From a virus, in IMG/VR virus record IMGVR_UViG_3300037852_000176, positions 1 through 39,155 of that record: a stretch of DNA of 39,155 bases. The stretch is one strand, 5' to 3'. The notes below the pieces were generated by a model, which saw only the letters and a list, made by a program, of their open reading frames with translations, did no database searches and was not told where the DNA came from. Position numbers and translations under genes: made by a program. Below, piece after piece: positions 1 through 39,155 of this stretch. Position 1 is the first letter of the stretch. Each line of letters opens with the position of its first letter.

Positions 1-2
1 AA

Positions 3-107
3 CATCCCCAATTGCTCGAACAGGCAAAAACCCGCATCGAAACTCAATCCGCTCTCGTCCGCGAGAGCATCGCAACCGCCCAAGCAGTTGACATCGAGGC
101 CCTCTGA
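3..107 (+). CDS. C-terminal end of a truncated phage protein of unknown function
   Basis: An open frame enters from the left edge and ends with TGA at 105-107. It encodes 34 residues rich in Gln, Ala and Glu (about LLEQAKTRIETQ), which look helical or coiled coil. The stop overlaps the ATG of the next gene (TGATG), the junction style used throughout this operon, which supports it being a real gene end. The function cannot be read from so short a tail. Confidence 0.55.
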   Translation, partial: HPQLLEQAKTRIETQSALVRESIATAQAVDIEAL

Positions 108-295
108 TGCCCCAAGATCGTAGCGAAGCGTACTGTAATGGTTGGCAGTCGCACCGATATATAGGCAAAGGAGCAGTGAATCCTTATAACGATACAACTC
201 AATCGTACTCCTATTCACAGTGGGAGAGCGGTTGGAGTGCGCGCTTTCAAGCGTGCAAACATGACTTAGATCTGTCGCTTGATGAGGAACTCTAA
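107..295 (+). CDS. Small RMF/CrpP-like protein (62 aa)
   Basis: A 62-residue protein starting at ATG 107, which overlaps the preceding TGA. Its central part has the spacing of the ribosome modulation factor/CrpP family: Ala followed by a Gly four residues on, a second Gly, an NPY motif (CPY in E. coli RMF), then W..GW near the C-terminal third (QWESGWSAR). RMF binds the 30S subunit and forms inactive 100S ribosome dimers. CrpP-like members are carried on plasmids and phages. The resemblance was seen by eye only. If right, the protein could act on host translation. It is otherwise a hypothetical protein in the early operon. Confidence 0.6.
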   Translation: MPQDRSEAYCNGWQSHRYIGKGAVNPYNDTTQSYSYSQWESGWSARFQACKHDLDLSLDEEL

Positions 296-297
296 CC

Positions 298-618
298 GTG
301 CCTACCATGCTTGAAATCCAGTGCGACGCCGCCCTCCGCGCGGCCATAAGCGCCCAATTCGGAGTCCGCATCCGCGTGATTTCGATCGACACAGTGGTTG
401 CACCGACACTCCGCGCGAAGCAGATTCTCTATCGCTTCCGCCGCGAGTTCGGCCCCGACTTCCGGGCCGTGCAGATACGACTTGATCCTCGCGACCCTGA
501 CAACCGCCTGTGGCTAATCAACGGCAACAACATCGCCGCACCGGAAGGCGCAGAGGAAGAAGAACCCGCCGCGCCCGCGCTCCCGCTGTCCCAACTCGTC
601 GATGTAGACTCGCTCTAA
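298..618 (+). CDS. Hypothetical early protein (106 aa)
   Basis: This gene starts with GTG at 298, two bases after the previous TAA, and an in-frame ATG lies at 307. The protein has a mixed alpha/beta N-terminal part of about 75 residues (LYRFRREFGPDFRAVQI is amphipathic) and an acidic Glu/Ala/Pro-rich tail. The stop TAA at 616-618 overlaps the next ATG. I do not recognise a family. The base composition is GC-rich like the core replication genes. Confidence 0.7.
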   Translation: MPTMLEIQCDAALRAAISAQFGVRIRVISIDTVVAPTLRAKQILYRFRREFGPDFRAVQIRLDPRDPDNRLWLINGNNIAAPEGAEEEEPAAPALPLSQLVDVDSL

Positions 619-854
619 TGCCCAAGCTCTCCGACAAGCCTCTCACCCGCATCTGCATCCGCGTCTATGCAGACGACTACAACGAACTCCGTCGCATGAG
701 CGGAACTGATCGCCAGACGAACTTGCTCATCCGCACCATCGTCCAATCCTATGTGCGCCAAATGCGCGACAAAGTTCGCGCGTACCGCGACGGCGAGGCC
801 CCGCTCGACATCCCAATCAACTTAGAAGAACTAACAGAGGACGAGACGCTATGA
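618..854 (+). CDS. Hypothetical protein, possible ribbon-helix-helix type (78 aa)
   Basis: The start is ATG 618, overlapping the previous TAA (TAATG). Upstream in-frame starts would give an Arg-rich leader running through the previous gene and are rejected. Residues about 8-17 (LTRICIRVYA) look like a beta strand, followed by two helices (DDYNELRRM and a longer one around TNLLIRTIVQSYVRQM), then an acidic tail. Strand-helix-helix in under 55 residues fits ribbon-helix-helix DNA-binding proteins, but no diagnostic motif is visible. A small early-phase regulator is one possibility, with low certainty. Confidence 0.65.
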   Translation: MPKLSDKPLTRICIRVYADDYNELRRMSGTDRQTNLLIRTIVQSYVRQMRDKVRAYRDGEAPLDIPINLEELTEDETL

Positions 855-1030
855 TGATTCAGGAACTGCGTGAGAAACTCGATGAGCGCCTTGTTGTTGC
901 AAATCAAGAGGCCGCCGATTCACACAGAGTTGCTATGAACAGTTATGGTGCTGGGTATGACTGTGGTTATCGCGACGCCTTGAAACAGTGCCTCAACACT
1001 ATCAACGGTGAAGAGGAGAATACACTGTGA
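851..1030 (+). CDS. Hypothetical small protein (59 aa)
   Basis: ATG 851 overlaps the previous gene's TGA (ATGA), and a second ATG lies at 854. The 59-residue product has a helical, charged N-terminal half and a YGAGYDCGYRDAL segment in which Gly and Tyr alternate, a pattern I associate with several small phage proteins of unknown role. Its base composition is visibly more AT-rich than the neighbouring genes. The stop TGA at 1028-1030 overlaps the GTG of the next gene. Confidence 0.65.
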   Translation: MMIQELREKLDERLVVANQEAADSHRVAMNSYGAGYDCGYRDALKQCLNTINGEEENTL

Positions 1031-1284
1031 CTACCGTCGCCAAATATTCCACGCACGCCCGCACGCTCGAAGAACTGCGCACCGAGTTCATCGGCGACAT
1101 CCATCGCCGCCTCGACGTGCTGGATCGAGCGACACAGTTCGCAAGCAGCAGCACGGAGAAATCTCGCATCGCCTACGCCAAGCGCGAGTTCGAATACATG
1201 ATCAAATTCTGGACAGACGTACGCCTCGCCAACTCCCGCACCGCGCCCGCACAGCCGCACGCGAACTCGGAGACTCAACCGTGA
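1027..1284 (+). CDS. Hypothetical helical protein (85 aa)
   Basis: GTG 1027 overlaps the preceding stop (GTGA), the coupling pattern used across this operon. The protein is predicted mostly helical, with charged heptad-like stretches (about EELRTEFIGDIHRRLDVL and RIAYAKREFEYMIKF), and ends in a short Pro/Ala/Ser tail. Core positions favour C- or G-ending codons, as in the replication genes. No family is recognised. Confidence 0.7.
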   Translation: MTTVAKYSTHARTLEELRTEFIGDIHRRLDVLDRATQFASSSTEKSRIAYAKREFEYMIKFWTDVRLANSRTAPAQPHANSETQP

Positions 1285-1418
1285 GATGGCTCTGTACATT
1301 CACACAGTGCAAGTGGATTTGGCACTTCAACTGCGTTGACAATGGTTTGGTTAAGGCTGAGTGGGGTGTATATCAATGTCATCGTTGCAAGACCATATCT
1401 ATCGGAGCCAAACGCTAA
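1281..1418 (+). CDS. Small Cys-rich (DUF1660-like) protein (45 aa)
   Basis: The gene runs from GTG 1281, overlapping the upstream TGA, to TAA 1416-1418. The 45 residues contain two N-terminal Cys with nearby Trp (CTFTQCKWIW) and a C-terminal CHRC pair. This is the general layout of small phage zinc-ribbon-like proteins of the DUF1660 type (C...W...CxRC). The protein at 6809-6979 has the same plan. A metal-binding fold is likely, but its function is unknown. It is more AT-rich than its neighbours. Confidence 0.6.
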   Translation: MRWLCTFTQCKWIWHFNCVDNGLVKAEWGVYQCHRCKTISIGAKR

Positions 1419-1612
1419 TGCCAATGTTCAGCGAAGTGCAGCAAACGCGATTAGCAAACTTCCTGCGCCAGCAACGCGGTTTGTACTATGGCGATATAAT
1501 AACAAATATGATGGTCATGCTTCAGAATGACGATCCAAACTTCGACGCTAAAACATTCCGCGAAATCGCCGCGCCGTGGTTCGATTGTGAAAAGCAGGAG
1601 GACAACTCGTGA
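1418..1612 (+). CDS. Hypothetical protein (64 aa)
   Basis: ATG 1418 overlaps the previous TAA (TAATG), with a further in-frame ATG two codons on. The helical N-terminus (EVQQTRLANFLRQQRGLYYG) is followed by a Met-rich helix and an acidic C-terminus. I see no known motif. It is AT-richer than the flanking genes and ends in a stop overlapping the next GTG (GTGA). Confidence 0.65.
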   Translation: MPMFSEVQQTRLANFLRQQRGLYYGDIITNMMVMLQNDDPNFDAKTFREIAAPWFDCEKQEDNS

Positions 1613-1914
1613 GCGAGCAGGCACCAGCCCCCGACCCAGTTGTTGCGGACTCGCCCCTGAATGAAGTCGATCCGACAAGTTTGGACGAACTGTTCGACCG
1701 CGTGAACGAGAAGTTGATCGCGGGGCTTCCCGAGTCCATCACCGCCGATGACATTCGCCCGCTCGTAGTCCGTCTGCGCGCCCAACGCGAGAAATTTGTC
1801 TCCGAGGAAATGCGCAAGGCCGATGCCAAGGCCGCGAACCCCGGCGGAACTCGCAAGCGCAAGGCAACTTCCATCGCCGAAGCCCTAGACGTTGACGTGG
1901 AGTCGCTGATATGA
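1609..1914 (+). CDS. Hypothetical acidic protein (101 aa)
   Basis: GTG 1609 overlaps the upstream TGA. The product begins with a Pro/Ala/Asp-rich disordered stretch, then has an acidic helical middle (residues about 20-75). A basic patch near residues 83-90 (TRKRKATSI) precedes a final acidic helix. The alternating charges could suit protein or nucleic-acid contacts, but no family is recognised. The stop overlaps the ATG of the next gene. Confidence 0.7.
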   Translation: MSEQAPAPDPVVADSPLNEVDPTSLDELFDRVNEKLIAGLPESITADDIRPLVVRLRAQREKFVSEEMRKADAKAANPGGTRKRKATSIAEALDVDVESLI

Positions 1915-2129
1915 GCGGCGAACAAACCTGCATCGCCATCATCCAGCGGCCCGACGGCACAGTTGTGGAATCCGCCTCCTTCATCGCGCCTTCCAGCGCC
2001 CTGCACGGCTACGAGATAACTCTTAAACTCGACTCCGCTCTCAACTGCCACATCGAGTGGCAATCGGACGTTCACGGCCCGATCAAGGGGCCGCTGCGAC
2101 TAATAATCGACTTCCCCGGCGCGGAGTAG
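1911..2129 (+). CDS. Hypothetical beta-rich protein, paralogue A (72 aa)
   Basis: ATG 1911 overlaps the previous TGA (ATGA). This short, probably all-beta protein contains RPDGTVVES near residue 12 and ends with a strand containing LIIDF. The next gene encodes a protein of similar length with the same plan (KRKDGTVIYS near its start, VIIDV near its end), so the two look like diverged tandem copies. Function unknown. Confidence 0.68.
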   Translation: MSGEQTCIAIIQRPDGTVVESASFIAPSSALHGYEITLKLDSALNCHIEWQSDVHGPIKGPLRLIIDFPGAE

Positions 2130-2134
2130 GCAAA

Positions 2135-2332
2135 ATGATCCCGGCTCAAATAACTTTCAAACGCAAGGACGGTACAGTAATATACTCTTGTGCAATTGCA
2201 TTGAATGATAACAGACTTGGGCAATTAAATATAGAATTCAAACATGCCGATGGAGTTACAAGTTTTCAGCGAATAAGTTTCGAGGATTATATTGTTGGCG
2301 ATTATTCTGTTATTATAGACGTGTGGAAGTAA
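2135..2332 (+). CDS. Hypothetical beta-rich protein, paralogue B (65 aa)
   Basis: ATG 2135 lies five bases after the preceding stop. In-frame starts upstream would run through the previous gene. The layout matches paralogue A: an N-terminal strand, a DGTVI turn and a C-terminal VIID strand. The gene is strikingly AT-rich, with many A/T third positions, although its presumed paralogue next door is GC-rich. That suggests separate acquisition of the second copy rather than a recent duplication. Function unknown. Confidence 0.65.
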   Translation: MIPAQITFKRKDGTVIYSCAIALNDNRLGQLNIEFKHADGVTSFQRISFEDYIVGDYSVIIDVWK

Positions 2333-2375
2333 TACTATGGCCGAATACTACATAGCAGGCAGGAGGAAAACGCCG

Positions 2376-2648
2376 ATGTCCGACGACCCAATCAGCGAAC
2401 AGTATCTCGCCCAAATGCACGGACTAATGGGCGTAGTGGATGAGGTCTTCAACGGCAAGAGCAGTGGCGCCGCCCGCAAGACTGGCGTCATCCTTCTCGT
2501 TTTCCCCATGAACGCGGAAGGCGACGCGCCGGTTCCCGGCCGCTGTAACTACATGAGCAACGGGGCGAACCGGGACGATGTAAAAGCCATGTTCAAACAG
2601 GTAATCGCCCGATGGGAAGGCCAAGCCCCGACTAGCGGGACTGCCTGA
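2376..2648 (+). CDS. Conserved-type phage hypothetical protein (90 aa)
   Basis: ATG 2376 is chosen because a strong Shine-Dalgarno (AGGAGG, 2361-2366) lies nine bases upstream. An in-frame ATG at 2337 would add 13 residues. The protein has a helical N-terminus, a central strand with GVILLVFPM, and a GRCNYMSNGA motif followed by an amphipathic helix. I associate this layout with a family of small, uncharacterised phage proteins encoded near replication genes. No biochemical role is known to me. The stop overlaps the ATG of the nuclease gene. Confidence 0.72.
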   Translation: MSDDPISEQYLAQMHGLMGVVDEVFNGKSSGAARKTGVILLVFPMNAEGDAPVPGRCNYMSNGANRDDVKAMFKQVIARWEGQAPTSGTA

Positions 2649-3613
2649 TGGCCGCCCAAGTGCAAGTAACTGAGCAACCGCTCCCCCTGAACACCAGCTT
2701 CTCACTCAAGCTGCCTACGCTTCAGATCGCGTGGGACAGTACTTCGCTCTCCGCCCTCAAACGCTGTCCGCGCCTCTACGAATACTCTATCGTCCGCGGT
2801 TACACTGGCCGCCGCGAAAACATACACTTCGCCTTCGGCATTTGGTTCCACGCCGCACTAGAATTCTACGACCGGGCCAAGGCCAAAGGCGTTCCGCACA
2901 ACGCGGCCCTTGACGAAACAGTCCGGCGCGCGCTCATTGCGACTTGGAATTTCAAACTCAATCGTCCCTGGACAAGTGAGGAACCAACCAAGACCCGCGA
3001 AACCCTCATCCGCGCAATCGTTTGGTATCTCGACAAGTTCGGCGAAAACGACACCATGCAAACGATTATCTTCGCCGACGGTGAGCCCGCGGTGGAGAAG
3101 AGTTTCCGGTTTGAGGTCGGACTTCGCAGCCATCTAACCGACGAAGAATATCTCCTCTGCGGCCACATCGACCGCCTCACACATTTCAACGACCGCATCT
3201 GGATTCAAGATCGCAAGACAACGAAGTTCGCCCTCAACGACAACTATTTCGACATGTATTCACCCGATAATCAGGTGAGTTTGTACATCTTGGCGGGGCA
3301 AGTAGTCTATCCTGAACCCATCCGCGGCTTCGTCATCGACGCGGTGCAGACATTAGTGGAGGGGAACAGGTTCCAGCGCGGCGAAGTGACCCGAACTCCA
3401 AGCCAATTGGACGAGTGGGTGAGGGATTTGCAATACTGGCTGCGTCAAGCGGAAGTATTTGCGCATGACAACTATTGGCCCCAAAACGATAAAGCCTGTT
3501 ACGGCTGTGAGTTCCGCAAGGTCTGCGGGGCGAGCCCCGAAGTCCGTGAACCTTTGCTGCGCGGCCTGTTCGAGCAACGGGTCTGGGATCCTTTGCAGAC
3601 CAGAGAGGTATAA
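2648..3613 (+). CDS. PD-(D/E)XK exonuclease, RecB/Cas4 type with Fe-S-like Cys cluster
   Basis: This 321-residue nuclease of the RecB/AddB/Cas4 branch of the PD-(D/E)XK superfamily would process DNA ends for recombination or replication. Visible motifs are WDSTSLSALKRCPRLYEY at residues 29-46, His68 in GIWFHAALE, Asp175 in GHIDRL, and the catalytic Asp188 and Lys190 in IQDRKT. Cys40 plus Cys284, Cys287 and Cys293 (CxxCx5C) reproduce the four-cysteine arrangement that holds a 4Fe-4S cluster in AddB and Cas4. The ATG overlaps the preceding TGA. A RecA-like ATPase gene starts four bases after its stop, so the two probably act together in recombination. No Cas genes or CRISPR repeats are nearby, so a Cas4 role in immunity is not supported. 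Confidence 0.88.
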   Translation: MAAQVQVTEQPLPLNTSFSLKLPTLQIAWDSTSLSALKRCPRLYEYSIVRGYTGRRENIHFAFGIWFHAALEFYDRAKAKGVPHNAALDETVRRALIATWNFKLNRPWTSEEPTKTRETLIRAIVWYLDKFGENDTMQTIIFADGEPAVEKSFRFEVGLRSHLTDEEYLLCGHIDRLTHFNDRIWIQDRKTTKFALNDNYFDMYSPDNQVSLYILAGQVVYPEPIRGFVIDAVQTLVEGNRFQRGEVTRTPSQLDEWVRDLQYWLRQAEVFAHDNYWPQNDKACYGCEFRKVCGASPEVREPLLRGLFEQRVWDPLQTREV

Positions 3614-3616
3614 CTC

Positions 3617-4618
3617 GTGACATCAATCCTCGACGAAACCGCGCCCGCCCCGGCGAAGATGCTAGTCATCGGCGATAACGGCAGCGGCAAGACCGGCGCA
3701 CTAGCATCGCTCGTCTGCATGGGATATAAGTTGCGCATCATCGACACGGACAAAGGGGTTGCCACTCTCCGCTCTCTACTTGTCGATCGTCGCTATCCCT
3801 ACGCTGCATACTGCGAAGCTCACGGCATCAACCTCCGCGAGGCGGTGAGTTTCAAGAGCATCGACGTGGATTTCGAACTCAAGACACTGGGCAAAGAGCG
3901 TATTCTCGCGCCGAAGAATGCAAAAGCCTGGGACGAAATCATCAGCGCGCTCGAAGACTGGACCGACACCAACGGCCCGCTTCGCAACAAGAAGGACGAG
4001 CCGACATACGGCCACTTTACCACTTGGGACAAGGACACAGTCGTCGTAACCGACTCCTTCACCACTACCGCGAAGTTCGTCTACTACCACATGCAAGCGA
4101 TCAACGGAAGACTGGGCGCCCGCGAAGAGGGCTACGACTATCAGCGCGACACGGGCTCCGCCCAGAAGCAACTCGAACGCTATCTCGAAATGATGAGCGC
4201 GGGTTATGTCCAGTGCAACGTGATTATTATCTCGCACGTGACCCGGATCGACGATACCGGCGGTGTAGTCCAATCGCCCGAGCAACGCGCCCGCGACGGG
4301 CGGCAGGTGAACGCGAAGGGCTATCCCAGTTCCATCGGCCGCGCCCTCTCCCGCAACATGGGTAAGTTCTTCAACGACATCTACGTTGTGGAAGCGACGG
4401 GCAGCGGCACTTCCGTCAAGCGCCAAATCAATACCGTGCCAGTGGACAATGTGAATGCCAAGACCAGCGCATATTTGGAGCGCTCCTATGATATCACAAC
4501 TGGCATGGCCGAAATCTTCGCCGCACTCAGTCGCCAACCCGCCCCCACGGAACTCATCGAACACTGCAAGAAATTCGGCGCCCGAAGTGCGCCCGTAGTT
4601 GTGAGGGCGGCGTCATGA
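3617..4618 (+). CDS. RecA-like P-loop ATPase (AAA_24/Sak4-like recombination protein)
   Basis: This 333-residue ATPase starts at GTG 3617. Walker A is GDNGSGKT (residues 19-26). Next come a DTDKG segment near 43-47, a Walker B-like VVVTDS (142-147), and a hydrophobic strand ending in SH (NVIIISHVTR) that would be the sensor position. This pattern fits phage RecA-fold ATPases such as the Sak4 single-strand annealing proteins and the AAA_24 family. The adjoining nuclease and the unknown protein at 4876 make a plausible recombination set of nuclease, annealing ATPase and partner. Sak4 versus another RecA-like ATPase cannot be decided by eye. The stop overlaps the next ATG. Confidence 0.82.
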   Translation: MTSILDETAPAPAKMLVIGDNGSGKTGALASLVCMGYKLRIIDTDKGVATLRSLLVDRRYPYAAYCEAHGINLREAVSFKSIDVDFELKTLGKERILAPKNAKAWDEIISALEDWTDTNGPLRNKKDEPTYGHFTTWDKDTVVVTDSFTTTAKFVYYHMQAINGRLGAREEGYDYQRDTGSAQKQLERYLEMMSAGYVQCNVIIISHVTRIDDTGGVVQSPEQRARDGRQVNAKGYPSSIGRALSRNMGKFFNDIYVVEATGSGTSVKRQINTVPVDNVNAKTSAYLERSYDITTGMAEIFAALSRQPAPTELIEHCKKFGARSAPVVVRAAS

Positions 4619-4776
4619 CTAAACATATCGTTGCGTCTGCCGGATTGGCAATAGGCTTCTACATAACTGATATATTATGGGATCGCTATATAAAATTCAC
4701 TCCACAATCGCGGCTCGGTTCCGCTATAGCTTTCGGACTTGGTGCATTCGCTGCATACGAGATGGTACGTTTGTAA
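4615..4776 (+). CDS. Two-transmembrane micro-protein (53 aa)
   Basis: ATG 4615 overlaps the stop of the ATPase gene (ATGA) and the frame ends at TAA 4774-4776. The protein has two hydrophobic segments, residues about 5-21 (VASAGLAIGFYITDIL) and 35-47 (GSAIAFGLGAFAA), separated by a basic loop. That makes it a likely small inner-membrane protein. It sits in the recombination operon rather than with lysis genes, so an early host-membrane role such as exclusion is as plausible as anything. It is AT-richer than its neighbours. Confidence 0.6.
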   Translation: MTKHIVASAGLAIGFYITDILWDRYIKFTPQSRLGSAIAFGLGAFAAYEMVRL

Positions 4777-4829
4777 TAATTGTAGACTGCGCATCGACCC
4801 GCTCACATCACGGTGGCGGGCCAGCCGCA

Positions 4830-4850
4830 GTGCAGGAGTCTTTCCTGCAC
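4830..4850. other. Perfect 8-bp hairpin in intergenic gap
   Basis: GTGCAGGA and TCCTGCAC form a perfect 8-bp stem around a 5-base loop (GTCTT) in the 99-base gap between the micro-protein gene and the gene at 4876. There is no T-run after it, so it is not a classic intrinsic terminator. It may stabilise the mRNA, attenuate transcription or bind a protein. This is the only sizeable gap inside the otherwise overlapping early operon up to this point. Confidence 0.55.
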
Positions 4851-4875
4851 CAACCCAACTGAAAGCGACTCACTC

Positions 4876-5325
4876 ATGGCAGAACTACCAGTAGACGTTC
4901 GCGAACTGCTCAAGAAGCCCTCCGACGATATGGAGCGGCCCCGGCCACTGGCCGACGGTCACTATATCGGCGAAGTCCTGGGCCAGCCAGAGTTCGATCT
5001 CACGCGCGGGGAGAAGCAGACGCACCTCGTCCGCTTCAACTACAAAATCCTCGAAGCCTGCGACGACGTGGCGGCAGACGCGAACGCCGGGATCGACCTG
5101 ACTCGGCGCGAAGTCCGCCAAGAGTTCTTCATCACCCCCGCCGCACTTTACCGACTCGGCGACGCGGTGGACGGGATTCTGGGCAAAGCGCCAGGAGTTG
5201 GCGTGGACGAGCGACTCCCCGACGTACAAGGGGCGCGCGTGCAACTGCGACTCCGCGAGCGTGTCGACCGGAGGACAGGAGAGAAGACCGGGTATAATGA
5301 AGTGGTGACCGTTGTAGCGGCGTAG
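4876..5325 (+). CDS. Hypothetical recombination-module protein, possible ssDNA-binding role (149 aa)
   Basis: ATG 4876 is chosen because the longer frame upstream would translate through the hairpin and the start of the intergenic gap. The 149 residues look mostly beta with short helices. A Pro-rich start leads to DGHYIGEVLGQPEF, a strand containing HLVRFNYKIL, an EFFITPAALYRLGD segment and a C-terminal strand ending NEVVTVVAA. Proteins of this size next to a phage nuclease and RecA-like ATPase are often single-strand binding or annealing partners, but no OB-fold signature can be proven by eye. Position is the main argument. Confidence 0.72.
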   Translation: MAELPVDVRELLKKPSDDMERPRPLADGHYIGEVLGQPEFDLTRGEKQTHLVRFNYKILEACDDVAADANAGIDLTRREVRQEFFITPAALYRLGDAVDGILGKAPGVGVDERLPDVQGARVQLRLRERVDRRTGEKTGYNEVVTVVAA

Positions 5326-5384
5326 ACGCCGTGTTGACCTGGGCATGTCACTAAACTGCCCACCGTATTTCGGGGGAAATATAG

Positions 5385-6812
5385 ATGCCCGCACTAGACC
5401 CAACTACAATTGTCGTCCCGCCCAACCGTCAGCGAAGCAAGCTCGACACCAAGGATCTGGAGGCGAGCATCGCGACACTGGGCCAAATCCAAGACATTGT
5501 TGTCCGCCGCGACGGCGAGACTGTATTGCTAGTCGTCGGCGGCCGGCGCTTGCAATCCTGTATCAACTTGGGAATCCCCGTTCAAGCCCGCTTCTGGGAC
5601 GAACTATCGCCGCTCGAATCGCGCGAGATAGAACTGGAAGAGAATATTAAACGTAGCGATTTGCCTTGGCGCGATCAAATCCGCGCCTATGGCGACCTGC
5701 ACGCCATGCGCAAAGCCGCCGATCCAACCTGGACAACCGCAAAGACCGCGGCCCGGCTCAACTACGAGCGCAGCTTCGTCGCCCGGTTGCTAATCATCTA
5801 CCGCAACCTCGACTCGCCCCTGCTCGCCGCCGCCACCGGCATCGAACACGCCCGGAGTATCCTAGAGCGGGCCGCCGAGCGCAAGACTGCCGATATAGTT
5901 GACAAAATCGCCGCGGCCGGCGAGAGGATTTTTGGAGGTAAGTCCGATGCGACCACCGCAACAGCCAGCGCAAGCGCGAGCGCCCAAGCATCAGCCACCG
6001 TTCCCGCCCCCGGAGATTCCGAAACTACCACTCCGCTGGGCGGCGCTCTTGATAGTGGGACTGAGCTGCCTAAGCTGGACAGCACTGTTCCTTCTGTGGT
6101 CGCTCCTATAATCTGCGGCGACTTCCTGAAATGGGCCCCCGCATACACAGGCGCGAAATTCAATCTCATCCACTGTGATTTCCCGTACGGGATTCAAGTC
6201 TTCGCCGGCACAGGCATGAACGCGGGCGCGGGATTTGGGATCGACTACGACGACTCCGACGCCGAAATCTATTGGCGGCTAGTCGATTGCTTGTGCACTA
6301 ACCTCGACCGGATTGCATCCTATTCCGCGCACTTGCTATTCTGGTTCTCTATGAACTACTACGAGCGAACGCGGAAGAAACTGGAAAGTGCCGGACTCAT
6401 GGTCCAAGCCCATCCCCTCATCTGGCTCAAGTCCGACGGCAAGGGCATCATCCCCGGTCGCAGCGGCGAATACCCGCGCCGGGTTTACGAGACTGCATTC
6501 CTCTGCTCCCGCGGCAATCGCCCATTGGGCAAGCAACTGGAAAATGCCTACGCCTCGCCGAGCGAGAGCAACCCACTCCAGCCCACCCAGAAGTCCGAAT
6601 CCATGCTAAAGCATTTCCTGGCGATGCTGATAGACGGAACGACAGACGTGCTAGACCCAACTTGTGGATCGGGCAGTGCCCTCCGCGCAGCAGAACACCT
6701 CGGCGCCCGCAGCATTCTCGGCCTCGAACTCAACCCCGAATTCGCGAAGGCCGCCGCCACCGCAACAGCCCAAGCCCGGATCAAGAGGAAGGCATCAGGA
6801 GGGATTCAGTGA
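5385..6812 (+). CDS. ParB-like nuclease domain fused to class beta DNA methyltransferase
   Basis: This 475-residue fusion starts at ATG 5385 with GGGGG upstream. Residues 1-100 form a ParB/Srx N-terminal domain (TLGQIQDIVVRR, GGRRL at 52-56, EENIKR at 86-91) followed by a helical ParB-like segment to about 180. A low-complexity Ala/Thr/Ser linker (about 186-240) leads to an S-adenosylmethionine-dependent DNA methyltransferase. Motif IV is DFPY (265-268, a variant of DPPY). Motif X-like NPLQPTQKSE follows at 396-405, then motif I DPTCGSGS at 424-431. Motif IV before motif I marks class beta, which contains N6-adenine and N4-cytosine enzymes such as CcrM. The likely role is modification of phage DNA, with the ParB part guiding binding. 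The linker overlaps a separate reading frame (5947-6111). Confidence 0.88.
   Translation: MPALDPTTIVVPPNRQRSKLDTKDLEASIATLGQIQDIVVRRDGETVLLVVGGRRLQSCINLGIPVQARFWDELSPLESREIELEENIKRSDLPWRDQIRAYGDLHAMRKAADPTWTTAKTAARLNYERSFVARLLIIYRNLDSPLLAAATGIEHARSILERAAERKTADIVDKIAAAGERIFGGKSDATTATASASASAQASATVPAPGDSETTTPLGGALDSGTELPKLDSTVPSVVAPIICGDFLKWAPAYTGAKFNLIHCDFPYGIQVFAGTGMNAGAGFGIDYDDSDAEIYWRLVDCLCTNLDRIASYSAHLLFWFSMNYYERTRKKLESAGLMVQAHPLIWLKSDGKGIIPGRSGEYPRRVYETAFLCSRGNRPLGKQLENAYASPSESNPLQPTQKSESMLKHFLAMLIDGTTDVLDPTCGSGSALRAAEHLGARSILGLELNPEFAKAAATATAQARIKRKASGGIQ
5947..6111 (+). CDS. Nested out-of-frame membrane micro-protein inside ParB-methyltransferase linker (54 aa)
   Basis: A 54-codon frame lies wholly within the linker region of the ParB-methyltransferase gene, in a different frame. 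A strong Shine-Dalgarno, GGAGGT (5934-5939), sits seven bases before ATG 5947, better than that of most genes in this operon. The product has a Pro/Gln/Arg-rich N-terminal half and a C-terminal hydrophobic helix of about 23 residues (starts WAALLIVGLS, ends LFLLWSLL) just before TAA. This is the layout of a tail-anchored single-span protein. In the main frame the same DNA encodes low-complexity sequence, as expected if the second frame is the constrained one. Expression is inferred. Confidence 0.55.
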   Translation: MRPPQQPAQARAPKHQPPFPPPEIPKLPLRWAALLIVGLSCLSWTALFLLWSLL

Positions 6813-6979
6813 GGGAGATAGATCAAGCATTCGCCTGTTGGAAGAAGCAAAATGAGACGCGGAGGAAATTTAGTTTGCGTTGCCTACTCGGCTGGCATAC
6901 GTGGCGTATATCACCGTGGGCCGAATCCGGGAACAAGACTATCTTCTATTGCAAACGGTGCCGAGTTCTTGCATCATGA
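6809..6979 (+). CDS. Small DUF1660-like zinc-ribbon protein (56 aa)
   Basis: GTG 6809 overlaps the stop of the methyltransferase gene and has AGGAGGG about six bases upstream. A charged N-terminal helix is followed by LRCLLGWHTWRI and, 20 or so residues later, YCKRCRV. This C...H.W...CxxC layout is that of small phage DUF1660-type proteins and probably binds zinc. It resembles the plan of the product at 1281-1418. Function unknown. Its stop overlaps the ATG of the glycosylase-exonuclease gene. Confidence 0.68.
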   Translation: MREIDQAFACWKKQNETRRKFSLRCLLGWHTWRISPWAESGNKTIFYCKRCRVLAS

Positions 6980-8052
6980 CTAACCGGCTCCGCGGCATCT
7001 TCGTCGGCGAGGCTTGGGGCGTCCATGAGGCCCGCGCCGGTCACGCACTCGTCGGCCCCAGCGGCATAGAACTAGCTGCCATGATCGAAGAGTCGGGTTT
7101 GGGGCCAGGAGTGGGCGTGAAGTGGCCCAACTACGAGAACATGATCGCCTACTGGGCGCGCCTCCGCGCGGACTTCGGCATCGGCGTCACCAACGTCTTC
7201 AACGAGCACCCAATGGGGAACGAGATCAATCAGTTCTTCGGCAAGGAAGGCGACCGCGCGCAAGTCCCATTGAAGGCAGGCAAATACATCCGCCCGGAGG
7301 CAATGCATCATGTCGAACGACTGTGGAAAGAACTGGCTGTCGATCGACCCAATCTCATTATTGCCATCGGCAACTCCGCGGCATGGGCCACTCTTGGGAA
7401 AACTGGAATCGGTGCTCTACGTGGAGCCGTTCAATCGTCGAAGAGGTTATCTGGCATTAAGGTGTTACCCACCTATCACCCAGCAGCCATTCTGCGGCAA
7501 TGGAGTTTACGCACAATTGGTCTTGCCGATCTTATTAAAGCCAGACGGGAGTTGGAATTTCCTGAAGTCCGCCGCCCCAAGCGATGGCTGACCGTTATCT
7601 CGCCCGATAGCAAGGGCCTGGTCGAAGGCTCGCAGTGGCTAAACCGGCCCGCGCCCGATGGATATTCCATCGACATCGAGACTAATTTCGGCCAAATCTC
7701 CATGCTCAGCTTCGCCCGATCGCCCGCCGATGCACTCGTCATCCAGTTCCACAACGACGACGGAAGCTCGTTCTGGCCGAACGTATTTCTGGAGACTGAA
7801 GCGTGGAAGCTCACGCAACGTGGGCTCAGTAAACCTGTGCCCAAGACCTTCCAAAACGGTCTATACGACATCAGTTACTTCATGCGCATGGGCTTCCAGG
7901 TGAAGATGTGCCGCGACGACACTATGCTCCGCCACCACGCGGCACTGCCCGAACTTCCCAAGAGCCTAGGCTTTATGGGCAGTTTGTATTCGGATGAATG
8001 CGCTTGGAAGTCCATGCGGACAGCGGAAGACACATTGAAGAGGGATGAGTGA
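6976..8052 (+). CDS. Uracil-DNA glycosylase fused to DnaQ-like 3'-5' exonuclease (incomplete exonuclease motif set)
   Basis: This 358-residue protein starts at ATG 6976, overlapping the previous TGA. Residues 1-195 form a uracil-DNA-glycosylase superfamily domain, with VGEAWG at 10-15 and TYHPAAILR at 166-174, the family 4/5-type second active-site loop. The paired cysteines of Fe-S family 4 enzymes are absent. Residues about 225-350 are a DnaQ-like exonuclease with Exo I DIE (Asp233, Glu235) and Exo II NGLYD (Asn294, Asp298). The ExoIII YxxxD motif, which should follow, is missing here and appears at the N-terminus of the separate polymerase at 8330. The protein would excise uracil and, with the polymerase, proofread. 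The stop overlaps the next ATG (TGATG). Confidence 0.85.
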   Translation: MTNRLRGIFVGEAWGVHEARAGHALVGPSGIELAAMIEESGLGPGVGVKWPNYENMIAYWARLRADFGIGVTNVFNEHPMGNEINQFFGKEGDRAQVPLKAGKYIRPEAMHHVERLWKELAVDRPNLIIAIGNSAAWATLGKTGIGALRGAVQSSKRLSGIKVLPTYHPAAILRQWSLRTIGLADLIKARRELEFPEVRRPKRWLTVISPDSKGLVEGSQWLNRPAPDGYSIDIETNFGQISMLSFARSPADALVIQFHNDDGSSFWPNVFLETEAWKLTQRGLSKPVPKTFQNGLYDISYFMRMGFQVKMCRDDTMLRHHAALPELPKSLGFMGSLYSDECAWKSMRTAEDTLKRDE

Positions 8053-8330
8053 TGACTCAATCTACATTCAGCGGGAAGGTATCTCACGTCAAAGCAGCCA
8101 AACTAACGCGGAAGCACTCTTGCCACTGGCCCGGCTGTATAAATCAAGTCCCACCTGCAATGTGGGGATGCCGACGGCACTGGTACATGTTACCTAAATA
8201 TCTACGCGATAAAATTTGGAGTGCATACCGTCCGGGTCAGGAAGATGATATGCATCCCGATTCAAGCTATCTCGATGCTGCTAACGAAGTTCAAGAATGG
8301 ATTACGAAGTATAAGGAAGTACACGGCTGA
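8052..8330 (+). CDS. Zinc-binding small phage protein between exonuclease and polymerase (92 aa)
   Basis: ATG 8052 overlaps the TGA of the exonuclease gene, and its own stop overlaps the polymerase ATG (TGATG on both sides). A GTG one codon earlier is an alternative. The conserved-looking core is CHWPGC...PPAMWGCRRHW, with Cys and His spaced as a zinc site, then a helical region with IWSAYRPGQE and a C-terminal helix NEVQEWITKY. I associate this pattern with a widespread family of uncharacterised phage proteins. It interrupts what is otherwise a continuous exonuclease-polymerase gene. The gene is AT-richer than those flanking it. It may be a cargo insertion or a polymerase partner. Confidence 0.75.
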   Translation: MTQSTFSGKVSHVKAAKLTRKHSCHWPGCINQVPPAMWGCRRHWYMLPKYLRDKIWSAYRPGQEDDMHPDSSYLDAANEVQEWITKYKEVHG

Positions 8331-9817
8331 TGCCCGTAATCGTCGCCCACGAAGTCGATCCCGACACCGGGCTTATGCCCGTGTACAACGGACTCGACTC
8401 CTGCCTCACTCAAGAAATCGAGAACAAGACACGCGGACTGGGCGGCCCGAACGGCGACCTGATTTACAAATTCGAACTCGGTATGCAGGCGGTGGCACTG
8501 GAGATGATGTTACGCGGTTTCCGGGTCGATCCCTTCGCTCGCCAGACGGCCATATCCAACGCCCGTTTCAAACTCGAAGCCACCCACGACGTACTCCGCC
8601 AGCTCGTCGCTGCGGTCTGGGACAAACCGTGGAAGCTAAACAACAAGAAGCTCCCTACCTTTCCGGGCAGCGACACTCAGCTCCGTGACTTCTTCTATAC
8701 CCACATGGGCATTCGTCCGATCCGCGTATTCTCGCACGGCGAAATTAAGTTGCCAATGGACCGGAAGATATTGGAGCGGCTGGAGGCATACTTCTACGCC
8801 CGCCCGTTTGTCAACTCAATTCTATTGGCGCGTGACCTAGCCAAGACCCTTCAAGTCCTCGAAACCGAAATCGACGATGACTGGCGCTGGCGCTGTAGTT
8901 ACAATATTGGGGGTACAACAACCGGCCGCTGGAGCAGCAGCAAATCCGGCATCGGCACCGGATCAAACTTTCAGAACGTGACTGAAGAACTTCGGCGCAT
9001 CTTCATCGCGGATGAAGGCTGGAAAATTTGCGGCATCGACCTCGAACAAGCGGAGGCCCGCGAAGTCGGCTGGTTCTGCGGCACAATCCTTGGCGACTGG
9101 AGCTATCTCGATGCCTGTGAAAGCGGAGACCTCCACACCTTCGTCACGCGAATGGTATATCCCGATTGGGCATGGACTGGAGATTTGCGGAAGGACAGAA
9201 AACTCGCCGAGCGCCGGTTCCATAGACATTTTACATATCGCGACGCAAATAAACGGGTTGGACACGCGAGTAACTATTATGGTAAACCTCCGACCATCAG
9301 TGCCGCCACCAAAATCCCCATGAATCTCGTTCGCGAATTTCAAGAGCGCTACTTCGCCGCGTTCCCCTGCATAGTCCGAATGCACCATTGGGTCGCCCGC
9401 GAACTGCAGACTAAGCAATTTCTTGTCAATGCGTTCGGCAGGCGTAGGGACTTCTTCGACAGACCCAAGGACGAAGAGACGCTGCGCAGTGGGATCGCGT
9501 ATCTGTTTCAGAGCGCGACAGGGGATCGACTGAACTTGGGCTTGTGGCGCACGTGGAAGCATCTCGGAACTCGCATCCAAGTCCTCGCCCAACTCCATGA
9601 CGCCCACTACTTTCAATACCGCGAGGACGACAACGAGGCAGAAGTGATTACTGAAGCTCTCGGATATATGGACGTGCCACTCCATCATGGCAACCGTACC
9701 TTCACAATTCCGGCTTCTCCAGTTGTAGGACACAATTGGGCGCACAGATTTAGACTAGATGGTGATGGCAATCTGGTAGATTGGAACCCACGTGGTTTAG
9801 CGGAGATAAAACTATGA
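8330..9817 (+). CDS. Family A DNA polymerase (polymerase domain plus ExoIII motif)
   Basis: This 495-residue replicative polymerase of the Pol I family starts at ATG 8330. The TTTGRWSS motif lies at 197-204. Motif A is DLEQAEAREVGW with catalytic Asp237. Motif B is the O-helix region KRVGHASNYYG (308-318). Motif C is QLHDAHYF with catalytic Asp424. The Glu that usually follows in motif C (HDE) is Ala here. The segment corresponding to Phe762 of E. coli Pol I holds His or Ala instead of an aromatic, depending on alignment. Residues 19-23 (YNGLD, then SCLTQEI) match the ExoIII YxxxD motif of proofreading domains, whose other motifs lie in the gene at 6976. Replication of phage DNA is the expected role. 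Confidence 0.92.
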   Translation: MPVIVAHEVDPDTGLMPVYNGLDSCLTQEIENKTRGLGGPNGDLIYKFELGMQAVALEMMLRGFRVDPFARQTAISNARFKLEATHDVLRQLVAAVWDKPWKLNNKKLPTFPGSDTQLRDFFYTHMGIRPIRVFSHGEIKLPMDRKILERLEAYFYARPFVNSILLARDLAKTLQVLETEIDDDWRWRCSYNIGGTTTGRWSSSKSGIGTGSNFQNVTEELRRIFIADEGWKICGIDLEQAEAREVGWFCGTILGDWSYLDACESGDLHTFVTRMVYPDWAWTGDLRKDRKLAERRFHRHFTYRDANKRVGHASNYYGKPPTISAATKIPMNLVREFQERYFAAFPCIVRMHHWVARELQTKQFLVNAFGRRRDFFDRPKDEETLRSGIAYLFQSATGDRLNLGLWRTWKHLGTRIQVLAQLHDAHYFQYREDDNEAEVITEALGYMDVPLHHGNRTFTIPASPVVGHNWAHRFRLDGDGNLVDWNPRGLAEIKL

Positions 9818-10032
9818 CAGCCCCCGACAACGACACAATGCCCATCTGCCTCGCGCACGCCCTCGAAGGCTGCGCGCACCGCCAAGACTGCCTAGTCGCC
9901 GCCTACTGCACCGACGCCATCGTATATGGGAGAAAGACAAATGCCCCGACAAATCCTCGGACTAATCGGCCCAAAGGGCTGCGGAAAGAGCACGCTAGCG
10001 CACGCATTGTGGGAAATCGGCGGCTGGTCTAG
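9814..10032 (+). CDS. Hypothetical Cys-rich protein overlapping the kinase gene (72 aa)
   Basis: ATG 9814 overlaps the polymerase stop (ATGA). The first half has evenly spaced cysteines (CLAHALEGCAHRQDCLVAAYC), which look like a metal-binding or disulfide motif. The second half, after about residue 43, is read from DNA that also encodes the start of the dNMP kinase and is basic and featureless. Overlaps elsewhere in this operon are 1-4 bases, so a 92-base overlap is odd. The gene may have lost its original stop by a frameshift, or the C-terminal part may be fortuitous. Confidence 0.5.
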   Translation: MTAPDNDTMPICLAHALEGCAHRQDCLVAAYCTDAIVYGRKTNAPTNPRTNRPKGLRKEHASARIVGNRRLV

Positions 10033-10501
10033 GCAACCATTTGCCGGCCCATTGAAGTTGATGCTAGATGCATTACTTAAATATCAAAATGTTGGCGATG
10101 ACGTAATTGACCTAATGCTCAACGGATCAATGAAGGAGACTCCCACTCCATTTCTCGGCGGCCACTCGGCGCGCCACGCTATGCAAACTCTCGGCACCGA
10201 ATGGGGCCGCGACTGCATCGCCCGCAATTTTTGGATCGAAGTCTGGAAGCATTCTACCTCAACTGCGCGCGCAAGTATTGTTGTCGAAGATGTCCGCTTC
10301 GCCAACGAGGCCCGCGCGATTAAGGAACTGGACGGCGTAATCGTCCGCATCGACCGCGAGATTCTCCGCGCGGCAGATTTGGACTTGCACATCTCCGAAC
10401 GCGAGCAACATAGCATCGCGGCCGATTTCACAGTTATCAATTATGAAGGCACCCGAAGCAACATGCTCATTCAGTTGAAAGAAGCAGGAGTCATCAAATG
10501 A
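9941..10501 (+). CDS. Deoxynucleoside monophosphate kinase-like P-loop enzyme
   Basis: This 186-residue kinase would phosphorylate dNMPs for phage DNA synthesis. The P-loop is GPKGCGKST near residues 9-17. It is followed by QPFAGPLKLML, a substrate-region segment typical of phage dNMP kinases, a GTEWGRDCI stretch, and VVEDVRFANEARAIKEL, where the acidic DVRF element is characteristic. ATG 9941 is preferred over ATG 9926 because GGGAG at 9928-9932 is well placed for it. It lies downstream of the polymerase and upstream of a nucleotide-metabolism-like gene whose ATG overlaps its stop. Confidence 0.82.
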   Translation: MPRQILGLIGPKGCGKSTLAHALWEIGGWSRQPFAGPLKLMLDALLKYQNVGDDVIDLMLNGSMKETPTPFLGGHSARHAMQTLGTEWGRDCIARNFWIEVWKHSTSTARASIVVEDVRFANEARAIKELDGVIVRIDREILRAADLDLHISEREQHSIAADFTVINYEGTRSNMLIQLKEAGVIK

Positions 10502-10809
10502 GGCGGGTGATCCTCGAATCGCCCTACGCGGGCGACGTCGCCACGAACCGCGCCTATTTGCAACGGTGCATCCGCGACTGCCTTTCCCGCGGCGAAGCTC
10601 CCTTTGCATCGCACCAAATGTACACAGATGCACTCGACGATTCCGACCCCGAGCAGCGCAAACTGGGAATGCTCGCCGGACTCCGCTGGCTCTGGTGCGC
10701 CGACGCAGTTGTAGTCTATAGCGACCGCGGTATATCCCCTGGAATGCAATGGGCGATAGATCAAGCAACTTCGCATATGCCGATTGAATATCGCAAACTA
10801 GAAGCCTAA
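10498..10809 (+). CDS. DUF4406/DUF7768-type protein (nucleoside deoxyribosyltransferase-like fold)
   Basis: ATG 10498 overlaps the kinase stop (ATGA). The 103 residues start with VILESPYAGD and continue with a helix bearing NRAYLQRCIRDCLSRGEAPFASH, then LGMLAGLRWLWCADAVVVYSD and GISPGMQWAID. This matches the small Rossmann-like proteins annotated as DUF4406 or DUF7768, distant relatives of nucleoside 2-deoxyribosyltransferases. Location after a dNMP kinase suggests a part in nucleotide metabolism or base modification, but catalytic activity in this family is not established. Confidence 0.8.
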   Translation: MRRVILESPYAGDVATNRAYLQRCIRDCLSRGEAPFASHQMYTDALDDSDPEQRKLGMLAGLRWLWCADAVVVYSDRGISPGMQWAIDQATSHMPIEYRKLEA

Positions 10810-10820
10810 GAACATTGCCT

Positions 10821-10832
10821 CGGGGAGCCCCG
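10821..10832 (+). promoter_or_regulatory. Short hairpin holding the ribosome binding site of the ATPase gene
   Basis: CGGGG and CCCCG flank a two-base AG, so the GGGGAG Shine-Dalgarno (10822-10827) of the GTG-started gene at 10838 would itself be half of a 5-bp GC stem. With a 2-base loop the hairpin must open at least one pair. It could lower initiation until upstream ribosomes arrive. This is sequence-based inference only. Confidence 0.35.
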
Positions 10833-10837
10833 CCTCT

Positions 10838-12031
10838 GTGTCCGACTGGATAGACGTATTCATGAAAAAGACGGAAGGACTGTATATCCCAGACTCCTTT
10901 CGTCTATGGACAGCGATGACAACTATCGCAGGCGCACTAGAGCGTCGAGTCTGGATGGAGACTTACCGCGGCCAGTTGTTTCCAAACCTGTTTACCATCC
11001 TAGCAGGCGTTCCGGCGACGGGGAAGTCCATCTCTGTAGGACTCGCGCGCAATCTCTGGGCCACAGTGAAAGGGCTGCGGCTCGGCCCGGACAATCCGAC
11101 TAAGGCCAGCTTTCTCGATGAACTAGAACTGGCCAACCGAACCTCCCTCGACGGCGAAGGCCACCTCACCATCTACTCTGCCATGAGTGTTCCATGCTTC
11201 GAGTTCGGTGTTCTGATCCAGAAGAACGACACAGCGTTTCTAAACGACTTGACGCATATTTTCGACAACCCAATGGCCTACACTGCGCCCCGCCGCAGCT
11301 CCAAGTCTCTCAACATCCCCAAGCCAACGATCAACATCCTTGCCGGAGTCACACCCGACTATCTCGGCGACGTGTTGCCCGAGACTGCATGGGGGCAGGG
11401 ATTTACCTCACGACTCATCTTCATCTACGGCACGCATCTCGCCCCCGACGGCCGCGATGTATTCGTCCGCAAGGCCGATACTGATATGAGCGAACTCGCC
11501 GGCCGGCTCGACGACATCTTCAACGACCTCAAGGGCGAGTTCTGGTGGAAGGAGGACGCGCGCCACGAGTTCCACGCCTGGTATCGCGGCGGAAAGAAGC
11601 CGGAGCCGGACTACGGCCGCCTCGCCCACTACAACTCCAGGCGCGACAGCCATGTACTCAAGCTCGCCATGATCAGCGCGGTTGCAGCGGAGCATGAACT
11701 CACTGTCCACAAGTCCGACTTCGACCGGGCGCTCTCTTGGATGATTGAGGCGGAGAAAGTCATGCCCGATGTATTCCGCGCGATGGCGCAGAAGTCCGAT
11801 CAGCAGCTCATCGCCGATTTGCACTATCACATCTATTCGATGTATTCCCGCACTGCAACCGACGGGCGCAAACCCATCCGCGAGCGCGAACTGTGGAAGT
11901 TCTTCGAGAATCGCGCCCCGAGCGAGCGGATCGAGCATCTAATCGGACTAGCCGTGAAATCGGGCCGCCTGCAAATGACCCTACCGGGCGAGTATATCCC
12001 GAAGGCGTTGGATGGAGTTACGGAAGTGTAA
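10838..12031 (+). CDS. DUF3987-type P-loop ATPase, probable primase/helicase-related replication protein
   Basis: The 397-residue protein starts at GTG 10838 with GGGGAG about ten bases upstream. The N-terminal region (RLWTAMTTIAGALERRVW, then FPNLFTILAGVPATGKS, Walker A at about 57-64) and a later GQGFTSRLIFIYG segment are typical of DUF3987 proteins. These are P-loop ATPases often annotated as phage primase-associated or helicase-like. The C-terminal third looks like a helical/winged-helix region (about 330-390). It is the only helicase-like candidate in the window, so it is probably part of the replisome. No zinc-binding primase domain is seen. Confidence 0.78.
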   Translation: MSDWIDVFMKKTEGLYIPDSFRLWTAMTTIAGALERRVWMETYRGQLFPNLFTILAGVPATGKSISVGLARNLWATVKGLRLGPDNPTKASFLDELELANRTSLDGEGHLTIYSAMSVPCFEFGVLIQKNDTAFLNDLTHIFDNPMAYTAPRRSSKSLNIPKPTINILAGVTPDYLGDVLPETAWGQGFTSRLIFIYGTHLAPDGRDVFVRKADTDMSELAGRLDDIFNDLKGEFWWKEDARHEFHAWYRGGKKPEPDYGRLAHYNSRRDSHVLKLAMISAVAAEHELTVHKSDFDRALSWMIEAEKVMPDVFRAMAQKSDQQLIADLHYHIYSMYSRTATDGRKPIRERELWKFFENRAPSERIEHLIGLAVKSGRLQMTLPGEYIPKALDGVTEV

Positions 12032-12079
12032 TCGGGCATACAATCGTCGCCCTCACTTATGCATACAACGGAGCCGCCC

Positions 12080-12262
12080 ATGCCCACCGCCGAACCGCTC
12101 TCCAATCACACTCTTGCCCTCCGACTTCGCCAATACGCCGAAATTCTCAACTCCGCCCCCGCCTCGTCCCCTGCCGAAAAATACGGACTAACAGCCACGG
12201 CGGCTGACCTGCTAGAGGCTGCACGGCGCCTCGACCGCAACGTCGAACGCCGAATGAGCTAA
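12080..12262 (+). CDS. Hypothetical helical protein (60 aa)
   Basis: ATG 12080 is preferred over an in-frame ATG at 12059 because GGAG (12070-12073) sits six bases upstream. The 60-residue product is helical and Ala/Leu-rich, with SNHTLALRLRQYAEILN, a short loop, and TATAADLLEAARRLDRNV. No family is recognised. It lies between the ATPase and the GcrA-like gene. Confidence 0.6.
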   Translation: MPTAEPLSNHTLALRLRQYAEILNSAPASSPAEKYGLTATAADLLEAARRLDRNVERRMS

Positions 12263-12265
12263 CCA

Positions 12266-12682
12266 GTGGCCAACCGACCTTACACCACCGCAGAGAAGTC
12301 CGCACTCATTCTCCTGTGGACTCGCGGCCACACAGCCGCCCAAATCGCAAGCGAGCTTTCCCGCCAGCCCAAGTCCGTGAGCATTTGGCTCCGTCGGTTT
12401 GAACAGCAGGGCTTAGTTACAACTCGCGCGCCCCTCCGCATGATTAACCCGCTCGGGCATCCACGCAAGAAGCGGCTCCGCTGGAGCAAACTACGCAAAT
12501 TCTGCCCTCACGGCCACTATATGTCCCGCAAGAATTCAATCAAAGTCCCTGGCCGGGGCACATTCAAGTGCCGCAAATGCTACAACGCCTACTTGCAACA
12601 ATACACCGCTCAGCGGAGAAAAGGAATACGGACATCGGTTCCGAAGCCTAGCCACACTACCGCAACGAGTGTCCGGTTGTGA
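12266..12682 (+). CDS. GcrA/Myb-like helix-turn-helix protein with C-terminal zinc ribbon
   Basis: The 138-residue protein starts at GTG 12266. Residues 5-50 (YTTAEKSALILLWTRGHTAAQ and the following SVSIWLRRF helix) form a three-helix DNA-binding unit like the N-terminus of GcrA or SANT/Myb-type phage regulators. A basic segment precedes a zinc motif, CPHGHYM near residue 80 and CRKCY near residue 105, of the CxxGH...CxxC kind often found in HNH-type or DNA-binding phage proteins. It lacks a clear HNH nuclease core. It probably regulates transcription from the end of the early operon. A nuclease role is possible but unsupported. Confidence 0.7.
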   Translation: MANRPYTTAEKSALILLWTRGHTAAQIASELSRQPKSVSIWLRRFEQQGLVTTRAPLRMINPLGHPRKKRLRWSKLRKFCPHGHYMSRKNSIKVPGRGTFKCRKCYNAYLQQYTAQRRKGIRTSVPKPSHTTATSVRL

Positions 12683-12690
12683 CAGAGACG

Positions 12691-12707
12691 CGGGAGCATA
12701 GCTCTCG
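12691..12707. terminator. Candidate terminator hairpin after the early operon
   Basis: CGGGAGC and GCTCTCG pair over 7 bp with one G-T wobble and a 3-base loop (ATA), beginning nine bases after the last plus-strand stop codon. The following bases (ACAAATCTGT) contain no uninterrupted T-run, so this would be a weak intrinsic terminator at best. Position at the end of the operon is the main argument. Confidence 0.4.
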
Positions 12708-12847
12708 ACAAATCTGTACTCCGCGGATGCGAAGCATCCGGGTCTGGACTAATCGTGTGGGGATGTGGGGCTTCAGAAGGCGGATAGCAGCCGCGTTTTG
12801 CAGACTGCATTCGCCGGCGACATGCATCGTACATGTGCATCGCGCCT

Positions 12848-12899
12848 GTTGGGTGCCACGAAGGTCAAGAACTTAAGATTCCCCGTGGCAACACCCAAC
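12848..12899. terminator. Long bulged hairpin in the convergent region
   Basis: GTTGGGTG (12848-12855) pairs perfectly with CACCCAAC (12892-12899), and CCACG (12856-12860) with CGTGG (12884-12888), with a three-base bulge (CAA) on the 3' side. The 23-base loop contains the palindrome CTTAAG. Thirteen base pairs make this the strongest structure in the gap. It would form in transcripts from either strand. There is no long T-run on either side, so it may be a processing or Rho-linked signal rather than a classic intrinsic terminator. Confidence 0.45.
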
Positions 12900-13031
12900 T
12901 AGATCGGCCGACCGGGTTGTGGGTCGTTCCGGTCGTGGCCTCCTGCTCACGCGCCTACGGCGCGCTCGCGAAGACGGCCCCTTCCGTCACTTGACAACAC
13001 TCGCCTGGCCAACGGCCTTCGGCCTCGCTCC

Positions 13032-13048
13032 GCCGGGCTACGCCCGGC
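13032..13048. terminator. GC-rich perfect hairpin close to the lipase stop
   Basis: GCCGGGC and GCCCGGC form a perfect 7-bp stem with the loop TAC, 35 bases beyond the stop codon of the minus-strand lipase gene. It is the first strong structure a late-operon transcript would meet. No T-run follows on the minus strand, so termination is plausible but unproven. Confidence 0.4.
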
Positions 13049-13083
13049 TACACGAGCAAGCGTTTCCGGCCAGTCTCGGTTGT

Positions 13084-13755
13084 CTACCCACTGCCCGCAC
13101 CACTCGGCCCGCCACCCAACGCCGCAATCCCCGGCTGATAGCATGGCACGAACCGATGCCGCTCAATATTGGGAATCACATACGCCGGCCCGGAGTCCAG
13201 TGTGATAAAACTCCGCGTGTGCATCCAGGGGAACCACGGAAAGATCGGGGTCGGGAAATTAGGTACTGGATCACCTTTATTCCAATACGCACGCAACGGC
13301 ACGGGCGCAAGCAGTTTCGTCAACACTGCTGTGCCGGGCCGCGGAGTCGCACAGACAACCACCGCCGCCACGTTGCCCCCCGAGAGCAAGTGCGCCCCCG
13401 CCAGTTCCTGCGCCTCGGCCGCGCCCAGACTGTGCCCATTGAACAGTGTTGGCAGATTCCGCAACAACGGCTTAATCGCCGCATACGTCGCGGCCAGATT
13501 CTGCGCAAACCCCCACGGAACAAGTCCCAGTCCCTCGAACCCCAGTACTATCCGCGCAACCTCGCTCTCTCCATCGCGCAGAAGATCAGCCGCATCGTCC
13601 GTCCCTCGCACCGTAACATTGTCAAACCCCTCATAGTACTTCACCCCCACAAAGGGCGAATACTTGTCCAGTTGCATTACATGGTCGAAGAGGCCCGATT
13701 GCACGGGCTTGTATAACTCGGCAATCAGGCCCCCAACTTCGACATCGGTGAGCAC
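13084..13755 (-). CDS. Class 3-type lipase/esterase (alpha/beta hydrolase) of the lysis cassette
   Basis: A 223-residue alpha/beta hydrolase. The nucleophile elbow is GHSLGA (Ser), preceded by a hydrophobic strand. The probable acid is Asp in NKGDPVPNFP, which matches the GDPVP element of class 3 lipases, and the probable base is His in IERHRFVP. GTG 13755 is chosen because it lies four bases past the preceding gene's stop. Longer starts would overlap that gene with Arg-rich sequence. No signal peptide is visible. As the last gene after lysin, holin candidate and lipoprotein, it may attack outer-membrane lipids at lysis, as LysB esterases do in mycobacteriophages. The target is inferred. Confidence 0.78.
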   Translation of the reverse strand: MLTDVEVGGLIAELYKPVQSGLFDHVMQLDKYSPFVGVKYYEGFDNVTVRGTDDAADLLRDGESEVARIVLGFEGLGLVPWGFAQNLAATYAAIKPLLRNLPTLFNGHSLGAAEAQELAGAHLLSGGNVAAVVVCATPRPGTAVLTKLLAPVPLRAYWNKGDPVPNFPTPIFPWFPWMHTRSFITLDSGPAYVIPNIERHRFVPCYQPGIAALGGGPSGAGSG

Positions 13756-13759
13756 CGAC

Positions 13760-13942
13760 TCAGCTCGCCTGTAAGTCCTTGTGCGCCTGATCAAGCGCAG
13801 CATCGACTGCGGCCTGCTGTTCGGGCGTAGGAGGAGTCTTGGATGTGGCATAACTCCACAATCCCTTAATCGCCTCAATCTCCTGCGGCGCATCTTGTAA
13901 CAACTGCAAGATCACCGGCAAAAGCGCTGCTAGAACGGCCAT
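13760..13942 (-). CDS. Small hydrophobic N-terminus protein of the lysis cassette (60 aa)
   Basis: The ATG at 13942 overlaps the stop of the lipoprotein gene. The N-terminal 15 residues (MAVLAALLPVILQLL) form a hydrophobic helix, the middle is amphipathic, and the C-terminal third (TPEQQAAVDAALDQAHKDLQ) is a charged helix. This suits a membrane-associated accessory lysis protein, but no holin family is recognised, and one hydrophobic stretch of this length may lie along rather than across the membrane. Confidence 0.68.
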   Translation of the reverse strand: MAVLAALLPVILQLLQDAPQEIEAIKGLWSYATSKTPPTPEQQAAVDAALDQAHKDLQAS

Positions 13943-14250
13943 TAGTTTGCTCCCTTCGGAATTGCATTGTTGAGGTCAGATACAGCCGAAACGGCAATGG
14001 AAACGAGTGCAGGGTTTGCCTCCGCCGCCTTCACCGCGCCATACGCCGTATTGTCAAGCGCCTTGATCTTGTCCACCGCACCTTGCTCCGAACAGATCGA
14101 CGAGTTTGCCCCCGCGCATCGAGGCAACTTCGTATACAACGTCGCCGCCTTCTCCGCCGCGGTGAGTGCGACTTCGGCCGCGACAATATCGTTGCCCCCA
14201 CTCGCGCAAGCCCCCAGAAGCAAACAACTCACTAGAACAATCTTCCTCAT
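13942..14250 (-). CDS. Predicted lipoprotein of the lysis cassette (102 aa)
   Basis: ATG 14250 has AGGAGAG a few bases upstream. A GTG one codon earlier is the alternative. The N-terminus (MRKIVLVSCLLLGACASGG) is a lipoprotein signal peptide with the lipobox LLGAC, so the mature protein would be lipidated on Cys15 and probably sorted to the outer membrane. The rest is Ala-rich and helical with one Cys pair (CAGANSSIC). An outer-membrane lipoprotein in a lysis cassette suggests an o-spanin-like role, but it is longer than usual Rz1 proteins and no inner-membrane spanin partner is visible. Confidence 0.75.
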   Translation of the reverse strand: MRKIVLVSCLLLGACASGGNDIVAAEVALTAAEKAATLYTKLPRCAGANSSICSEQGAVDKIKALDNTAYGAVKAAEANPALVSIAVSAVSDLNNAIPKGAN

Positions 14251-14259
14251 CACTCTCTC

Positions 14260-14418
14260 CTACCTAAACGCTGGAACAAAGATACACAGTCCCAAAAGCA
14301 GAACCGCGATGAATGCCAGTATCCCGCTGTGCGGGCGAAACGGATCCATCGGCGGAAACGGTAGCACCGTGAGGAACCACAAGAACATGGTCATCACGAA
14401 CAAGATTTCTAGAATCAT
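14260..14418 (-). CDS. Putative holin, two transmembrane segments (52 aa)
   Basis: ATG 14418 is preceded by AGGAGAG at good spacing, and the frame ends with TAG at 14260-14262. The 52 residues are almost entirely two hydrophobic helices, about 1-19 (starts MILEILFVMTMF) and 33-50 (ILAFIAVLLLGLCIFV), joined by a Pro-rich turn (PFPPMDPFRP). The size, two spans and place directly after the lysin gene fit a class II-type holin or pinholin. No sequence family is recognised. Confidence 0.62.
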   Translation of the reverse strand: MILEILFVMTMFLWFLTVLPFPPMDPFRPHSGILAFIAVLLLGLCIFVPAFR

Positions 14419-14432
14419 GGCACTCTCTCCTT

Positions 14433-15425
14433 TCAAACCGTGGGTTCATTCTTCGCACTACTTGGCATGCTATAACTCGCCAAGACCATCAGAAGCCCCG
14501 TAATCGCGGCTCCTTCATTTCCATCGACAATATACCCCCGCCGATTCAGTTCCGTGATGACGATAGTCGACAAGAAGCCCGCGAACATCGCCGCACTTGT
14601 CTTCGGGTGAATGTCCGTCGATCCATTGCCCGTTCCAGTAGTCACTGGAGCAAGTGGGGGCGCGGGCGGTTCGACTACTGGAAGCGCCGCTTGAACAACT
14701 GGTGGACGCACAAGCCCTGGCGCGGTAACAACTATCGGGGGCACTGGCGGCGGCACTTGCGGGCGCGCCGGAATAACAATCGGCACTTCCACTCCGACCT
14801 GAAACAGTCCCGCTTCCCTATTAACCGTATCCAAGTCTATCGACAGCCCTGCCTGCGTAACCTCCTGCCCCTGAAGAATCGCCGGAAGCCCCGAGGCGTC
14901 ATACGGACTCACATATCCTCGACTCCCATTCCACCCACCCGCACCTGGTAGCCAGTCATAATCGCAAATCCCCTTCGCGTGCAACGCCACCAACGCCGCC
15001 CCGCACGCATACGCCCCGATCTTATACCAACTCGCCCGCACGACTTGTGCCGCCGCAGCAAAATACGCGCAAATGTCGTTGTCCACTTGATCTTGAGTCG
15101 GGTCAAAATCAACGGCAAAATAAATCGCGCTGCCGGGCGGCTGAGCGAGCGCCTGCGCCTGGGCCACGGCTGCCTGCGCATCCGCCTGCCCCTGCGCCGC
15201 ATTCATGCTCGGCAAATCCCCGCGCGTCTCCCAGACCACACCCAACCAAAATCCCATCGCACTCGACGCTAGCGCCGAACTCTTCGTCAACGCCTTGCCC
15301 GTTTTGCTCGCGTAGTAATGAATCACCACGCGATAGTTCGCATCCCACATCTGTTGCAAGTTTCCTTGCGGCACTTCTCCCTCATAAATATCGAAGCCGG
15401 GGGTCGGATAGACTAACTCTGCCAT
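14433..15425 (-). CDS. DUF1906 glycoside-hydrolase-like lysin with C-terminal holin-like membrane domain
   Basis: This 330-residue protein has AGGAGA before ATG 15425. Residues 1-205 resemble DUF1906 (Rv2525c-like glycoside-hydrolase TIM barrel), with GFDIYEG at 10-16 and the acidic strand YFAVDFDPT at 102-110. It is a peptidoglycan-cleaving candidate. Residues 218-262 are a Pro/Val-rich linker. Residues 272-322 hold two hydrophobic segments (about 277-291 and 305-320, ending LASYSMP) separated by a short hydrophilic turn, which resembles small phage holins. There is no N-terminal signal. A membrane-tethered lysin or a lysin-holin fusion is inferred. The next gene downstream is a separate 2-TM holin candidate. 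Confidence 0.8.
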   Translation of the reverse strand: MAELVYPTPGFDIYEGEVPQGNLQQMWDANYRVVIHYYASKTGKALTKSSALASSAMGFWLGVVWETRGDLPSMNAAQGQADAQAAVAQAQALAQPPGSAIYFAVDFDPTQDQVDNDICAYFAAAAQVVRASWYKIGAYACGAALVALHAKGICDYDWLPGAGGWNGSRGYVSPYDASGLPAILQGQEVTQAGLSIDLDTVNREAGLFQVGVEVPIVIPARPQVPPPVPPIVVTAPGLVRPPVVQAALPVVEPPAPPLAPVTTGTGNGSTDIHPKTSAAMFAGFLSTIVITELNRRGYIVDGNEGAAITGLLMVLASYSMPSSAKNEPTV

Positions 15426-15457
15426 CTGCTTCTCCTGTTAATTCGTTACTATCACCA

Positions 15458-18400
15458 TCACGGCGCGATGTTCCATGTGATCGGGTCGTAGAGCGCCATC
15501 GAACCACCCGAATAGCCTAAGATCGTCGTGGCCGCGCCTGGACATCCCGTAGGGGTGGGCGTGATGTACGCACAGGCGAGCGTGACTGCTGCTTGGGCGA
15601 TTTGGATATAGTCGGGGCCTTGCATAATGCCACCAGCACTGCCCAATGCAATCCACTGCGCCTTAATTCCGGCTACTTCTAACCCGACCGGATCGCCAGG
15701 CGCGGCCAGTGGGATCGACCATTGCCAGCCAACCCAGGTCGTATTCGTGTAACTCATGGACCCAAAGGCATGTCCATTCGTGACTGAGGTGCTGCAATGG
15801 AAAGTCGTCGCGGTCGGGGCTGGGCTGGCAAGTATCTGGCACGCGCCACCGTCAGGTGTCGTGAACCATCCTCCGCCACCTACACTCGGATTGCTTGTGT
15901 ACCACAAACCGGCACCGAGGTAGCCTGTTGGAATTGTTACGGTTATGGATGATCCGCTGGTTGCCGAGAGCGCTGCCGTGCCAGCCGGTACTCTCTGAAC
16001 TCCATAACCAGTTGCTACATCTTCAAATCCCGAGAGCGTTCCGGGGCCATCCAACGACATGATCTTGTACTGCGTCGCCCAGTCATAGACTGGCGTTACA
16101 CTATCGCCTTCCCACCAGTAAAAGGCGATGGCCGGGATCGGCGTCAGCTCAGCACTATCCGTGATGGTGCTGATGACCCCAACTGCGGACCAACCCCAGA
16201 ATTTCATGCCGTTGGCGCTCAGCATCCCCGTTGCGGCGAGGGACGCGGCATCGACCTGCCCATAGCTCTGCTGGTACGCCGCCCACTGGAACGCAGGGCC
16301 ATCTAGGTATAATTCAAGCCAGCGTGGTCCCGGCGTCAGGAAATTGGGATTACAGGTATGGCCGCTGCACAGCGGGTCTCCTGTCCCGTTGGAACTGACC
16401 TGAATGATCGACCCTGGAGCAGGCAGCGCCCCATAGCTGCCCGAGTTTATGGCGGTGTATTGATGCTCCAGATAGGACTTGGTATCGTCCTTCGTCCATC
16501 CTACCACCGTCGAGGGCGTCGAGTTTGTGTCCGTATCAGGGAGGATAAGAGCAAGGTGCCCCAAGTTCCTCCAGAAGTGATAATCGCCACGAGTCTGACC
16601 AATCTGAACTGATGCGTTGGGGGTTAGAAATACACGGTTTAGCTGTGAGCCACCATAGAGTGGATTAACCGTTGCCCACTCGGTCATGGTCAGATCGACG
16701 TCGGCGTCGAGCCACTTCCAGTCTCCCGACAAGACATAGGGCAGATGAAAATTGTCAGGCTGGTGGGCTGTTTGCGGATACGCTCCCCAACTACTAAGAG
16801 AAGTTGCACTAATTCCAAGATTGATTGCGGTAACTCCAGTAAAGGCAGCATTAAACGCCCAATCAGTCCCGCTACTCATCGAGGGCGTGAGACCAGTTCC
16901 TGAATCGATCACATGATCCGGAAGAGTCATAAATGTCGCGGCATTTTTGAAAATTGCCCCTGCCGCGTTGCTGTCGTACCGGATCAGCGCCCCAACGTAA
17001 GTGTCTGGTGTGGGGCTAACACCAATGTAATTTCCGGTCGCCTCCTGATACATATTCCAGGAGCCGATAGTCCCATTGCCACTTTGCCCGCCACCAACTA
17101 TGTTGCCCCCGTTAAATGCAGTTGGGTTGTTAGGGCCGGATGCGAAATTGGGATTGGTAATCGCCGATGCGGCGGTCTGATAGTTGAGGATTGCCTTTGA
17201 CGCGATCACGTAGGGTGCGGGACCGCCGGTCAGCGTCCCGTTGTTCCAGGCGTTGCCGAGGTAGAGGTTGCCATTCTCGACGCTGAGATTGGACGGCGTT
17301 CCGCTGGGAGACCAGTTGGCGCGGATCGTGTAGCGCATCCCGTAGGGATGGCACATGCCGTATATTTTGTAGCCGCCACCTCCAGTCAGCGTAGTTCCGG
17401 CGAAGGGCTTGACCACGCCCACATTGATGACAGTGCTAGTCGGAGCTGGGTTCCCCGCAATGATCCCGTAGCCCGTCCCGTCATCGACGCAGCCGCCGAT
17501 AGTGTTGATCGTGAACGGCGTACCCGTTGAGGCCGTGCCGGACGTGAAGCTATTCGCGTTGTTCGCTCCGAGCGTCAGGTTGTAGCTCGGACTGGTCGTC
17601 GGGAAGTTGGCTGTCGTGGTCGGCGTGCCAGTGCTGCCAATGGTCAGGCTGTACTCATCGTCGGCAGGGGAAGCGTTCTGCGCCACGCCGCTCTGGATCG
17701 AAACGTCAGTCTGGCATGTGAGGATCGGATTAGTGCTGCTGTTATAAGCACCCGCCGCGGCCTTGTAGCACTCGACATCGTACTTGACGAAAAGACGCGG
17801 GTGCGGGGTTCCGCTGTGCATCAGCGGGGCATAGAGGATGTAGCCGGTGACGACGCCGCCACCGCCTCGCCACTTACCGAGGATCGCTGCCGTCGAGGTA
17901 TTGACCCAAGCCGTATGACCTGAATTGAGCGCATCGAGCGGTGAGGCGATGTAGGTGTTGCCGCTAGCCTTATCGACAAGAACCACGCGGCTGTTGAGAT
18001 CGCTTGGCCCGCTTCCTGCGGCAGAGACGATGTTCGCCGTCGTGAGATCGGTTCCACTGCCCGGTGCGCCACTAGCGACAGTCAGGGCAATCGTGTCCGT
18101 CGTGCTTGCCGTCAGCGAGGGGATGATGCAGCTAAGCGTCGCGCCCCGCACATTCGGCGTCAGATCGGAGTAGCGGTTGTTTTCGTCGCAGGTGATCGGA
18201 TTGCCACTGATGCCATCCGTGGCGACGAGATGATGGCTGCTGTCGATCACTCCGGCATTGAACGGCACGCCAATCGAAAACGGTACATTGGTCTGCGTTG
18301 AGCCACTTCCAACCGCGACCATGTTAGTGAGCGCAACACCAGTACCTCCAGTTAAAGTTTTGGGTTGCGTAAATGGCGACCCGACAGCCCCGACAATCGT

Positions 18401-18730
18401 GTTGACTATGTTGATATTATAACTCCCCGCACTCTGACTCCCATTCGTTTCCAGTGTTGTCCCACTGAGTTGGAATTTCGCTGCGTCAGTGCCCGAAATC
18501 GAGAAACTATTGCTGGGGCACGAACCTGATGTCGAACTGCTAACCGTTCCCACGGGTGTATTCGATACACCGGCTGCAAACGTTGTATTGCTCAGCGAAA
18601 CCGAGTTGATCGTGCAGCCAACAACTGGCGCCTTATTCGTCATAACGCCGCCGGTGAAGAATGCCGGTGACTTGTTGCTGGCAAAGGTGAGCGCGAGAAT
18701 CGCCGCCGCGAGGAATGCTATGCGTTTCAT
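15458..18730 (-). CDS. Large signal-peptide-bearing protein with cadherin-like module, probable adhesin/fibre (1090 aa)
   Basis: ATG 18730 lies one base past the preceding stop. The N-terminus (MKRIAFLAAAILALTFA, then Ser/Pro/Ala) is a typical Sec signal peptide. Residues about 35-130 carry a beta-rich module (INSVSLSNTTF, SISGTDAAKFQL, GSYNINIV) also present in the next two upstream genes. The long remainder is Gly/Ser/Thr/Asn-rich and beta-predicted, with several Cys and aromatic patches, and ends in a region of hydrophobic Ala-rich sequence. Its place at the end of the tail-tip cluster suggests an adhesin or fibre. A signal peptide is unusual for a virion protein, so a cell-surface role in infected cells is the alternative. 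No enzyme motif was identified. Confidence 0.72.
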   Translation of the reverse strand: MKRIAFLAAAILALTFASNKSPAFFTGGVMTNKAPVVGCTINSVSLSNTTFAAGVSNTPVGTVSSSTSGSCPSNSFSISGTDAAKFQLSGTTLETNGSQSAGSYNINIVNTIVGAVGSPFTQPKTLTGGTGVALTNMVAVGSGSTQTNVPFSIGVPFNAGVIDSSHHLVATDGISGNPITCDENNRYSDLTPNVRGATLSCIIPSLTASTTDTIALTVASGAPGSGTDLTTANIVSAAGSGPSDLNSRVVLVDKASGNTYIASPLDALNSGHTAWVNTSTAAILGKWRGGGGVVTGYILYAPLMHSGTPHPRLFVKYDVECYKAAAGAYNSSTNPILTCQTDVSIQSGVAQNASPADDEYSLTIGSTGTPTTTANFPTTSPSYNLTLGANNANSFTSGTASTGTPFTINTIGGCVDDGTGYGIIAGNPAPTSTVINVGVVKPFAGTTLTGGGGYKIYGMCHPYGMRYTIRANWSPSGTPSNLSVENGNLYLGNAWNNGTLTGGPAPYVIASKAILNYQTAASAITNPNFASGPNNPTAFNGGNIVGGGQSGNGTIGSWNMYQEATGNYIGVSPTPDTYVGALIRYDSNAAGAIFKNAATFMTLPDHVIDSGTGLTPSMSSGTDWAFNAAFTGVTAINLGISATSLSSWGAYPQTAHQPDNFHLPYVLSGDWKWLDADVDLTMTEWATVNPLYGGSQLNRVFLTPNASVQIGQTRGDYHFWRNLGHLALILPDTDTNSTPSTVVGWTKDDTKSYLEHQYTAINSGSYGALPAPGSIIQVSSNGTGDPLCSGHTCNPNFLTPGPRWLELYLDGPAFQWAAYQQSYGQVDAASLAATGMLSANGMKFWGWSAVGVISTITDSAELTPIPAIAFYWWEGDSVTPVYDWATQYKIMSLDGPGTLSGFEDVATGYGVQRVPAGTAALSATSGSSITVTIPTGYLGAGLWYTSNPSVGGGGWFTTPDGGACQILASPAPTATTFHCSTSVTNGHAFGSMSYTNTTWVGWQWSIPLAAPGDPVGLEVAGIKAQWIALGSAGGIMQGPDYIQIAQAAVTLACAYITPTPTGCPGAATTILGYSGGSMALYDPITWNIAP

Positions 18731-18731
18731 G

Positions 18732-19211
18732 TTAGTGCGTCGGATTGAGGTTGGGGGCGAATAGAACGACTGTGCTGCCCTGCCCCACGTGATAACCAAT
18801 ATAATCAACCGCGTTCGCCGCCGTACTCAGCGTGATCCCTGAGACGCCGCCCGCAGTCACATAATCACTGCCCCATGTGACTGCGTCGCTCCCCGTCGAG
18901 CTTTGCTTGATCTCAATTATCCCTTCCGAGGCCCGCCGCGAACCAATGTTACTAGGATTCGCAATCGTGCAAGGACACGACGCATGGACTAGATTGATCG
19001 AGAATACATTCGCCGCGTTGAGGTCGGGCGTAAAGGTCGAGGTTGAGATCGTGGGCACTTGCACCGCGGGGCTGAGACCAAAGCCGAGAGTCGCCGCGGC
19101 TTGCGCCCAAGCTCGCTGTACTAGTTGTGGATTGAACACGGCAAAGATGCCAACCATTCCCAGAAGCATCGTTGCAACCCATAGTGCATTATATCGCTGG
19201 AACGTAGCCAT
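18732..19211 (-). CDS. N-terminally anchored protein with fibre-like C-terminal domain (159 aa)
   Basis: The ATG at 19211 gives a 23-base overlap with the preceding gene. Residues about 9-27 (ALWVATMLLGMVGIFAVF) form one hydrophobic span, and an AWAQA sequence follows near residue 34-38 as a possible signal-peptidase site. The rest is beta-rich, with VTWGSDYVTAGGVSGITLS and DYIGYHVGQGS near the end, a pattern I associate with C-terminal parts of phage tail-fibre or surface proteins. It may be exported or membrane-anchored. Together with the downstream protein it makes two consecutive late gene products with export-like N-termini. Confidence 0.65.
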   Translation of the reverse strand: MATFQRYNALWVATMLLGMVGIFAVFNPQLVQRAWAQAAATLGFGLSPAVQVPTISTSTFTPDLNAANVFSINLVHASCPCTIANPSNIGSRRASEGIIEIKQSSTGSDAVTWGSDYVTAGGVSGITLSTAANAVDYIGYHVGQGSTVVLFAPNLNPTH

Positions 19212-19926
19212 TGTTGTTCGTCCTCAGAGGTTGGTTGTTGACATCGAGAACCACTTTTCCCGCAACCACAGTCACTGGAAAAGCATTCCCTGAACCGACG
19301 AGGCCCGCCTGCGTGGGCACAATGTTGAAATGGTAAGTCCCATTCGCCACCACGGCATTTGTTATCAATGTGCCGGAAGCAATTTGGAACTGCGTTGAGC
19401 CGGTGACAGCGAGTGCGCCCGCAAAGGCGCTTCCATTGCTCAATGTAACTGAAACTTTTCCGACCACTGTTCCAGCGGGCAGCCCACTCGGGAAGAATGT
19501 ATTATTGAGTGCAACGCCCGAAATTGAAACAGCGACTGGCGGGGCTGGCGTTGGATCGGCTGAAGGAGTCCAACTTGAGCCAACCCATTCGTACCATTGA
19601 GCTTGCGCGTTGCGGACGAAAAGATTGCCGCCCTTGGCAACTTCCATCTCGACGGCAGACCCGCCCCCGACCGGTTGTCCATTTAGCAAAATCAAATTGC
19701 CGCCAACAGCGGTTGCCGTACTAAATGTCCACGTACCGGCGCTTGTCACCAGGCTGCCACTTGCACCTGCCATCAAGGTTGAGCCATCCGACGATACTGA
19801 CGGCGGAGGTGGCGGCGGAGGCGGGCTTGGTGGCGGCAACGCGCCATTCGCCACAGTTATAACAAGTTGCCCGCTCGAATTAACAACCGTGCCGACGATC
19901 GTGGGGGCGTTAGAGGACTGGGACAT
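19189..19926 (-). CDS. Tail-tip accessory protein with poly-Pro linker and cadherin-like module (245 aa)
   Basis: ATG 19926 is preferred over GTG 19932 because GGAGGT lies five bases upstream of it. A short N-terminal strand region leads to a poly-proline linker (about residues 34-45). A beta domain then has GTWTFSTATAVGGN, ILLNGQPVGGG and a QWYEWVGSSW motif. The last 110 residues (ISGVALNNTFF through NGTYHFNIVPTQAGL) are the same module found at the C-terminus of the tail-tip protein and near the N-terminus of the 1090-residue protein. Both this protein and the tip protein end in GYVP plus two residues. A receptor-binding or tip-decorating role is inferred. Confidence 0.7.
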   Translation of the reverse strand: MSQSSNAPTIVGTVVNSSGQLVITVANGALPPPSPPPPPPPPSVSSDGSTLMAGASGSLVTSAGTWTFSTATAVGGNLILLNGQPVGGGSAVEMEVAKGGNLFVRNAQAQWYEWVGSSWTPSADPTPAPPVAVSISGVALNNTFFPSGLPAGTVVGKVSVTLSNGSAFAGALAVTGSTQFQIASGTLITNAVVANGTYHFNIVPTQAGLVGSGNAFPVTVVAGKVVLDVNNQPLRTNNNGYVPAI

Positions 19927-22600
19927 AACCACCTCCGGCCGTGCGAACTGGAACGCCGCCCGCGTCTAACAGGGCATTACCGCCAGTAATTGTGAACGGG
20001 AAGGGCGTGCCTGATCCGATGAAGCCCGCCTGCGTTGGGACTATATTGATGCTATAACTTCCATTTGTCACCGTACCGTTAGTCTCCAATACCGCCGCGG
20101 AGATTTGGAAGCTCGCCGCATCGGTGCCGGACAGTGCGAGCGTCCCGCTGAACGTGCCGCCGATTGTATTCACAGTAATATTCCCAACGAACGTCCCACT
20201 CGGTTGCCCGCCGGGGAAGAATGCGTTATCAAGCGTGACGCCAGTGATCTGCGGCAGCGCGGGCAGACTCGTGGTGATGAACCGCTGCGAAACGCGGCGC
20301 TGTTCCTGCTCGCCCTCAGCCTGTGCGAACCGATGTCGAGTGGACAACGCCTTCGCGGGGTGTGGCGGCGGCGGATTCGGCCCGCCTCCAGTAACTGTAT
20401 ATCGAAACACCGGCGCAACGGCTAAATCCTCAACCGCCCCGTTGTAGACATTGTACGACTGCAATTTTATGTATAGATCAAATCCCACAAACTGTAACGG
20501 CATTGGGGCTTCGAAGAAGTTCCCGGCCGTATCCACGAACATGAACTGCGAGCCCGCGCCAAACTGCCGCGCAGTAGTCCCATACAGGCCACGATACAAA
20601 TCGGTGAGCGCGAAAGTAAATGCATTCGGCCCGACAAGCGTGGCAGTTGCGTAGCTCAACAACTCCCACCCATCAATGTCCTGCACGATGCATAAATTCT
20701 TCCCCACCGCCGCGACCGAATCCAATACACTTGGCAGCAGCGTCCCACTCATCGACATATCAACCGTGAGCGTGTTCGATAGATCGGGATTCCCAGTCAC
20801 TGGCGCACCCAGCGTCAGCGCCAATGCCCCCATCGTCGCGGGCCTATTCAACTGACCCATACGCTCGTAAGTAATTCCGTCCGTGCTAACCCAAATAAAT
20901 GTGCCGCCCCAATTTGGATTCAACGAATTAAACAACACACTCGTCGCGCCGAGGATGATCTGCGGAACACTGAGCGCCTGAGCCGTGACCATCGCACTAG
21001 TCGGCTCGAATATAATCGGCGCGTTGACATCGCCCGGCCCTAAGTTCGTCGGCCCCATATTCGGCGGTGTGGTCGGAGGGATGGGCAGGGAAGTTGGTGA
21101 CTGACCGCCGGCCGGAAACTCCTCAGCCGTGTAGGTCGTGATTTCGTGCTCATCATCCTCCATAGAAATGATGCGGACGGCGACGCTAGTTGCATAGTTC
21201 GTCGGATCGGGAATCAGCACTATATCCATCTGATCGAACACGGCCCACAGTGGCCCCATCCGCCAGGAGAAAGTCCGCCTTATCGCCTGATTCCGGCGCA
21301 GCTGCATATTCGCACTCTGCTGCGCATAAATTCCCAATGTAAATTCGTCCGCCAGACCAATATTGTCAACTCGCGGCCCGATGAGTTCTATATTCGCCTC
21401 ATCTTTCGCTTCGGCCACGTTATCATTGAAGAAATTCGTCCGATCCTTATAGTCCACTCTAACCGTATTATACACCTCCATCGGGTCATTGCGTGCGACC
21501 GTGATCGGATCGTCCTCTTTATTCTCCGCCTGAAGTATGTGATCGAACGTGAGCGTGACTATCGGCGTCACATTCGGCTGAAAATATTTCGGCTGAATAT
21601 CATACGGGTTAACTAACGCCGGATTGCTTGGATCAAGCGGCACCCAACCGGGGTTTGCATTCTCATACGAATCCCAATATGGAATGAACTTCAACAACTC
21701 GCCCGTCCAGCACGGGGCAACGACTAAATTCTTGCACCACCGATCGAGAATTGAACTAGAACTTTCGACGTTGTTCAATACAGTGCTATAACCAAATCCA
21801 ACCGCCTGACAGTATGTGCTGAGCGCCGCGTCGCCGACCCCAGCAATGAAGGCGTTGCCGCCAGAGACTAAATTTCCGCCCGGCGAGAAATCAAGAAACC
21901 GTAGCGGAAATCCCGCGCCAAACCGCGAATGCGCCAGCACATCCGTAATCGCCAACATAGGATCGCAATCAATAGTCCCGAGAAGAATATTCCCAATGAA
22001 CGAAATAGGATTCCCAGTATTCGGATCGAAATTGCCCGTTGTAATCGTCAGTGTTGAACTGTTTAGCGGGCAAGTGCCATATCGCGCCCCCAGTGGGACA
22101 ACGCTGATCTGCGGCACCGTTGCAGAAGAGTCCAACTGTGCGTTCGGAAATGCATAATACGAGGTATCCTTATACCCTCGCGCATCGTTTGGCCAATGGC
22201 CAACTACATAACTCCACGGCGCTTGAAAATCATCGCCCGCGAACAGGAATGCGCCGTTGGTTGGATAGTCTGCCGGTGTATAAACCGCTTGATCTTGGTA
22301 AATAACCTGCACGCCCGAAACAATACCTTCACCGAGGGCGAGGATTATAGTTGCAAAATACTCTACCTGCTTATTGTTGCTTCCCTTGCCGCCACTGAGA
22401 ATTCCCTTGCCACCACCACCGCTACTACCACTTGCATTGACCAGTTGTGAATTGAAACCGTTATAATAAATCAAGTTCAAATTCAACCGCGGCCCGCCGA
22501 AGATAATTGGAATCGGCAGAACCTGGACTGACGTATTAACTTGAAGCCCTGTGAACTCGGGAATAATTTTCGGCTTCGATGAACCGAATAAGAAGCTCAC
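19910..22600 (-). CDS. Tail tip/host-specificity protein (Phage-tail_3, GTA gp15/J-like)
   Basis: GTG 22600 overlaps the stop of the NlpC/P60 gene (GTGA) and starts the protein MSFLFGSSKPK. A GTG four codons earlier is possible. The N-terminal part (FTGLQVNTSVQVLPIPIIFGG) is typical of J-like tip proteins. The middle region (about 340-510, with NDPMEVYNTVRVDYKDR, RRTFSWRMGPLW and DIVLIPDP) matches the Phage-tail_3 family of alphaproteobacterial phages and gene transfer agents. A Pro-rich hinge near residue 745 precedes a C-terminal module of about 110 residues (ITGVTLDNAFF to GYVPVL). It should form the tail tip and contact the host receptor. Confidence 0.85.
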   Translation of the reverse strand: MSFLFGSSKPKIIPEFTGLQVNTSVQVLPIPIIFGGPRLNLNLIYYNGFNSQLVNASGSSGGGGKGILSGGKGSNNKQVEYFATIILALGEGIVSGVQVIYQDQAVYTPADYPTNGAFLFAGDDFQAPWSYVVGHWPNDARGYKDTSYYAFPNAQLDSSATVPQISVVPLGARYGTCPLNSSTLTITTGNFDPNTGNPISFIGNILLGTIDCDPMLAITDVLAHSRFGAGFPLRFLDFSPGGNLVSGGNAFIAGVGDAALSTYCQAVGFGYSTVLNNVESSSSILDRWCKNLVVAPCWTGELLKFIPYWDSYENANPGWVPLDPSNPALVNPYDIQPKYFQPNVTPIVTLTFDHILQAENKEDDPITVARNDPMEVYNTVRVDYKDRTNFFNDNVAEAKDEANIELIGPRVDNIGLADEFTLGIYAQQSANMQLRRNQAIRRTFSWRMGPLWAVFDQMDIVLIPDPTNYATSVAVRIISMEDDEHEITTYTAEEFPAGGQSPTSLPIPPTTPPNMGPTNLGPGDVNAPIIFEPTSAMVTAQALSVPQIILGATSVLFNSLNPNWGGTFIWVSTDGITYERMGQLNRPATMGALALTLGAPVTGNPDLSNTLTVDMSMSGTLLPSVLDSVAAVGKNLCIVQDIDGWELLSYATATLVGPNAFTFALTDLYRGLYGTTARQFGAGSQFMFVDTAGNFFEAPMPLQFVGFDLYIKLQSYNVYNGAVEDLAVAPVFRYTVTGGGPNPPPPHPAKALSTRHRFAQAEGEQEQRRVSQRFITTSLPALPQITGVTLDNAFFPGGQPSGTFVGNITVNTIGGTFSGTLALSGTDAASFQISAAVLETNGTVTNGSYSINIVPTQAGFIGSGTPFPFTITGGNALLDAGGVPVRTAGGGYVPVL

Positions 22601-23055
22601 GCCGCGCCCCACAGTGTGAAGAAGCGTTTCTCAGCCCGCCACAGTGCGTGCTTCCCCGTCACATCACGCGAGCAGTCTTCCTCATAGACTGGGCTAGGCG
22701 CCCGTGCATGGATGATATTGGGCCACGAAGTTATGATTCCTCCGTGCGCGAACAATCGCCCAATCTTGAACAACACTGCATCGCCGGGGCCACTTGGCGC
22801 AGGGAGTTCGCGGGCAAAGTGTCTCGCAAAATTCAGATAAATCTCTTCATTACGATGCAAATGCCACTGCGGCGAATACGGGCGTGGATCAAAATCGGGC
22901 GGCAAATAACCCAGTGTGCGATAAACCGCAACTAACAGCATCGCACAATCCGTGCCCGCCCCACGCACCATTGCACCACTGCGATACGGGGTACGACACC
23001 ACTGGTGCGCCAGTTCCACAATCGCGGCCCGCTGTTCCTGCTCTTGCAATTGCAT
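22597..23055 (-). CDS. NlpC/P60 family tail-tip peptidase
   Basis: This 152-residue cysteine peptidase has the catalytic Cys in GAGTDCAMLL (near residue 37), the His in FAHGGIIT (near 105) and a third polar His in IIHA. It lies between DUF2163 and the J-like protein, as gp14 does in the Rhodobacter capsulatus gene transfer agent, and would cut peptidoglycan peptides to let the tail pass or help tip assembly. The ATG overlaps the upstream stop (ATGA). A second N-terminal tail domain, present in some relatives, is absent. Confidence 0.87.
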   Translation of the reverse strand: MQLQEQEQRAAIVELAHQWCRTPYRSGAMVRGAGTDCAMLLVAVYRTLGYLPPDFDPRPYSPQWHLHRNEEIYLNFARHFARELPAPSGPGDAVLFKIGRLFAHGGIITSWPNIIHARAPSPVYEEDCSRDVTGKHALWRAEKRFFTLWGAA

Positions 23056-23969
23056 CAGATGCTCAACATAACTGGCGGCACTTTGTCAAACCCGCGGAAA
23101 TTTGCATCATTAGCAAACTTCTGTTGGCAGGTGGCAAAGCTCTTACTACACCCTGGATAAACTGTGAATGCATCGCCCGGATTCGGCGCAACGTCCAATA
23201 CATACGCAAGCCCGAATCCAAATGAATTATTATTATCAATCAATACTTGCGTCCCGGCAAGCGTGCCGCTTGTAAATAGAAGTCTGCCGCCCGAATAGTT
23301 CTGCAACCCATCGCCGCCAGTCGGGGTGGCGACCCCACCGACGGGGAAGATAGATTGATTACTATTAACCGACGCAACAATATAATCCGTGCCGAACGAA
23401 GCCTTGTCTAGCGTGCAGCCAGCGTCGAACAAAGTCCAATTGCACCCCGGCTGGTAATAGTTCCGTGGCATATTGACTTCAAGCTTAACCAGCGGCGAAC
23501 GGACTTTCGCCTCCACGTGCGTCTGCCCGGCCTTCTCGATCTGCCCCATATAGCCGATGAATAGTTGCCAAACATACGGCGCGCCGATGGGCGGATTCTG
23601 CACATCGTAAGCCGCGTTTCCCGTGACCAGCGGAAACACAATCCTCCACCGATAAATCGAGCCGCCGTCCATAACTCCAGAAGACATCGCCGGAAGGAAC
23701 ACGCCTCCGAACAGTGTATCACTGGGCAAGGCAAATATCTTAATCTTCTGTTCGTCGATTTGAAAGCCAGTGTCTAATTTCCGCCTCAACCCATCAATCC
23801 GCACCCCGCCAGATTTCCACACTACACTCAACGCCGTCACGTCAACGTCCAAATCTGTATAACTATCAGTCTGCCCGGCCGCCGAGACGAACTGATATAG
23901 ATGCCCCATCACGGCGCGGGTTTGTGATTGCACAAACTCCAAATAGCCGCTGCCAATTCCTTGTTTCAT
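23055..23969 (-). CDS. DUF2163 (phage BR0599-type) tail-tip protein
   Basis: This 304-residue protein carries the hallmark of DUF2163 near the C-terminus: FATCQQKFANDANFRGF. Conserved-type cysteines also occur in PGCNWTLFDAGCTLDK. Proteins of this family form the distal tail hub in the Rhodobacter capsulatus gene transfer agent (gp13) and related siphophages. ATG 23969 overlaps the stop of the DUF2460 gene. The stop overlaps the NlpC/P60 gene. Length is close to the family norm. Confidence 0.88.
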   Translation of the reverse strand: MKQGIGSGYLEFVQSQTRAVMGHLYQFVSAAGQTDSYTDLDVDVTALSVVWKSGGVRIDGLRRKLDTGFQIDEQKIKIFALPSDTLFGGVFLPAMSSGVMDGGSIYRWRIVFPLVTGNAAYDVQNPPIGAPYVWQLFIGYMGQIEKAGQTHVEAKVRSPLVKLEVNMPRNYYQPGCNWTLFDAGCTLDKASFGTDYIVASVNSNQSIFPVGGVATPTGGDGLQNYSGGRLLFTSGTLAGTQVLIDNNNSFGFGLAYVLDVAPNPGDAFTVYPGCSKSFATCQQKFANDANFRGFDKVPPVMLSI

Positions 23970-24640
23970 GGCTTCACCGACCAGAATTTCAACTCCTTAT
24001 TCTCCCAGAGATTCTTTGCCCACTGCTCGTACAGTTCCGCGTCTTCGAGAAATCGGCAGCGGAAGTAGAAATGCAAATCCACACTAAGCGTTTGCCCAAT
24101 CGTCGGAATGAAATTGAACTGGAGCAGTGTTCGGGTAGAATCGAGAGCGTAGTTTGCTGGATTCACCGGCACATTGTTTAGATACACCGCGTCGAGGGTC
24201 TTCACCCCACCCACAGGAATTGTCATTGGCGGTGTGAACGGCCCAACGCCCCAAGAATAGTACAGTGGGTACTGGAAGCTCCCCCCATCCGTAATCCCGC
24301 ACGGAACATTGAATCGCGAGTTATCATCGGGATCGGTGTAGAAGAACTCTCCATACGCGCCGAGGCACTGAAGGAATAGGCCGCACAGCTGCTGCCATTC
24401 AGTATAACCAACCGGCGGCTCGGGCGTAATGTTCTGCGTCTGCTCACGCAACCAAGCATCGCCGCCAAATGTCAGTGTGAATAGCCACCGCGGGTAGACT
24501 TGCCGCGCAAGTTGGTACTCTCGCCCGCTTATTGCAACGGCTGTTTCAGTTAGGAAGCTCGGCTCCTTATGCGATGACCACGCCTCTGACGGTAGCAATG
24601 GAAACACCGGAGTCGGCGAAGGGAAATTTACAAAGCCCAC
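23966..24640 (-). CDS. DUF2460 distal tail protein, copy 1 (224 aa)
   Basis: GTG 24640 starts the gene four bases after the stop of the larger DUF2460 gene. The sequence has the usual DUF2460 features: FPSPTPVFPLLP, SGREYQLARQVYPRWLFTLTF, GEFFYTDPDD, and a C-terminal FRCRFLEDAELYEQWA followed by KELKFWSVKP. The length is normal for the family. It corresponds to gp12 of the Rhodobacter gene transfer agent, the distal tail component that forms a ring at the tube end. A second copy lies immediately upstream. Confidence 0.88.
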   Translation of the reverse strand: MGFVNFPSPTPVFPLLPSEAWSSHKEPSFLTETAVAISGREYQLARQVYPRWLFTLTFGGDAWLREQTQNITPEPPVGYTEWQQLCGLFLQCLGAYGEFFYTDPDDNSRFNVPCGITDGGSFQYPLYYSWGVGPFTPPMTIPVGGVKTLDAVYLNNVPVNPANYALDSTRTLLQFNFIPTIGQTLSVDLHFYFRCRFLEDAELYEQWAKNLWENKELKFWSVKP

Positions 24641-24644
24641 GGCA

Positions 24645-26393
24645 TCATCCGAAGTTTGGCCAATAGACCGAACGGAACTTCAAACTCTTCAACGTCCACC
24701 GATCCTGCATGAACTCCTCGAAATCCTGTTTATCCTCGACGAAGCGGCAGAGGTAGTAATATGTGAATGTCATCGTGATAACCGAGCCGGGAGCTGGCGC
24801 AGTTTGGAATACAAGCTCATTCCCCGACGCACTATACACCAACGGGTTGATAATCACGTTGTCAACACGGACTTCAATAATCGTGTTAATCCCGCCGACC
24901 GGCTCCGTGATCTGTGCCGCGCCAATTCCCCAAGTGCGAATCGCTGTGAACTTAACCGTCTGTCCGTCGCCATTAGCAATGAACTGAAGCAGGCGTGACT
25001 CATCCCACGGCGCGGTGAAATAGAACAGGCCGAATTGGCCATAGAGCGAGAGCCACAACTGACACAATTGCATAAACTGCGTGAAACCCGCGAAGAATGC
25101 GTTTGGCGTTTGGTTTTGTGTCTGATCACGAAGTTCTTCAAACAGCAAATCAATCTCCCACAGCGCGACGAGAATTTGATTCGCCCCGCGAACTTCTCGC
25201 CCACTACTTGCCGTGCCAATTGTCGTCTTGAAGTTTGGTTTAACCTTGACTGGGAAGCCCACAGGGATATTTGGAAACACCGGAATAGGCCCGCCACCCT
25301 CAGACTGTGAAATAGTGACGAGCGTGAGAAGTTTAGAAATTGCAAGGTGAGTTGGTGGGATCGTTGTGGCGAGAACATCGAGCTTGGAGAAGGCGAGTAG
25401 AGGCGGAGTCGTTGCGGGGAGCGCGATGAGCTTGGATATACTAACGCCGGATGGCGGGAGTGCCTGTTGCGCTCGCAACGGCAATTGCCGCGAGGCCCAC
25501 CGCCAATACTCATCAAACTCATCACTTCCACTCCGCCGCGCCATCGCCATTGGAGTCGGCGGAATAATCGGGGGCGGCTGCGGAAACAGTGATGACTGTT
25601 GACGCGCGCGAACAAGTCGGGAAGGGAGATTATCTGGCTCCTCATTGTCATAACTAAGTGCGCGAAGGGCTTGCGCCCGCGGCTGTGCATACGCCGGTGC
25701 AAATGCGGCCGATCCATCTGCCGTAAACGCATCGACCATTCCTATCAGATGCGTCGGGGCGGCGGCAACCGTATTAGTAACTGTCGTACCTGCTTGCGGC
25801 GATGATAACGACATAAATGCCGTCAGCAGATACGCAAACTTCGATCCTCCGTTATTCTCCACATTGTGAATTTGGGTGAAACCACTGGGCAATCCCGGCC
25901 AAGCAGTTAATCCGCCATCGCTCTGCCCAAACGCACAAATCGCCAGATCGTTAGAATTATTTGTACTATACGTCCGCGTAACGCCCGATCCCGAATTCGG
26001 CAGCGAGCCGTTAGGATCAAACGGGCTGGCTAAACTGAAGTTGCCGTTAATAGCAAAGCAACTAATCGCCGCATCATCGACGTTCCCGGTCATCGTGACA
26101 GTGATAACCTTGGCCGTCAACGCGCCTGTGGATGGAGCCTCCCAGACCTCCAACCCATGAAAGAATCCAGCGTTGGCCGGATCAGCGCCCTGAACCTGCA
26201 CTCGCGGCGAAGAACCAAAACTCAGCCCGGTGGCAGTAACACTACTAACACTTCGCTGCGTTGTCGGTTCTTCGTGATAGACGACGACAACGATGGTGTC
26301 GTTCGTGTCAGTCGTGGTTAGTGTAACTGTGCCCGAACTTGTACCTGAGAAAGTCCCAGTCGCGCCACTGCCATCAGTTACGGGCGAAGCCAC
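24645..26393 (-). CDS. DUF2460 copy 2 fused to N-terminal beta-domain and repeat linker (582 aa)
   Basis: GTG 26393 opens a 582-residue protein. Residues 1-235 form a Ser/Thr/Gly-rich beta domain (TIVVVVYHEEP, FHGLEVWEAPS, PFDPNGSLP) of a kind I have seen in secreted and virion proteins, perhaps carbohydrate-binding. A charged and Pro-rich stretch and a tandem ISKL repeat (25299-25445) follow. The last 200 residues are a second DUF2460 domain: SSGREVRGANQILVALWEID, GLFYFTAPWDE, YYLCRFVEDKQDFEEFM, SLKFRSVYWP. It aligns end to end with the protein encoded next. It may form a mixed distal ring bearing adhesion domains. Confidence 0.8.
   Translation of the reverse strand: MASPVTDGSGATGTFSGTSSGTVTLTTTDTNDTIVVVVYHEEPTTQRSVSSVTATGLSFGSSPRVQVQGADPANAGFFHGLEVWEAPSTGALTAKVITVTMTGNVDDAAISCFAINGNFSLASPFDPNGSLPNSGSGVTRTYSTNNSNDLAICAFGQSDGGLTAWPGLPSGFTQIHNVENNGGSKFAYLLTAFMSLSSPQAGTTVTNTVAAAPTHLIGMVDAFTADGSAAFAPAYAQPRAQALRALSYDNEEPDNLPSRLVRARQQSSLFPQPPPIIPPTPMAMARRSGSDEFDEYWRWASRQLPLRAQQALPPSGVSISKLIALPATTPPLLAFSKLDVLATTIPPTHLAISKLLTLVTISQSEGGGPIPVFPNIPVGFPVKVKPNFKTTIGTASSGREVRGANQILVALWEIDLLFEELRDQTQNQTPNAFFAGFTQFMQLCQLWLSLYGQFGLFYFTAPWDESRLLQFIANGDGQTVKFTAIRTWGIGAAQITEPVGGINTIIEVRVDNVIINPLVYSASGNELVFQTAPAPGSVITMTFTYYYLCRFVEDKQDFEEFMQDRWTLKSLKFRSVYWPNFG
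25299..25445 (-). repeat. Tandem protein repeat (about 17 residues, three copies) in the DUF2460 fusion linker
   Basis: Three in-frame copies of a unit reading VSISKLIALPATTPP, LAFSKLDVLATTIPP and LAISKLLTLVTI join the beta domain to the DUF2460 domain. The SKL core is kept in each copy while other positions vary, and codons differ, so the repeat is old rather than a recent slippage. It probably acts as an extended spacer. Confidence 0.65.
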
Positions 26394-26422
26394 GAAGGAT
26401 TACCTGCGGCGGGCGTGTGTAA

Positions 26423-26887
26423 CTAGACCTCTTCGACCCACATCGTTGCATTCACGTTGAGCGAGCCAGAGATACTGTCCAGCGACAGCACCATCGCCTC
26501 ACTGATCGTCGCCTCGGGCGCGGCATCGCGGAACGGTGGCTGCCAATAGAACCCATTGATCGGATTGAACTCGTCCGAGAAGATCGTGTTAGTTGCAGTG
26601 GAACTGGTTGCCGGGGTCGTGTCGTTCGTGTGGGCGGTGAACGAGGCGGCGGCGTCGTTCGGGTTGGTCTTCTGTGGCGTCGGGGTCGAGCCGCCCGAAC
26701 CCGCAGTCACTGTCGCCGCATAATGCACGAGCCGGATCCGATAATTTCCGACCGTCGTCTGCCCGTTCGCGCCCAGTTGCACGCCGTGCACCTTAATCAC
26801 GCGGCTCGCGCCCGAAAACGCAGCAATGATGTCCTGCACCGCGCTGACAGCAACATTGTTACACTGAACCGTATACATGCGTCCCAT
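26423..26887 (-). CDS. Minor structural protein, phage tail region (154 aa)
   Basis: ATG 26887 has AGGAGAG nine bases upstream, favouring it over the in-frame ATG three codons later. The sequence begins YTVQCNNVAVSAVQDIIAAF and contains IKVHGVQLGAN, a GSGGSTPTPQK turn and GFYWQPPF, then ends in a beta strand with VEEV. This arrangement matches a common family of uncharacterised phage structural proteins, possibly a decoration or tail-surface component. Its position between a lectin-like protein and the DUF2460 fusion fits tail-tip assembly. No enzymatic motif is present. Confidence 0.72.
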   Translation of the reverse strand: MGRMYTVQCNNVAVSAVQDIIAAFSGASRVIKVHGVQLGANGQTTVGNYRIRLVHYAATVTAGSGGSTPTPQKTNPNDAAASFTAHTNDTTPATSSTATNTIFSDEFNPINGFYWQPPFRDAAPEATISEAMVLSLDSISGSLNVNATMWVEEV

Positions 26888-26902
26888 AGAAAGCTCTCCT
26901 AG

Positions 26903-27949
26903 TTAGGTGATTGACTTCATGCCCTGTTGGAGCACATTGAGTTCGGTGATTGTCCAGGCCACGCCGGTGTTGGGATTCGTGAGCCACGGAGCGGACTGGA
27001 GACTGAAGCTGTTCCCCGGTGTCTGCGTACCCGAAACATAAGTCGTCGCGTGGGTTACAATTTCGAAATCGAAGTGCGAAGGAGCACCGCCGCCCGTAGC
27101 AGCCCGTCCAGTTGTCGTAACATCGAGCACCGCATACGTGCCTGCGGGCATCGAATTGCCAGTGTACAGTTGCTCTTGATTCGCCGTCGCGCTGAAATTT
27201 GCCGTCAAATCGTTGAGGGTGATTTCATTCACATCAGTAAATGTGCCCGACCACTGATCCAAATTACCAAGCCCGCCCGGTGCGAGCGTAACTAAGCCCA
27301 TGCTTCGCGTGTCGCTCGTATCCCAGATCACTTCCGACCACGCAGTGTACGCAGGAATAAACACCGTTCCCGCTCCCCACGAGCACAAGTCCATTCCGGT
27401 AATTGTTGTATTCCCGTTCGTCGTTGTATCGCCGGCAAATGAAATAAGCAAACTCCCATCAGTATAGATATTTATATGCCCACTAACCGCATAAAGAATA
27501 TCGAAATCTAGTTTCGTCAACAGTCCGGTTGCCATCGCCCCGGTAGTTGTTGCAAGGAGAGTCACATTTCCTGCATTATCTACCTTCAAAAGCTGATAAG
27601 TATTCGTTGGCAAGGTATTGCCGAATCGCCGTAACTGCAATCGCGGCACATCGCCAGCGGACAATGCTTGCCAGAGAATGCCATTAAAGTCAATGTTATC
27701 AGCACCATAGTTGAATATACGCGCAGAGAACCAAAACTGTGAAATCGCAATGCCATAAGAACTAGGAATGCGCCAACTCTGCGTGATGGGGCTGGCCATA
27801 CGTGCAGTCCCATCGGGCGCATATGAGTTGTTCGCGGCAACTGCGCACCGTGCAAATCCGTTGCGGAAATGCCCCGAAGTTGTATCGACTATGGGCGCGC
27901 CGATCGGAGCGAAGTGCATATCCTCCGCACCGCGAAATAAATAGGTCAT
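26903..27949 (-). CDS. Lectin-like (concanavalin A/LamG-type) tail protein (348 aa)
   Basis: ATG 27949 overlaps the tape-measure stop (ATGA). An ATG three codons earlier has its Shine-Dalgarno too close, whereas AAGGGG is well spaced for 27949. The beta-rich sequence includes a strand pair around WFSARIFNYG, LDFDILYAVSGHINIYTDG and SFAGDTTTNG, typical of jelly-roll laminin G/concanavalin-like domains found in phage structural proteins. The C-terminal third (about 230-348) is a separate beta region. It is likely to coat the distal tail and bind glycans, though no binding residues can be named. Confidence 0.72.
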   Translation of the reverse strand: MTYLFRGAEDMHFAPIGAPIVDTTSGHFRNGFARCAVAANNSYAPDGTARMASPITQSWRIPSSYGIAISQFWFSARIFNYGADNIDFNGILWQALSAGDVPRLQLRRFGNTLPTNTYQLLKVDNAGNVTLLATTTGAMATGLLTKLDFDILYAVSGHINIYTDGSLLISFAGDTTTNGNTTITGMDLCSWGAGTVFIPAYTAWSEVIWDTSDTRSMGLVTLAPGGLGNLDQWSGTFTDVNEITLNDLTANFSATANQEQLYTGNSMPAGTYAVLDVTTTGRAATGGGAPSHFDFEIVTHATTYVSGTQTPGNSFSLQSAPWLTNPNTGVAWTITELNVLQQGMKSIT

Positions 27950-30900
27950 CCGCGCCATCCCCTTCGCACTAGGTTTCGCGCTATTCCGGCCATTGAGGAA
28001 GCGTTGGTGGCGAGGGTGGAAGCTAGTTGCTCTGGCGTCATCCGCGATGGGCCGGTATTGATGGTGGGGGAATAGTTGATGCTAGCGCCGTAACTGTTCC
28101 CACCAACGCCGCCGCCTTTCCCCGAAATCATATCTTGCACGCCCTCGCTCAACTGCTTTGGCAAGACCATTTCATTGGGGTGGAGTATGCTCAGCATTCC
28201 GCCACTCGCATTGCCGCCGACGATCATTCCGCCCGCCGCCGATGGGACTACGCCGCCTTGCGAGAACAAGAGAGCACTGGCCAGAGCGCCGCCACCTTTC
28301 GCGAGCAATCCTAACCCCGACGACGCGCTTGCGCTCGCCGCCGCCGCCGCTTGGGCCGCCGAATTCGCCGTCACTGCTGCCGTGTTCCCAATATCAGCGG
28401 TTGTATTCGTAGTCTTAATCGTCGCGGCAATTTGCGTCGCGGCAGTATCTGTGGCTTTCGCCGATGCAGTGGTAGTCGTTGCCGCAGTATCTGTCGTGGT
28501 TGCAGTCGTATTCGTGGTCGTCGCAGCTGCATTCGTCGAAGCTGCCGTTCCGGCCGTCGTCAGCGCACTACCAGACTGCGTTGCGCTCGATCCGACGGAA
28601 GTGAGTGACGAGCCAGTCTTCTGCGCCGTTTGGCCCAGATTCTTGATCGCTGAGTCCGCCTGACTCGTGCCCGCGGAAGCAATAGAACTTGCGCCGCCCA
28701 TCCCGAACGATGCCGCTTTCGGCGCATCATCGCCGAATAGTTTCGCCAGCGCGCCGCCCGGCCCGCCCTCGCCAAACAACTTCGTCGATACTTTATCCCA
28801 TATCGACTTCATAATACTCTTGCCCGCATCTTCGAGCATCGAGTCGAGCGCCTTACCAATCGCCGCCCGGATTTGCTCGCCCTTATCATCGACCTTGATA
28901 GTGGTCAGGCCCGCCTTGATCAGCGTGACTTGAGGATTGACAACAGCGGAGACGACATTCGACAGGCCGGATTCAAAGCTACTACCTAACGAACTAAAGA
29001 ACGAATCCAATGCCTGATGGGACTGTTGCCAAGCCGAATATGCCTTGTTGTAGTCCGCCACCTCTTCCTGTGTCAACTTAGCCCGAATCTGCGCGATCTT
29101 CTCCTCGGCCTTTTGGACTACATCGGCCTCATTCTGGTGCGCGGCGATGATTGCCTGCTGCGCGTCGATTTCGATCTGGGCGGCCTGCTGTGCTAGTTGT
29201 GCATCTTGTTGCGCGGCGGCGGCCTGCATCTTACTAATCCCGCCCGCACCCGTTCCCGCCTCTTTGGCCAAAATCTCCTGCACTTGCGCATTCGCGCCGA
29301 CCTGCTGGCGCTGTGCAGTTAGCAAGCCCGCTTGCCTCGTCGCGGCCTCTTCGGTATCGTGGATGGTTTGTTCAGTGAATTGCTTGTGCAGCGCGGCGAG
29401 CTTGGCCAACATCTGCTGGTATTCTAGCTGAGTCAGCGTACCACTGGCCCGCGCGGCAGAGACGACTGCGGCGTAGTCATCAATGATTTGCTGTGTCAGC
29501 TTCCGCGAACCGTCCCGCTCAATATCCCACATGGCGACGGCGGTGCGGGTTTTGTCGGTCGCGGCGGCTTGGGCGGCGCGAGCGGCTTGGCCCTGCGCCT
29601 CGTAAGCGCGCGCAACGTCATCAACTTGCGCCTTTCCAAACGCGGCTTCCATCTGTTCTGGCGGAGTCTTCTGTGCTTGTGCTTTTTGTATGTACGCCTG
29701 CGTAAGTTTGCGTACTGCATCCGCCGTATTATTCGCCAGCGCAGCCTCTTGCTGCGCTATCTGATTCTTCCCCGCCGGCTCAATAGTCTCATCCTTCTTC
29801 GCGGCGAGCACTTTAAGCTGCTGATTCTCCAAATCCGTGAGTATCGCTTTCGCCTCGTCATATTCTTTCTTCAACACATTTATATCTATAAACGAACCAG
29901 GTGTTGTGTTCGGACGTGTAAGTGCAGCAGATGGTAGTTGGATGTTGCCGGGCTGCAACGCCTGCGGGATGCCCGAATAAGCACTCTGTGGATCATTGGG
30001 GCCGGGTTGCGGTGGTGGCATTCCAGATGGAGGTACTGATGGCAGCGTTCCAGGTACTGGTTCCGCAGTAAATTTAATACCTCCATGTACTAGATCACGT
30101 CCCTGTTCCAGTGTCGGCGGCGCGCCAGCATTCAAATAGGTACTCGCCGGTAATGTCGGCGAAATCGGAGTCTGTGGCAGCGTGCTCGCGGCAGCGCCCT
30201 TGCCATATTGATCTTGCAGGATCGAATTGCCCGTCACCGTTTCATCGCGTACTGCGGCTGTTCCAGTTGGTCCTTTAGCGCCGGGCGTCATCATTTGGTT
30301 GCCCAGTCCAATCATGGCCGGGCCACCCATTGCAACGCCGGTCATGGTTAGATAGGCGCCCGCCGTCTTAGTCAGCCAATCGCCTTCACTCTCGCCCTTC
30401 AACGCGCGCGTACGGTCTAGCACGCCCGAGATTGCCTGTTCAAGATGGGTGAAGAAGTCGATAATGCCCGTGCTAGTTCCAAACTGTGCCAGCGCCTCGC
30501 CAAGTCCTTTAGTTGCAACGTCTAGTTCATTCATGTGAGTGCGAACGTTGGCGAGTTTAGCCGCCGTCTCCGCATCCATCGTAGCCATGCTTTGATTGAT
30601 CGACTGAACCGCGTGCGCGAATTCCTCATCAGTCATGCGAAGATAACCGGCAATGGCGACGAAATCGCGCGTGCCCAGTATCTTCTCGAACGCCGGAATG
30701 CCCGCGTCGCCGAGGGCTTGGAAGCGGGTGCGTAGGAGTTCTAGCATCTCTGCGGGATTCTGCAAACCTTTCGCGATCTGGTCGGCGGAGATATTCAACT
30801 GAGCAAATCCGGTCGCGGCCTTACTCAGTGGTTCATCGAGCGCTTGATCCATCCGCTCATGCAAGATAGCGAACGTCCGCTCAAGCGCGCCCGCACTACC

Positions 30901-32058
30901 CGTCGCAATTTGCATAACATTCTGCAACTGCGAATACTGGCCAACACTAATCCCCGCCGCCGCAGCAGCATCACGCGTCTGCATGGCTAAGTCAGCAAAA
31001 TTCTTAACCATGCGTTCAAAGCCGGCCACACCGGCAATCGCCCCAAACGCAACAGCAACCGATCCGAAACCCAACCCGGCATCGCGTAAACCGGCGCCCA
31101 AAGTGCTAAACATTTGGCCGCGCTGACCGCGCGAAGCCTCATCGAGTAGGGCCACCATATGGCTGCCCTCTCGATTCATGCCGGTCATGCTAATAGTCGT
31201 ATCTTTGACCGCCGTACCAACGGACTTAATCGCCCCGCCGGCTCGCGTCGCACCGGACGCCATATCGGCGAAATACGCGTACTCCTGATTGCTCAGCGCG
31301 CGAGTGCCCGCGCCAGTTGTCCGTGCAATAATATCCTGCGTGCTTTCGCCCGAACTCTGCCGCACGCCTCGAGTGACCGCCTGTTCAGTCTGCTGCCTCT
31401 CCCGCAACTGCCGCGTGACATTCGCGTTGTCGGCGGCGACGCGTTGCGAGACTGCCAGCCGCGCATATTCCGCCTGCGTGAGTTGGTCTATGGTACTGCG
31501 CTGTTCAGTCCCATATTGCGTCAACTGCTGCATCGTCGCGGCGGCTTCGCGATTGGCCGCCGCCTGCGCGGTCATCGCCGCGGTTGCCTGCTGAACTGAG
31601 CGTAATTGCGCGGCGGAAACAGCTTCGCCGGGGAGGTAAGTGGAGGAAATACCGCGCGTGGCCTGCGCCTGCGCAAGCGCCTCGACGCCGCTAGTTGCTT
31701 GCCGCGCAATCGTCGATGTCGCAAACACCTTCGACGAGGCAGCTGCAACCGTGCTCTGCCGTACCAATGCATCCGTCGTCGCATTGATAGTGGCGACAGC
31801 AGTTCCGCCGCCAGCAACGATCTGCGCGTTGAGGCGCTCTATATCGGCGGTGAGTGTGCGAGTTGTGGTGGAGAGTTTGGTAATCTCGGCGGCTATGACA
31901 TTATAATATCCACTGCCGCTTTGCCCGAACCGTGCGTTCGACTCAGCGGCCTTCGCCAATTCTTGCTGAAACGCCTTGAGTTCGGCCGAAACGCGGGCGA
32001 GTTGCGCGCTCGCCGTTTCTCGCGCTTCAATCAAAATCCCTAAACGTTGATCAGACAA
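27946..32058 (-). CDS. Tail tape measure protein (1370 aa)
   Basis: This is the largest gene of the window. The start is TTG 32058: an in-frame TGA lies only nine bases upstream and the protein begins SDQRLGILIEARETAS, a usual tape-measure opening. Coiled-coil N-terminal repeats (Gln/Ala-rich) lead to a hydrophobic stretch near residues 325-350 (VAVAFGAIAGVAGF), further coiled coils around 870-1020, and an Ala/Thr low-complexity segment near 1160-1245. A Gly-rich C-terminus contains SILHPNEMVLPKQL. By the rule of about 1.5 angstroms per residue the tail would be roughly 200 nm. It follows the chaperone genes with an 8-base overlap. The rare start codon may limit translation. Confidence 0.92.
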   Translation of the reverse strand: MSDQRLGILIEARETASAQLARVSAELKAFQQELAKAAESNARFGQSGSGYYNVIAAEITKLSTTTRTLTADIERLNAQIVAGGGTAVATINATTDALVRQSTVAAASSKVFATSTIARQATSGVEALAQAQATRGISSTYLPGEAVSAAQLRSVQQATAAMTAQAAANREAAATMQQLTQYGTEQRSTIDQLTQAEYARLAVSQRVAADNANVTRQLRERQQTEQAVTRGVRQSSGESTQDIIARTTGAGTRALSNQEYAYFADMASGATRAGGAIKSVGTAVKDTTISMTGMNREGSHMVALLDEASRGQRGQMFSTLGAGLRDAGLGFGSVAVAFGAIAGVAGFERMVKNFADLAMQTRDAAAAAGISVGQYSQLQNVMQIATGSAGALERTFAILHERMDQALDEPLSKAATGFAQLNISADQIAKGLQNPAEMLELLRTRFQALGDAGIPAFEKILGTRDFVAIAGYLRMTDEEFAHAVQSINQSMATMDAETAAKLANVRTHMNELDVATKGLGEALAQFGTSTGIIDFFTHLEQAISGVLDRTRALKGESEGDWLTKTAGAYLTMTGVAMGGPAMIGLGNQMMTPGAKGPTGTAAVRDETVTGNSILQDQYGKGAAASTLPQTPISPTLPASTYLNAGAPPTLEQGRDLVHGGIKFTAEPVPGTLPSVPPSGMPPPQPGPNDPQSAYSGIPQALQPGNIQLPSAALTRPNTTPGSFIDINVLKKEYDEAKAILTDLENQQLKVLAAKKDETIEPAGKNQIAQQEAALANNTADAVRKLTQAYIQKAQAQKTPPEQMEAAFGKAQVDDVARAYEAQGQAARAAQAAATDKTRTAVAMWDIERDGSRKLTQQIIDDYAAVVSAARASGTLTQLEYQQMLAKLAALHKQFTEQTIHDTEEAATRQAGLLTAQRQQVGANAQVQEILAKEAGTGAGGISKMQAAAAQQDAQLAQQAAQIEIDAQQAIIAAHQNEADVVQKAEEKIAQIRAKLTQEEVADYNKAYSAWQQSHQALDSFFSSLGSSFESGLSNVVSAVVNPQVTLIKAGLTTIKVDDKGEQIRAAIGKALDSMLEDAGKSIMKSIWDKVSTKLFGEGGPGGALAKLFGDDAPKAASFGMGGASSIASAGTSQADSAIKNLGQTAQKTGSSLTSVGSSATQSGSALTTAGTAASTNAAATTTNTTATTTDTAATTTTASAKATDTAATQIAATIKTTNTTADIGNTAAVTANSAAQAAAAASASASSGLGLLAKGGGALASALLFSQGGVVPSAAGGMIVGGNASGGMLSILHPNEMVLPKQLSEGVQDMISGKGGGVGGNSYGASINYSPTINTGPSRMTPEQLASTLATNASSMAGIARNLVRRGWRG

Positions 32059-32383
32059 GGGACTTCATCTTTCGCTTGGCCATCTCCACGCGCCGGGCAA
32101 GGTTTCGCTTGCGCATTTCATCCTCGTCGAGGAGCGTCATGCGTTTAAGTTCGGGATCAGGGCGGCTAGCCATCAACGGCAACTGCCCGGCCGACGCCAT
32201 CGCGACTTGTTCGGGAGTTGTCTCTTCCTTCGGCGGCGACAGGGCGCGAATGTCTTGGTCGGATATGTGCCGGGGCGCTGGTGGCCCTCCGCTCAATCCG
32301 CCAACTATCCCCTTCAACATCAGATACACCGGCGGGTAGTCAATCCAGCCGTCCAGTATATCTTTTGCCTCGGGCAATGTCAT
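32051..32383 (-). CDS. Tail assembly chaperone, second frame (gpT-like, probably made by -1 frameshift)
   Basis: The ATG at 32383 yields 110 residues, but the frame stays open upstream without any start codon well into the preceding gene. The extension reads ERRWDLKPLYRALVAAYSWR and then YCDID before the Met, which looks like real protein. This is the layout of lambda gpG/gpGT: a short chaperone and a -1 frameshifted longer form that binds the tape measure. Residues DGWIDYPPVYLMLKGIVGG are typical of the second chaperone part. The C-terminus is basic. Both forms act in the cytoplasm and leave the virion. Confidence 0.78.
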   Translation of the reverse strand: MTLPEAKDILDGWIDYPPVYLMLKGIVGGLSGGPPAPRHISDQDIRALSPPKEETTPEQVAMASAGQLPLMASRPDPELKRMTLLDEDEMRKRNLARRVEMAKRKMKSLV

Positions 32384-32442
32384 CGCATCAATATCGCAAT
32401 AGCGCCAACTATACGCCGCGACGAGGGCGCGGTAGAGGGGCT

Positions 32443-32769
32443 TTAAGTCCCATCGCCGCTCGGCGTCTCCCTCGTCGCCGGAGTTTCCCCCGGCTTGAAA
32501 CCCGAGAGACCGAGCGCGACGAGCCAGAGTTCGTTGATGTTGCCGAAATCGAACTCAACGGAGTCGAGCGTGAGTTCGGGGTAGTTGCGCTTGAGGGCTT
32601 CGAGGACGATTTCGCCTTTGAGCACGCTCGCCTCGTATCCCTTACTCTGTTCAATCGCCTCGTCGTGTTCCTTGAGCTTGAGCATCACTCCGTTGCGCAA
32701 TTGACCGAGCGAGAGCGGGGGCATAGTGTATTTCTTCTCGCCGATCGTAACTTCTACTCCAGGTATCAT
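32443..32769 (-). CDS. Tail assembly chaperone, first frame (gpG-like)
   Basis: ATG 32769 is chosen because upstream in-frame starts translate through the tail-tube gene's end with Arg-rich sequence. The 108 residues start MIPGVEVTIGEKKYTMPPL, a typical chaperone opening, and then have helices with LKEHDEAIEQSKGY and VLEALKRNYPELTLDSVEFD. Position between tail tube and tape measure matches the family. A G-run near the end (minus strand, 32487-32491) is the probable slip site into the next frame. Confidence 0.82.
   Translation of the reverse strand: MIPGVEVTIGEKKYTMPPLSLGQLRNGVMLKLKEHDEAIEQSKGYEASVLKGEIVLEALKRNYPELTLDSVEFDFGNINELWLVALGLSGFKPGETPATRETPSGDGT
32483..32491 (-). promoter_or_regulatory. 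Candidate -1 ribosomal frameshift site (GGGGGAAAC)
   Basis: Read on the minus strand, the codons CCG GGG GAA ACT contain five G followed by AAA. A peptidyl-tRNA on GGG can slip back one base and still pair perfectly. The aminoacyl position (GAA to GGA) would pair imperfectly, so this is not a canonical X XXY YYZ heptamer as in lambda (GGGAAAG). Slipping here would fuse the first chaperone to the open second frame through a short acidic Gly/Asp/Glu linker. Slippage elsewhere in the overlap is possible. Confidence 0.45.
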
Positions 32770-32788
32770 GAGGGTGGGTCTCCTTGGA

Positions 32789-33532
32789 TTATTCGGTCGT
32801 TGACAGCGTGCCGACGATGTTGCTGCCCGGCGACAGTGCCATGAAATCGAAGTCCGGGATACCATAGTCATCAATCCGCGACGGGAAGCTCAGGCGCGAA
32901 CTGATGCATTGGTTGAGCAACAGTGTAATCTGCCCGCTCGATCCCTGCGTTGCCCGGTTCTGATAGAACGTCGCCTTGAACGTAGGCGTGTAGCCCATGA
33001 AGTTGTTCGTGATTGTAACCGTCTTGCCATTAGTATCCGTGAAGACGTAGGAGATCGCGACGGACTGGCCATTGTCCAAACTGTTAAACGTGTACGCCCC
33101 GATCGCGGCGTTGACGGCATATTGCCCCTGACTGGGCGCGCCAGTCGTATACGCAAAGCGCTTCCGCCCGCCGGAGTTGTAGAACACGCCCAAATCCTGC
33201 ACGAACGTCGCGGCATTCGTAACGGCGACGGAGGCGGTTGCAGTCTGAATCTCGTCCTCGCTCACGTTGTCTTCGGAGTTCGCGGTGACTGCGGCGCCGA
33301 AGAACAGATCGCCATATAGTGCGGCGAACACGCGGGCCATCTTGGCCTTGCCAGTAATCTTCCCCTTGCCGCGCGCGATGTCGATCGGGAAGCCGAGTTG
33401 CGAATACAGCTCCTTCAACTCGAACGAAAAGTCCACCGTGTTATCTTGCAACACTGCGAACTGATCGGGGCCGATATTCGGAGTATCCGTCCGGGTGCCC
33501 CAAAGCGCACCGATACCAAAGATGAGTTGCAT
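32789..33532 (-). CDS. Major tail tube protein (247 aa)
   Basis: ATG 33532 has GGGAG seven bases upstream. The 247-residue product begins MQLIFGIGALWGTRTD and has DFSFELKELYSQLGFPIDIARGKGK, a segment typical of siphophage tube proteins, then a beta-rich body with a GKTVTITNNFMGY strand and a C-terminal segment DDYGIPDFDFMAL. Its place directly before the chaperone pair and tape measure agrees. It would polymerise as hexamer rings around the tape measure. Confidence 0.87.
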   Translation of the reverse strand: MQLIFGIGALWGTRTDTPNIGPDQFAVLQDNTVDFSFELKELYSQLGFPIDIARGKGKITGKAKMARVFAALYGDLFFGAAVTANSEDNVSEDEIQTATASVAVTNAATFVQDLGVFYNSGGRKRFAYTTGAPSQGQYAVNAAIGAYTFNSLDNGQSVAISYVFTDTNGKTVTITNNFMGYTPTFKATFYQNRATQGSSGQITLLLNQCISSRLSFPSRIDDYGIPDFDFMALSPGSNIVGTLSTTE

Positions 33533-33535
33533 GTT

Positions 33536-33745
33536 CTACTCCCTCGTTAGCTGTTTCCGCACCAACGCAGCATTACGTTGATGGAGTTCGTCGATGTCAA
33601 AGCAGGGCTCGGGCAGCGCATCAGCACCGCTCAGGCCAAAACTCGAAATCAAGTCTCCGAGTGCAAGTTCACATTCAACGCGTGAGGGCGCGCGCAATTG
33701 GCGAATAGAAATCGCGGGGCCAAATTCTATCCGCCCAACTTGCAT
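33536..33745 (-). CDS. Hypothetical small protein of the tail module (69 aa)
   Basis: ATG 33745 overlaps the preceding stop (TGATG). Longer starts would translate through that gene. The product has a strand-like start (VGRIEFGPAISIRQL), then acidic and hydrophobic segments (ELALGDLISSFGL) and a helical basic end. I see no known motif. The gene lies just before the tube gene, where virion accessory proteins often occur. Confidence 0.66.
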   Translation of the reverse strand: MQVGRIEFGPAISIRQLRAPSRVECELALGDLISSFGLSGADALPEPCFDIDELHQRNAALVRKQLTRE

Positions 33746-33999
33746 CAGAGTTTCTTCGCCAGCGCAGTTTTGAGCGCGGGGAGGACAGATTGTACGTGAT
33801 TCCACGCTTCAGTGCTGCGACCGAGAATAGAACCATGCAAGTGATCACGCACCCATTCGTCCACGATCAAAGCAGTGGGATGGACGGGAGCGCTAGGCGC
33901 GGCAGCAGGCTCCGGCTCTTGTACTGGCGCGGGCGCGGGCGCTTCATGTTCGGGCTCGCTGACTGGATATACGGGCGCGTCGGGATGGTCGTCTGACAT
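33745..33999 (-). CDS. Hypothetical Pro/Ala-rich protein (84 aa)
   Basis: ATG 33999 has AGGAGT upstream on the minus strand. The first 40 residues are low-complexity Pro/Ala/Glu (APAPAPVQEPEPAAAP), likely disordered. The second half is helical with LIVDEWVRDHLHGSIL and SVLPALKTALAKK. No family is recognised. It may be a small structural or assembly factor given its neighbours. Confidence 0.66.
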   Translation of the reverse strand: MSDDHPDAPVYPVSEPEHEAPAPAPVQEPEPAAAPSAPVHPTALIVDEWVRDHLHGSILGRSTEAWNHVQSVLPALKTALAKKL

Positions 34000-34042
34000 G
34001 GTGACTCCTATGTATGCCTTATTGCAGGGGACGATTGTATGC

Positions 34043-34501
34043 TCATGGCATCTCGATCACAATCGGGACTATCAACAGCGTCTGCCCATCTATGTCGCCA
34101 GGGTCTTTGAACACTCGGCCCTCGATCCGCGACCAATAGACCAGCCCGCCCAACGTGTTACTCCCCGTACTATCCTGCGTAACCGGGAACAGAGTCTCAA
34201 AGCTGGCGAGCATCGTATTCAAGTCCACATCGCCAACAGTACTCTGATCATCCGTTCGAGAATAGCACCAAACAGAATAATGCAACCGAATACGAAGCAG
34301 GCCCAGGCCGCGGTACTCGTCCATTTCATTGTGTGCGACCACGAACGCCGCCGGTTGCTCGGCCGGGTTGACACTACCCCATAGTTTAAGCCGCCGCGAG
34401 GTCGTAACCCACGCACTTTGTCCGTTAATCGGCGAGGCAAAGGTCATTCCCTGGACTAGGGTGAGCAACGCCTGCGCAACCTGTTCCCGCGTCGTCGCCA
34501 T
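34043..34501 (-). CDS. Tail terminator/tail completion protein (152 aa)
   Basis: ATG 34501 overlaps the stop of the HK97 gp10-like gene (ATGA). The 152 residues have an N-terminal helix (REQVAQALLTLVQGM), central strands with LLRIRLHYSVWCYS and a C-terminal strand ending LLIVPIVIEMP. Size, beta-rich fold and position between connector gp10-like and tube match siphophage tail terminators (lambda gpU/gp17-like), which cap the tube and join it to the head. Sequence similarity alone would not prove it. Confidence 0.72.
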   Translation of the reverse strand: MATTREQVAQALLTLVQGMTFASPINGQSAWVTTSRRLKLWGSVNPAEQPAAFVVAHNEMDEYRGLGLLRIRLHYSVWCYSRTDDQSTVGDVDLNTMLASFETLFPVTQDSTGSNTLGGLVYWSRIEGRVFKDPGDIDGQTLLIVPIVIEMP

Positions 34502-34977
34502 CAGAACAGCACACTGGCAATCGTCTCCTCAAGTCCGGCGACAATCTCGGGCATCATCTCGCGGAGCGCGCTCCGCATGAAACTACGCTCCTGTGCGGGT
34601 GGGTGGAAGACATACTGCGTGATGATGTGCTTCCCATTCCAGTCGAAGGCTAGCGCTTTCTTATTCACCGGGACGATTTCGTATGAGCCTTTGCCACCGT
34701 ATTCGTGGGTCTTGCCATAGACTTCGGGCTTGCCTCCCGGCTCAATATCCACAAACCCGATCATCGTTCCGCCAACAGTCTCAACGCCCGATTGCAACGC
34801 CCCGAGCAGCGCCCCGGTCTTAGTCTGCAACACTGCACCCGAGAGATTGTTCTCCACCTTCTCCCGGACGAGTTGAACCAGCGAAGCAAATTTCGCCTCC
34901 ACAGCCGCGTGCAACTCAACCGGCAGCGCTTCCAGCCGCGCAATGACTTCCGTGTTGACGAGCTTGACGGAGATCAC
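34501..34977 (-). CDS. HK97 gp10-like head-tail joining protein (158 aa)
   Basis: GTG 34977 is chosen because it overlaps the preceding stop (GTGA) and GGAG lies nine bases upstream. A TTG five codons earlier is the alternative. The first helix contains VIARLEALPVELHAAVEAKF, followed by KVENNLSGAVLQTKTGALLG, a Tyr/Gly-rich strand region, and the C-terminal RSFMRSALREMMPEI. The RSFMRSAL element is typical of the HK97-gp10_like family (minor head/connector protein). The neighbouring connector and terminator genes agree. Confidence 0.83.
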   Translation of the reverse strand: MISVKLVNTEVIARLEALPVELHAAVEAKFASLVQLVREKVENNLSGAVLQTKTGALLGALQSGVETVGGTMIGFVDIEPGGKPEVYGKTHEYGGKGSYEIVPVNKKALAFDWNGKHIITQYVFHPPAQERSFMRSALREMMPEIVAGLEETIASVLF

Positions 34978-35165
34978 TTTCGCGTTCTCCAATCAATATT
35001 TCGCCGAAACAGATAGTTCCAAAGAGCTACTTTCCAACGCCAAGGAAGCATGTCTATAATAACTGGTTGCCACAAGAAATGCCAAAATTCGCGACAAAAT
35101 ATACTGTAGTGTATACATCCTGGATGACGATTGAACAATAATGAAGGCCAGTAATCAATTCTCAT
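34974..35165 (-). CDS. Orphan Trp-rich basic protein inserted among connector genes (63 aa)
   Basis: ATG 35165 overlaps the stop of the connector gene (ATGA), and its own stop overlaps the next GTG (GTGA), so the frame is coupled on both sides. The 63 residues include seven Trp and many other aromatics (EFWHFLWQPV, LPWRWKVALWNYLF) and are basic. The DNA is more AT-rich than its neighbours. I recognise no family. It is plausibly a membrane-associated or amphipathic peptide and an inserted accessory gene, since standard head-tail modules have nothing here. Confidence 0.6.
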   Translation of the reverse strand: MRIDYWPSLLFNRHPGCIHYSIFCREFWHFLWQPVIIDMLPWRWKVALWNYLFRRNIDWRTRK

Positions 35166-36073
35166 ACTGGCGCTCCAATCAACGGCGGAATCGTGCTGAC
35201 ATACGGCGCGATTAGGCTCTCGACTTCAGGCGGTAGTCCCAAATCCATCGCGCGTGGGTTCGGCCCCGCACCGCGCATGAACCGCATCGTCTCCTGACCG
35301 CCGAGGCTCTGATCCATAATCCCGACTCGGCCGCGATAGGAATTGCGCTCGGCGACCATCTGGATGCAGGCTTCCTCAAGATCGGCGGGGATGAATGAGT
35401 AAGAGATTAGCAACGCGGCGTTTGCATCAGCCGCGGCGAAAGTGTAGACCCCGCCTCCAAGTTGTGACGGTGGAATGTACTGGCCAATAGCGGGTGCAGA
35501 CGGCACAGGGGCAAGCGCAACGCCAGTCGCTGCATACACCACTCCATTGTCGCGCGACCAGATGCCCTGCGGCTGATTAACAGCGATGGTGTATGGCCCC
35601 GGCGATCCGGGCACCGTCTGCGCCTCGACTTCCAAATACCCCGCCGTGTACGCGATCTGCACATTCTGCACGCCCGCCCAGAATACGCCATTGACTATCT
35701 CTATCACACTGGGATCGCCCGGCAAATTCCCGCCCCACAGTGGAATGCGATAACCATAGCCGAAAGTGTTCGGTGGGATGGTCGATGTCCCGGCCGCGGG
35801 CAGTGGATACGGCTTCACGGCCATCGCATTCATATTCACCTGGGCAACCGCAGTGACAGGATAGTCGGGTAGGATGAGCTGGTAATTCCCCACACCATCG
35901 AACGTGCGGAGGAACGATTGGGAATAGAGGCGCGCGCGGTTGAGCTTGGAGTAGATAAGTTGCGTGCATCGAGTGATCAGCTGAGTCAGGAACGTGTCTT
36001 GCGTATTGTTAGTAACATTGAGCCACAGCTTAGCATTGGCCAGTGTGGTCAGATCGCCGGCTGAGAGGGTCAC
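35162..36073 (-). CDS. Head-tail connector (gp6-like adaptor) with extra domain (303 aa)
   Basis: GTG 36073 overlaps the previous stop. Residues 1-70 (LTTLANAKLWLNVTNNTQDTF and a helix with RCTQLIYSKLNRARL) and the last 70 (PADLEEACIQMVAERNSYRG and QETMRFMRG) are the helical parts usual in HK97 gp6/gp15-like adaptors. The intervening 150 residues are beta-rich and longer than normal, so the protein is about twice the common size. It should form the ring below the portal. Confidence 0.75.
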   Translation of the reverse strand: MTLSAGDLTTLANAKLWLNVTNNTQDTFLTQLITRCTQLIYSKLNRARLYSQSFLRTFDGVGNYQLILPDYPVTAVAQVNMNAMAVKPYPLPAAGTSTIPPNTFGYGYRIPLWGGNLPGDPSVIEIVNGVFWAGVQNVQIAYTAGYLEVEAQTVPGSPGPYTIAVNQPQGIWSRDNGVVYAATGVALAPVPSAPAIGQYIPPSQLGGGVYTFAAADANAALLISYSFIPADLEEACIQMVAERNSYRGRVGIMDQSLGGQETMRFMRGAGPNPRAMDLGLPPEVESLIAPYVSTIPPLIGAPV

Positions 36074-36537
36074 TTCTTGGGCTGTCCTGACTTCATCGCC
36101 TTCTCATCAATCGCATTCTGCGTCGACTGTTCGCTTTCCAAGTCGGCGAGCCGCTCACGCAAGGCTTCGTTCTCGGCAGTGAGTTTGGCCGCGGCCGCTA
36201 TCGCCGTTTCACACTCCGCCACCTTCGCGGCCATCTTGCCGAGCGTGACGTTGTGATCCGTGCGCGCGTTCGCCAGTTCACTCTTCGCCATCTCCAACTG
36301 CTTGCCCAAATCGGCAATCGCCCCATCGCGGAGCGGATCGAGTTGGGGTAAGTCCTCGATCTCAGTCCCATCGGGCGGGTCTTGCACCGCGAAACCTTTC
36401 AGCGCAAGCAACTCCGGCGCGAAATGGTTCGGCACGCGGAAGTAGTTCGTACCAGTCTTCGCGTCCGTCGCCTCGATCTTGAACTCTTGCAGTTGAATGC
36501 TAATTCGTTCTACGCCATCGGGGAAGCGCATCCACAT
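36070..36537 (-). CDS. Hypothetical coiled-coil head protein (155 aa)
   Basis: ATG 36537 lies two bases after the collagen-like gene's stop. The N-terminal 55 residues (MRFPDGVERISIQLQEFKIE and FAPELLALKGFAV) form a compact mixed segment. The remainder is a long charged helix (EMAKSELANARTD through ALRERLADLES) typical of coiled coil. Similar two-part proteins occur near capsid genes in phages, but the role is unclear. The stop overlaps the next GTG. Confidence 0.68.
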   Translation of the reverse strand: MWMRFPDGVERISIQLQEFKIEATDAKTGTNYFRVPNHFAPELLALKGFAVQDPPDGTEIEDLPQLDPLRDGAIADLGKQLEMAKSELANARTDHNVTLGKMAAKVAECETAIAAAAKLTAENEALRERLADLESEQSTQNAIDEKAMKSGQPKK

Positions 36538-36539
36538 GA

Positions 36540-36884
36540 CTAAGCTCCTGTCGCTCCAGTAGCGGGGTGAGTGGTGGTAACTGTGCCGGTAAGGGTGCCG
36601 GTGATGTTTTGGGTTTCTTGGGTGCCGGTTGCGCCGGTGGCCCCAGTAGCACCGCGAGTCGAACCCGTCGCGCCAGTCGATCCAGGATGCGATACAACAA
36701 CCGGCGGCGGGGGCGGCGGTTCAGGCTTCAGTGACTGCTCGAACTCATCCAGTATCCGCATGAAGTGTGTTCCGGTCTGGCGGTCATTCTGTGGAGTCCC
36801 ATTCCACAGCGCGCGAAACGCGATGATAACCTCGACGAGCTTGCCTTTCTGCACGTCGGTTAGACCAAGAAGAGACTCGGACAT
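36540..36884 (-). CDS. Collagen-like Gly-x-Thr repeat protein (114 aa)
   Basis: ATG 36884 is preferred over a TTG one codon upstream, with AAGGAA preceding it. The N-terminal 55 residues are helical (VQKGKLVEVIIAFRALW and FMRILDEFEQSL). Then come a poly-Pro stretch and a short run of Gly-x-x triplets (GSTGATGSTRGATGATGATG), followed by a Thr-rich tail. Collagen-like triple helices are known in phage tail fibres and capsid-surface proteins. The gene is in the head module, so a trimeric capsid or connector decoration is inferred. The triplet run is short and broken in one place. Confidence 0.68.
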   Translation of the reverse strand: MSESLLGLTDVQKGKLVEVIIAFRALWNGTPQNDRQTGTHFMRILDEFEQSLKPEPPPPPPVVVSHPGSTGATGSTRGATGATGATGTQETQNITGTLTGTVTTTHPATGATGA

Positions 36885-36901
36885 CAAAGGGGTTCCTTTC
36901 G

Positions 36902-37363
36902 TTAACTCAGAATGCGGGCAAATTCATCTTCCGTGCCGATGAAGGCCATGTCGCCCTTCATGACTATGCGATCTTTCCCATCAACGATGACGATTTTGCC
37001 GCCTCGTGACAGGATCATGCGTAGGTGATCGGCAACTGGCTTGGCCTTCCACGCATCAGGGTGACCGGGATAGGGGTAGACGAACATCGTAGTCCGATCC
37101 TCGCCCCAGGGCCAACCAAGAACGACTTTAGACACATTGGGGCGAAGCTCATCGGACAAATCTTCAACTTCGGGCCGTCTCTTGCTATCGAGCCACAAGC
37201 AGGTATAGTGCTGACAGGCATCGGGCCGATCTGCATAGATCGTGCATCCGTGGCCGAACAGTGTTGCACCAATGTGCTTGCACGGCTCGCCGAACTTCTT
37301 CTGTACCGCAGGTACTTCAAAGACTCGGCAGCAGCCATCACAATCTTCACACCATCCGGCCAC
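36902..37363 (-). CDS. YkgJ-family cysteine-cluster protein (153 aa)
   Basis: GTG 37363 has GGGGAG about eight bases upstream. The N-terminal third carries the YkgJ-type cluster CEDCDGCCR, later PCKHIG, HGCTIYADRP and CQHYTCLW, a set of cysteines expected to bind zinc or iron. The C-terminal half is a separate alpha/beta segment (VVLGWPWGED, GKIVIVDGKDR). The biochemical role of YkgJ proteins is not settled. Its place immediately after the capsid gene is notable, since it is neither a structural nor a replication family. Confidence 0.8.
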   Translation of the reverse strand: MAGWCEDCDGCCRVFEVPAVQKKFGEPCKHIGATLFGHGCTIYADRPDACQHYTCLWLDSKRRPEVEDLSDELRPNVSKVVLGWPWGEDRTTMFVYPYPGHPDAWKAKPVADHLRMILSRGGKIVIVDGKDRIVMKGDMAFIGTEDEFARILS

Positions 37364-37379
37364 GACGCACTCTCCCCGA

Positions 37380-39023
37380 CTAGAAGCTAAAAGAACCGCT
37401 TACCGGGTTCTTGTTCGTGATCATCGCGAACGCCGGAGTGAAGTAGCACGGGAAGACTTCATCGCAGTAGACGCCGTATTCGTAGCGACGGCTCCGCCAG
37501 GGCCACTGAATTTGGTAGTAGTCCTGCCGCACGCGGGCTTCGAGCAGGTTTGCGACGCCGCTAAGTTCATACGGCGAGCGATCCGACCAGAACAAGATCG
37601 TGCCGGGCGGAACATACGGGTGCACCTCAACGTCGAGCGTATTGTTGAAGAACTTGTTGAGGTAGCTCGTGACCCGGCGGCCCGCAACGATACGGCCCGT
37701 CTCCGCGTCCGCGTCGAACATGATGCGGAAACCATTCCCCGTACTCGCCTGGGCCAACATCGCGCCGAAGGTGTCGAGTACGTCGGTCGCTGAAATAAGC
37801 AGCCGGTCGAACCCGATCTTGTACTGATCATACGCGGCGCGAAGCACAGCGTCGATTTCGACGAAGTTTGAGCCCTGGATTGTCAGTCCGGTATTCCCGG
37901 CCGCCATAGTATAGAGAATGCTGCCACCCGGCGAGAACGTGATGCCGCCGGGAAGGACAGGGTTGGTCGCCATAATTTGCCCCGGCGACGGCCCAGTAAT
38001 GGCGCCGGAGACTTGCGTCAACACCCCATCCGGGATCAGCCCGTTCACCGAGTTGTCGGCGTAGCTCGCGCCGACCTTGAGATTGCCCACCGGCTGATTA
38101 GTCGCGGCGGGGTATTTGGTGAATATGGCCTGGTTCGACGGGGTAAGTCCCGCGAGATATTCCGCGCCCGTCGCGCTACCAACAAACCACGCATACGCGA
38201 ACGCCCCGACGACAGGCGTGACTGTCGCGGTGACGCACTGTGTGCCGGACGTAACGACACTAGCTTCGGCGCTCGGCTGTGCAGAGCCGCCGCCGTAAGT
38301 GTCCGTGCTCCCATCGGCGTTGATCTTGGTGACTTGACCGAGCACCCCGCCCAAGTTCGTGACACTGTTGTACGGCGAGTAACCGAGATAGCCCATGCCG
38401 GTAAGCGCCACGGCGATCACGTATACGGTGCCGGAGCCGAACGAACCAGTGAGGCCCGCGACAGTCCCTGCAACCAACGTCGGAGTCGGCGTCAGCCCGA
38501 GGGGCAGACTCGCATCGCCGTTGATGAGAATCTTCTCCTCATCGACCATGAGCGAGCGCAGAGACGACTGGACGCTAATCCCAAGAGTCTCCGGGGTTAG
38601 GTTCCGTCCACCGAGCCGCGCCTCGAAGGTCGCCGAGCTTTCATAACCCAACGTCCTGAACGCGGCGAGCAAGTCTTGCTCTTGGATCGCGATCCGCGCG
38701 CCCCGGTTGCCCTCGGAGACGCCGCTGCTCGCACCGTTGACATTGATGCCCGTAATCCGCTTCCAGTGGAACGCATTACCGCCATCCGCTGCAACTCGTG
38801 GCAGGCGGCTGATCCGCGGAATCAACTCCCTGTACGGATAGAGCATCTGCACGACCGGCTTGAGGTCGTACCAGAGCAAGTTTGTCGCCTGCGAAATCGT
38901 GTCGGCCTTGGCGAGCGTACCCACCTCGCCCGCGACGCTCTTGATGAAGTTTTCGTTCGACAGCAGAGCACTGAGGAATTCGTTCCCCACTCCGCCATTA
39001 CCAGTGAAAGGAACTGCACTCAT
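37380..39023 (-). CDS. Major capsid protein, HK97 fold with large insertion (547 aa)
   Basis: ATG 39023 has AGGAG upstream. N-terminal residues 1-175 contain SALLSNENFIKSVAGEVGT, SGVSEGNRGARI and a spine-helix-like segment (PETLGISVQSSLRSLMVDEE). Residues about 176-330 are a Gly/Thr/Ala-rich beta-like insertion. The rest (EIDAVLRAAYDQYKIGFDRL, VHPYVPPGTILFWSDRSPY and RQDYYQIQWPWRSRRYE) is the conserved capsid core. 547 residues is well above the 300-400 of simple HK97-fold proteins. The insertion probably forms a surface domain. Confidence 0.85.
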   Translation of the reverse strand: MSAVPFTGNGGVGNEFLSALLSNENFIKSVAGEVGTLAKADTISQATNLLWYDLKPVVQMLYPYRELIPRISRLPRVAADGGNAFHWKRITGINVNGASSGVSEGNRGARIAIQEQDLLAAFRTLGYESSATFEARLGGRNLTPETLGISVQSSLRSLMVDEEKILINGDASLPLGLTPTPTLVAGTVAGLTGSFGSGTVYVIAVALTGMGYLGYSPYNSVTNLGGVLGQVTKINADGSTDTYGGGSAQPSAEASVVTSGTQCVTATVTPVVGAFAYAWFVGSATGAEYLAGLTPSNQAIFTKYPAATNQPVGNLKVGASYADNSVNGLIPDGVLTQVSGAITGPSPGQIMATNPVLPGGITFSPGGSILYTMAAGNTGLTIQGSNFVEIDAVLRAAYDQYKIGFDRLLISATDVLDTFGAMLAQASTGNGFRIMFDADAETGRIVAGRRVTSYLNKFFNNTLDVEVHPYVPPGTILFWSDRSPYELSGVANLLEARVRQDYYQIQWPWRSRRYEYGVYCDEVFPCYFTPAFAMITNKNPVSGSFSF

Positions 39024-39062
39024 GTTCTGCTCCTACGAGAAGTGTTGAAGTGTGAAGTTGGA

Positions 39063-39155
39063 TTACGCGCCCGGCCGCGTGCCAGCCCGGCCACGGTAAG
39101 TGGGATCGAGGATCGAATGGCCCGCCGCGCCGCCCATCAGGTAATTCCCGATGAC
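39063..39155 (-). CDS. C-terminal end of a head-module protein, truncated by the window edge
   Basis: A minus-strand frame open to the right edge ends with TAA at 39063-39065. It encodes 30 residues (VIGNYLMGGAAGHSILDPTY, then GRAGTRPGA). The gap to the capsid ATG is 39 bases and holds that gene's AGGAG. A decoration, scaffold or protease gene would be expected here, but the fragment is too short to tell. Confidence 0.55.
   Translation of the reverse strand, partial: VIGNYLMGGAAGHSILDPTYRGRAGTRPGA

Follow-up and report, generated by a model that had tools for sequence, protein, structure and literature searches.

We found that the window, an entire IMG/VR virus record of 39,155 bases, encodes a Pol I-type proofreading exonuclease whose motifs Exo I, Exo II and Exo III are all complete but spread over two genes, and that the same break is a lineage trait of a large group of bacterial viruses. 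The products of these genes very likely constitute a two-subunit PolA, in which both proteins dock to form one composite DEDDy proofreading site and the 92-residue gene lying between them is cargo. Assembly in trans is strongly supported by sequence comparison and structure prediction; the two proteins presumably dock physically and proofread.

The first gene (6976-8052, on the + strand like all features described here) encodes a 358 aa UDG-exonuclease protein, in which a UDG domain (PF03167, 7.9e-14) precedes the C-terminal PolA motifs Exo I (D233-I-E235, 7672-7680) and Exo II (N294-G-L-Y-D298, 7855-7869), both assigned by alignment with relatives, and a conserved tail, KRDE. It is followed by the 92-residue gene (8052-8330, phrog_18063, 1.4e-29; 93 aa with the GTG at 8049 as start) and by the polymerase gene (8330-9817). 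The 495 aa product of the latter carries Exo III at its N-terminus (Y19-N-G-L-D23, 8384-8398, matching RYAAED of E. coli Pol I in the alignment), then a family A polymerase domain (PF00476, DNA_pol_A, 1.9e-19) with aligned and conserved polymerase motifs A (D237), B (R304/K308) and C (H423-D424). The stop of the UDG-exonuclease gene overlaps the start of the 92-residue gene in a TGATG (8050-8054), and a second TGATG joins the stop of the 92-residue gene to the start of the polymerase gene (8328-8332). Consecutive segments of phrog_17 (DNA polymerase) were matched by the UDG-exonuclease protein (538-785) and the polymerase protein (809-1237), and both this match and the alignment identify the two enzyme ORFs as consecutive parts of an intact homologue. 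Exonuclease and polymerase are not on one chain, the three genes of the window lying in three frames with stops between them. Upstream lies a ParB-like and methyltransferase gene (5385-6812), in which a ParB-N-like domain is fused to an N6/N4 DNA methyltransferase; downstream of the polymerase gene are a deoxynucleotide monophosphate kinase and a DUF3987 primase/helicase.

To place the break, we aligned both proteins with intact relatives from Microcystis phage Mel-JY34, environmental phage ctMlz233 and vir526, in which a single ORF at the syntenic place has the same domains, motifs and order as the window and no break. Exo II lies before the break and Exo III after it: the UDG-exonuclease protein stops 13 residues past a conserved W-K, and the polymerase protein starts 18 residues ahead of the Y-x3-D. 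A profile of both pieces compared with E. coli Pol I set DIET, NGLYD and YNGLD on FDTET, NLKYD and RYAAED, which are D355/E357, N420/D424 and Y497/D501 in E. coli Pol I numbering; the break lies in an exonuclease-domain loop at about residues 478-485 of that enzyme. An earlier note on this DNA had assigned Exo I and Exo II to the glycosylase protein and Exo III to the polymerase protein, and the residues it named are invariant columns in intact and split relatives alike. Its coordinates, residue numbers and both TGATG overlaps proved correct when checked against the sequence, the alignment agrees with the break position it proposed to check in intact fusions, and no Y-x3-D was found after Exo II in the glycosylase protein, where by the note's own account a complete Exo III would have refuted its reading.

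Viral-contig scans with single proteins of the window yielded no relatives; these were found with profiles that included Caulobacter phage Kuura, an isolated phage (PMC9959647) that has the identical break with two other genes inside it. The first half of the Kuura enzyme is labelled a hypothetical protein, so that automatic annotation masks the split. Split loci were collected from two separate viral-contig scans, one for the polymerase and one for the UDG-exonuclease, together with Kuura and the window, giving at least 145 loci with both ends, at least 117 of them distinct, and none fused among the matches listed. In a scan of the sister group that started from intact relatives, all 79 listed contigs were fused at the window's break site. 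A scan from the split members nearest the fused group returned 45 split loci with all motifs present, some on contigs already counted, as well as two distant fused contigs at 28% identity. The larger scans comprised the best 80 loci and sampled the boundary between split and fused lineages in part. One branch parts split from fused sequences in FastTree trees of each half and of both combined, and an IQ-TREE analysis of a subset recovered one split/fused change with an SH-aLRT of 99, the tree alone giving no direction. As the break is found in 117 distinct viral sequences, it is not due to chance. Assembly error was considered as its cause and ruled out, the break being shared by an isolate and over 100 distinct contigs. 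A GTDB genome scan returned no relative, and therefore no host or prophage link was found.

The residues of the divided site are retained throughout the split lineage. Both Exo I carboxylates (D and E) are present in 115/115 split relatives covering the site. The Asn and Asp of Exo II occur in 117/117, and the Tyr and Asp of Exo III in the 116/116 that have the segment in frame, a count that may be biased since YNGLD served as a search word in one scan. The loci reached only via the UDG-exonuclease gene, without YNGLD as a search word, gave 54/54, and the one apparent exception (L170) reads YNAFD and then has a frame break. The split has thus persisted while each piece diverged to a median pairwise identity of about 47%, and no motif residue is confirmed as lost; comparable fixation is seen in only about 1/10 of the exonuclease and polymerase columns. 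Pairwise distances of the exonuclease correlate better with those of the polymerase (r=0.80) than with those of the UDG domain on its own protein (r=0.67).

These data bear on the possibility that the two proteins act apart, as a free UDG-exonuclease and a polymerase without proofreading that keeps Exo III merely as the structural start of its fold. The halves can indeed lie far from each other, up to about 4.7 kb, as such independence would allow. However, retention of Exo III would not be expected of a polymerase without proofreading, and its Y and D are kept in all 116 split polymerases while the three carboxylates and the Asn of the partner are equally fixed. The fourth carboxylate is missing from the exonuclease core on its own, which has no substitute Y-x3-D, and the exonuclease and polymerase distances are the best-correlated pair. 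We therefore regard separate action as improbable.

We modelled the composite with AlphaFold2 from a relative (L224) whose two genes share a reading frame interrupted by one TAG; reading this TAG as a residue joined the pieces artificially into one chain. The alignment comprised 135 rows, with the split pieces entered as separate rows alongside fused relatives. With fused homologues thus included, the joined chain was predicted with a pLDDT of 94.7 and a pTM of 0.91, which stops short of proving that free chains bind. The sole segment below a pLDDT of 50 was the junction (residues 353-367), and the Exo III helix was well ordered. Structures matched to the model by Foldseek include the Klenow fragment (TM 0.75-0.76, by target length) and phage G20c Pol I (TM 0.73).

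We then compared the content of the break across relatives. Among 114 of them the gap between the halves ranges from -4 to 2793 nt (median 475), and in 14/114 it is at most 5 nt with no gene inside; in one further relative the halves are about 4.7 kb apart. Gaps of at least 120 nt are 97% covered by same-strand ORFs, whose products include proteins of the DUF7220 and DUF1937/DUF7768 kinds. A cluster of HNH-type or related zinc-finger genes occupies the break in 13 relatives, several members having a Pfam HNH_3 match and some only the associated zinc-finger units. The break of the window holds no homing endonuclease gene, its occupant being the phrog_18063 gene. A DUF7768-like gene (VILESPYAG...) lies downstream of the polymerase in the window (10498-10809), and genes of the same kind are found within the break of 12 relatives.

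The product of the 92-residue gene has a conserved CHWPxC...CxxHW, a probable zinc site; folded alone it reached a pLDDT of 83.1, and the model had no significant match in the PDB. That this protein serves as a splint or third subunit joining the halves is suggested by the exact TGATG overlap at each end, and by a relative of it (L253, 3001-3222) located immediately ahead of a fused UDG-exo-polymerase gene (3188-5707), whose start it overlaps. Against this, the phrog_18063 gene is absent from the break of every other split locus examined, 14/114 relatives have no gene in the break at all, and among the nine virus records with its closest relatives seven had no detected polymerase of this kind, although these records may be fragments. 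A splint role is thus very improbable and, judging from this distribution, the 92-residue gene is exchangeable cargo. The earlier note had read the locus, if its pieces assemble, as a proofreading domain built in trans and joined to uracil excision, with the 92-residue gene and its couplings favouring co-assembly. The alignments bear out that the site is divided between two genes, that the break lies where the note had put it and that a uracil-glycosylase domain is attached, whereas the role given to the 92-residue gene does not hold for a split that is clade-wide without that gene and whose gap contains different genes or none. Tight coupling of the genes is common but is not required, one relative having its halves about 4.7 kb apart.

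Removal of the break at the RNA or protein level to give a single chain, by a group I/II intron, an intein, frameshifting or readthrough, is hardly credible. In its favour, phage polymerase genes often harbour introns and inteins, a probable motif-B intein was seen in the sister group, and the L224 genes share a frame with a lone TAG between them. Against it, Rfam gave no hit in the window or in 11 loci, and in 14/114 relatives the genes are at most 5 nt apart, too close for an intron to fit. The two proteins also have conserved ends at the break, a tail in the first and a start in the second, and the genes of the window are in three different frames with stops.

In the two-subunit reading, an ancestral single-chain UDG-exonuclease-polymerase would have been cut once, in the loop between Exo II and Exo III, and its descendants would have retained both pieces as separately translated genes. 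Of the four carboxylates that bind metal, three would come from the UDG-exonuclease protein, which would also bring the UDG-fold domain and the core of the exonuclease; the fourth would come from the polymerase protein, together with the Exo III Tyr and the final helix of the exonuclease. Docking of the two proteins would rebuild a single DEDDy site adjacent to the polymerase domain. We infer a fused ancestor because Pol I-type enzymes elsewhere are single-chain, which makes one fission event in a fused ancestral gene the simple reading. The HNH-type genes in the break, together with an HNH-like ORF in another break (L142), a recurrent break in the palm and the motif-B intein, fit the known targeting of phage polymerase genes by homing endonucleases, and suggest that the fission may have originated by insertion of a homing endonuclease.

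Uracil excision by the UDG-fold domain is uncertain, as it has none of the cysteines that typically bind the iron-sulphur cluster in family 4. The GE-x-W-G, T-N-V and H-P motifs are conserved and the domain matches PF03167, its solved structural relatives being family 4 UDG and UdgX. The four cysteines of the family 4 4Fe-4S cluster are missing from the UDG domain of the window (6976-7561), residues 1-200 of the UDG-exonuclease protein being free of cysteine. The related vir526 fusion retains a CxxC near its start.

Division of labor between an exonuclease polypeptide and a polymerase polypeptide has a parallel in bacterial Pol III, where the proofreading exonuclease (epsilon) is separate from the polymerase (alpha); unlike here, where two chains would share an active site, epsilon is a complete exonuclease. 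Phage enzymes in pieces are also already known. In Aeromonas phage Aeh1 nrdA is interrupted by mobE and the pieces are reported to form active NrdA, and in Aeromonas phages 25 and 44RR gp43 is split as 43A/43B, the phage 25 pieces co-purifying with polymerase activity (PMC2988022). In these cases, too, a core phage enzyme is broken in two around a gene or other sequence, and they indicate that such pieces can work together. They concern, however, a ribonucleotide reductase (RNR) and a family B polymerase from single phages or a few, whereas here the break divides a family A proofreading site, a UDG domain forms part of the first piece, the split is clade-wide and the cargo changes. A further case is that of OM43 phages MEP401 and MEP402, in which PolA is encoded in two ORFs around a small ORF, as in most related genomes (PMC10580990). 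That family A break lies inside the polymerase domain, the first ORF comprising the whole exonuclease and the N-terminal part of PF00476 (PMC10580990), whereas the window has its break within the active site of the exonuclease, past Exo II and before Exo III. In the open-access literature searched there was no report of a PolA with a divided proofreading active site or of clade-wide fixation of such a split.

A Pol I-type proofreading site is normally on one chain, and a whole phage clade appears to use two gene products instead. An insertion point that looks damaging has become a lasting slot for cargo genes. Phage Kuura, being isolated, offers a natural and possibly dissociable proofreading subunit, a lead for polymerases with switchable proofreading. 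We also considered, tentatively and as an unlikely extension, that the split is in active use: the UDG-exonuclease subunit might come on and off the polymerase, so that proofreading and uracil sensing would be recruited or withheld and the mutation rate adjusted, with the cut as a landing slot for new genes.

Other interruptions of the enzyme were observed during the scans. A recurrent break in the palm (NLQNIP / LPNVRKMF) was seen in the sister group (L003, L129, L130, L135, L157, L158, L159 and L162), with gaps of 0 to about 850 nt, and is of the same kind as that of OM43 phages MEP401/402. A third type falls at the UDG/exonuclease boundary (L142:1410-1650, L163 and L020:5627-5960); the gap in L142 encodes the HNH-like ORF, and L020, a member of the split clade, has the enzyme in three pieces. 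Finally, L137:2971-6246 contains a probable intein in polymerase motif B (HG / CVTAGHEVL ... SVTGN / SNYGG), also present in L138-L140 and L143.
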